In this document: piece after piece, positions 1 to 37,193 of the stretch
Numbering within the stretch: position 1 is the stretch's first letter
Layout: every line of letters starts with the position of its first letter
From: Actinomycetota bacterium
Lineage (GTDB): Bacteria; Actinomycetota; CALGFH01
Length of the DNA: 37,193 bases
Assembly (NCBI GenBank): GCA_036280995.1
Contig: DASUPQ010000117.1
Location: forward strand, 1 to 37,193
Reading direction: 5' to 3'
Program-made: the position numbers and the translations under genes
Notes under the pieces: model-generated
The model's database searches: none
The model's input: the letters and a program-made list of their open reading frames with translations, nothing else
Told to the model about the DNA's origin: nothing

Positions 1-145
1 CATCGAGCCCGCGGCGCTCCGCCTCCTCGACGAGCCACGCGCGCAGCTCGTTCTCGGGTGCCGTCCATGGCTGGCGGAAGTAGCCGTTCGTCCGCGCCGA
101 CCGCCCGACCGGCGCCAGCTCGGCCCACATCCGCTCGAAGCTCAC
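1..145 (-). CDS. Allantoate amidohydrolase / N-carbamoyl amino acid hydrolase family (N-terminal fragment)
   Basis: Only the first 48 or so residues lie in the window; the gene runs off the left edge. The GTG start at 145-143 overlaps the hutU stop in a GTGA junction, so the two are translationally coupled. The visible N-terminus ([17 protein letters not shown], then GGYFRQPW-like residues and a [10 protein letters not shown] helix) matches M20-family amidases annotated as allantoate amidohydrolase. Genes of this type sit in actinobacterial hut clusters, where they may hydrolyse N-formyl-L-glutamate, the product of formimidoylglutamate deiminase. Family assignment rests on a short N-terminus. 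The substrate is inferred from the neighbours; a true allantoate or hydantoin-pathway role is the alternative. Confidence 0.6.
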
Positions 146-1800
146 CCTTCTGCCATCGGCACCCGGATGCCGCGCTCCTCGGCCACGTCGGCGGCCAGGT
201 CGTAGCCGGCGTCGACGTGCCGGAGAACGCCCGTGCCGGGGTCGTTGCGGAGCACCCGTGCGAGCTTGCGGGCCGCCAGCTCGGTGCCGTCGGCGACGCT
301 GACCTGACCGGCGTGGATGGACCGGCCGATGCCGACCCCGCCGCCGTGGTGGACGCTCACCCAGGAGGCACCCGAGGCCGTGTTGAGCAGGGCGTTCAGG
401 ATCGGCCAGTCGGCGATGGCGTCGGAGCCGTCGGCCATGGCCTCGGTCTCCCGGTAGGGGCTGGCCACCGACCCGGAGTCGAGGTGGTCGCGGCCGATCA
501 CGATCGGGGCCTGGACCTCGCCCCGCGCGACCAGCTCGTTGAAGGCCAGCCCGGCCTGGTGGCGCTCGCCGTAGCCGAGCCAGCAGATCCGCGCCGGCAG
601 CCCCTGGAAGCGGACCCGCTCGGCGGCCATGCTCAGCCAGCGGCGCAGATGCTCGTCGTCGCCGAACAGCTCCAGCACGGCCCGGTCGGTGCGGACGATG
701 TCGGCCGGGTCGCCGGACAGGGCGGCCCAGCGGAACGGCCCCTTGCCCTCGCAGAACAGCGGCCGGATGTAGGCGGGCACGAACCCCGGGTAGGCGAAGG
801 CGTCCCCGAACCCGGCCGCCCGGGCCTCGCCGCGCAGGTTGTTGCCGTAGTCGAACACCTCGGCCCCGGCCCGCTGGAAGCCGACCATGGCCTCGCAGTG
901 GCGGGCCATCGACTCCCGGGCCTGCTTGACGTAGCCGGTCGGGTCCCCGGCCCGGGCCGCGGGGGCGTCGCCGGGGTCGATCCCGGAGGGGACGTAGCCG
1001 CCGAGAGGGTCGTGGGCCGAGGTCTGGTCGGTGACCACGTCGGGCCGGAAGCCGGCCGCCAGCAGCTCGGGGAAGACGTCGGCGGCGTTGCCGACCAGCC
1101 CGACCGACACCGCCCGGCCCTCGGCGGCGGCCTGCTCGACCCGGGCGATCGCGTCGGCCAGGTCGTCGGCCCGCTCGTCCAGGTAGGCGGTGTCGAGGCG
1201 GCGGGCCAGGCGCTCGGGGTCGACCTCGACGCACAGGGCGACCCCCTCGTTCATGGTCACGGCCAGCGGCTGGGCGCCGCCCATGCCGCCAAGCCCGCCG
1301 GTGAGCACGACCTTGCCGCGGAGGCTGTCCCAGCCGTTGACCTGGGCGACGGCGGCGAAGGTCTCGTAGGTGCCCTGGAGGATGCCCTGGGTGCCGATGT
1401 AGATCCACGACCCGGCCGTCATCTGCCCGTACATGGTCAGCCCGGCCGCCTCCAGCTCGCGGAACCGGTCCCAGCTGGCCCACTCGGGGACCAGCAGCGA
1501 GTTGGCGAGCAGCACCCGGGGAGCGAAGCTGTGGGTCCGGAACACCCCGACCGGCTTGCCCGACTGGATCAGCAGGGTCTCGTCGTCGCCGAGCCGGCGC
1601 AGGGTGGCCACGATCCGGTCGAAGGCCGCCCAGTCGCGGGCCGCCCGGCCGGTGCCGCCGTACACGACCAGGTCGTCGGGCCGCTCGGCGACCTCGGGGT
1701 CGAGGTTGTTGCAGAGCATCCGCAGGGCGCCCTCCTGCTGCCAGCCCCGGCAGGAGAGCCCGGGGCCCCGCGGGGCGCGCACCACCCGTGCACCGTCCAT
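142..1800 (-). CDS. hutU: Urocanate hydratase
   Basis: Second enzyme of histidine catabolism: hydrates trans-urocanate to 4-imidazolone-5-propionate in the cytoplasm using tightly bound NAD+ as electrophile. The 552 residues match the usual 550-560. A glycine-rich NAD+ segment ([10 protein letters not shown], about residues 168-177) follows the YIGTQGI block, and the C-terminal half has the YGNNLR and [13 protein letters not shown] blocks typical of HutU. The ATG is preceded by AAGGAG at 8 nt. It lies 24 nt downstream of hutH on the same strand and overlaps the next amidase gene by 4 nt, so the three form one operon. Nothing is truncated. Confidence 0.96.
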
Positions 1801-1824
1801 GCGATCGGCTCCTTCCCGGCCGGG

Positions 1825-3390
1825 TCACCCGAGGGGCCCGGCCACCTCCTCGGCGGCGGCGACCAGGGTGCCGTCGGCCACCAGGCGCTCCAGCGCGGCC
1901 AGGTCGGGGGCCAGGTAGCGGTCCTCGTCGAGGGCCGGGACCCGCTCGCGGACCCGGTCCAGAACGGCCGCCACCGCCGCCCCCGGGCGCAGCGGGGCGC
2001 GCAGGTCGATCGCCTGGGCGGCGCACAGGGCCTCGATGGCCAGGGCGCGGCGGACGTTGCCGATCACCCGGCGCAGCTTCAGCCCGGCCGTCCAGCCCAT
2101 GGAGACGTGGTCCTCCTGGTTGCCCGAGGTCGGGATCGAGTCCACCGAGGCCGGGTGGGCCAGCACCTTGCAGTCCGCGACCAGGGCGGCCGCCGTGTAC
2201 TGGGTCAGCATCAGGCCCGAGTTGAGGCCCGGGTCGCGGGCCAGGAACGGGGGCAGGTCGTGGTTGAGGGCGGGGTCGAGCAGCCGGTCGACCCGGCGCT
2301 CGGCGATGTCGGCCAGCTCGGCCAGGGCGATGGCCAGGAAGTCGAGCACGAAGGCGAGCGGCTCGCCGTGGAAGTTGCCGACGGAGATGACCTCGTCGGT
2401 CTCGGCGAACACCACCGGGTTGTCGGTGACCGAGCCCAGCTCCCGCTCGACCACCTGGCGGGCGAAGGCGACCACGTCCCGGCAGGCCCCGTGGACCTGG
2501 GGGGCGCAGCGCAGCGAGTAGGCGTCCTGGATGGCGTGGTCGGAGTGGCGGTGGCTCTTCAGGATGGGCGACCCGGCCAGCATGGTCCGGAGGTTGGCCG
2601 CGCTGGCCACCTGGCCGGGATGGGGGCGCAGCTCGTGCAGCCGGGCCTGGAAGGGCCGGTCGGTGCCGAGCAGCCCCTCGATCGACATGGCACAGGCCAC
2701 GTCGGCCATGGCGGCCAGGGCCTCGGCGTCGGCCACGGCCAGGCAGGCCAGGGCGAGCATCCCCTCGGTGCCGTTGACCAGCGACAGGCCCTCCTTGAAG
2801 GACAGTCGCAGCGGGGCCAGCCCGGCCAGGCGCAGCCCCTCGGCGGCGGGGACGCGGCGGCCGTCGACCATGACCTCGCCCTCGCCGAGGAGCGGCAGGG
2901 CCAGGTGGGCGAGCTGGGCCAGGTCGCCGGAGGCGCCGACCGACCCGTGTTCGGGGATGACCGGCGTGACCCCGGCGGCGAGCAGGGCGACCAGCGCCTC
3001 CACCACCGCCGGCCGCACCCCCGAGAACCCCTGGGTGAGGGTGCGGGCCCGCAGCAGCTGCATGCCCCTGACCACCTCGACGTCGAGTGGGTCGCCGGTG
3101 GCGGTGGCGTGCGACAGGACGATCCGGCGCTGCAGCTCCTCCAGGTCGGCGGGGTCGACGGCGGTGTTGGCGAGCAGGCCGAACCCGGTGGAGACGCCGT
3201 AGACCCGCCGGCCCTCGGCCACCGCCCGCTCGACCACGTTCCGGGCCGCGGCCATCCGCTTGCGGCCCTCCTCGCCCAGCTCCACCGGGACCTGGCCGCG
3301 GGCCACGGCCACCACCTCGGCGACCTGCAGCGGCCCGCCGGTCAGGACCACCCGCCCCGGTGGCCCGCCCTCCTCGCCTCGTCGCGTCAT
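1825..3390 (-). CDS. hutH: Histidine ammonia-lyase
   Basis: First step of histidine degradation: non-oxidative elimination of ammonia from L-histidine to give urocanate. The Ala-Ser-Gly triad that cyclises to the MIO cofactor is present (GSVGASGDLAQL, A153-S154-G155), as are the N-terminal YGVSTGFG block and a central SVTDNP block. I start it at the ATG at 3390-3388, giving 521 residues, near the family norm of about 510. The frame stays open upstream, but those 33 residues are unlike the family. A -10-like TACGAT ends 6 nt before this ATG and no Shine-Dalgarno is present, suggesting a leaderless mRNA. First gene of the hutH-hutU-amidase operon. No hut regulator is visible nearby. Confidence 0.96.
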   Translation of the reverse strand: MTRRGEEGGPPGRVVLTGGPLQVAEVVAVARGQVPVELGEEGRKRMAAARNVVERAVAEGRRVYGVSTGFGLLANTAVDPADLEELQRRIVLSHATATGDPLDVEVVRGMQLLRARTLTQGFSGVRPAVVEALVALLAAGVTPVIPEHGSVGASGDLAQLAHLALPLLGEGEVMVDGRRVPAAEGLRLAGLAPLRLSFKEGLSLVNGTEGMLALACLAVADAEALAAMADVACAMSIEGLLGTDRPFQARLHELRPHPGQVASAANLRTMLAGSPILKSHRHSDHAIQDAYSLRCAPQVHGACRDVVAFARQVVERELGSVTDNPVVFAETDEVISVGNFHGEPLAFVLDFLAIALAELADIAERRVDRLLDPALNHDLPPFLARDPGLNSGLMLTQYTAAALVADCKVLAHPASVDSIPTSGNQEDHVSMGWTAGLKLRRVIGNVRRALAIEALCAAQAIDLRAPLRPGAAVAAVLDRVRERVPALDEDRYLAPDLAALERLVADGTLVAAAEEVAGPLG

Positions 3391-3396
3391 GCCCGC

Positions 3397-3426
3397 ATCG
3401 TAGGTCGGCCCCGGACGCGCCGTCAC
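3397..3426 (-). promoter_or_regulatory. Putative leaderless promoter of hutH
   Basis: On the minus strand GTGACG (3426-3421) and TACGAT (3402-3397) are 18 bp apart and resemble sigma-70-type -35/-10 elements. The -10 ends only 6 nt before the hutH ATG, so transcription would begin at or next to the start codon. Inference from motif and spacing only. Confidence 0.45.
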
Positions 3427-3504
3427 GCCTCCGTGATAGTTCTGGACCCGGATTGCCCAGGCGACCATCCGGGTATCCAGGGAAGACACGACGAAGCTTG
3501 CCTA

Positions 3505-3534
3505 GGTAGCCGCCGTAGCCAGCCGGCGGATACC
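3505..3534. repeat. Imperfect inverted repeat upstream of hutH
   Basis: GGTAGCCGCC (3505-3514) and GGCGGATACC (3525-3534) form a 10-bp inverted repeat with one mismatch and a 10-nt spacer. It lies between the divergent hutH and zinc-ribbon genes, about 115 bp upstream of hutH. It could be an operator or a hairpin; the sequence does not decide. Confidence 0.4.
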
Positions 3535-3641
3535 AGATCGGTATGCGGAAGTTGCCCGCGAAGGGATGCAAGATCGTCTGAGTTAGGCCATGCTGGTGGG
3601 GCGTCCCGGCGTCGACCGGGGGGAGCAAGGAGACGACGACT

Positions 3642-3869
3642 ATGGGCACCGACGACAGCGGCACCGCCACCCCGACCCTGCAGCGCGAGGTCTGCGACAA
3701 GTGCGGCTCGCGCATGGAGCTGGAGAGCTCGGCCTACGGGTTCGAGCGCTGGAAGTGCCCGAAGTGCCAGCAGATCGTCGGTATCGACCGCGACCCCGAG
3801 GTCGGCAGCCGCTTCCAGATCGCCCGCGGCCAGCCCTGGAACTACTCCCCGGACGCCTTCAAGAACTGA
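3642..3869 (+). CDS. Small two-CXXC zinc-ribbon protein
   Basis: A 75-residue cytoplasmic protein with two knuckles, C18-x2-C21 and C39-x2-C42, spaced like a rubredoxin-type zinc ribbon. A conserved-looking tail (VGIDRDPEVGSRFQ, then GQPWNY.P.AF) follows. AAGGAG at 3627-3632 lies 9 nt before the ATG, so translation is well supported. I do not recognise a named family. Metal binding is inferred from the cysteines, and nucleic-acid or protein contact is only a guess. A second, truncated copy of the C-terminal half lies at 27891-28031, showing that this sequence type has duplicated in the genome. It is divergent from hutH and convergent with the CPBP gene. Confidence 0.8.
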   Translation: MGTDDSGTATPTLQREVCDKCGSRMELESSAYGFERWKCPKCQQIVGIDRDPEVGSRFQIARGQPWNYSPDAFKN

Positions 3870-3902
3870 CGATCGCCCAGCGGGCAGGTTGATCCCGGGT
3901 CG

Positions 3903-4616
3903 TCAGAGGCCACCGAGCCCTGGGATGTACAGGAATATCAGCAGCGACCACAGGGCGTGCGACACCAGGCTGGGCACGATGCTCCCCGTGACCTGCCGCT
4001 GCCTCGTCCACACGGCGCCGCAGATCAGGGCGGCCAGGGGCAGGACCAGGCTGCCCGACAGGCCGACGAACAGCGCGTACAGCACGGTGGTGGCGACCAG
4101 CGGCCGCCATCCCGGCCCGTAGCGCCTGGTCAGGCGGGCGAACACCGCCCCTCGCCAGAGCACCTCCTCGCTCGGCGAGGTCGCGAACACGATCACCAGG
4201 GCGGCGGCCGCGCCCGGGGCGGTCGTCCGGGTCAGGTCGACGACCTCCTGGATGCGGGGCCACAGCGGGGTCTCCTGGACCACCAGCGCCCCGGCGCAGA
4301 AGCACAGGTAGAGGGCGACGCCCGAGATCAGGCCCATGACGACCAGCCGCCTGGTCGGCCGCAGCCGGGTGCGGAGGTACGGGTGCCAGGCCGCCCACCA
4401 GGAGAAGGCCGAGAAGGCCAGCATGGCCGACCAGAACGGCACCACCTGGAAGTAGAAGGCGGCCGGGTAGACCACGGCCATGGCGACCAGGGCGGCCGGC
4501 AGCGCCCAGGCCGGCCGGGCCCCGCCGTCGGGACCGGGTCGCCGTGGCACCCAGCCCGGCCGGTTCGGCGCCTCCGGGGGCGGGTGGTCGCTCGGGTGGT
4601 GCACGAGCTTCGGCAT
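3903..4616 (-). CDS. CPBP (CAAX protease / bacteriocin-processing) family membrane protein
   Basis: A 237-residue multi-pass membrane protein with about 7 hydrophobic segments from residue 36 onward, after a proline-rich cytosolic N-terminus. Motif 1 of the ABI/CPBP intramembrane protease family is intact (SEEVLWRG, E150-E151, R155). The second motif, normally FxxxH, reads F183-V-G-L-S187, so the histidine is missing. The third reads HALWS (H220), with serine where N or D is usual. Catalysis is therefore uncertain. The chosen ATG at 4616 is preceded by TATGCT (4628-4623) at 6 nt, a leaderless arrangement; the frame is open about 10 codons further upstream. Substrate unknown. Confidence 0.8.
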   Translation of the reverse strand: MPKLVHHPSDHPPPEAPNRPGWVPRRPGPDGGARPAWALPAALVAMAVVYPAAFYFQVVPFWSAMLAFSAFSWWAAWHPYLRTRLRPTRRLVVMGLISGVALYLCFCAGALVVQETPLWPRIQEVVDLTRTTAPGAAAALVIVFATSPSEEVLWRGAVFARLTRRYGPGWRPLVATTVLYALFVGLSGSLVLPLAALICGAVWTRQRQVTGSIVPSLVSHALWSLLIFLYIPGLGGL

Positions 4617-4622
4617 AGCGGC

Positions 4623-4628
4623 AGCATA
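4623..4628 (-). promoter_or_regulatory. Putative -10 element of the CPBP gene
   Basis: TATGCT on the minus strand fits the TANNNT pattern and ends exactly 6 nt before the ATG at 4616. No convincing -35 was found. The same geometry recurs at hutH and the radical SAM gene. Confidence 0.35.
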
Positions 4629-4719
4629 GGCGGGCCCCGGCCACACCGCCCCTCGAGGCCGCGGCCGGGGCCGCTGCTACCATCTGCCCGCCGTCCCAGA
4701 GAGCTGTGAGGATCAGCGC

Positions 4720-5409
4720 GTGCCCGAGACCGTCATTCACCTGGTCCGTCACGGGCAGGTGGAGAATCCCCGCCGGGTGCTCTACGGCCGGCTGCCCGGC
4801 TACCACCTGTCGAGCCGCGGCCAGGCCCAGGCCGACCTGCTGGCCGGCCACTTCGCCGGCGCGCCGGTGGCGGCGGTCGTGGCCAGCCCCCTGGAGCGGG
4901 CCCAGCAGACGGCCGCCCCGATCGCCGCCGCCCACGGCCTCGAGGTCCGCACCGACCTGCGCCTCATCGAGACGAGCAACATCTTCGAGGGGGTCGCCGG
5001 GAACGTCGCCTGGTACATCGTCCGCCACCCCAGGCTGTGGTGGAAGCTGCGCGACCTGCGCGCCCCCTCCTGGGGCGAGCGCAACGTCGACATGGTCGAG
5101 CGGGTCCACGCCGTGGTCGACGCCGTCCGGGAGGAGTTCGCCGGCCGCCAGGTCGTGCTCGTCTCCCACCAGGCCCCGATCTGGGTGGCCAGGCTGGCCT
5201 TCGAGCGCCGCCGCCTCACCCACTGGCCCGGCTTCCGCCGCTGCACGCTGGCCAGCGTGACCACCCTCACCTTCGACGGCGACCAGCTGACCGGCGTCAG
5301 CTATACCGAGCCGGCCGCGTCGGCCCTCCTGGGCCCTGCCGCCGGCGCCACCGGGACGCCGCGGCCCGGCCCCGAGGACGGCCTACGGCCCGAGCGGGAA
5401 GCGCAGTAG
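4720..5409 (+). CDS. Histidine phosphatase (phosphoglycerate mutase-like) family protein
   Basis: A 229-residue cytosolic phosphatase of the branch-1 histidine phosphatase superfamily. The phosphohistidine motif LVRHG lies at residues 8-12 (H11), followed by SPLERAQQTA (56-65), a conserved acidic residue near E84, and the second histidine in VLVSHQAP (H150). These suit phosphate-ester hydrolysis or transfer. The substrate cannot be read from the sequence: sugar phosphates, alpha-ribazole phosphate and others are possible. It starts with GTG, about 8 nt after a weak GAGG. TACCAT at 4678-4683 could be its -10. Its last 27 bp overlap the 3' end of the convergent Rv2629-like gene. Confidence 0.88.
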   Translation: MPETVIHLVRHGQVENPRRVLYGRLPGYHLSSRGQAQADLLAGHFAGAPVAAVVASPLERAQQTAAPIAAAHGLEVRTDLRLIETSNIFEGVAGNVAWYIVRHPRLWWKLRDLRAPSWGERNVDMVERVHAVVDAVREEFAGRQVVLVSHQAPIWVARLAFERRRLTHWPGFRRCTLASVTTLTFDGDQLTGVSYTEPAASALLGPAAGATGTPRPGPEDGLRPEREAQ

Positions 5410-6507
5410 GGCGCCCAGGCCCTCGCCGGGGGCATGGCGCGACCGGTCGTCCGCCTCCAGCACGCGCACGCCGGCGCCGGTCCCCAGGGCGGCCCGGACG
5501 GCCACGTCGACCAGCCGGCCCTCCACCGGGCCGGGCACGCCGAGCCCGGCCAGGGCGTCGCGGTCGGCGCCGACGTCGGTCGGGGCCGGCCCGAACCAGG
5601 CCGTCCGCTCGTCGTCGAGGAACAGGCCGGTGAGCAGCAGCGTCTCGACCTGGCCGCGGCCGAGGGCGGCCAGGGTCGCGGCGGCGCCCTCGACCGCCCG
5701 GTTGCCGGCCCCGGCGGCGGCCTGGCCCAGCTCCTCGGCGAACCGGTCAAGGAGCGCCCGGTTGTCGGCCTCGACGGTGGCCGCGACCAGCTTGTCGGCC
5801 TCGGCGAAGACCGCCTCCAGGGAGCCGTGCTCGCCCCCGACCACCGTGAGCAGCTCCCGCACCCGCTTGGGCGCCTGCTCCTGGAGGAGCTGGAGGGCGC
5901 GGACGTCCCCGGCGGCGGCCACGAACCTGGGCCGTACCTGGTCGACCAGCCGGGTCAGGGCGTCGGCCACCTCCTGGGCGTTGGACTCCCAGATGGCCTC
6001 GGCCCGGTGGTGGAACCGAGGCTGCGACCACCCGCCGGCCTGCGGCTTGTGGAGGTGGGGGGTGACCCGCCCGGAGACCCGCTCGGTCCTGGCCACGTCC
6101 TCGGCGACCCGGGCCGCCATGTCGGCCCCGGTCCGGTCGGTCAGCACGGCGACGTGCGCGACCGCCGCCTGCCCGGCCTCCAGCAGCGGGAGCACGTCCG
6201 GCAGGGCGCCGTGGCGCAGCAGCGTCTCGCGGGGCGGCGGGTCCGGGAGGTTGGCCGAGTAGCGCGGGCCGTCGACGGCGGCGATCACGGCCAGGGTCGC
6301 TCCGGCCATGTGGCTCCCCTCGACCAGCGGGTCGATCGCGGCGACGGTCCTCTCGGGGACCCCGGCGGCCAGCATGGCCCCGCGAAGGTTCTTCCAGCGC
6401 AGGGCGATCCGGTCGGCGGCCTGCTCGACGTCGCCCTCGGTGTGCATGTACACGGAGGTGAACGGCCCGTCGGCCTGGAACACCTGGGCGATCTCGGCCT
6501 GGTGCAT
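5383..6507 (-). CDS. Rv2629 family ribosome hibernation / Vms1-like eRF1-domain protein
   Basis: A 374-residue cytosolic protein resembling M. tuberculosis Rv2629 and the bacterial eRF1-like (baeRF) group. Family signs are the N-terminal EIAQVFQADGPFTSVYM block, the central GGWSQPRFHHRAEAIWES block, a VGGEHGSLE loop before a long helix, and the C-terminal ERTAWFGPAP block. Related proteins bind the ribosome or release stalled peptidyl-tRNA; which applies here is unknown. I start at the ATG at 6507 because GGAGGACC lies directly before it. A 19-codon upstream extension is open but unsupported. It is the last gene of a minus-strand run, 22 nt after the phosphoribosyltransferase. In M. tuberculosis Rv2629 neighbours archease-like Rv2630 and RtcB-like Rv2631, matching the genes here. 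Confidence 0.85.
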   Translation of the reverse strand: MHQAEIAQVFQADGPFTSVYMHTEGDVEQAADRIALRWKNLRGAMLAAGVPERTVAAIDPLVEGSHMAGATLAVIAAVDGPRYSANLPDPPPRETLLRHGALPDVLPLLEAGQAAVAHVAVLTDRTGADMAARVAEDVARTERVSGRVTPHLHKPQAGGWSQPRFHHRAEAIWESNAQEVADALTRLVDQVRPRFVAAAGDVRALQLLQEQAPKRVRELLTVVGGEHGSLEAVFAEADKLVAATVEADNRALLDRFAEELGQAAAGAGNRAVEGAAATLAALGRGQVETLLLTGLFLDDERTAWFGPAPTDVGADRDALAGLGVPGPVEGRLVDVAVRAALGTGAGVRVLEADDRSRHAPGEGLGALLRFPLGP

Positions 6508-6529
6508 GGTCCTCCTCAGCTCGATCGGT

Positions 6530-7225
6530 TCAGGTCGGGGTTCGCCCGCCGCCGGCGGGGGCATCGGGGCTCGGGGCGCCGGCCCACGCCGCCTGGAGGA
6601 GCGTCCTGACCTCCTCGTCGCTGGTCTGGGGGAACGACCGGTAGGAGTAGCCGACCGCCCGGAACGGGCGCGGGGTGGTGGCGCAGATCACCTCGTCGGC
6701 CTCCTCCGCCAGGCGCTGGCAGGTGGAGGCGGGCGCGGTCGGGACCGCGACCACCACCCGGGCCGGGCCCAGGCGGCGGACGGCGGCCACCGCCGCCCGC
6801 ATGGTCGAGCCGGTGGCCAGGCCGTCGTCGACCAGGATCACGACCCGGCCGCCGAGGGCGGGCGGGGGCCGGCCCTCCCGGTAGCTGCGCTCGCGCCTGG
6901 CCAGCTCGCGGCCTTCCGCCTCGGCCGCCCGGCGCAGGTCGGCCTCGCCGAGCCCGAGGCGGCCGGCCACCTGCTCGTTGACCACCTCGACTCCGCCGGA
7001 GGCGATCGCCCCCATGGCCAGCTCCTCGTGCCCGGGGACGCCCAGCTTGCGCACCACGAACACGTCCAGCGGCGCCCCCAGCGCCCGCGCGACCCGGGCC
7101 GCCACCGGGACCCCGCCCCTGGGCAGGGCCAGCACCGTCAGGTCGTCGCGGCCGGCGTAGTGGCCGAGCTGGCCGGCCAGGACGTCACCGGCCTCGGCCC
7201 GGTCGCGGAACACCGTCCTCGCCAT
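6530..7225 (-). CDS. Phosphoribosyltransferase family protein
   Basis: A 231-residue cytosolic type-I phosphoribosyltransferase fold. The PRPP-binding loop is clear: VVILVDDGLATGSTM at about residues 128-142. An N-terminal LALPRGGVPVAARVA block (33-47) and FVVRKLGVPGHEELAMGAIA (56-75) are typical of a stand-alone actinobacterial group often placed beside stress genes (compare M. tuberculosis Rv0571c, from memory). No purine, pyrimidine or ComF signature fixes the base substrate. It lies 21 nt after the 54-residue acidic protein and 22 nt before the Rv2629-like gene, so it is probably co-transcribed. A role in nucleotide recycling with RNA repair is speculative. Confidence 0.85.
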   Translation of the reverse strand: MARTVFRDRAEAGDVLAGQLGHYAGRDDLTVLALPRGGVPVAARVARALGAPLDVFVVRKLGVPGHEELAMGAIASGGVEVVNEQVAGRLGLGEADLRRAAEAEGRELARRERSYREGRPPPALGGRVVILVDDGLATGSTMRAAVAAVRRLGPARVVVAVPTAPASTCQRLAEEADEVICATTPRPFRAVGYSYRSFPQTSDEEVRTLLQAAWAGAPSPDAPAGGGRTPT

Positions 7226-7246
7226 GGGGCCCGCTCCGCCGCGTCC

Positions 7247-7411
7247 TCAGCGCGGCGCGTCGTCCTCGTCGAAGGGGACCGGCATGGCCTGCTCCAGGGC
7301 GTCCCCCTCCGGCACCTCGAGGTCGATCTCGGGAGGCGGCTCGTGGGCCTCACGCTCCAGCAGCGGCTGGCGCTGCTCCTGGGCGTCGGCCTCGGGCACG
7401 GCGTCGGTCAT
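7247..7411 (-). CDS. Small acidic protein with a repeated VPEADALEQ-like motif
   Basis: A 54-residue, highly acidic, probably disordered protein. It carries two related segments, AVPEADAQEQ near the N-terminus and VPEGDALEQAMPVP in the C-terminal half. A strong AGGAGG lies 7 nt before the ATG. Short proteins with VPEADALEQ repeats are common as hypotheticals in Actinomycetota, in my recollection, without known function. It sits 21 nt upstream of the phosphoribosyltransferase on the same strand. No membrane segment, cysteine or signal peptide is present. Confidence 0.72.
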   Translation of the reverse strand: MTDAVPEADAQEQRQPLLEREAHEPPPEIDLEVPEGDALEQAMPVPFDEDDAPR

Positions 7412-7495
7412 CGATCGTCCTCCTCGTCACGAGCGGCGGCTTCGGCAGGGCATACCCCAATCACGCGTTGCCCCACCCTATCGCCGTCGGCCATC

Positions 7496-7520
7496 CCAGG
7501 GGAGGCTCCCGCCGCCCTGG
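7496..7520 (-). terminator. Hairpin after the 45-residue protein gene
   Basis: CCAGGG (7496-7501) and CCCTGG (7515-7520) can pair around a GGGA/TCCC inner stem, just downstream of the stop at 7526. There is no T-tract. It may be a GC-rich terminator or processing hairpin separating the rtcB part from the last three genes. Confidence 0.3.
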
Positions 7521-7525
7521 AGCGG

Positions 7526-7663
7526 TCAGGCCGAGGGCGGTTCGGGGTCGCCCTCGGCCTGCTCCTTGTCGTCGGCCGCCTCGGCCTGCGGCGAGGCCGC
7601 CCCGGCGGCGCTGGTCGGCTCGCTGTCCTGGTCCTGGCGGGGCTCGTCGGGTCCCTGGCTCAT
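7526..7663 (-). CDS. Small acidic, probably disordered protein
   Basis: A 45-residue protein rich in Gln, Glu, Asp, Pro and Ala, with no hydrophobic segment and no cysteine. The evidence for a gene is a strong GGGAGG placed 4-5 nt before the ATG, the position directly downstream of rtcB (68 nt), and a hairpin after its stop. I do not recognise a family. Its composition resembles short linker or stress-type proteins. It could be a partner or chaperone-like tail for neighbouring proteins, but nothing in the sequence shows that. Confidence 0.6.
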   Translation of the reverse strand: MSQGPDEPRQDQDSEPTSAAGAASPQAEAADDKEQAEGDPEPPSA

Positions 7664-7731
7664 CGGTCCTCCCGTTCTCGCGGCTCCCCCGTGCGGCGGT
7701 GATGTCCCCGGCGCCGGCCGCGGAAACCGGA

Positions 7732-9180
7732 TCAGCCCTTCAGCACCCCGGCCGGGCGCAGGCGGGCCACCACCCGGGACAGCCCGACCTGCTCGCAGGT
7801 CTCGACCACGGCGGTGGCGTCCTTGTAGGCGTACGGCGCCTCCTCGCTGAGCAGCTTCCAGTTCCCCGCGGCCAGGGCCAGCCCCTCGGCCTCGAGCTTG
7901 CGGCGCAGGTCGGGGCCGGACATGAGCTTCCTGGCCCGGGTCCGGCTCATCGACCGCCCGGCCCCGTGGCAGGTGGAGGCGAACGAACGGGCCTCGGCCC
8001 GCTCGTCGCCGGCCAGCACGTAGGAGAACGTGCCCATGCTGCCCGGGTTGATGACCGGCTGGCCGACCTCCCGGTAGCGGCCGGGCAGGTCGGGATGGCC
8101 GGGGCCGAGCGCCCTGGTCGCCCCCTTGCGGTGGACGCAGAGGGTGCGGCGGCGCCCGTCCACCTCGTGCTCCTCGAGCTTGGCCAGGTTGTGGCTCACG
8201 TCGTAGACGAGGTCCATGCCCAGGTCGGCGACCGGCCGGCCCAGCACCTCGGCGAAGGCCCGGCGCGCCCCGTCGGCGAGCACGTGCCGGTTGGCCAGGG
8301 CGAAGTTGCCGGCGGCGCCCATCGCCCCCAGGTAGGCCGCCGCCTCCGGCCGGTCGACGGGCAGGCACGACAGCTGGCGGTCGGGGACGCGGATGCCGAG
8401 GGCCGGAGCCAGGCGGTCGATCACCTTGAGGTGGTCGGTGCAGGTCTGGTGGCCGATGCCGCGCGACCCGGTGTGGAGCATCACGCAGACCTGCCCGGTC
8501 TCCAGGCCCATCGCGGCCGCCGCGGCGGCGTCGCGGACCTGGTCGACGACCTGGACCTCGAGGAAGTGGTTGCCGCCGCCGAGGCTGCCGAGCTGCGGGG
8601 CCCCGCGCGCGTAGGCGCGGTCGGACACCTGGGCCGGGTCGGCGTCGGGCACGGTGCCGCCGTCCTCGCAGGCGGCCGCGTCCTCCTCCACCCCGATCCC
8701 CTTGGCCAGCGGGTGGCGCACCCCCTCGACCAGGACCCGGTCCACCCCGCCCCGGTCGAGCGGCAGCAGCCCGGCGCCGCCCGGGCCTCGGGGGATGCGC
8801 CTGGCCAGGGTGTGGACGAGCTCGCCGATCCGGTCCCGGACGTCCCGGTCCCAGTCGAGGTCGCTGCGGAGCAGGCGCACGCCGCAGCCGATGTCGAAGC
8901 CGACCCCGCCAGGCGAGACGACCCCGCCGGCGGCGACGTCGGTGGCCGCCACCCCGCCGATCGGGAACCCGTAGCCCCGGTGGATGTCGGGCATGGCGTA
9001 GGAGGCCCCGACGATCCCGGGCAAGGTGGCCACGTTGGCCACCTGTTCCACCGCCCGGTCCTCCACCGCCCGGGCGAACAGCTCGTCGTTGGCGAACACG
9101 ATCCCGGGCACGCGCATGCCCTCCACGTACCCGACCGGGATCTCCCAGACCGACGGCTCCAGCCGGCGCGGCTCAGACAT
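7732..9180 (-). CDS. rtcB: RtcB-type RNA-splicing ligase
   Basis: RNA ligase that joins a 2',3'-cyclic or 3'-phosphate end to a 5'-OH end using GTP and Mn2+, acting in RNA repair. All expected features are visible in 482 residues: the metal cysteine in GFDIGCGVRLL (C99), LGGGNHFLEV (H205), LHTGSRGIGHQ (H236, H244), INPGSMGTFSYV, and the guanylated histidine in STCHGAGRSMSR near the C-terminus. It overlaps archease by 8 bp, so the two are translationally coupled. It belongs to a minus-strand run with ChaB, DUF2795, a phosphoribosyltransferase and an Rv2629-like factor. No RtcR activator is nearby. Confidence 0.97.
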   Translation of the reverse strand: MSEPRRLEPSVWEIPVGYVEGMRVPGIVFANDELFARAVEDRAVEQVANVATLPGIVGASYAMPDIHRGYGFPIGGVAATDVAAGGVVSPGGVGFDIGCGVRLLRSDLDWDRDVRDRIGELVHTLARRIPRGPGGAGLLPLDRGGVDRVLVEGVRHPLAKGIGVEEDAAACEDGGTVPDADPAQVSDRAYARGAPQLGSLGGGNHFLEVQVVDQVRDAAAAAAMGLETGQVCVMLHTGSRGIGHQTCTDHLKVIDRLAPALGIRVPDRQLSCLPVDRPEAAAYLGAMGAAGNFALANRHVLADGARRAFAEVLGRPVADLGMDLVYDVSHNLAKLEEHEVDGRRRTLCVHRKGATRALGPGHPDLPGRYREVGQPVINPGSMGTFSYVLAGDERAEARSFASTCHGAGRSMSRTRARKLMSGPDLRRKLEAEGLALAAGNWKLLSEEAPYAYKDATAVVETCEQVGLSRVVARLRPAGVLKG

Positions 9181-9682
9181 CGAGGTACACCTCGGCCAGC
9201 CAGCCGCCTCCCGGGTCGGGCTCGACCCGCAGCCGGTGATAGGTGACCGCCTTCACGAAGGTCCCGTCCGCCCCCGCCCCACCCCCGCCCGGCCCCGCTC
9301 CACCCTCGTCGGGCACCGCCCCGCCCCCGCCCAGCGTGACCGACCCGGCCGCGGTGCCGTCCTCCACCCGCTCGACCCGCACCCCGGCCACCACCGCCTC
9401 CCGCACCTCCCGCAGCCACAGGACCTCGTTCAGCCAGTCGACCAGCAGCCCGCCCGGGTCGGGCGCCGCCACCTCGACCGGCACCACCTCGATGGGTCGG
9501 GCCTCGGTGGCGCCCTCCGGCCGGAGGGCGCCCAGGACCTCGGCCAGGCCCTCGGTGGCGTGCTCGAACACCTCCTCGAGGGTGGCCCCGCGGGCCCGGA
9601 TCCCGACGTCGGCGGTGTGCTCCAGCAGCTCGAACCCGCCGGCCTGGCCAGGCTCGCCCGGATCGGCTCGGCCCTGGGCCAC
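9173..9682 (-). CDS. Archease
   Basis: Small cofactor protein that speeds RtcB guanylylation and allows multiple turnovers. The family N-terminus FELLEHTADVGIRARG (about residues 17-32) with its metal-binding His/Asp, the LLVDWLNEVLWL segment and the C-terminal KAVTYHRLRV block are present. At 169 residues it is longer than the usual 140 or so because of a glycine-rich low-complexity insert near residues 115-137 (GGGGAV...GAGPGGGGAG). Its stop overlaps the rtcB start. It lies 14 nt after the DUF2795 gene. The N-terminal 15 residues are weakly supported and a later start is possible. Confidence 0.93.
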   Translation of the reverse strand: MAQGRADPGEPGQAGGFELLEHTADVGIRARGATLEEVFEHATEGLAEVLGALRPEGATEARPIEVVPVEVAAPDPGGLLVDWLNEVLWLREVREAVVAGVRVERVEDGTAAGSVTLGGGGAVPDEGGAGPGGGGAGADGTFVKAVTYHRLRVEPDPGGGWLAEVYLDV

Positions 9683-9696
9683 GTCTCCGGCCCGGG

Positions 9697-10101
9697 TCAG
9701 AAGCGGTGCTCGACCGTGCCGCCGAGGGCGGCCCAGACGTCCTGGACGTTCTCGTAGACGCGACCCGCGGGGAGGGCCTGGAGGCGCTCCGTCACCTCGG
9801 CCGTGGCGTTGTTGCGCTCGGCGTCGGCCAGCAGGGCCTCCCGGTCGGCCGGGAACGCGCTGGGGGTGAGGAACCGGGCGATGTCGCCCCGGGCCTCGGC
9901 GTCGTCCAGGTCGAGGGACGCGGCCGTGGCCCGCCCCCCGGCCAGGCGGGCGTCCGGGGTCGGCTGTCCGTCGCCCGGGCCCTCCTGCTCGCGGTGCTCC
10001 TCGACCCGGCTCTCGACCGGTGCGCCCTGCTGCAGCGAGCGGGTCTCGTGGTCCAGCTCGTCGTCGAGCCGGGGGCTGTGCTTGTCGCTTCCTCGCTCCA
10101 A
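9697..10101 (-). CDS. DUF2795 domain protein
   Basis: A 134-residue cytosolic protein. The C-terminal 60 residues (DIARFLTPSAFPADREALL ... VYENVQDVWAALGG) match DUF2795, an actinobacterial domain of unknown function. The N-terminal half is charged and disordered, with a SPRLDDELDHETRSL segment seen before this domain in related proteins. The start is a TTG at 10101-10099, chosen because GGAGGAG stands 8 nt upstream and no ATG or GTG fits better. It is 20 nt from the ChaB gene and 14 nt from archease, so it belongs to the same operon. Function unknown. Confidence 0.85.
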   Translation of the reverse strand: MERGSDKHSPRLDDELDHETRSLQQGAPVESRVEEHREQEGPGDGQPTPDARLAGGRATAASLDLDDAEARGDIARFLTPSAFPADREALLADAERNNATAEVTERLQALPAGRVYENVQDVWAALGGTVEHRF

Positions 10102-10121
10102 GATGTCCGCTCCTCCGGTCG

Positions 10122-10511
10122 CTACTGCTTCTTGCCGATGGCCTCGGCCAGCTCGGCCTTGCTCATGCGGGAACGGCCCTTGACCCCGAGCTTCTTGGCC
10201 CGCTCGTACAGCTCCTCCTTGGTGTTCCCGACGGCGTCGACGCCGGTGTACGTCCTGCCCGCGCCCTTGCGGGCCGCCTTGCCGCGCCTGGCCGCCTGCG
10301 GGTCGGACGGGCCCTTCCGCTTCTTGGGCTCCCAGTGGTCGCCCTTCTTCTCGAACGAGTGCTTCACGGCCGAGAAGGCGGTGCGGTGGGCCCGCTCCCC
10401 CTCCCCGTAGGTCTCGACCGCCGAGTCGTGGGCCTTGCGGTAGGTGCGCTTCGCCTTGGCCGGGGACCGCTGCAAGGTGCCCGGCAGGTCCTTGTCATCG
10501 TTCTTCGGCAT
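10122..10511 (-). CDS. ChaB family protein with a C-terminal Rho N-terminal/SAP-like domain
   Basis: A 129-residue basic protein. Residues 1-63 form a ChaB domain (DLPGTLQRSPAKAKRTYRKAHDSA, then AFSAVKHSFEKKGDHWEP). ChaB was named from an E. coli cation-transport locus, but its biochemical role is unclear. Residues 95-127 (TKEELYERAKKLGVKGRSRMSKAELAEAI) form a Rho-N/SAP-like helix-extended-helix, a fold often found in nucleic-acid binding proteins, and the linker is lysine-rich. AGGAGG lies 5 nt before the ATG. It is the first gene of the run leading to archease and rtcB. The 143 nt upstream hold a TTGAAC at the right distance for a weak promoter and a short palindrome AGGGTGACCCT (10594-10604). 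Confidence 0.88.
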   Translation of the reverse strand: MPKNDDKDLPGTLQRSPAKAKRTYRKAHDSAVETYGEGERAHRTAFSAVKHSFEKKGDHWEPKKRKGPSDPQAARRGKAARKGAGRTYTGVDAVGNTKEELYERAKKLGVKGRSRMSKAELAEAIGKKQ

Positions 10512-10654
10512 GGCCGCCTCCTGATGGTGGATCGGCCAGGTTGCTACCCCACCCGGCGCGGCCGTAAGCCCCCCAACCTTCTAGTTCAAGGTCAGGGTGA
10601 CCCTCAGGTGGCCGTGCCGAACCCCCGAATGTGCCCGCCCTGCTCGCTCCGCTG

Positions 10655-12703
10655 CTACTCACCCTCCCCCGGTGTGAGGAGGGCCAGCAGCTCGTCCCCG
10701 TAGCGGTCCAGCTTGCTGGGGCCGATGCCCTCGACGGCGAGCAGCTCGCCGCGGCTGCGGGGCTGCCGTTCGGTGAGGGCGGCCAGGGTGCGGTCGTTGA
10801 AGACCACATAGGCGGGCACCCCGTCGGCCTCGGCCCGCTTGCGCCGCCAGGCCCGCAGCTGCTCGGCCAGCTGGCCCTCGGCCCGCACGCTGGGCCGGCC
10901 CGTCCGGGTCATCCCGCTGGCCACCGCCCGCGGCCGGACCCGCCCCGATCCCGGCGGCACCAGGTCGTCGAGGAAGCGCGAGGGCTTGCGGGACTGCTCC
11001 CGCCCCGACGGCCCGGCCCTCCGGGCCGCCCACGACAGCCACAGGTGCACCCGGGCCCGGGTCAGCCCCACATACAGCAGCCGCCGCTCCTCGGCCACCT
11101 CGGCCGGCGTGCTGGCCTGCCGGATCGGCAGCACCCCCTCCTCGACCGCCGGCAGCAGGACGGCGTCGAACTCCAGCCCCTTGGCCCGGTGGTAGGTGAG
11201 CAGGTTGACCCCGCCCCCGGTCCCCTCGGCCTCCTGGGCCGCCCGCCGCCCGACCTCCTCCAGGAACTCCGCCAGCCCGGCCCCGGAGTCCCCGTCGGGG
11301 TCGGCGCCGGCACCGGGCCCGGGACCCGGGGGCCGGGATGCCTCCAGGCGCTCGGCGATGCCGAGGAGGGTGACCAGGCTGGCGTGACGCTGGCGGGCCT
11401 CCTCGCCGTCGGGCTCCTCGTCGCGGCGGAACCCGAAGCGCTCGAACCAGATCGCCTCCAGGGCGTCGACCAGCCCGCCGCCGGCCGATCGGGCCGTGCG
11501 CGAGCGGAGCACGCCGATGGCCCGCAGCACCTCGGTCCGGCGGAAGAACAGCTCGCCCCGGACCTGGTAGCGGATGCCGACCGCGGCCAGCGCCTCCTCC
11601 AGCGGCGGGATCTGGGCGTTGGTCCGCACCAGCACGGCGACCTCGTCGGTGTCGACCCCGGCCCTGGTCAGGCGGCCGACCTCGGCGACCACGGCCTCGG
11701 CCTCCCGCTCGGCGTTCTCGAAGGCGGCCACGGTCGGCTCCGGGCCCGGGGGCCGGGTCGCGACCAGCCGCTTGCCCCGGCCCGGCCCGCGACCCGGGGT
11801 GGCGGCCAGCAGCCGGTTGGCCAGGGCCAGGACCTCGGGGCTGGAGCGGTAGTTGTCCTCCAGCCGGACCACCCTGGCCTCGGGGAACCGGCGGGTGAAG
11901 CCGGTCAGGTACTCGGAGGTGGCCCCGGTGAAGGTGTAGATGGTCTGGTCCTCGTCGCCGACCACGGCCAGGTCGCGCCGCTCCCCCAGCCACGCCTCGA
12001 GCAGGGCCTGCTGCAGCGGGTTGGTGTCCTGGTACTCGTCGACCGAGAACCAGCGGTACTGGCCACGGAACTCTGTGGCCACGTCCTCGCGGGTCTCGAA
12101 CCCCTCCAGCATGCGGACCAGCATGTCCTCGAAGTCGATCCGCCCGGCCCGCTCCTTGGCCCGCTCGTAGCGCCGGAACACCCCCGCGAACAGGTCGCCG
12201 GGGATGGGCGGGGTCCGGCCCATGGCCTCGGCGGCCTCCTGGTAGGTGGAGGGGTCGAGGCGCCGCGCCTTGGCCCATTCCAGCTCGTCGGCCAGGTCCT
12301 TGATGGCGGTGAACTTGTAGCCGCCGGGGAGGCTGCGCTGGAGCGGGGCCAGCAGCGGCGCCTTGGAGTCGAGCACCTCGGGCAGCCGGCTGTCGGACAG
12401 CCGCCCCCAGAAGTAGCGGAGCTGGCGGAAGGCGGCGGCGTGGAAGGTCTGGGCCTGGACCCCGGGGAACCCGAGGGCGGCCAGCCGCTCGCGCATCTCG
12501 TTGGCCGCCTTGTCGGTGAAGGTGACCACCAGCACGTGCCCCGGATGGACGGCCCCGGTGGCGATCGCGTAGGCGACCCGCCGCGAGATCACCCGCGTCT
12601 TGCCCGTCCCCGCCCCGGCCAGGATGCACAACGGCCCGACGGTCGTGGAGACCGCCTCCCGTTGCGCCGGGTTCAGGTCATGGGTCAGGAACTTGGGGTG
12701 CAC
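10655..12703 (-). CDS. uvrD2: UvrD2-type SF1 DNA helicase with C-terminal HRDC domain
   Basis: ATP-dependent 3'-5' DNA helicase of the UvrD/PcrA family. Residues 7-20 hold the Q-motif region (HDLNPAQREAV), 29-36 the Walker A (AGAGTGKT), followed by VDEYQDTN (Walker B), GDEDQTIYTFTGA (motif III), LEDNYRSSPEVL (motif IV), TYHRAKGLEFDAV (motif V) and LLYVGLTRAR (motif VI). The last 70 or so residues form an HRDC domain (VVFNDRTLAALTE ... GIGPSKLDRYG), as in mycobacterial UvrD2. The tetracysteine motif reported for mycobacterial UvrD2 is absent: I see no cysteine in the C-terminal region. The start is the GTG at 12703, at the family N-terminus; the open frame further upstream is antisense to nothing useful and lies inside paaK. 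682 residues. Confidence 0.93.
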   Translation of the reverse strand: MHPKFLTHDLNPAQREAVSTTVGPLCILAGAGTGKTRVISRRVAYAIATGAVHPGHVLVVTFTDKAANEMRERLAALGFPGVQAQTFHAAAFRQLRYFWGRLSDSRLPEVLDSKAPLLAPLQRSLPGGYKFTAIKDLADELEWAKARRLDPSTYQEAAEAMGRTPPIPGDLFAGVFRRYERAKERAGRIDFEDMLVRMLEGFETREDVATEFRGQYRWFSVDEYQDTNPLQQALLEAWLGERRDLAVVGDEDQTIYTFTGATSEYLTGFTRRFPEARVVRLEDNYRSSPEVLALANRLLAATPGRGPGRGKRLVATRPPGPEPTVAAFENAEREAEAVVAEVGRLTRAGVDTDEVAVLVRTNAQIPPLEEALAAVGIRYQVRGELFFRRTEVLRAIGVLRSRTARSAGGGLVDALEAIWFERFGFRRDEEPDGEEARQRHASLVTLLGIAERLEASRPPGPGPGAGADPDGDSGAGLAEFLEEVGRRAAQEAEGTGGGVNLLTYHRAKGLEFDAVLLPAVEEGVLPIRQASTPAEVAEERRLLYVGLTRARVHLWLSWAARRAGPSGREQSRKPSRFLDDLVPPGSGRVRPRAVASGMTRTGRPSVRAEGQLAEQLRAWRRKRAEADGVPAYVVFNDRTLAALTERQPRSRGELLAVEGIGPSKLDRYGDELLALLTPGEGE

Positions 12704-12756
12704 GGTCGGGAGAGTCTGCCACACCCCCCCGACGGTTCCAGCCCGCCATCCACAGA

Positions 12757-14109
12757 TCAGGGGAGCCAGCCGGGCAGCGGGTCGTGGTCGGCGGTGCGGT
12801 GGGCGACCCGGACCGCCTTGCCGAGCTCGACCCGGGGGATGGTCCCGCCGGGCAGGACCCGGACCTCGGTGGTCAGCCCGAGGCGCTCCTCCAGCGCGGC
12901 CGCCACCTCGGCGGCCACCCGGTCGCGCTCGGCCTCCTCGGTCTCGGCGCAGATCGTCCAGCCGGCGGCCAGCTCGCAGGCCACCACCAGCCGGGGCATG
13001 GTCTGGGTGCGGTCGACGACCAGCAGGTAGTGGGGGGCGACGGCCCGCTCGGCGACCAGCACCGCCTCGACCTCGCTGGGATAGACGTTGACCCCCCGGA
13101 CGACCAGCATGTCGTCCTTGCGCCCGGTCACCTTGGACATCCGGGCCAGCGTCCGGCCGCACGCGCAGGGGGACGGGTCGAGGGCGGCGATGTCGCCGGT
13201 GCGGTAGCGCAGCAGCGGCATGGCCTCCTTGGTCAGGGTGGTGAAGACCAGCTCGCCCCGCTCCCCCGGCCCCAGCGGGCGCCCCGAGTCCGGGTCGACG
13301 ACCTCGACCAGGAAGTGGTCCTCGTTGACGTGGAGGCCGGCCTGGGCCTCGACGCACTCGCAGGCCACGCCGGGGCCGATGATCTCCGAGAGGCCGTAGA
13401 TGTCGAGGGCCTTCAGCGGCAGCAGCGCCTCGAGCTGGCCGCGCATGGCCTCGCTCCAGGGCTCGGCCCCGAAGATCCCGGCCCGCAGCGACACGTCGGC
13501 GCGGCCCACGCCCGCCTCGCCCAGCGCCTCCCCCAGCCGGGCCGCGTAGGAGGGGGTGCAGCAGAGGACCTCGGGCCGGAGGTCGCGCAGCAGCGTGACC
13601 TGGCGCTGGGTCTGGCCGCCGGAGACCGGCACCAGCGTGCAGCCCATCAGCTCGGCCCCGGCGTGCATGCCCAGGCCACCGGTGAACAGCCCGTATCCGT
13701 AGGCGTTGTGGACCAGGGTCCCAGGGCCGGCGCCGGCGCAGCCGAGGGCGCGGGCGCAGACCTCGGCCCAGATGGCGAGGTCGGCGCGGGAGTAGGCGAC
13801 CAGGGTGGGGCGGCCGCCGGTGCCCGAGGAGCCGTGGACGCGGAGGACCTGGGAGCGGGGGACGGCCAGCAGGCCCCAGGGGTAGCCGTCCCACAGGTCC
13901 TGCTTGGTGGTGAACGGCAGGTCGGCCAGCCCGTCCAGGCCGACCCGGGCGCCGGGCCCGAGCCCGGCCCCGCCCAGCCGCTCCCGGTACAGGGGGCTCC
14001 GCTCGGCCAGCCGCCCGACCAGGTCGTCCAGGCGCCTGGCCTGGAGCTCCGACCGTTCGTCGGCCGACATCCGCTCGGCCCCTTGGTCCCAGATGGTGTC
14101 CATGTTCAC
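12757..14109 (-). CDS. paaK: Phenylacetate-CoA ligase family enzyme
   Basis: Adenylate-forming enzyme that activates phenylacetate or a related aryl acid with ATP and CoA in the cytoplasm. The 450-residue length is typical of PaaK. The P-loop-like motif HGSSGTGGRP (92-101), GIFGAEPWSE, YGLSEIIGPGVACEC, FTTLTKEAMPLLRYRTGD and the C-terminal GRKDDMLVVRGVNVYPSEVE block are all present. GGGAGG stands 7 nt before a GTG at 14109 and 13 nt before an ATG two codons later; I prefer the GTG. No other paa genes are in the window, so the aryl substrate is inferred from family. A Leu/Phe/Val-type dehydrogenase is divergent from it, which would fit aromatic amino acid breakdown. Confidence 0.9.
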   Translation of the reverse strand: MNMDTIWDQGAERMSADERSELQARRLDDLVGRLAERSPLYRERLGGAGLGPGARVGLDGLADLPFTTKQDLWDGYPWGLLAVPRSQVLRVHGSSGTGGRPTLVAYSRADLAIWAEVCARALGCAGAGPGTLVHNAYGYGLFTGGLGMHAGAELMGCTLVPVSGGQTQRQVTLLRDLRPEVLCCTPSYAARLGEALGEAGVGRADVSLRAGIFGAEPWSEAMRGQLEALLPLKALDIYGLSEIIGPGVACECVEAQAGLHVNEDHFLVEVVDPDSGRPLGPGERGELVFTTLTKEAMPLLRYRTGDIAALDPSPCACGRTLARMSKVTGRKDDMLVVRGVNVYPSEVEAVLVAERAVAPHYLLVVDRTQTMPRLVVACELAAGWTICAETEEAERDRVAAEVAAALEERLGLTTEVRVLPGGTIPRVELGKAVRVAHRTADHDPLPGWLP

Positions 14110-14295
14110 CGATCGACCTCCCGGCCAGCTACGGCCCTGCCCGGAGCGATCCTATCCGGCCGGGCCCCGCCCGACTGTCCGCGCGCTCCGGGGGTATCGT
14201 GATGGGGCGGCGGGGCGACCCGCCACCGACGACCCGGCAACGGCGCTGGGCGGGACCGCCCCTGCCCGGCGTCACCGTGAGCGCAGGAGGGCGAT

Positions 14296-15387
14296 GTGGG
14301 CGTCTTCGACAGGATGGCCGAGCACGGCCACGAACAGGTGGTGTTCTGCTACGACCGGCAGACGGGGATGCGGGCGATCATCGCCATCCACGACACCGCC
14401 CTCGGCCCGGCCCGCGGCGGCACCCGGTACCGGGCGTACGCCTCCGAGGAGGACGCGCTCGAGGACGCCCTGCGGCTCTCCAAGGGCATGACCTACAAGT
14501 TCGCCTTCACCGACATGCCCCGTGGCGGCGGCAAGGCGGTGCTCCTCAAGCAGGACGGCACCGCCGACAAGCGGGTGCTGCTGCGCTCCTTCGGGCGGTT
14601 CGTGCAGCTGCTCGCCGGCCGCTACGGCACCGGCCCCGACCTGGGCACCTCGGCCCAGGAGATGGTCGACATCGCCCGCGAGACCGACTACGTGTGGGCG
14701 ATCGACCAGCGGTTCGGGGGCACCGGCGACTCGACCCCGCTGACCGCGCGGGGGGTGTACGCCGGGATCGGCGCCGCCCTCGACGAGGTGTTCGGGACCC
14801 CCGACGTGGCCGGCCGCAGGATCGCCGTGCAGGGGCTCGGCGGGGTCGGCGGGCAGCTGGCCGAGCTGCTGGTGGCCAACGGGGCGGTGGTGACCGGCTC
14901 CGACCTCGACCCGGGCCGGGCCAAGGAGCTGGCCGACCGGCTCGACATCACCGTCGAGGACCCCGACGCCCTCTACGACGTCGACTGCGACGTGTTCAGC
15001 CCCAACGCCGTCGGCGGGGTGCTGAACGAGCACACCATCGCCCGGCTCCGCTGCCGGATCGTGGCCGGCGGGGCCAACAACCAGCTCGCCACCGCCGCCG
15101 ACGGCCGCCGGCTGCTGGAGCGGGGGATCCTGTACGCGCCCGACTACGTGATCAACTCGGCCGCGCCGTACGCGGTGATCGGGGCCGGCGAGCTGCGCTA
15201 CTCGCCCGAGCGGCTGGACGTGTCGGTGCAGGGCGTGGCCGAGGCGCTGCGGCTCATCTTCCGCCGGGCCCGGGCCGAGGGGGCGCCCACCGCCGAGGTC
15301 GCCGACCGGATCGCCGAGGAGCGGATCGCCTCCGCGGCCCACCTGCGCGCCATGAGCCCCGGGACCGGGGCCGTACCCCGGGCCTGA
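14296..15387 (+). CDS. Leucine/phenylalanine/valine dehydrogenase family enzyme
   Basis: NAD+-dependent oxidative deamination of a non-polar L-amino acid to its 2-oxo acid. At 363 residues it matches leucine dehydrogenase. The ALGPARGGTR block (36-44), the substrate and catalytic lysines in MTYKFAF (K68) and RGGGKAVL (K80), and the dinucleotide motif GLGGVG (180-185) are all in place, as is GGANNQL in the C-terminal half. Leu, Val and Phe enzymes cannot be separated by eye; the FTDMPRGGGK segment lacks the LNLGGGK form typical of Bacillus leucine dehydrogenase. GTG start with GGAGG 5 nt upstream. Divergent from paaK, which suggests phenylalanine as one candidate substrate. Confidence 0.9.
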   Translation: MGVFDRMAEHGHEQVVFCYDRQTGMRAIIAIHDTALGPARGGTRYRAYASEEDALEDALRLSKGMTYKFAFTDMPRGGGKAVLLKQDGTADKRVLLRSFGRFVQLLAGRYGTGPDLGTSAQEMVDIARETDYVWAIDQRFGGTGDSTPLTARGVYAGIGAALDEVFGTPDVAGRRIAVQGLGGVGGQLAELLVANGAVVTGSDLDPGRAKELADRLDITVEDPDALYDVDCDVFSPNAVGGVLNEHTIARLRCRIVAGGANNQLATAADGRRLLERGILYAPDYVINSAAPYAVIGAGELRYSPERLDVSVQGVAEALRLIFRRARAEGAPTAEVADRIAEERIASAAHLRAMSPGTGAVPRA

Positions 15388-15437
15388 TCGGCGGAACCCT
15401 GGCAAACTGCGCGTACCGGCTCAGCGAGGAGACGCGC

Positions 15438-15698
15438 ATGGACGACCACTCGGGGCGCATCACGATCATCGCCTCCTCGACCATGGTCCATCACCGCGTC
15501 CGGTGCATGATCTGCGACCGCCCGGTCGACCACCGCGTGGTGTTCATGACCAACGACGCCCGGGTCCTCCACGCCGGCTGCGTCCCCGACCATGTCAAGG
15601 TCCCCATCCCCGTCCTGCTCCAGGCCATCCGCCGCCTCGAGCGCATGGTCGAGCGCGCCCGCAGTTCAGGCAATCCCCCCAACCATATCGATACCTGA
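15438..15698 (+). CDS. Small Cys/His-rich protein, probable zinc-binding
   Basis: An 86-residue protein of unknown function. It has a C23-x2-C26 pair (RCMICDRPV) followed by H45 and C48 (VLHAGCVPDH), a spacing suited to one zinc site. An amphipathic basic helix follows (QAIRRLERMVERAR). GAGGAG stands about 6 nt before the ATG. It starts 50 nt after the dehydrogenase stop on the same strand and could be co-transcribed. No membrane segment or signal peptide is visible. Metal binding is inferred from the residues, not from a recognised family. Confidence 0.65.
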   Translation: MDDHSGRITIIASSTMVHHRVRCMICDRPVDHRVVFMTNDARVLHAGCVPDHVKVPIPVLLQAIRRLERMVERARSSGNPPNHIDT

Positions 15699-15923
15699 CG
15701 AACGGGTTGAACACCAGCTCGCCGTGCCCCGAGAGCCGGTCGCCGGGGAGGGGGGTGAGCAGCCCTCTGCCATGACGGAACCGCTTCCAGGCCAGCCACA
15801 ACCGGGCCGAGGACAACGTCGGCTGCGCGACGTCTCCAACGGCAGCGCCACCGGCAACCAGTTCCTGGACAACCGCTGCCGGAGCTCCCAGCCGGAGGTC
15901 TGTGCGACTGACCCGGGGCCGCC
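15699..15923. other. Intergenic region between convergent genes, possible coding remnant
   Basis: No complete gene fits this 225-bp stretch between the 86-residue gene and thrS. On the minus strand one frame reads protein-like through about 15900-15670 (including SSARLWLAWKRFRHG and GELVFNPFVRY) but has no good start or Shine-Dalgarno and continues from the antisense of nothing recognisable. It may be a decayed gene. A CCCCG/CGGGG pair (15727-15731, 15744-15748) is a weak hairpin candidate. Confidence 0.3.
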
Positions 15924-17903
15924 TCAGCCCGACGGCTCGCCGTTGTCGCGGGAGGCGATGAACTCCACGACGTGGCGCACCGCCTCGTCCAGGGGGACGA
16001 AGTTGCGCTGCTGGCCGTTGCGGTAGCGGAACGACACGCTGCCCTGGGCGACGTCCTTCTCCCCGGCCAGGAGCATGAACGGGACCTTGGCCTTCTGGGC
16101 CTCGCGGATCTTGCGCTGCATGCGGTCGTCGGAGGCGTAGACCTCCACCCGCACGCCCTCGGCCCGCAGGCGCTCGGCCAGCGCCTCGAGGTAGGGCAGC
16201 TGGTCGCCCGAGATCGGGATGGCCGCCACCTGGACCGGGGCCAGCCAGGCGGGGAAGGCGCCGGCGTAGTGCTCGACCAGGATGCCGAAGAACCGTTCGA
16301 TCGACCCGAACAGGGCCCGGTGGATCATGATCGGCCGCTGCCTGGAGCCGTCGGAGGCCTGGTACTCGAGCTCGAACCGCTGGGGCAGCTGGAAGTCGAC
16401 CTGGATGGTGGACAGCTGCCAGGTCCGGCCGATGGCGTCGCGCCCCTGGACCGAGATCTTGGGCCCGTAGAAGGCCGCCCCGCCCTCGTCCAGCACGTAG
16501 TCCAGCCCCTCGGCGACCATGGCCCGGTGCAGCGCCTCGGTGGCGTCGGCCCATTCCTGCTCCGAGCCGACGAACTTCTCCTTCTCGGCGTCGCGGGTCG
16601 ACAGCTCCAGGTAGAAGTCGCTGAGCCCGAAGTCGGCGAGCAGGTCGAGCACGAAGCGGAGCAGCTTCCGGAGCTCACCCTCGAGCTGCTCCGGGGTGCA
16701 GAAGATGTGGGCGTCGTCCATGGTCAGGCCGCGGACGCGGGTCAGGCCGTGCAGCACCCCGGACTTCTCGTAGCGGTAGACGGTGCCGAACTCGAACAGC
16801 GGCATCGGCAGCTCGCGGTAGCTGCGGCCCCGTGACCGGTAGATGAGGATGTGGAAGGGGCAGTTCATCGGCTTGAGGTAGTACCGCCTGCCCTCGTCCT
16901 CCAGCGGCGGGTACATGTGCTCGGCGTACCACCCGAGGTGCCCGGAGATGTCGAACAAGGTCTCCTTGGTGATGTGCGGCGAGTTGACGTACAGGTACCC
17001 GGCCTCCTCGTGCCGCTGGCGCGAGTACTCCTCCATCACCCGGCGGACGATGCTGCCCTTGGGATGGAACACGGCCAGGCCGGCGCCGATCTCGTCCGGG
17101 AACGAGAACAGGTCGAGCTCGACCCCGAGCCGGCGATGATCCCGCTTCTCGACCTCCTCCAGCATGCGGAGGTGCGCGGCCAGGGCGTCCCTGGACTCCC
17201 AGGCGGTGCCGTAGATCCGCTGGAGCTGCGGGTTCTGCTCGCTGCCGCGCCAGTAGGCACCCGCCGAGCGCAGCAGCTTGAAGGCCGGGATGGCCCGGGT
17301 CGAGGGGACGTGGGGGCCGCGGCACAGGTCGCGCCAGCGGCGCTCGCCGGACTTGGGATCGAGGTTGTCGTAGATGGTGAGCGGGCCGTCCCCCACCTCG
17401 ACGGCCTCCTCGTCGCTGGCCCGGCTCCGCTGGTCGATGATCTGGAGCTTGTACGGCTCGTCGGCCAGCTCGGCGCGGGCCTCGTCGTCGGAGACGACCC
17501 GGCGGGCGAAGCGCTGGCCCTCCTTGACGATCTGCCGCATGCGCTGCTCGATCCGGTCCAGGTCGGCGGGGTGGAACGGCTGGGCCACGTCGAAGTCGTA
17601 GTAGAAGCCGTGCTCGATCGGCGGCCCGATGCCCAGCCTCGCCTCCGGGAACAGGTCCTGGACGGCCTGGGCGAGCACGTGCGCGGTCGAGTGCCGCATG
17701 ATCATCCGGCCGTCGTCGCTGTCCAGGGCCACCGGCTCGACCACGTCGCCCTCCTCGACGACGTGGGCCAGGTCCCTGAGCACCCCGTTGACCCGGGCCG
17801 CGACCACGACCTTGTCCCCGTCGAACAGGCCGCCGGCGGTCGTGCCCGCATCCACCGCCCGCTCGTCCCGACCGACGTGGACGGCGATGCGCAGGTCGGA
17901 CAT
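15924..17903 (-). CDS. thrS: Threonyl-tRNA synthetase
   Basis: Charges tRNA-Thr with threonine. The 659 residues run through an N-terminal TGS domain (1-60), the editing domain with HSTAHVL (H71, H75) and [12 protein letters not shown], the class II catalytic core ([12 protein letters not shown]; motif 2 [26 protein letters not shown]; motif 3 [21 protein letters not shown]) and the C-terminal anticodon-binding domain. Zinc ligands of the core fit C and H in the MNCPFH and HRALFG regions. Complete and ordinary. It is divergent from the radical SAM gene; the 130 nt between them are too short for a T-box leader and show no specifier hairpin. Confidence 0.97.
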
Positions 17904-17998
17904 CTCAGCTCCTGGTCACGACGGGAATGGTCGGGTCCGAATGCTAGCGAGCCGCGGCATCCGGCCGCCATGGACTTACCCCAGCCTCCCGGCCTTCC

Positions 17999-18027
17999 TT
18001 GCCTTACCCGAACACACGTTCTAGTGT
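17999..18027 (+). promoter_or_regulatory. Promoter of the radical SAM gene with an embedded LexA (SOS) box
   Basis: TTGCCT (17999-18004) and TAGTGT (18022-18027) are 17 bp apart, an ideal -35/-10 pair. GAAC-ACAC-GTTC (18010-18021) lies in the spacer and abuts the -10. It matches the Gram-positive/actinobacterial LexA core GAAC-N4-GTTC, and the flanks CCGAAC and GTTCTA each differ by one base from the mycobacterial form TCGAAC-N4-GTTCGA. LexA bound here would block RNA polymerase. The -10 ends 6 nt before the GTG start, so the mRNA is probably leaderless. Confidence 0.75.
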
Positions 18028-18033
18028 GAGCCC

Positions 18034-20130
18034 GTGCAGACCTTCACCGACCTGCGGGGCCAGGCCCGGCCGCCCACCGACCTCCCCCTCTTCGACGCCC
18101 CGGCGACGGTGCGCACCTTCGACAGCCCCGAGTTCCGCGACCTCACCTTCTACGAGGTCGAAGCCAAGTCCATCCTCAACCGGGTCCCCGCGGCCAGCGG
18201 CATGCCGTTCGAGTGGACCATCAATGTGTATCGCGGCTGTTCTCACGCATGTAGTTACTGCGTATTTGGTGACACCCCTATTCTAATGGCTGATGGGAGA
18301 ACGAGACCGCTGGCAGAAATCCAAGCTGGAGACGCGATATATGGTACTATTCGCGAAGGCTGGTTCCGCCGCTATGTCATCACGCACGTCCTCGACCACT
18401 GGTCCACCATCAAACCTGCGTATCAGATCACGCTAGAAGACGGAACACAGCTGATCACCAGCGGTGATCACCGATTGCTTACAGACCGCGGATGGAAATA
18501 TGTAACCGGCCTGAAACCAGGTCCCGGACAACGACACTATCTGACAACCAAGAGCAAACTGATGGGAACCGGTGGTTTCGCTTCGCCGCCTAAGGGCGGG
18601 CCAGAGTATCGGCGGGGCTACCTCTGTGGCATGATTCATGGCGACGGACACGTCAGCTCTCGCATGTACAAGCCACCGAATGAGGACCTCAGGCGGGTCG
18701 ATGTGTTCCGGCTCGGTCTGACGGATGTCGAGGCATTGCAAAGAACCCGCACGTATCTAGCCGAGTTCGGGATATCCACACACGAGTATGTTTTTCAGCG
18801 GTCGTCAACCAACCGGAAGCAACTGAACGGACTGGCAAGTAATGGGCCATCGAACATAGCTGCGATCAGGGAGACCATCACCGTTCCTTGTGTTCCCTCA
18901 ATGGAATGGCGGAAAGGCTTTTTAGCTGGCATCTTCGACGCCGAAGGGTCCTATAGCGGCGCGGCCGTGCGGATCTCAAACACCGACCATGCCATTCTTG
19001 ACCTCATCACCTCGAGCTTAGGCCACCTTGGCTTCCTATTCACTCGAAGGACAGTCGAGCGTGACGCATCGAGAAGGCCTATTACGAATGTTCGATTGCT
19101 AGGTGGAGTGCGGGAGCACCTGCGCTTCTTCCACACCGTCGACCCGGCGATCACTCGCAAGCGGACGATCGAGGGCGCTGCAGTCAAGCACAGCGCTCCT
19201 CTCCGGGTGGCCTCCATTGAGCCCCTGAGAATGGATCTCCCCCTATACGACATGACGACAGGTACCGGCGATTACATCTCCAATGGCACAATCTCCCACA
19301 ACTGCTTCGCCCGACCCAGCCACACCTACCTGGGCTTCGACGCCGGGCGGGACTTCGAGCGCAAGATCGTGGTCAAGGTGAACGCGCCGGAGGTCCTGCG
19401 GCGGGAGCTGCGGAGGAAGAGCTGGCGCGGGGCCCATGTGGCGATGGGGACCAACACCGATCCCTACCAGCGGTGTGAGGGGCGGTACCGGCTGACCCGG
19501 GGGGTGCTGGAGGCGCTGCGGGACTACGCCAACCCGTGCTCGGTGCTGACCAAGTCGCCGCTGCTGCTGCGGGACCTGGACCTGTTCGTGGAGCTGGCCG
19601 AGACGGCCGGGTTCTCGGCCAACCTGTCCATCGGCACCCTGGACGAGGAGGTCTGGCGGCGCAGCGAGCCGGGGACGCCGCATCCCAAGGCGCGCATGGC
19701 CGCGGTCAAGCGGCTGGTCGCGGCCGGGATCCCCTGCGGGATCCTGATGGCGCCGATCCTGCCCGGGATCTCGGACTCGCCCGAGCAGCTGAAGGCGGTC
19801 GTCCGGGCGGCCGCCGACGCCGGGGCCAGCCACCTCACCCCGATCACCCTGCACCTTCGCCCGGGCGTGAAGGAGGAGGTCATGCCCTGGCTCGAGGAGG
19901 CCTACCCGGAGCTGGTGGCCGGCTACCGCCGCCTGTACCGCGGCTCCAACGCCCCCAAGGCGGTTTGCGAGGAGATCGGCAACCGGGTCCGGGCCGAGAA
20001 GCGCCGCCACCGGGCCTTCTCCTCCCCCACCACCTCGACCACCGCCCGCCGCCTCCCCGACCCCACCCCGACCGGCCACCCACCGCCCGACCCCGAGCCG
20101 GCGACCCAGCTCTCCCTGACCCTCGGCTGA
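18034..20130 (+). CDS. Rv2578c family radical SAM protein interrupted by an intein
   Basis: Host protein of 350 residues (1-75 and 424-698) after removal of a 348-residue intein. The radical SAM cluster motif is CSHACSYC: C69 and C73 lie before the intein, and the third cysteine, C424, is the first residue after it. After splicing the chain reads CSHACSYC-FARPSH. Downstream the host continues through GTNTDPYQRCE and TKSPLLLRDLDL to a proline-rich tail. The family, named after M. tuberculosis Rv2578c, is distantly like spore photoproduct lyase; its reaction is not known to me. The GTG at 18034 has no Shine-Dalgarno, a -10 6 nt upstream and a LexA-type box, which suggests DNA-damage induction. 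The unspliced protein cannot form the cluster normally. Confidence 0.92.
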   Translation: MQTFTDLRGQARPPTDLPLFDAPATVRTFDSPEFRDLTFYEVEAKSILNRVPAASGMPFEWTINVYRGCSHACSYCVFGDTPILMADGRTRPLAEIQAGDAIYGTIREGWFRRYVITHVLDHWSTIKPAYQITLEDGTQLITSGDHRLLTDRGWKYVTGLKPGPGQRHYLTTKSKLMGTGGFASPPKGGPEYRRGYLCGMIHGDGHVSSRMYKPPNEDLRRVDVFRLGLTDVEALQRTRTYLAEFGISTHEYVFQRSSTNRKQLNGLASNGPSNIAAIRETITVPCVPSMEWRKGFLAGIFDAEGSYSGAAVRISNTDHAILDLITSSLGHLGFLFTRRTVERDASRRPITNVRLLGGVREHLRFFHTVDPAITRKRTIEGAAVKHSAPLRVASIEPLRMDLPLYDMTTGTGDYISNGTISHNCFARPSHTYLGFDAGRDFERKIVVKVNAPEVLRRELRRKSWRGAHVAMGTNTDPYQRCEGRYRLTRGVLEALRDYANPCSVLTKSPLLLRDLDLFVELAETAGFSANLSIGTLDEEVWRRSEPGTPHPKARMAAVKRLVAAGIPCGILMAPILPGISDSPEQLKAVVRAAADAGASHLTPITLHLRPGVKEEVMPWLEEAYPELVAGYRRLYRGSNAPKAVCEEIGNRVRAEKRRHRAFSSPTTSTTARRLPDPTPTGHPPPDPEPATQLSLTLG
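18259..19302 (+). mobile_element. Intein with LAGLIDADG homing endonuclease (residues 76-423)
   Basis: In-frame insertion of 348 codons in the radical SAM gene. Splicing block A begins with Cys (CVFGDTPILMADG), block B is ITSGDHRLLT (H146), and block F/G is LPLYDMTTGTGDYISNG followed by ISHN and the +1 Cys, so all splicing residues are present. Two dodecapeptide motifs mark a LAGLIDADG endonuclease: YLCGMIHGDGH (about 196-206) and FLAGIFDAEGS (297-306), each with its acidic residue. Base composition falls to about 55% G+C here, and codons rare in the rest of the window (ATA, TTA, AGA) appear, so it arrived recently compared with its host. NCBI protein names already recognise intein-bearing members of this family, in my recollection. 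Confidence 0.95.
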
Positions 20131-20346
20131 GCCTCTGGGCCAGGCGGGCCCGGCTCGGGCGGGCGGCGGCGGGCGAGGCGGAATTGCGTTGCGAGGGTCG
20201 CTCAGGCGTTGGAGGATGGTGGGCTGTTGCTCCGCATCCCGCTGCCGCATCCACGAGTCCCGCTTCCGCGTCCCCAACCCACGCCGCAACCTGCCCCGAC
20301 CCACCGCTGTGCCCTCCCCGACCAGTCGCCTGGTGGTGACCCTCGC

Positions 20347-22413
20347 GTGAGTCGAACGCTGGAGCCGTTGCCCGACGACGAGCTGGTCGCCGAGCGGGAG
20401 ATGCTGGAGTACGCCCGCCGGTGCCTGGCGGCGATGCGGCGGCGGACGCGGTCGTTGCCGGCCGCCGGGGCCGACGCGTACGCGGCCGAGTCGGTGGAGT
20501 GGCGGCTGCGGCAGCGGGTGGCCGCGCTGACCGACGACGGGCGGACCGGGCTGTTCTTCGGGCGGCTGGACTACGACGCCGGCGCCGACCCGCCGGAGGC
20601 GCGGTTCTACGTGGGGCGCCGGCACGTCAGCGACGCCGAGGGCGACCCGGTGGTGATCGACTGGCGGGCCGGGCTCGCCCATCCCTTCTACCGGGCCAGC
20701 CCGGCCCACCGCTTCGGGGTCCGGCTCCGGCGCAGGTTCGGGTACCGGGGCGGGACCCTGACCTCGATCCAGGACGAGGTCCTCGACCTGCTGGACGAGG
20801 CCGAGGCCAGGGCCGCGGCCGACCGGGTCCTGGTGGCCGAGATCGAGCGGCCTCGCATCGGGCCGATGCGCGACATCGTCGCCACCATCCAGCCCGAGCA
20901 GGACGACCTGATCCGGGCGCCGCTGGCCGAGACGATCTGCATCCAGGGCGGGCCCGGCACCGGCAAGACCGCGGTCGGCCTGCACCGGGCCGCGTTCCTG
21001 CTCTACGAGCACCGGGAGCGGCTGGCCCGGGACGGGGTGCTGGTGGTCGGGCCGGGGCCCGCCTACCTGGCCTTCATCCGCGACGTGCTGCCGGGCCTTG
21101 GCGAGGTCGACGTCGCCCAGCGCTCGGTCGAGGACCTGGTCGCCGAGGTCACGGTGACCGGGACCGACAGCCCGGAGGTGGCGGCGGTCAAGGCCGACCC
21201 GCGGATGGCGGCGGTCATCCGGCGGGCCGCGTTCCTCCAGGTGCGGCCGCCGGCGCTGCCTCTCGAGGTCCGCTGGGGGCATCGGGTGGTCCGCCTCCCG
21301 GCCAGGATGCTGCGCCAGCGGGTGGACGAGCTGGTCGCCGGGGACCTTCGCTACCAGGTCGGCCGCGACCACCTGCGGGACTGGCTGGTCGAGCGCTGCC
21401 TGCGCCACCTGGAGCACACCGAGGGCGTGAGCGCGCTCGACGACCCGGCCGCGGTCCAGCGCAGCCTCGGCGCCCGCCCCGAGGTCCGGGCCTTCCTGAA
21501 GCGGACCTGGCCGGTGGTCGAGCCCGTCCGGCTGGTGTTCCGGCTGCTCACCGAGCGGCCGTTCCTGGCCGAGGCGGCCGGCGGCATGCTCAGCGACCAG
21601 GAGCAGGAGATGCTCCTGTGGGCGAGACGGCCGCGGAGCCTCAAGGCCGCGGCCTGGTCGGTGACCGACGCGTTCCTGGTCGACGAGGCCGTCGACGTGG
21701 TCGGCGGGACGCGCACCTTCGGCCACGTGGTGGCCGACGAGGCCCAGGACCTGTCGGCGATGCAGCTGCGGGCCATCGGGCGGCGGTGCCGGTTCGGGTC
21801 GGCGACGCTGCTCGGCGACCTGGCCCAGCGGACGACGCCGTGGTCGGCCGAGCGCTGGGGGGACGCCGTCGGCCATCTCGGCCAGCGCTCGGTGCGGGTC
21901 GAGCACCTGCCACGGGCGTTCCGGGCGCCCAAGGAGGTGCTCGACTTCGCCAACCGCCTGCTGCCCGAGATCGCCTCCGAGCTCCGCCCGGCCCGGTCGG
22001 TCCGGAGCGTCCCCGGGTCGCTGCGGGTCCGGGCGGTGGCGCCCGCGGCCGTGCCGGGGGCGTGGCTGCGGGCGCTGGAGGAGGCCCTGGCCGAGGACGG
22101 GTCGGTCGGCCTGGTCGTGGCCGACCCGGCCGTGCCGGCCGCCGAAGCCGAGCTGGCGGGCCGCGGCGTCGAGTTCCGGGAGGTGGACCGGTTCGACACC
22201 GACACCCGGCTGGCGGTCGTTCCCGCTTCGGCGGTCAAGGGGCTGGAGTTCGACCAGGTCGTGCTCGTGGAGCCGGCCGACATCGCCGACCCCGCGCTCG
22301 GGGCGGCCGGTCTGCGGCGGCTCTACACCGCTCTGACCCGGGCCGTCCTCGGGCTGACCGTCGTCCACGCCAAGCCGCTCCCGGCGGCGCTCGGTGCGGC
22401 CCCGCCCGCGTAG
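20347..22413 (+). CDS. HelD/HelR-like RNA polymerase-associated ATPase (UvrD-like SF1)
   Basis: A 688-residue cytosolic ATPase. The N-terminal 180 residues hold a charged helical arm (ELVAEREMLEYARRCLAAMRRR) and the YVGRRHVSDAEGDPVVIDWRAGLAHPFYR block typical of HelD-type proteins. Walker A is GGPGTGKT (201-208), Walker B is ADEAQDLSAMQL, and late motifs are KGLEFDQVVLVEP and RRLYTALTRA. Such proteins remove RNA polymerase from DNA; the actinobacterial HelR branch protects against rifamycins. The substrate role is inferred from family. I start at the GTG at 20347, since the 46 open codons before it are proline-rich and unlike the family. There is no rifamycin-associated palindrome upstream. 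It lies 216 nt after the radical SAM gene. Confidence 0.85.
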   Translation: MSRTLEPLPDDELVAEREMLEYARRCLAAMRRRTRSLPAAGADAYAAESVEWRLRQRVAALTDDGRTGLFFGRLDYDAGADPPEARFYVGRRHVSDAEGDPVVIDWRAGLAHPFYRASPAHRFGVRLRRRFGYRGGTLTSIQDEVLDLLDEAEARAAADRVLVAEIERPRIGPMRDIVATIQPEQDDLIRAPLAETICIQGGPGTGKTAVGLHRAAFLLYEHRERLARDGVLVVGPGPAYLAFIRDVLPGLGEVDVAQRSVEDLVAEVTVTGTDSPEVAAVKADPRMAAVIRRAAFLQVRPPALPLEVRWGHRVVRLPARMLRQRVDELVAGDLRYQVGRDHLRDWLVERCLRHLEHTEGVSALDDPAAVQRSLGARPEVRAFLKRTWPVVEPVRLVFRLLTERPFLAEAAGGMLSDQEQEMLLWARRPRSLKAAAWSVTDAFLVDEAVDVVGGTRTFGHVVADEAQDLSAMQLRAIGRRCRFGSATLLGDLAQRTTPWSAERWGDAVGHLGQRSVRVEHLPRAFRAPKEVLDFANRLLPEIASELRPARSVRSVPGSLRVRAVAPAAVPGAWLRALEEALAEDGSVGLVVADPAVPAAEAELAGRGVEFREVDRFDTDTRLAVVPASAVKGLEFDQVVLVEPADIADPALGAAGLRRLYTALTRAVLGLTVVHAKPLPAALGAAPPA

Positions 22414-22438
22414 CCTCCGGCGCCGGCGGCCGGGCCGG

Positions 22439-22819
22439 TCAGCTCTCCCACTTGTCGGGCAGGAGCACGTTGAGCACGAAGGTCACGATGCTGATCACCA
22501 GGGCCCCGAGCAGCGCCGACCAGAACCCGTCGACCTCGAAGGAGAGGTCGAACTGGTCCCCGATCCATGCCGTGAGCAGCAGCATGAGCGCGTTCACGAC
22601 GAAGGTGAACAGCCCGAGCGTGAGGATGAACAGCGGGATGGAGATCAGCCGCACGATCGGCCGGACGATGGCGTTGACCAGCCCGAAGATGATCGCCACG
22701 CCGAGCAGGGTCAGCAGCCGTTCGCTGCTGGTCCCGGGACCGACGGAGATCCCGTCGATCAGCCACGCCGCCACGGCCAGCGCCACCGCCCCGGCCAGGA
22801 TCCGAACGATGAACCGCAC
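22439..22819 (-). CDS. Phage holin family (YvlD-like) four-helix membrane protein
   Basis: A 126-residue membrane protein with four predicted transmembrane segments: about residues 4-21, 35-55, 60-82 and 95-118. Proline and glycine sit at the helix ends (VNAIVRPIVRLISIPLFILTLGLF is the family signature region). Despite the family name these chromosomal proteins are not known to be phage lysis factors. The start is the GTG at 22819, with GGAGG 6 nt upstream. It is convergent with the HelD-like gene (25 nt apart) and alone on its strand. I see no prophage gene near it. Role unknown; envelope stress has been suggested for YvlD relatives. Confidence 0.88.
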   Translation of the reverse strand: MRFIVRILAGAVALAVAAWLIDGISVGPGTSSERLLTLLGVAIIFGLVNAIVRPIVRLISIPLFILTLGLFTFVVNALMLLLTAWIGDQFDLSFEVDGFWSALLGALVISIVTFVLNVLLPDKWES

Positions 22820-22956
22820 CGGACACCTCCATCCCCGCCACCCGATCCGAGCAGGACAGGGCGACCATACCAAGCGCCCCTCCGACGTGGCGGCACGTGA
22901 CGCGCCGGGTCCCCACCAAGCTCCCCCCGCCAGGCGGCGCGGACCGCCGGATCCGC

Positions 22957-23604
22957 TCAGGCGGTCCCGAAGGCGGCGATGCCGGCCCGCCAGGCCGCGT
23001 CCAGGTCGGCGTCGGGCGGGAACCGCTGGTCGAGCTCGAGCATGACCATCCCGTGCGCGAACGCCCACAGAGCCCGCGCCCGGGCCCTGCTTCCCGCGGC
23101 CCGCAGCAGGGGCGCCGCCGTTCGCTCCTCCAGCCCAGGCGGCAGGTGCTGCCGGGGAAGCGGCCCGTTGTGCATGAGCCGGTACAGATGCGGATGGGCA
23201 AGCGCGAACTCCCGGTAGGCCACGGCCAGCGCCGAGAGCGCCTCGTTCCCGCCACCCCGCACCTCGATACCGCCCGACCCACCGGCGTCGGGCGCCCCGG
23301 CGACGGCTGTCTCGAACGCGGTGGCGGCATCTTCCATGCCGGTCGCGATGATGGCGGCTTCGAGGGCGGTCTTGTCGGGCAGGTGCTTGTAGAGGGACGG
23401 CGCCTGGATTCCCAGTCGCTCGGCCAGGCGGCGCATGGTGAGCGCCCCCGGGCCCTCCTCCTCGAGCAGCCGCCGGCCCTCTGCCACCACCTCCCGAGCC
23501 CGCACCGATCGCGCCACCCCGGGGCCGGACGGGCCCGGTCTGGCGGGCGCCGCAGGACGGCCGGTCCCGGCGGGCCCCGAACCCGCCCCTGTCGGCTGGC
23601 TCAC
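22957..23604 (-). CDS. TetR family transcriptional regulator
   Basis: A 215-residue repressor-type regulator. The helix-turn-helix lies near residues 43-70 (ALTMRRLAERLGIQAPSLYKHLPDKTALEAAI). The C-terminal half holds the ligand domain with YREFALAHPHLYRLMHNGPLP and WAFAHGMVMLELDQRFP, a TetR_C/WHG-like pattern. The GTG start overlaps the SRPBCC stop (GTGA, 23601-23604), so it is translationally coupled to that gene. Two perfect 17-bp palindromes at the head of the operon are its likely operators, giving autorepression. The N-terminal 27 residues are a Pro/Gly/Ala-rich tail. Ligand unknown; SRPBCC partners bind hydrophobic molecules, which might be the inducer class. Confidence 0.88.
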   Translation of the reverse strand: MSQPTGAGSGPAGTGRPAAPARPGPSGPGVARSVRAREVVAEGRRLLEEEGPGALTMRRLAERLGIQAPSLYKHLPDKTALEAAIIATGMEDAATAFETAVAGAPDAGGSGGIEVRGGGNEALSALAVAYREFALAHPHLYRLMHNGPLPRQHLPPGLEERTAAPLLRAAGSRARARALWAFAHGMVMLELDQRFPPDADLDAAWRAGIAAFGTA

Positions 23605-24056
23605 TGGGTCGGGGTGTGGGCCGGCTGCTCGGCCCGGGCCTTGAGGGCCTGGTTCATCTGGTTGAACGACGCCAGGGTGGGCTTGGCGATCAGCTTCAGC
23701 ACGAGGGGGGCGAGCAGGCCGCGGAACTCCTCGTGCTGGGTGAGGCGGGTCCGGCCCGGGCCGGCGGGGTGGAGGGTGAAGGTGTGCTCGCCGTCGAACA
23801 GGCCGGGGACGAGCAGGCGGCCGAGCCAGCGGAGGCGGTGGGCGGGGTCGGCCTCGAGGACCTCGGGGCGGATGGTGGTCGGGCGGCGGCCGGAGAGGCG
23901 CATGTGGAGCTCGAGGCGGGTGCCGGGGACCGGCTGACCGGCGGCCTGGACGATGAACGGGTTCCAGTCGTGGTAGGTGGCGAAGTCGGTGAGGACCTCC
24001 CAGGCGCGATCCGGGGTGGCCTCGATCTCGATCTCGGCGTGGAGCTGCTTGGCCAT
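23601..24056 (-). CDS. SRPBCC family protein (polyketide cyclase/START-like)
   Basis: A 151-residue helix-grip protein with a deep hydrophobic cavity expected from its fold. Family signs are IEIEATPDRAWEVLTDFATYHDWNPFI near the N-terminus, the DGEHTFTLHPAGPGRTRLTQHEEFRG strand region and a long C-terminal helix (LKLIAKPTLASFNQMNQALKARAE). GGAGGAG stands 5 nt before the ATG. Ligand and reaction are unknown: relatives range from lipid carriers to hydrolases. It is first in a two-gene operon with a TetR regulator and sits behind two operators, so it is probably the regulated effector. Confidence 0.88.
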   Translation of the reverse strand: MAKQLHAEIEIEATPDRAWEVLTDFATYHDWNPFIVQAAGQPVPGTRLELHMRLSGRRPTTIRPEVLEADPAHRLRWLGRLLVPGLFDGEHTFTLHPAGPGRTRLTQHEEFRGLLAPLVLKLIAKPTLASFNQMNQALKARAEQPAHTPTQ

Positions 24057-24071
24057 CGTTCTCCTCCAGAA

Positions 24072-24117
24072 GGCTAACGTTGTTAGCCATCGTAGGCTAA
24101 CAGCGTTAGCCTGTCAA
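24072..24117 (-). promoter_or_regulatory. Promoter and two TetR-type operators of the SRPBCC-tetR operon
   Basis: On the minus strand TTGACA (24117-24112) and TACGAT (24094-24089) are separated by exactly 17 bp, and the whole spacer (24095-24111) is the palindrome GGCTAAC-AGC-GTTAGCC. A second palindrome, GGCTAAC-GTT-GTTAGCC (24072-24088), begins right after the -10 and covers the expected start of transcription. Both have perfect 7-bp arms, and their centres are 23 bp apart. This fits strong repression by the TetR protein encoded in the same operon. Confidence 0.9.
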
Positions 24118-24175
24118 GCGCGAGCGCTGCGGATGACGGTCCGAGCAGGCGATACCGGCCCAAAGGGGTGAGGGC

Positions 24176-24628
24176 ATGCGTCGATACCTCGTCGTGGCGA
24201 ACCAGACCCTGGGGGGCGAGGAGCTCATGGCCAAGCTGGCCGAGTGCACGAGCGCCGGGCCGTGCCGCTTCTACCTGGTGGTGCCCGTGACCAACACCGA
24301 GGCCTCCGACCGGTGGTTCACGGGCGGCCTGGAGGGCGTGCTGCCGGGCGCCTACAAGATCGCCCGGACCCTGGCCGGCGGGCGCCTGCAGCACGAGCTC
24401 GAGCGGCTCCGGGAGGCCGGCGTCGAGGCCGACGGCGAGGTGGTCGAGCCGACGCCGCTGGAGGCGATCCGCAAGATCGCCAACCGGGAGGAAGTCGACG
24501 AGGTCATCGTCTCCACCCTGCCGCGGCGGCTCTCGCGGTGGATGGCGATGGACCTCCCCCACCGCATCCGGCGCACCACCTCGCTCCCCGTCACCCACAT
24601 CAGGGGTCCGGCCGGCCCGTCGCTCTAG
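24176..24628 (+). CDS. Universal stress protein-like (Usp-fold) protein
   Basis: A 150-residue single-domain protein. It opens with a strand, MRRYLVVANQTLGG, and alternates helices and strands: FYLVVPVTNT, an HELERLREAGVEADGEVVEPTPLEAIRKIA block, DEVIVSTLPRRLSRW and a closing SLPVTHI strand. This resembles the C-terminal part of Usp proteins, but the ATP-binding G-2x-G-9x-G(S/T) motif is not clear. A purine-rich AAAGGGGTGAGGG precedes the ATG. It is divergent from the SRPBCC-tetR operon; whether the same operators act on it is unknown. Function unknown; stress-related by fold resemblance only. Confidence 0.75.
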   Translation: MRRYLVVANQTLGGEELMAKLAECTSAGPCRFYLVVPVTNTEASDRWFTGGLEGVLPGAYKIARTLAGGRLQHELERLREAGVEADGEVVEPTPLEAIRKIANREEVDEVIVSTLPRRLSRWMAMDLPHRIRRTTSLPVTHIRGPAGPSL

Positions 24629-24639
24629 CCGCCCGGCCG

Positions 24640-25410
24640 TCAGTTGGCCGGGGTCGAGGCCAGCGAGACCTCCTCTCCGGCGGCGACCAGGGCCGAGCCG
24701 ATCACGGTGGCGGCGCGAGGGCCGAGGCGGAGGCCGGCGCCGGGGTGCGGCGGCGGCGGGCGGATGTCGGCAACGCCGAGGGCGACCAAGGGGTCGAGGA
24801 AGGCGGCGGCCACGGCCCGGGGCAGCCAGTCGTCCAGGTCGAGCTCGAGACCGTTGGCCACGGTCTCGACCAGGCCTTGGAGGCCGACCTCGACCCCGGC
24901 GGGCAGGCCGAGCAGCAGGCGCAGGACCCACAGGCGGCCGCCGACGAGGGCCTCGACCCCGGGGCCGCCGTGCAGGAAGACCGGCCACGGCACCCGGTGG
25001 CACCAGGCGGCGTAGACGAGGCCGGCTCGCAGGGTCTCGTCGATCTGGGCCCAGGCGTGGCGCAGGCTGGTCGCCTCCAGCCGGTCGCCCCGGACCCGCA
25101 GCAGGCCGACCCCCTCGGCCACGGCCCGCAGCAGCTCGACCGCGTCCCGCCGGGCCAGGGCCGCCCCCCGGGCCGACGGGCCCGGGACCGCGCCCGGCCC
25201 GGCGGCCGGACCCGGCCCGGCACCCCGGGGGGCGGCCCGGCCCTCGACCCCGGGCGTGCGGATGCCGGTGGCGCGGGCGGCGACCCGGGCCTCGGCGGCG
25301 GCGAGGCGGCCGCCGGGGAGGAGCGCGAGACCGTGGCGGTCGGCGGCGAGCTCGACCAGGGCGTCGACGCGGGCCAGCAGGCCACGGTCGGAAGAGCTGG
25401 AGGACGGCAC
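24640..25410 (-). CDS. Protein of unknown function
   Basis: A 256-residue protein I do not recognise. After a Ser-rich N-terminus comes a first helical unit (RGLLARVDALVELAADRHGLALLPGGRLAAAEA), a Pro/Ala/Gly-rich linker (about 60-90) and a second part beginning VELLRAVAEGVGLLRVRGDRLEATS. That last part resembles a winged-helix or an IS1096/pRiA4b-ORF3-type helical unit, but this is a weak likeness. The C-terminus has a hydrophobic stretch (WVLRLLLGLPAGVEVGL) that is probably buried rather than transmembrane. The GTG at 25410 has AAAGGAA about 6 nt upstream. It lies 94 nt after mocR on the same strand and is convergent with the Usp-like gene. Confidence 0.6.
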   Translation of the reverse strand: MPSSSSSDRGLLARVDALVELAADRHGLALLPGGRLAAAEARVAARATGIRTPGVEGRAAPRGAGPGPAAGPGAVPGPSARGAALARRDAVELLRAVAEGVGLLRVRGDRLEATSLRHAWAQIDETLRAGLVYAAWCHRVPWPVFLHGGPGVEALVGGRLWVLRLLLGLPAGVEVGLQGLVETVANGLELDLDDWLPRAVAAAFLDPLVALGVADIRPPPPHPGAGLRLGPRAATVIGSALVAAGEEVSLASTPAN

Positions 25411-25505
25411 GGCGGTTCCTTTCGGTGCGGCGGGCGGAGCGGCCGCAGCCTGCCACCCCGTCCCGCCGACCAGAAGGGGGGTCCGGCAATCTGTGGACAG
25501 CGCCG

Positions 25506-26936
25506 TCAGCCCCGAACCCGGGACGCCCCCGGCGCGGCCGGTGCGGCCTCGGCCGCTGTGGCCGCCTCGGCCAGGAGGCGGACCGCCTCGGAGATGCGGC
25601 GCTCGGGCAGCCGGGCGAAGCCCAGCACCAGGGCCGGGGGGCCGCCGTGCTCGACCCGGAGGGGCGCGACCCCCTCGACGGCCACGCCACGGTCGGCGGC
25701 GGCCTTGACGACGGCGGCTTCGTCGAGACCGCCGGGCAGCTCGACGTACAGCTGGATGCCGGCGGCCACGCCGTGGGCCACGGCGCCGGGCAGCCAGCGC
25801 TCCAGGGCGCCGGCCAGGGCGTCGCGGCGGGTGCGGTAGCGGCGCCGCAGCTGACGCAGATGGCGGTCGTAGGGGCCGCCGGCGATGAGGCGGACCAGGG
25901 CGTGCTGGTCGATCACGGGCGAGCCGAGGTCGCTCAGGGCACGGGCGCGCCGCACGGTCCCGGCCAGCGCCGGGGGCGCGACCAGCCAGCCCAGCCGCAG
26001 GCCAGGGGCGAGGGACTTGCTGACCGAACCGAGCAGCACGACCCGCCGCGGACAGAGACCCTGCAGGCACCCGACCGGGTTGCGGTCGTAGCGGAACTCG
26101 GCGTCGTAGTCGTCCTCGAGCACGAACCCGTCCACCTCGTCGGCCCAGGCGATCAGCTCCGCCCGCCGGCGCGGCGACAGGACGACCCCGGTCGGGTACT
26201 GGTGGGCCGGGGTGACCACGACGGCCCGGGCGGAGCTGCGGCGGAGCGCGGCGACGTCGATCCCCTCGCCGTCGACCGGGATGGGCACGAGGACGGCGCC
26301 GGCATCCTCGAGGAGCTCGTAGGTGCGCGCGCTGTGCGGGTCCTCGACGGCCAGGGGGACGGGACCCGCCCTGGCCAGGGCGCCGACGGCCAGGTGCAGG
26401 CCCTGGGCGACCCCGTTGACCACGACGAGCTGCCCGGCGGAGACGGCGGCGGCGCGCACGCGGCGGAGGTAGGCGGCCAGCTCCGCCCGGAGCTGGGGGA
26501 CGCCGGCGGGATCGCCGTAGCCCAGCGCCTCGTGCGGCAGCTCGGCCATGACCTGGCGGACCGCCGCCAGCCAGGCCCGGCGCGGGAACGCGGCCAGGTC
26601 CGGCGTGCCGACCGTCAGGTCGTACAAGGGGCGCGGTGGTGACGGGGCGGGGGACGCGCCGCCGTCGGGAGACGCCGCCGCTCCGACGGCCGCGACCCGG
26701 GTGCCCGAGCCCTGCCGTGACACCAGGAAGCCCTCGGCGGCCAGCTGCTGGTAGGCCTCGACGACGACCCCGCGGCTGGTCCCCAGGTCCCGGGCGAGCT
26801 CGCGGCTGGCCGGCAGCCGGACGCCCGGGGCCAGCCGTCCCGAGCGGACGGCCGTGCGCAGCTCGCCGGCGACCTGGTCCGCGAGGTCGCCGGCGGCCCG
26901 GTCGATCTGGAGCTGGAGATCCGGCAAATGGACCAC
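25506..26936 (-). CDS. MocR/PdxR family GntR regulator with aminotransferase-like domain
   Basis: A 476-residue transcription factor. Residues 10-75 are a GntR winged helix-turn-helix (ADQVAGELRTAVRSGRLAPGVRLPASRELARDLGTSRGVVVEAYQQL). After a Pro-rich linker comes a fold-type I aminotransferase domain with GYGDPAGVPQLR, the VTPAHQYPTGVVLS loop, LEDDYDAEFRYDR and the PLP lysine in GSVSKSLAPGLRLGWL. These proteins use PLP as an effector rather than for transamination. The GTG at 26936 is chosen because the GntR domain begins right after it. An inverted repeat lies between it and the divergent EamA gene, its probable target. No pdxS/pdxT is nearby, so the regulated pathway is not vitamin B6 synthesis by context. 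Confidence 0.92.
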   Translation of the reverse strand: MVHLPDLQLQIDRAAGDLADQVAGELRTAVRSGRLAPGVRLPASRELARDLGTSRGVVVEAYQQLAAEGFLVSRQGSGTRVAAVGAAASPDGGASPAPSPPRPLYDLTVGTPDLAAFPRRAWLAAVRQVMAELPHEALGYGDPAGVPQLRAELAAYLRRVRAAAVSAGQLVVVNGVAQGLHLAVGALARAGPVPLAVEDPHSARTYELLEDAGAVLVPIPVDGEGIDVAALRRSSARAVVVTPAHQYPTGVVLSPRRRAELIAWADEVDGFVLEDDYDAEFRYDRNPVGCLQGLCPRRVVLLGSVSKSLAPGLRLGWLVAPPALAGTVRRARALSDLGSPVIDQHALVRLIAGGPYDRHLRQLRRRYRTRRDALAGALERWLPGAVAHGVAAGIQLYVELPGGLDEAAVVKAAADRGVAVEGVAPLRVEHGGPPALVLGFARLPERRISEAVRLLAEAATAAEAAPAAPGASRVRG

Positions 26937-26950
26937 TATCTGTAGTGATG

Positions 26951-26974
26951 ATTGGACTCCTAGATTAGACCAAT
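26951..26974. promoter_or_regulatory. Inverted repeat between mocR and the EamA gene, putative MocR operator
   Basis: ATTGGACT (26951-26958) and AGACCAAT (26967-26974) form an 8-bp inverted repeat with one mismatch and an 8-bp spacer, in the 58-bp divergent region. MocR-type regulators often bind repeats of this kind beside a divergent target gene. TAGGGT (26982-26987) ends 7 nt before the EamA GTG and could be its -10 in a leaderless mRNA. Confidence 0.6.
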
Positions 26975-26994
26975 CTGGCGTTAGGGTGTCCGGC

Positions 26995-27918
26995 GTGAGC
27001 AACCTGGTTCGGGGATCGGTCGGCGCCGCGACGGCGATGTTCTCGGTCGGGACCCTCGCCGCCATCTCCGTGGTGATCAACCGCTACCCGCTCTACGGCG
27101 GCCAGGCCCTCCGCTACAGCCTGGCCGCCCTGATCCTGCTGGCCGTGGCCCGCCGCATGGGCCTGGGCTTCGTCCGGCCGGCCCGGCGTGAGCTGCTCCT
27201 GCTCCTGGCCCTGGCGACCACCGGGCTGGTGGTGTTCAACGTCTGCGTCATCCAGGCCTCCCGGCACGCCAGCGCGACCCTGGTCGGCACCGTCATCGGG
27301 ACCGTGCCGGTGATCCTGGCGCTGGTGGGGCCGCTCCTGGCCGGGTCCCGCCCGTCCGGGCGCGTGCTCCTCGCCGCGCTCGTGGTCGTCGCCGGCGCCA
27401 CCATCGCCACCGGGCTCGGCAGCGGGAGCCTCGCCGGGCTGCTGTACGCCATCGGCGCCCTGGTCTGCGAGGCGTGCTTCTCCCTGCTCGCCATGCCGCT
27501 CCTGCCCAGGCTCGGGCCCATCCGGGTGTCCGCCTACAGCCAGGTCATCGCCGTCCCCATGCTCATGGTCCTCGGGGCCGCCGCCGACGGGACGGGGATG
27601 CTGCGCGCACCCGGCGCGGCCGAGGCGGCGGCGCTGCTCTACCTGAGCACGGTGGTCAGCGCCGGCGCCTTCTTCCTCTGGTACGACGCGCTGCCCAGGC
27701 TCGGCGCCGACCGGGCCGGGCTGTTCGCCGGCGTCCTGCCGCTGGGCGCGATCGTGACCTCGGTCCTGCTCGGCCTGGGCGCTCCGACGGCGGCGGAGGT
27801 CGGCGGCGCGGCCCTGGTCGTCGCGGGACTCGCCACCGGCCTGGCGCCCCGCCGGTCACGGTTCCCGGGGGCCGCGACGGCCGCGGCGGGTCAGCGGCGG
27901 AACGCCTCGGGGGCGTAG
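26995..27918 (+). CDS. EamA/DMT family transporter
   Basis: A 307-residue inner-membrane protein with ten predicted helices in two EamA repeats. Short charged loops follow each helix, and the second repeat contains the conserved LLYLSTVVSAGAFFLWYDAL region. These transporters usually export metabolites such as amino acids, nucleosides or drugs; the substrate is not visible. The GTG at 26995 is 58 nt from the divergent mocR start, a common pairing in which MocR controls a DMT exporter. There is no Shine-Dalgarno; a TAGGGT -10 lies 7 nt upstream. Its last 28 bp overlap the remnant zinc-ribbon gene on the other strand. Confidence 0.9.
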   Translation: MSNLVRGSVGAATAMFSVGTLAAISVVINRYPLYGGQALRYSLAALILLAVARRMGLGFVRPARRELLLLLALATTGLVVFNVCVIQASRHASATLVGTVIGTVPVILALVGPLLAGSRPSGRVLLAALVVVAGATIATGLGSGSLAGLLYAIGALVCEACFSLLAMPLLPRLGPIRVSAYSQVIAVPMLMVLGAAADGTGMLRAPGAAEAAALLYLSTVVSAGAFFLWYDALPRLGADRAGLFAGVLPLGAIVTSVLLGLGAPTAAEVGGAALVVAGLATGLAPRRSRFPGAATAAAGQRRNASGA

Positions 27919-28031
27919 CTCCAGGGCTGGCCGAGGGCGACCTGGAAACGGCCGCCGACCTGCGGGTCGCGGTCGATGCCGACGACCTGGCGGCAGCCGG
28001 GGCAGGCCCAGCGGGTGAGTCTCCCGGCCAT
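27891..28031 (-). pseudogene. Truncated copy of the zinc-ribbon gene at 3642-3869
   Basis: A 46-codon frame whose last 38 residues match the C-terminal half of the 75-residue zinc-ribbon protein: RW.CP.C..VVGIDRDPQVGGRFQV, then GQPWSYAPEAFRR. Only the second knuckle (CPGC) remains; the first CXXC and about 30 N-terminal residues are missing, with a stop codon a few codons upstream of the ATG in this frame. No Shine-Dalgarno or promoter was found. It is therefore a remnant, though a short translated product is not excluded. The nucleotide match to the intact copy is high across this part. It overlaps the EamA gene's 3' end. Confidence 0.75.
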
Positions 28032-28086
28032 CGTCGGCGGCGACGGTCACGCCCGCGTACGCCGCCGAACCGATCGGGTGAACCGC

Positions 28087-28225
28087 TAGATTGGGCCCAT
28101 GGGCGGCGGCCGGGCAGCCGGTGGCGGCCGTCGTCCTCGGGGTCGCCGGGGTGGCGACCTCCCTGCTCAACGAGGCCCAGGAGCGCCAGGCGGGCCCCGG
28201 GGACCTCCAGCGACGGCGCCGCTAG
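28087..28225 (+). other. Possible small membrane-protein ORF with a leaderless-type promoter
   Basis: TAGATT (28087-28092) ends 6 nt before an ATG at 28099, the geometry seen at other genes here. The ATG frame is Gly/Arg-rich and runs on antisense to the cyclase, so it is not credible. The neighbouring frame (from about 28118 to a TAG at 28223-28225) encodes one hydrophobic segment (VAAVVLGVAGVATSLL) and a short polar tail. A single-base shift would join the two. It might be a frameshifted or misread 40-residue protein. Weak. Confidence 0.25.
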
Positions 28226-29559
28226 GCCCTACCGGCCACCGCGAACAGCTCCCAGTCGCCGTCGACGCCCTTGAGCCTGTGGGTGCCGCGGTCGGCCAGG
28301 GCGCGGTCGGAGCCGGCGACCAGGTCGCGCACGGTGCGGGAGACGAGGAGCTCACCAGGGCCGGCCTCGGCCAGGATGCGGGCGGTGATGTGGACCGCGA
28401 TCCCGCCGACGTCGTCGCCGCGCAGCTCGACCTCGCCGGCGTGCAGCCCGGCCCGGATGGCGACGTCGATGTCGCCGAGCTGCTCGCGCAGGGCGACGGC
28501 GCAGTCGATGGCCCGCCCCGGGCCGTCGAAGGTGGCCAGGAGCCCGTCCCCGGTCGACTTCACGACCCGGCCGCCCCACGCCTCGACCAGGCGGCCGCCC
28601 AGGTCGTCGTGGACTCCGAGCAGCTCCCGCCAGCGGCGGTCGCCAAGCTCGGCGGCCCGTTCGGTCGAGGCCACGATGTCGGTGAACAGCACCGTGGCCA
28701 GCACCCGGGTGGCCGGGACGGTCCCCCGCACCCCGGTCAGGAACTCCTCGATGGGACCGAGGCTCGCCTCCGGCTCCTCCCACGTCAGGGGGCCGTCGGA
28801 GCCGGGCAGCTCGACCAGCCGGGCGTCGGGGATGTGCTCGGCCAGGTAGCGGCCGTGCTCGATCGGGAGCAGCGGGAAGTCCCGGCGGTGCAGCACCAGC
28901 GTCGGCGCCTGGACCAGCGGGAGCAGCGGGCGGACGTCCACCTCGAACAGGGCCCGCAGCATGACGTGGACCGTCCTGGGGCTGGCGATCGAGCGCTGCA
29001 GCCTGGCCACCCAGCGGCGGAACCGCTCGTCGCCGGCGCGGCTGGGGATGGCGGTGGCGATCGGCTCGGCCGTCCCCCAGGTGTCCTCGACCCGGGAGAT
29101 GATGGTGTCGGCCCGCTCCGGCGGGATCCCGATCGGGTAGTCGTCGGCGGCGACGTAGCGGGCGCTGGCGTTGCCGAGGACCAGGGCGGTGGTCCGCTCG
29201 GGGTGGGTGGCGGCGAAGAACAGCGCCATCGGGCTGGCCTCAGCCGTCGTGGCCATGAGCGCGGCCCGCCGCGACCCGGCGGCGTCCATGACCGCGGCCA
29301 CCTCGTCGGCGTAGGCCTCCCAGGGCGGCGGCAGGTCCTCGGGCAGGGGGTCGGAGGCGCCGGTGCCGCGGCGGTCGAAGATGATCAGCCGCGAGAACGA
29401 CGCCAGCCGGCGCAGGTACAGGGCGAGCCCCGGGTCCTCCCACTGGAGATCGACGTGCCCGAAGGCGCCCATCGTCAGCACCAGGTCGGGTCCGTCCCCG
29501 AGCACCTGGTAGGCGACCCGGTCGTCGCCCAGCGGCGCGTATGTCGTCTCGGGCTGCAC
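28222..29559 (-). CDS. Class III adenylate/guanylate cyclase with an N-terminal alpha/beta-hydrolase domain
   Basis: A 445-residue cytosolic protein. Residues 10-275 are an alpha/beta-hydrolase fold of the type fused to cyclases in Actinomycetota. Its nucleophile elbow, usually GxSEGGPM, reads TTAEASPM (A106 in the serine position), and the usual histidine region reads PGSDGPLTW, so the catalytic Ser and His are both gone. The cyclase domain (286-440) has both metal aspartates, FTDIVAST (D294) and STGDGLLATF (D338), and a purine-site lysine (K334). GIAVHITARI replaces the usual N with H, as in many relatives. It probably makes cAMP, with the dead hydrolase acting as a ligand sensor. Divergent from the MBL gene. 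Confidence 0.9.
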   Translation of the reverse strand: MQPETTYAPLGDDRVAYQVLGDGPDLVLTMGAFGHVDLQWEDPGLALYLRRLASFSRLIIFDRRGTGASDPLPEDLPPPWEAYADEVAAVMDAAGSRRAALMATTAEASPMALFFAATHPERTTALVLGNASARYVAADDYPIGIPPERADTIISRVEDTWGTAEPIATAIPSRAGDERFRRWVARLQRSIASPRTVHVMLRALFEVDVRPLLPLVQAPTLVLHRRDFPLLPIEHGRYLAEHIPDARLVELPGSDGPLTWEEPEASLGPIEEFLTGVRGTVPATRVLATVLFTDIVASTERAAELGDRRWRELLGVHDDLGGRLVEAWGGRVVKSTGDGLLATFDGPGRAIDCAVALREQLGDIDVAIRAGLHAGEVELRGDDVGGIAVHITARILAEAGPGELLVSRTVRDLVAGSDRALADRGTHRLKGVDGDWELFAVAGRA

Positions 29560-29611
29560 GCCCCTCCAAGCCTCGTGGACCGTCGCAGGATTCTACTAAG
29601 GTGGCACCACC

Positions 29612-30439
29612 GTGCCCGTCTGGATCTGCGCCACCTGCGCCAACCAGTACCCCGAGGCGGCGTCGCCGCCCGGGGTCTGCGTCATCTGCGCCGACGAGCG
29701 CCAGTGGGTGCCGGCGTCCGGGCAGCGCTGGACCACGGCCGCGGAGCTGGCCGCGGCCGGGCACCGGGGCGACGTCCGCGAGGTCGAGCCGGGGCTGCTC
29801 GGGATCGGCGTCGACCCGCCGGTCGCCATCGGCCAGCGGGCCCTGCTGGTCCGGACGGCCGAGGGGAACCTGCTCTGGGACCCGCCCGGCCACCTCGACG
29901 AGGTGGCGGTGGCGGCGGTCAGGGAGGCCGGCGGGCTGCGGGCGGTCGCGGCCAGCCACCCCCACTTCCACGGGACGATCGCCGACTGGAGCGAGGCCTT
30001 CGACGCCGAGGTGCTGGTCTGCGAACCCGACCTGGGCTGGTTGACCCGCCCGCCCCGGCGGCCGCCGGTGACCTGGTCCGGGTCGCGGGAGGTCCTGCCC
30101 GGCGTCACCCTGGTCCAGTGCGGCGGGCACTTCGCCGGCAGCTCGGTGGTCCATTGGGCCGGCGGCGCGGGCGGGGCCGGGGTGCTGCTCAGCGGCGACA
30201 CCATCTTCGTGACCCCCGGTGAGGACCGGGTCACCTTCGTGCGCAGCGCCCCCAACCGGCTGCCCCTGCCCGAGCGGGCCGTCCGCGCCGTGGTCGAGGC
30301 GGTCCGGCCGTACGCCTACGACCGCATCTACGGCGGCTGGTGGAAGCCGGTGCTGCGCCGCGACGCCAAGGCCGTGGTCGGGCGCTCGGCCGAGCGGTAC
30401 ATCCAGTGGCTGCGCGGCGAGGTGCCCGAGGACCGATGA
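29612..30439 (+). CDS. MBL-fold hydrolase-like protein with an N-terminal zinc ribbon
   Basis: A 275-residue protein. Cysteines C6, C9, C23 and C26 (ICATC and VCVIC) make an N-terminal zinc ribbon. The rest is a metallo-beta-lactamase fold: SHPHFHG (H116, H118, H120) in place of the usual HxHxDH, CGGHFAGS (H173) and LLSGDTIFV (D196). The missing aspartate in the first motif suggests a one-metal site or weak activity. AAGGTGG stands 7 nt before the GTG. Its stop overlaps the next gene's ATG (ATGA), so it is coupled to the EamA exporter. Substrate unknown; glyoxalase II-like or redox-linked roles are both possible. Confidence 0.85.
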   Translation: MPVWICATCANQYPEAASPPGVCVICADERQWVPASGQRWTTAAELAAAGHRGDVREVEPGLLGIGVDPPVAIGQRALLVRTAEGNLLWDPPGHLDEVAVAAVREAGGLRAVAASHPHFHGTIADWSEAFDAEVLVCEPDLGWLTRPPRRPPVTWSGSREVLPGVTLVQCGGHFAGSSVVHWAGGAGGAGVLLSGDTIFVTPGEDRVTFVRSAPNRLPLPERAVRAVVEAVRPYAYDRIYGGWWKPVLRRDAKAVVGRSAERYIQWLRGEVPEDR

Positions 30440-31341
30440 CCCCCCGCGCCTGGCTGCTGTTCGGCTGCGTCTCGGTCGTCTGGGGGGTGCCGTACTTCTT
30501 CATCAAGGTCGCCGTCGACGAGGGCGTGCCGCCGGCGTTCGTGGCCTGGTTGCGGGTGGCCCTCGGGGCGGCGGTCCTGCTGCCGCTGGCCTGGCGGCGG
30601 GGGGCGCTGCGCGGCCTGGGTGGCCGCTGGGCGGCGATCGCCGCCTACACCCTGTGCGAGGTCGCCGTGCCGTTCCTGTTGATCGCCCTCGGCGAGCGGC
30701 ATGTCTCCTCGTCGCTGACCGCGATCCTGATCGCCTCCATGCCGCTGATGGTGGCGCTGCTGTCGGTGTGGTTCTCCCCCGACGACCGGCCGACCGGGCG
30801 GCGGCTGGCCGGGCTGCTCATCGGCTTCGGCGGGGTGGTCGCCCTGCTCGGGGTGGACGTGGCCGGCCGGCCCGGCGAGCTGCTGGGCGCCCTGCTCATC
30901 CTGGTCGCCACCCTGGGGTACGCGACCGCGCCGATGATCGTCAACCGCCGGCTGGCCGACCTCGACCCGCTGGGGCCGATCGCGGCCAGCCTGGCCCTGG
31001 CCGTGGTGCTGCTGGCCCCGGCGGTGGCGGTGTCGCCGCCGGACGGGTGGCCGTCCCCGGCGGCGGCCGGGTCGCTGGCCGTGCTCGGGATCGTCTGCAC
31101 CGCGCTCGGGCTGGTGCTGTTCTTCCGGCTGATCGTCGAGGCCGGGCCGAGCCGGGCCGCGGTCATCACCTACGTCAACCCGCTGGTCGCGGTCGTCCTG
31201 GGCGTGCTCGTCCTGGACGAGCGGCTCGGGGTCATGTCGCTGGCCGGGCTGCTGGCCATCCTGGGCGGCTCCTGGCTGGCCACCGGGCCGTCGCGCCGCC
31301 GGGAGCCGGCCCTGGAGACGGACCGACCCCCGGCGCGGTGA
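30436..31341 (+). CDS. EamA/DMT family transporter
   Basis: A 301-residue inner-membrane exporter with ten predicted helices in two EamA repeats (WLLFGCVSVVWGVPYFFIKVAVDEG opens repeat one; ITYVNPLVAVVLGVLVLDERL lies in repeat two). The ATG at 30436 overlaps the MBL stop by 4 bp. It is not closely related to the MocR-linked EamA protein at 26995-27918: it keeps the classic PYFFIK and NPLVAVVLG signatures, which that one lacks. Substrate unknown. Its coupling to an MBL-fold protein suggests a shared metabolite, but this is inference. Convergent with the 57-residue gene. Confidence 0.92.
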   Translation: MTPRAWLLFGCVSVVWGVPYFFIKVAVDEGVPPAFVAWLRVALGAAVLLPLAWRRGALRGLGGRWAAIAAYTLCEVAVPFLLIALGERHVSSSLTAILIASMPLMVALLSVWFSPDDRPTGRRLAGLLIGFGGVVALLGVDVAGRPGELLGALLILVATLGYATAPMIVNRRLADLDPLGPIAASLALAVVLLAPAVAVSPPDGWPSPAAAGSLAVLGIVCTALGLVLFFRLIVEAGPSRAAVITYVNPLVAVVLGVLVLDERLGVMSLAGLLAILGGSWLATGPSRRREPALETDRPPAR

Positions 31342-31368
31342 CTGGCCGGGGGTCGGCTGGTGGCTGGG

Positions 31369-31385
31369 CCCGGGGAGCCCCCGGG
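31369..31385. terminator. GC-only hairpin between convergent genes
   Basis: CCCGGGG (31369-31375), a 3-nt loop and CCCCGGG (31379-31385) form a perfect 7-bp stem 28 bp after the EamA stop, in the gap between two convergent genes. There is no T-tract. It could stop transcription from either side. Confidence 0.4.
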
Positions 31386-31431
31386 GGACCGCCGGGTGGT
31401 CTCCCGGTCAGTCTGGGGCTGGCCGGGCGGC

Positions 31432-31605
31432 TCATCGCGCCAGCAGCGCCTGGACCAGGACCCGCCACTCCCGACGGGCGAGGGCCTGGCCGGCCTCGGT
31501 GGCCCGCCGGGCACGCCGGACCCGCTGGTGCCGCGCCCGGTCGGCGTCGGCCCGGAGCTCGGCGACCCGGTCGGCGGCCAGCTGCTCCTTCATGTAGACG
31601 TGCAT
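31432..31605 (-). CDS. Small basic helical protein of unknown function
   Basis: A 57-residue protein, very rich in Arg and Ala and probably one long helix (DRVAELRADADRARHQRVRR and onward). GGGAGGTGA stands 7 nt before the ATG at 31605, strong support for translation. It starts 38 nt after the whiB7 stop on the same strand, so read-through from whiB7 would express it. I know no function. The basic, helical nature would fit nucleic-acid or ribosome binding, but nothing in the sequence shows this. Confidence 0.65.
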   Translation of the reverse strand: MHVYMKEQLAADRVAELRADADRARHQRVRRARRATEAGQALARREWRVLVQALLAR

Positions 31606-31643
31606 GTCGTGTTCACCTCCCCACGGGGTGCGGGCTGCGCATG

Positions 31644-31949
31644 TCAGCAGGCCTCGGCCTGGGCGACCGGCAGGTCGGCCGGGAGCGGGGGCAGCGGGTG
31701 CTTCCGGGGACGTCCCCGGGAACGCTTGTACGGCACGGGTCGTCCGTCGACGAACACCTCCCCACCCCAGACGCCCCAGGGCTCGCCGCGCTCCTTGGCG
31801 CCCTCGAGGCACCGGGTCCGCAGCGGGCAGGGCCGGCAGAGCTGCTTGGCCAGCTCGAGCTCACGGGGTGACTCGGAGAAGTAGAGGTCGGGTCCCGCCT
31901 GGACGCATGGCAGCGCTCGCCCGGGCGGGAACAGCTCCAGGGTCTGCAT
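31644..31949 (-). CDS. whiB7: WhiB7-type iron-sulfur transcriptional regulator
   Basis: A 101-residue WhiB-family protein that binds a [4Fe-4S] cluster through C15, C38, C41 and C47 and contacts the primary sigma factor. The turn GVWGG is at 59-63 (EPWGVWGGE). Its AT-hook RGRPRKH (78-84) is the mark of WhiB7 rather than other WhiB proteins; AT-hooks bind A/T-rich DNA beside the -35 element. WhiB7 drives intrinsic antibiotic resistance when translation is disturbed. An AAGGAG is about 10 nt before the ATG. The long leader holds a 62-codon upstream ORF and a terminator-like hairpin, an arrangement that would allow antibiotic-sensing attenuation. The target genes are not identified here. Confidence 0.93.
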   Translation of the reverse strand: MQTLELFPPGRALPCVQAGPDLYFSESPRELELAKQLCRPCPLRTRCLEGAKERGEPWGVWGGEVFVDGRPVPYKRSRGRPRKHPLPPLPADLPVAQAEAC

Positions 31950-32012
31950 GGTCAGGTCGCTCCTTGGTCGTCATCGTTGACGGGCGGCGGTCGGTGTCGG
32001 ATGCGGGCAATG

Positions 32013-32042
32013 CAAAAGGCCGTGGGGTTCGCCCACGGCCTT
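32013..32042 (-). terminator. Intrinsic terminator-like hairpin in the whiB7 leader (attenuator)
   Basis: On the minus strand AAGGCCGTGGG (32042-32032) pairs perfectly with CCCACGGCCTT (32026-32016) across a CGAAC loop, an 11-bp stem followed by TT and GCA, a short U-run. It lies 45 nt after the upstream ORF's stop and 64 nt before whiB7. Known whiB7/wblC leaders use a terminator of this kind, relieved when ribosomes stall. The antiterminator arm was not determined. Confidence 0.75.
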
Positions 32043-32086
32043 CGCGGTTTCGGAGGGACCTGGAGGTCTGCTCCTGGGAGGATCCG

Positions 32087-32275
32087 TCAGGTAGGTACCT
32101 CCCGTCCCACCGCGAAGGCCTGGCCGCCGCCCTGGCCGCCGAAGGCGGCCGTGACAGCCGAGGCGTTCCGGCCGAGGTGCTGCAGCTCGGTGCCGATCGT
32201 GGCCGGCTCCGGGCACACGTCACCCTTGGGCCCCTTGAGGGCCGCCCACGGGGTGATGCGCTTCCGGTCGATCAC
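32087..32275 (-). CDS. Upstream ORF in the whiB7 leader
   Basis: A 62-residue frame with a GTG start at 32275 and a strong AGGAGG 9 nt upstream, inside the whiB7 leader. It ends 45 nt before the attenuator hairpin. The peptide is unremarkable: a basic start (IDRKRITPWAALKG), one Cys, and a Gly/Gln-rich end (FGGQGGGQAF). Translation of the frame, rather than the product, is probably what matters: slow or stalled ribosomes would change folding of the RNA downstream. It is longer than the short leader ORFs described for mycobacterial whiB7, as far as I recall. A stand-alone small protein is the alternative. Confidence 0.6.
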   Translation of the reverse strand: MIDRKRITPWAALKGPKGDVCPEPATIGTELQHLGRNASAVTAAFGGQGGGQAFAVGREVPT

Positions 32276-32354
32276 AATGGGACACCTCCTCGGCCGACAC
32301 TGGTCCCTGGAGACCCGGCCAGCACTCGACGGATGCTCCGTCTCGTGCCCGCCC

Positions 32355-32393
32355 ACCCTGGCAGACCCAAAATGACGGGTCAACCCATTTTCT
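32355..32393 (-). promoter_or_regulatory. Putative whiB7 promoter with AT-rich WhiB7 site
   Basis: On the minus strand TTGACC (32383-32378) and CAGGGT (32360-32355) are 17 bp apart. AGAAAATGGG (32393-32384) stands directly upstream of the -35, matching the A/T-rich patch that WhiB7's AT-hook is known to bind in autoregulation. The predicted transcript has a leader of about 400 nt before whiB7. Confidence 0.7.
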
Positions 32394-32451
32394 GGAAGTT
32401 TCTCAGAGCACCCGGATGCGGTGCCGACGGGACCAGACCCCCGGGATCAGA

Positions 32452-33624
32452 TCAGTAGACCGGGACGCTGGGGTCCACGGTCTTGGCCCAGGCGGTGATG
32501 CCGCCGCCCAGGTGCCGGGCCGTGGAGAACCCGGACTGCTTGAGCAGGGCCAGGGCCTCGGCCGAGCGGACCCCGCTCTTGCAGTAGAGGACCACCGGCT
32601 CGGTCTGGGGCAGCTCGGCCAGGTGGTCGGGCAGGGTGTCGAGCGGGATCAGGGTCGCCCCGGGGAGGCGGTTGATCTGCCACTCGGCCGGCTCGCGGAC
32701 GTCCACCAGCTTGAGCTGCTGGCCGTCGTCGAGCAGCGCCTTGAGCTGGGCCGGGGTCAGGGTGGCGCCGGCGGCGGCCTGCTGGGCCTCGTCGGAGACG
32801 ACGCCGCAGAACTCCTCGTAGTCGATCAGCTCGGTGACCGTCGGGTGCTTGCCGCAGACGGCGCACTCGGGGTCCTTGCGGACGGCGATGTCCTTGAAGG
32901 ACAGCTCCAGGGCGTCGTAGATGAGCAGCCGCCCCACCAGCGGGTCGCCGATGCCGGTGAGCAGCTTGACGGCCTCGTTGGCCTGGACCGAGCCGACGGT
33001 GGCGCAGAGCACGCCCAGCACGCCGCCCTCGGCGCAGGAGGGGACCATGCCCGGCGGGGGCGGCTCCGGGTACAGGCAGCGGTAGCAGGGGCCGTGCTCG
33101 GCCCAGAACACGCTCGCCTGGCCGTCGAAGCGGTAGATCGAGCCCCACACGTACGGCTTGCCCTCGAGCACGCAGGCGTCGTTGACCAGGTAGCGGGTGG
33201 GGAAGTTGTCGGAGCCGTCGATCACCAGGTCGTAGTCGCGGATCAGCTCGCGGGCGTTCTCCGACGAGAGCCGGGTCTCGTGCAGGGTGACCTGCACGTA
33301 CGGGTTGATCTCGGTGATCTTGTCGCGGGCGCTCTCCAGCTTGGGCCGGCCGATGTCGGAGGTCCCGTGGATGACCTGGCGCTGCAGGTTGGAGGCGTCG
33401 ACGACGTCGAAGTCGACCAGGCCGAGGTGCCCGACCCCGGCCGCGGCCAGGTACATGGCGTTGGGGGCGCCGAGGCCGCCGGCGCCGATGAGCAGGACGC
33501 GGGCGTTCTTGAGCCGCTTCTGCCCGTCCATGGCCACGTCGGGGATGATCAGGTGGCGGGAGTAGCGGGCGATCTCGTCCCGCGACAGCTCGGCCGCCGG
33601 TTCAACCAGTGCAGGAAGCGCCAT
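32452..33624 (-). CDS. moeZ: Adenylyltransferase/sulfurtransferase MoeZ (ThiF/MoeB-like plus rhodanese)
   Basis: A 390-residue two-domain enzyme. The N-terminal E1-like domain adenylates the C-terminal Gly-Gly of a ubiquitin-like sulfur carrier: LLIGAGGLGAPNAMYLAAAGVG binds ATP, and CYRCLYPEPPPPG with CAVCGKHP holds the structural zinc. The C-terminal rhodanese domain has the catalytic cysteine in VVLYCKSGVRSAE. It then transfers sulfur, from an IscS/SufS-type persulfide, to the carrier for molybdopterin, cysteine or thiouridine pathways. The ATG at 33624 is chosen at the family N-terminus; the frame is open 35 codons further. Last gene of the suf operon, 38 nt after the sufT-like gene, so sulfur comes from the SufS encoded upstream. 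Confidence 0.9.
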   Translation of the reverse strand: MALPALVEPAAELSRDEIARYSRHLIIPDVAMDGQKRLKNARVLLIGAGGLGAPNAMYLAAAGVGHLGLVDFDVVDASNLQRQVIHGTSDIGRPKLESARDKITEINPYVQVTLHETRLSSENARELIRDYDLVIDGSDNFPTRYLVNDACVLEGKPYVWGSIYRFDGQASVFWAEHGPCYRCLYPEPPPPGMVPSCAEGGVLGVLCATVGSVQANEAVKLLTGIGDPLVGRLLIYDALELSFKDIAVRKDPECAVCGKHPTVTELIDYEEFCGVVSDEAQQAAAGATLTPAQLKALLDDGQQLKLVDVREPAEWQINRLPGATLIPLDTLPDHLAELPQTEPVVLYCKSGVRSAEALALLKQSGFSTARHLGGGITAWAKTVDPSVPVY

Positions 33625-33662
33625 CTTCTGTCCAGATCCTCGTGTTTCGCGTCTCGTTCGCG

Positions 33663-33980
33663 TCAGATCGCGAAGCCCATGGCCCGCAGGGCCATCTTGC
33701 CGTCCTCGGTGAGCCGCTCCGGCCCCCACGGCGGCGACCAGACCCAGTTGATCTCGACCTCCTGGATGTCGTCCAGGCCGATCAGGGCGGCGTTGGTCGC
33801 ACCCTCGATCATGTCGGTGAGCGGGCAGGCCACCGTGGTCAGGGTCATGTCGAGCCGCACCTTGCGGCCCTCCTCCTCCTGGTCCACGCCGTACACCAGG
33901 CCCAGGTCGACCACGTTGACGCCCAGCTCGGGGTCCTCGACCTGCTTCATCGCCTCGAGGATGTCGCTATCGGTGGCCAT
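33663..33980 (-). CDS. sufT: MIP18/DUF59 family Fe-S assembly factor (SufT-like)
   Basis: A 105-residue protein of the MIP18/PaaD/SufT family that helps deliver clusters to target proteins. The conserved block VEDPELGVNVVDLGLVYGV (14-32) and the single reactive cysteine in TTVACPLTD (C52) are present, with the closing INWVWSPPWGPERLTEDGK region. The ATG at 33980 directly abuts the sufU stop at 33981-33983, so the genes are coupled. The suf operon context supports the assignment. Gene symbol by similarity; the exact client proteins are unknown. Confidence 0.9.
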   Translation of the reverse strand: MATDSDILEAMKQVEDPELGVNVVDLGLVYGVDQEEEGRKVRLDMTLTTVACPLTDMIEGATNAALIGLDDIQEVEINWVWSPPWGPERLTEDGKMALRAMGFAI

Positions 33981-34427
33981 CTACGCTCTTCCTTCCTCGT
34001 CCGTCCCTGCCCGGGCGGCGGCGTCCTTGAACGCCATCCAGCCGAGCAGCGCGCACTTGACCCGCACGGGGTAGCGCGCCACTCCCTTGAACGCGATCCC
34101 GTCCCCCAGCAATTCCTCGTCCGGCTCGCCCTCGCCGTGCATCAGCCGCCGGAACGCCTCGGCCTGGGCGAGGGCCTCGCCCAGGGGCCGGCCGGTCACC
34201 TGCTCGGTCATGACCGAGGCGGCCGCCTGGGAGATCGAGCAGCCCTTGCCGTCGACGGCCACGGCCGCGACCCGGTCGCCGTCCAGCCGCAGCCCGACCG
34301 TCAGCTCGTCCCCGCACACCGGGTTGTAGTGGTGCACCTCCACCTGGGCGTCCTCGAGCCGCCCCGGGTGCCGGGGCTTCTTGTAGTGGTCGAGGATGAT
34401 CTCCTGGTAGAGGTCGTCGAGGGGCAT
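33981..34427 (-). CDS. sufU: SufU-type sulfur-acceptor / Fe-S scaffold protein
   Basis: A 148-residue zinc-dependent sulfurtransferase that takes sulfur from SufS. Ligand residues are all visible: NPVCGDEL (C38, D40), GKGCSISQAA (C63) and VRVKCALLGW (C125). The insert between C63 and C125 that marks SufU rather than IscU is present (residues about 75-115). AAGGA stands about 9 nt before the ATG at 34427; a longer open frame upstream lies antisense within sufS and is not used. 17 nt separate it from sufS, and it touches the sufT-like gene. No loss of a key residue. Confidence 0.94.
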   Translation of the reverse strand: MPLDDLYQEIILDHYKKPRHPGRLEDAQVEVHHYNPVCGDELTVGLRLDGDRVAAVAVDGKGCSISQAAASVMTEQVTGRPLGEALAQAEAFRRLMHGEGEPDEELLGDGIAFKGVARYPVRVKCALLGWMAFKDAAARAGTDEEGRA

Positions 34428-34444
34428 CTCGTTGTCCTTGCCTG

Positions 34445-35683
34445 CTAGGCGAAGAAGCGCCTGACCTTGTCGAGGCCGGCGACCAGCGCGTCGACCTCCT
34501 CGGTGGTCGAGTAGAGGTAGAACGACGCCCGGGTGGTGGCCTGGACCCCGAGGCGCCGCAGCAGCGGCTTGGCGCAGTGGTGGCCGGCCCGGACCGCGAT
34601 CCCGTCGGAGTCGAGCACCTGGGCGACGTCGTGGGGGTGGAGGTCGCCGAGGGTGAACGAGACCATGCCGCCGCGGTGCTCGACCTCGGACGGCCCGTAG
34701 ATCCGGAGCCCGTCGATCTCGCCCAGGCGCTTGAGGGCGTAGCCGGTGACGTCGACCTCGTGGGCCCGGACCCGGTCCATGCCGAGCCCCTGGAGGTAGT
34801 CGACGGCCGCCCCCAGCCCGACCGCCTCGGCCACGTTGGGTGTCCCGGCCTCGAACCGCCACGGGATGTCGTTCCAGGTGGCCCGGTCGATGTCGACGTC
34901 GCGGATCATCTCGCCCCCGCCGAGGAACGGCTCCATGCTCTCCAGCAGCTCTTCCCGGGCCGCCAGCACCCCGACCCCCATGGGGCCGAGGGCCTTGTGC
35001 CCGGTGAACCCGAGGAAGTCGACCCCGAGGGTGTCGAGGCGGACCCCGGCGTGGGGCACGGCCTGGGCGGCGTCGGCCAGGACGAGCGCCCCGGCGGCGT
35101 GGGCCCGCTCGGCGATCTCGGCCACCGGGTTGACGGTGCCGAGCACGTTCGACATGGCCGACACGGCGACGATGCGGGTCCGCTCGCCGAGCAGGCCGTC
35201 AAGGGCCTCCAGGTCGAGCAGGTAGTCACCGGTGACGGGCACGGCCCGGACCTTGGCCCCGGTCATGCCGGCCACCAGCTGCCAGGGCACCAGGTTGGAG
35301 TGGTGCTCCATCTCGGTGACCAGGATCTCGTCGCCCTGGCGGAGGTTCCGCAGGCCCCAGGCGTAGGCGACCAGGTTGATGGCCTCGCTGACGTTCTTGG
35401 TGAACACCGTGGCCCGCTCGGAGGCGCCGACGAAGCGCGCCACCTTGCCCCGGGCCTCCTCGAACAGGTGGGTGGCCTCCTCGGCCAGGGTGTGGACGCC
35501 CCGGTGCACGTTGGCGTTGTGGCGCCGGTAGTAGGTGTCCATGGCCTCCAGCACCTGCGCCGGCTTCTGGCTGGTGGCGGCCGAGTCCAGATAGACGAGG
35601 GCGTGGCCGTTGACCCGGCGCTCCAGGATCGGGAAGTCGCCGCGGACGGCGGCCACGTCCAGCGGCGCGCTCACGGTCGTCAT
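34445..35683 (-). CDS. sufS: Cysteine desulfurase SufS
   Basis: PLP enzyme that removes sulfur from L-cysteine as a persulfide and hands it to SufU. Of its 412 residues the PLP lysine is K230 (FTGHKALGPMG) and the active cysteine C370 (IAVRAGHHCAKPLL). YLDSAATSQKP and EHHSNLVPWQ mark the group II desulfurase/selenocysteine lyase family. AGGAGG stands 5 nt before the ATG at 35683. The frame is open 14 codons further but without a ribosome site. 22 nt from sufC and 17 nt from sufU, in the suf operon. No defect visible. Confidence 0.96.
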   Translation of the reverse strand: MTTVSAPLDVAAVRGDFPILERRVNGHALVYLDSAATSQKPAQVLEAMDTYYRRHNANVHRGVHTLAEEATHLFEEARGKVARFVGASERATVFTKNVSEAINLVAYAWGLRNLRQGDEILVTEMEHHSNLVPWQLVAGMTGAKVRAVPVTGDYLLDLEALDGLLGERTRIVAVSAMSNVLGTVNPVAEIAERAHAAGALVLADAAQAVPHAGVRLDTLGVDFLGFTGHKALGPMGVGVLAAREELLESMEPFLGGGEMIRDVDIDRATWNDIPWRFEAGTPNVAEAVGLGAAVDYLQGLGMDRVRAHEVDVTGYALKRLGEIDGLRIYGPSEVEHRGGMVSFTLGDLHPHDVAQVLDSDGIAVRAGHHCAKPLLRRLGVQATTRASFYLYSTTEEVDALVAGLDKVRRFFA

Positions 35684-35705
35684 CGGGACCTCCTGGAGGC
35701 GGGTC

Positions 35706-36458
35706 TCAGGTGGCGGGGCTGCCACGCCAGCGCTCGTACCCCTCGGCCTCGAGCTGGTCGGCCAGCTCGGGACCGCCGGACTCCACGACCCGGCCGTCGA
35801 CCATCACGTGGACCATGTCGGGGGAGATGTAGCGCAGGATGCGGGTGTAGTGGGTGATCAGCAGGACACCGAGCTGGGGGCCGCGGAGGCGGTTGACGCC
35901 GTCGGCCACGACCCGCAGGGCGTCCACGTCCAGGCCCGAGTCGGTCTCGTCGAGGATGGCCAGCTCGGGGCGGAGCAGGGCCATCTGGAGGATCTCGTGG
36001 CGCTTCTTCTCGCCGCCCGAGAAGCCCTCGTTGAGGCTGCGCTCGGCGAACCGCGGGTCCATGTCGAGCAGGCGCATCTGCTCGCGCAGGTCCTTGGCGA
36101 ACTCGCGCACCGGGACGTCCTCGCCGCGGACCGAGTTCATGGCCGTGCGCAGGAAGTTGGTCACCGACACCCCCGGCACCTCGACCGGGTACTGCATGGC
36201 CAGGAACATCCCCAGCCGGGCCCGCTCGTCAGGGGTGAGGTCGAGCACGTCCTCGCCCTTGAACGTCACCTTGCCGCCGGTCACCCGGTAGCGGGGGTGG
36301 CCGGCCAGGGCGTAGGCCAGGGTCGACTTGCCGGAGCCGTTGGGGCCCATCAGGGCGTGGACCTTCCCCGACTCCACGGTCAGGTCGACGCCGCGCAGGA
36401 TCTGCTTGTCCTCCACGTCGACGTGGAGGTCCTCGATCACCAGGGTCGTGTCAGGCAT
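35706..36458 (-). CDS. sufC: Fe-S assembly ATPase SufC
   Basis: ABC-type ATPase of the SufBCD scaffold. In 250 residues: Walker A GPNGSGKS (38-45), a Q-loop in FLAMQYPVEVPGVS, the ABC signature FSGGEKKRHEILQ, Walker B LAILDETDSGLD, and the H-loop in LLITHYTRIL. It hydrolyses ATP to open the SufB-SufD dimer during cluster building. There is no membrane domain; it works in the cytoplasm. It lies 18 nt after the Rieske gene and 22 nt before sufS. sufB is not in the window and probably lies upstream of sufD, beyond the right edge. Confidence 0.97.
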   Translation of the reverse strand: MPDTTLVIEDLHVDVEDKQILRGVDLTVESGKVHALMGPNGSGKSTLAYALAGHPRYRVTGGKVTFKGEDVLDLTPDERARLGMFLAMQYPVEVPGVSVTNFLRTAMNSVRGEDVPVREFAKDLREQMRLLDMDPRFAERSLNEGFSGGEKKRHEILQMALLRPELAILDETDSGLDVDALRVVADGVNRLRGPQLGVLLITHYTRILRYISPDMVHVMVDGRVVESGGPELADQLEAEGYERWRGSPAT

Positions 36459-36476
36459 GGTTCTCCTCGGGATGCA

Positions 36477-36824
36477 TCACAGGTCGTTGGCCAGCTTGGC
36501 CCAGTCGTCGGGCAGGTCGACGAGCACGTCCTCGCCCTCGACCCGCACCGGGAAGATCCGCACCGGGCGCACCGCCGGCGGGCTGTCGGGCTCGCCGGTG
36601 AGCAGGTCGAAGCGGCTGCCGTGCAGGGCGCACTCGATGGTGGTGTCCTCGACCCAGCCCTCGGACAGCGGGTAGTCCTCGTGGCTGCACACGTCGATCA
36701 CGGCGTGGACACCGCCGTCGGCGGTGCGGATCAGGGCGACCGCCTCCTCGTCGCCGAGCTCGACCCGGAGCCCCTGGTCGGGTTCGAGCTCCGACAGCCC
36801 GGCCAGGCGCACGAACGGCATCAC
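36477..36824 (-). CDS. Rieske-type [2Fe-2S] ferredoxin
   Basis: A 115-residue soluble electron carrier. Its ligands are C46 and H48 (CSHED) and C65 and H68 (CALHG), the CxH-16-CxxH pattern of non-haem dioxygenase ferredoxins. The stop at 36477-36479 and its ATG overlap of 4 bp with the sufD stop place it inside the suf operon between sufD and sufC, as in many Actinomycetota. There it may supply electrons for cluster assembly, but this has not been shown from the sequence. No transmembrane anchor is present, unlike Rieske proteins of bc complexes. Confidence 0.93.
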   Translation of the reverse strand: MMPFVRLAGLSELEPDQGLRVELGDEEAVALIRTADGGVHAVIDVCSHEDYPLSEGWVEDTTIECALHGSRFDLLTGEPDSPPAVRPVRIFPVRVEGEDVLVDLPDDWAKLANDL

Positions 36825-37192
36825 CCGGCCTCCCGGGCCTGAGCCGGCTCCTGGGCCTCCTGGGCGGCCGCGGCCGCGGCCAGCTCGGCCTCCAGGGCGG
36901 CCTCCAGGCGGCGCCGGATCTCGGGCACGGTCACCTGGGCCAGGACCTCCTCGAAGAACCCGAACACGACCAGCCGCCGGGCCGTCCGCCGCGGGATGCC
37001 CCGCGACTCCAGGTAGAACAGGTGCAGGTCGTCGACCCGGCCGGTGGCGGCCGCGTGGGCCGCCTTGACGTCGGAGTTGAGGATCTCCAGGAACGGGTTG
37101 GCCTCGGCGTGGGCGTCGCGGGACAGGACCAGGTTGCGCATGGTCTGGCCGGCGTCGGTGCCGCGGGCCCCGGGGCTGATGATCAGGTTGCC
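36821..37192 (-). CDS. sufD: Fe-S assembly protein SufD (C-terminal fragment)
   Basis: The gene runs off the right edge; 123 C-terminal residues are visible. The core block DAHAEANPFLEILNSDVKAAHAAATGRVD and then FYLESRGIPRRTARRLVVFGFFEEVL is the conserved end of SufB/SufD proteins. Where SufB usually has SDVSC-type residues, SufD has SDVKAAHAA, which supports SufD. It pairs with SufB and SufC to build clusters on a beta-helix scaffold. It ends with an Ala/Glu-rich tail (EAALEAELAAAAAAQEAQE). Its stop overlaps the Rieske start. sufB, and perhaps a sufR regulator, are expected further right. Confidence 0.92.
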   Translation of the reverse strand, partial: GNLIISPGARGTDAGQTMRNLVLSRDAHAEANPFLEILNSDVKAAHAAATGRVDDLHLFYLESRGIPRRTARRLVVFGFFEEVLAQVTVPEIRRRLEAALEAELAAAAAAQEAQEPAQAREAG

Positions 37193-37193
37193 G

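Follow-up and report, generated by a model that had tools for sequence, protein, structure and literature searches.

The whiB7 gene of this actinobacterium is preceded by a leader that probably acts as a transcription attenuator of the whiB7/wblC kind, controlled by an upstream ORF (uORF) that most likely serves as a translation gauge and not as a specific stalling peptide. On the evidence of sequence comparison and folding models, we put the probability of this reading at about 87%. The leader lies on the minus strand of a 37,193-nt stretch of DNA (the window), and its elements are collected in Table 1. Judged by its sequence, it is a clear and conserved whiB7 attenuator of known kind in a sparsely sampled, uncultured class. 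Our comparison within this class covers three species only, all with whiB7, and in all three the leader keeps the promoter, the start, Shine-Dalgarno (SD) sequence, frame and stop of the uORF, an antiterminator arm and, without a single difference over 27 nt, the terminator. The leader and gene elements named in the original prediction were all found on the minus strand where it had placed them, and its proposal of ribosome-controlled transcription attenuation resembling that of whiB7/wblC is well supported; the antiterminator arm, which its description did not contain, strengthens it.

Table 1. Elements of the whiB7 leader and gene in the window
Feature	Position	Strand	Description
WhiB7-type promoter	32355-32392	minus	Fits published WblC motif; GAAAAT box 32392-32387; GGG; -35 TTGACC 32383-32378; 17 nt; -10 CAGGGT 32360-32355
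Small hairpin	32328-32342	minus	GACGGA-GCA-TCCGTC, just 3' of the expected start site; dG -8.2 kcal/mol, z -2.1
uORF Shine-Dalgarno	32283-32290	minus	AGGAGGTG, 8 nt, 7 nt 5' of GTG; found in 3/3 species
uORF	32087-32275	minus	GTG 32275 to TGA 32087, 62 codons, VIDRKRITPWAALKGPKGDVCPEPATIGTELQHLGRNASAVTAAFGGQGGGQAFAVGREVPT
Antiterminator arm	32110-32120	minus	GGCCTTCGCGG, inside the uORF near its 3' end, codons around ..QAFAV..
Terminator foot and outer 5' half of stem	32037-32047	minus	CCGCGAAGGCC, pairs with the antiterminator arm
Intrinsic-terminator hairpin (predicted)	32016-32042	minus	AAGGCCGTGGG-CGAAC-CCCACGGCCTT; short T tract after it, to 32014
whiB7 ribosome binding site	31960-31965	minus	AAGGAG
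whiB7	31644-31949	minus	101 aa, WhiB-family regulator, AT-hook-like RGRPRK tail

The identity of the downstream gene as WhiB7/WblC is indicated by its sequence elements (GEPWGVWGGE...RGRPRK), by best matches that are actinobacterial whiB7 loci, and by a match to the Pfam family Whib (E 1.1e-12), although NCBIfam returned no match for the protein. Orthologues are present in all three genomes of the class, with 97% and 82% identity to the window copy and a dN/dS of 0.08, and the region of the ribosome binding site is identical at 17 of 18 positions in both relatives.

The published WblC motif consists of a GAAAWY box 3 nt upstream of the -35 element and a spacer of 16-19 nt (PMC7157823), an arrangement that the promoter in the window reproduces exactly. 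Transcription would be expected to start near 32347, which gives a predicted leader of ~398 nt and agrees with the ~400 nt leader and WhiB7-site promoter proposed originally; the mycobacterial whiB7 leader is about 350 nt long (PMC4128351). The full box pattern (GAAAAT-GGG-TTGACC-N17-CAGGGT) occurs a single time in the entire 6.07-Mb genome. A strict version of the pattern has one match in G000 and one in G001, each at whiB7, and a relaxed version has one match per genome in all three class genomes, always at whiB7, where about 1.2 matches would be expected from composition across the three genomes together. Beyond whiB7's own site, strict settings yielded no further WhiB7-type promoters in the class genomes, and a relaxed form yielded a few matches, near control level. 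A similar search finds whiB7's own site in other actinobacterial genomes (G024, G038, G040, G050 and G052), and in the Streptomyces-like G024 a stricter setting gives eight promoter matches vs one in the control. Two smaller structures accompany this region. A hairpin like the one just 3' of the expected start site is possible in both relatives, as judged from the alignment by eye. The -35 element itself sits within an imperfect inverted repeat (AAATGGGTTGACCCGTCATTT; 32367-32389, minus strand) that was also flagged by the terminator scan and is not clearly conserved in the relatives.

Between the uORF and whiB7 lies a predicted Rho-independent terminator, whose 11-bp stem, also part of the original prediction, stands 66 nt 5' of the whiB7 ATG (dG -22.7 kcal/mol, z -4.7 vs shuffles); the 37-kb window contains no other perfect stem of at least 11 bp that closes a loop of 3-6 nt. 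All 27 positions of the hairpin are identical among the three species while its flanks drift, and it is single-copy in each of the three genomes even when 3 mismatches are allowed. Its U-tract is short and weak (CCUUUUGCAUU), and because of this shortness a mechanical terminator scan of the window did not call it. Rfam gave no family in the window at gathering score and nothing credible at a relaxed threshold. Could the hairpin be a mere constitutive terminator, insulating whiB7 from moeZ, with the whiB7 promoter downstream of it? A moeZ-like gene does lie upstream on the same strand, and no part of the leader is better conserved than the terminator, but the sole WhiB7-type promoter match is found upstream of the uORF and not after the hairpin, the antiterminator arm and the strong-SD uORF are conserved along with the hairpin, and the sequence directly upstream of the leader, with its gene context, aligns in neither G001 nor G002. 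We therefore hold this explanation to be very unlikely.

The element that ties the uORF to the terminator is the antiterminator arm. GGCCTTCGCGG is an exact 11-nt reverse complement of CCGCGAAGGCC, and the arm is conserved in all three species. Codon shuffling gives P values for this complementarity of 0.0006 in the window, 0.0056 in G001 and 0.002 in G002, and synonymous-codon resampling reproduces its length in about 10-16% of trials, because the residues AFA nearly fix the codons of the arm. We also folded the RNA with all nucleotides masked up to a moving ribosome and scored terminator vs antiterminator. In this model the base of the terminator forms with a probability of ~0.9 when the ribosome sits on the arm. 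With the ribosome halted further upstream, the antiterminator mostly prevails in the window and in G001, although its probability fluctuates strongly from one uORF position to the next. For G002, the most distant relative, the model gives weak antiterminator pairing (often 0.1-0.6), and with no ribosome on the RNA the terminator prevails. An antiterminator built from overlapping uORF and terminator sequence is predicted in these three species, with a weaker fold in G002. The arm ends ~20 nt before the uORF stop codon, too far upstream to be covered by a ribosome halted at that codon; termination in the off state must rely on ribosomes still in motion over the final codons.

What does the uORF read? 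An SD-led uORF of 62 codons, as originally proposed, is present in the leader and predicted to be translated; its start, SD, frame and stop are conserved in all three species (the relatives have 65 and 67 codons), with a stop-to-terminator spacing of 43-45 nt. Its peptide behaves differently from the protein encoded downstream. Comparison of the window with its congener (public record CALGFH010000419.1) gives 27 nonsynonymous and 6 synonymous changes in the uORF (dN 0.23, dS 0.13) vs 3 and 13 in whiB7, a difference with P = 3e-5. The uORF ratio is ~1.8 for the closest pair and exceeds 1 in every pair, a comparison of three genomes only, and it is not significantly greater than 1 (P = 0.28); in other genera the ratios lie mostly around 0.3-0.9. 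Within these three genomes, the substitution pattern shows no purifying selection on the uORF peptide, while its frame is kept.

These observations bear on a rival reading by way of Erm-type or trp/his-type attenuation, in which ribosomes would stall at defined codons of the uORF, its product being either a specific arrest peptide or a leader peptide sensitive to amino-acid starvation. A GDV-P--AT-GA block and a C-terminal REAP/REVPT are indeed partly conserved in the three species, but the ratio of nonsynonymous to synonymous changes speaks against selection for a particular peptide, and the conserved AFA is accounted for by the RNA arm. Neither does the composition point to a starved codon: the window uORF has no codon run for one amino acid, and alanine makes up 15% of it and 10% of the uORF at L120, vs 34-41% in mycobacterial and several rhodococcal uORFs. 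Looked for through uORF composition, amino-acid-specific sensing was not found, and the arrest or leader peptide as a whole seems to us improbable. It is scarcely credible that the uORF product is a functional small protein whose position is incidental: the strong SD and the open frame are kept in three species, but the protein sequence shows no purifying selection, the peptide matches no Pfam family, and unrelated peptides occupy the same leader position in other actinobacteria. Since the peptide shows no purifying selection and is not alanine-rich, a general translation gauge is a better account of the uORF than an alanine sensor or a peptide that stalls ribosomes specifically; as only the frame, the initiation signal, the stop position and the RNA arms are conserved, the uORF is most likely such a gauge. 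The original suggestion that the uORF might sense many antibiotics fits this function, whereas its other suggestion, of amino-acid-specific sensing, finds no support in the codon content.

How would such a gauge control whiB7? RNA polymerase would start ~400 nt upstream of the gene, at a promoter that, from its motif, WhiB7 is expected to activate. As long as translation of the uORF keeps its normal speed, the GGCCTTCGCGG arm would be hidden under ribosomes during transcription of the terminator region; the GC-rich hairpin would form, and transcription would end before whiB7. If ribosome-targeting drugs or general translation stress delay or stop ribosomes before they reach the arm, the arm would be left free to pair with CCGCGAAGGCC and melt the outer half of the terminator beside the U-tract, allowing the polymerase to read into whiB7. 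The WhiB7 protein made in this way would then boost its own promoter.

The same attenuation mechanism has been published for mycobacteria and Streptomyces (PMC10727445, PMC11550727, PMC13393426, PMC4128351), where full translation of the uORF leads to termination and stalling releases an antiterminator formed from overlapping uORF and terminator sequence (PMC10727445, PMC11550727, PMC13393426). The leader described here has in common with these whiB7/wblC attenuators the WhiB7 gene, the GAAAWY-type autoregulatory promoter, the long leader, the SD-led uORF, the antiterminator arm in the 3' part of the uORF and the terminator before whiB7. It differs in several details. The terminator has a class-specific sequence, GGCCGTGGGCGAACCCCACGGCC, where the GGCCGCGGACC type is the common one, the pairing register is another one in that the arm pairs with the terminator foot, and the spacing between uORF stop and terminator is 43-45 nt, in contrast to 12-32 nt in most other whiB7/wblC leaders. 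The uORF is neither alanine-rich nor similar in sequence to known whiB7/wblC uORFs. Attenuators of ABC-F genes (tiaA, are5sc, lmrC, vmlR, vgaA; PMC12421871) likewise combine a uORF, a premature terminator and an antiterminator released by stalling; however, their uORFs are very short (e.g. MVGDDDISG), and they control a resistance protein directly and not a WhiB regulator (PMC12421871).

A survey across Actinobacteria places the leader in a wider setting. It comprises the 54 whiB7 loci at which both an SD-led uORF and, downstream of it, a strong hairpin were detected; the list is automatic and includes a few wrong picks (e.g. L053) and some near-duplicates (L009 is the L119 locus). In these loci the uORF spans 34-113 codons, so that the 62 codons found here, which had been called unusually long, fall near the middle of the range. 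In 20 of 29 representative loci, vs 7.4 expected, the arm with the best complementarity is located 13-40 nt ahead of the uORF stop. The P value of 8e-7 is nominal, since these loci are not fully independent and the interval was set with the distances already known; the arm in the window fits this geometry. Related leaders are also found in other distant families (L123, L124). One genome carries two tandem whiB7-like genes (L128; G031:C1:680033-681189), for which the survey found no clear attenuator hairpin. For uORF-mediated transcription attenuation of whiB7/wblC in Streptomyces and Mycobacterium, PMC10727445 and PMC11550727 cite Lee et al. 2022 and Burian and Thompson 2018.

The surroundings of the locus include further genes of note. 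Directly upstream of whiB7 (32452-36458, minus strand), a moeZ-like gene is accompanied by SUF-type Fe-S assembly genes, with SufC-, SufS- and SufU-like genes recognised by inspection and a PaaD/SUF-associated gene by profile match; the adjoining whiB7 presumably encodes an Fe-S protein. Farther away, an intein bearing a LAGLIDADG-like domain splits an Rv2578c-family radical SAM protein (18034-20130, plus strand; NCBIfam NF038136), and the gene at 20209-22413 (plus strand) resembles the HelD/HelR RNA polymerase recycling motors, with matches to HelR models that stay below their cut-offs. HelR-type motors are linked to rifampicin tolerance.

Finally, one may ask whether the switch of this class is a pure translation gauge, with a neutrally evolving peptide, and feeds a regulator for which whiB7 is the sole site of the recognisable promoter motif. 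We regard this stronger version as doubtful; if it is true, WhiB7 might control a very small, or a differently recognised, gene set.

In conclusion, the sequence evidence suggests that a whole drug-sensing whiB7 leader, beyond the gene alone, is present in a sparsely sampled class of Actinobacteria. This clade offers a clean comparison, with frozen RNA arms on the one hand and a drifting peptide on the other, and the combination supports the view that whiB7 leaders read general translation speed, which would explain their broad drug response.
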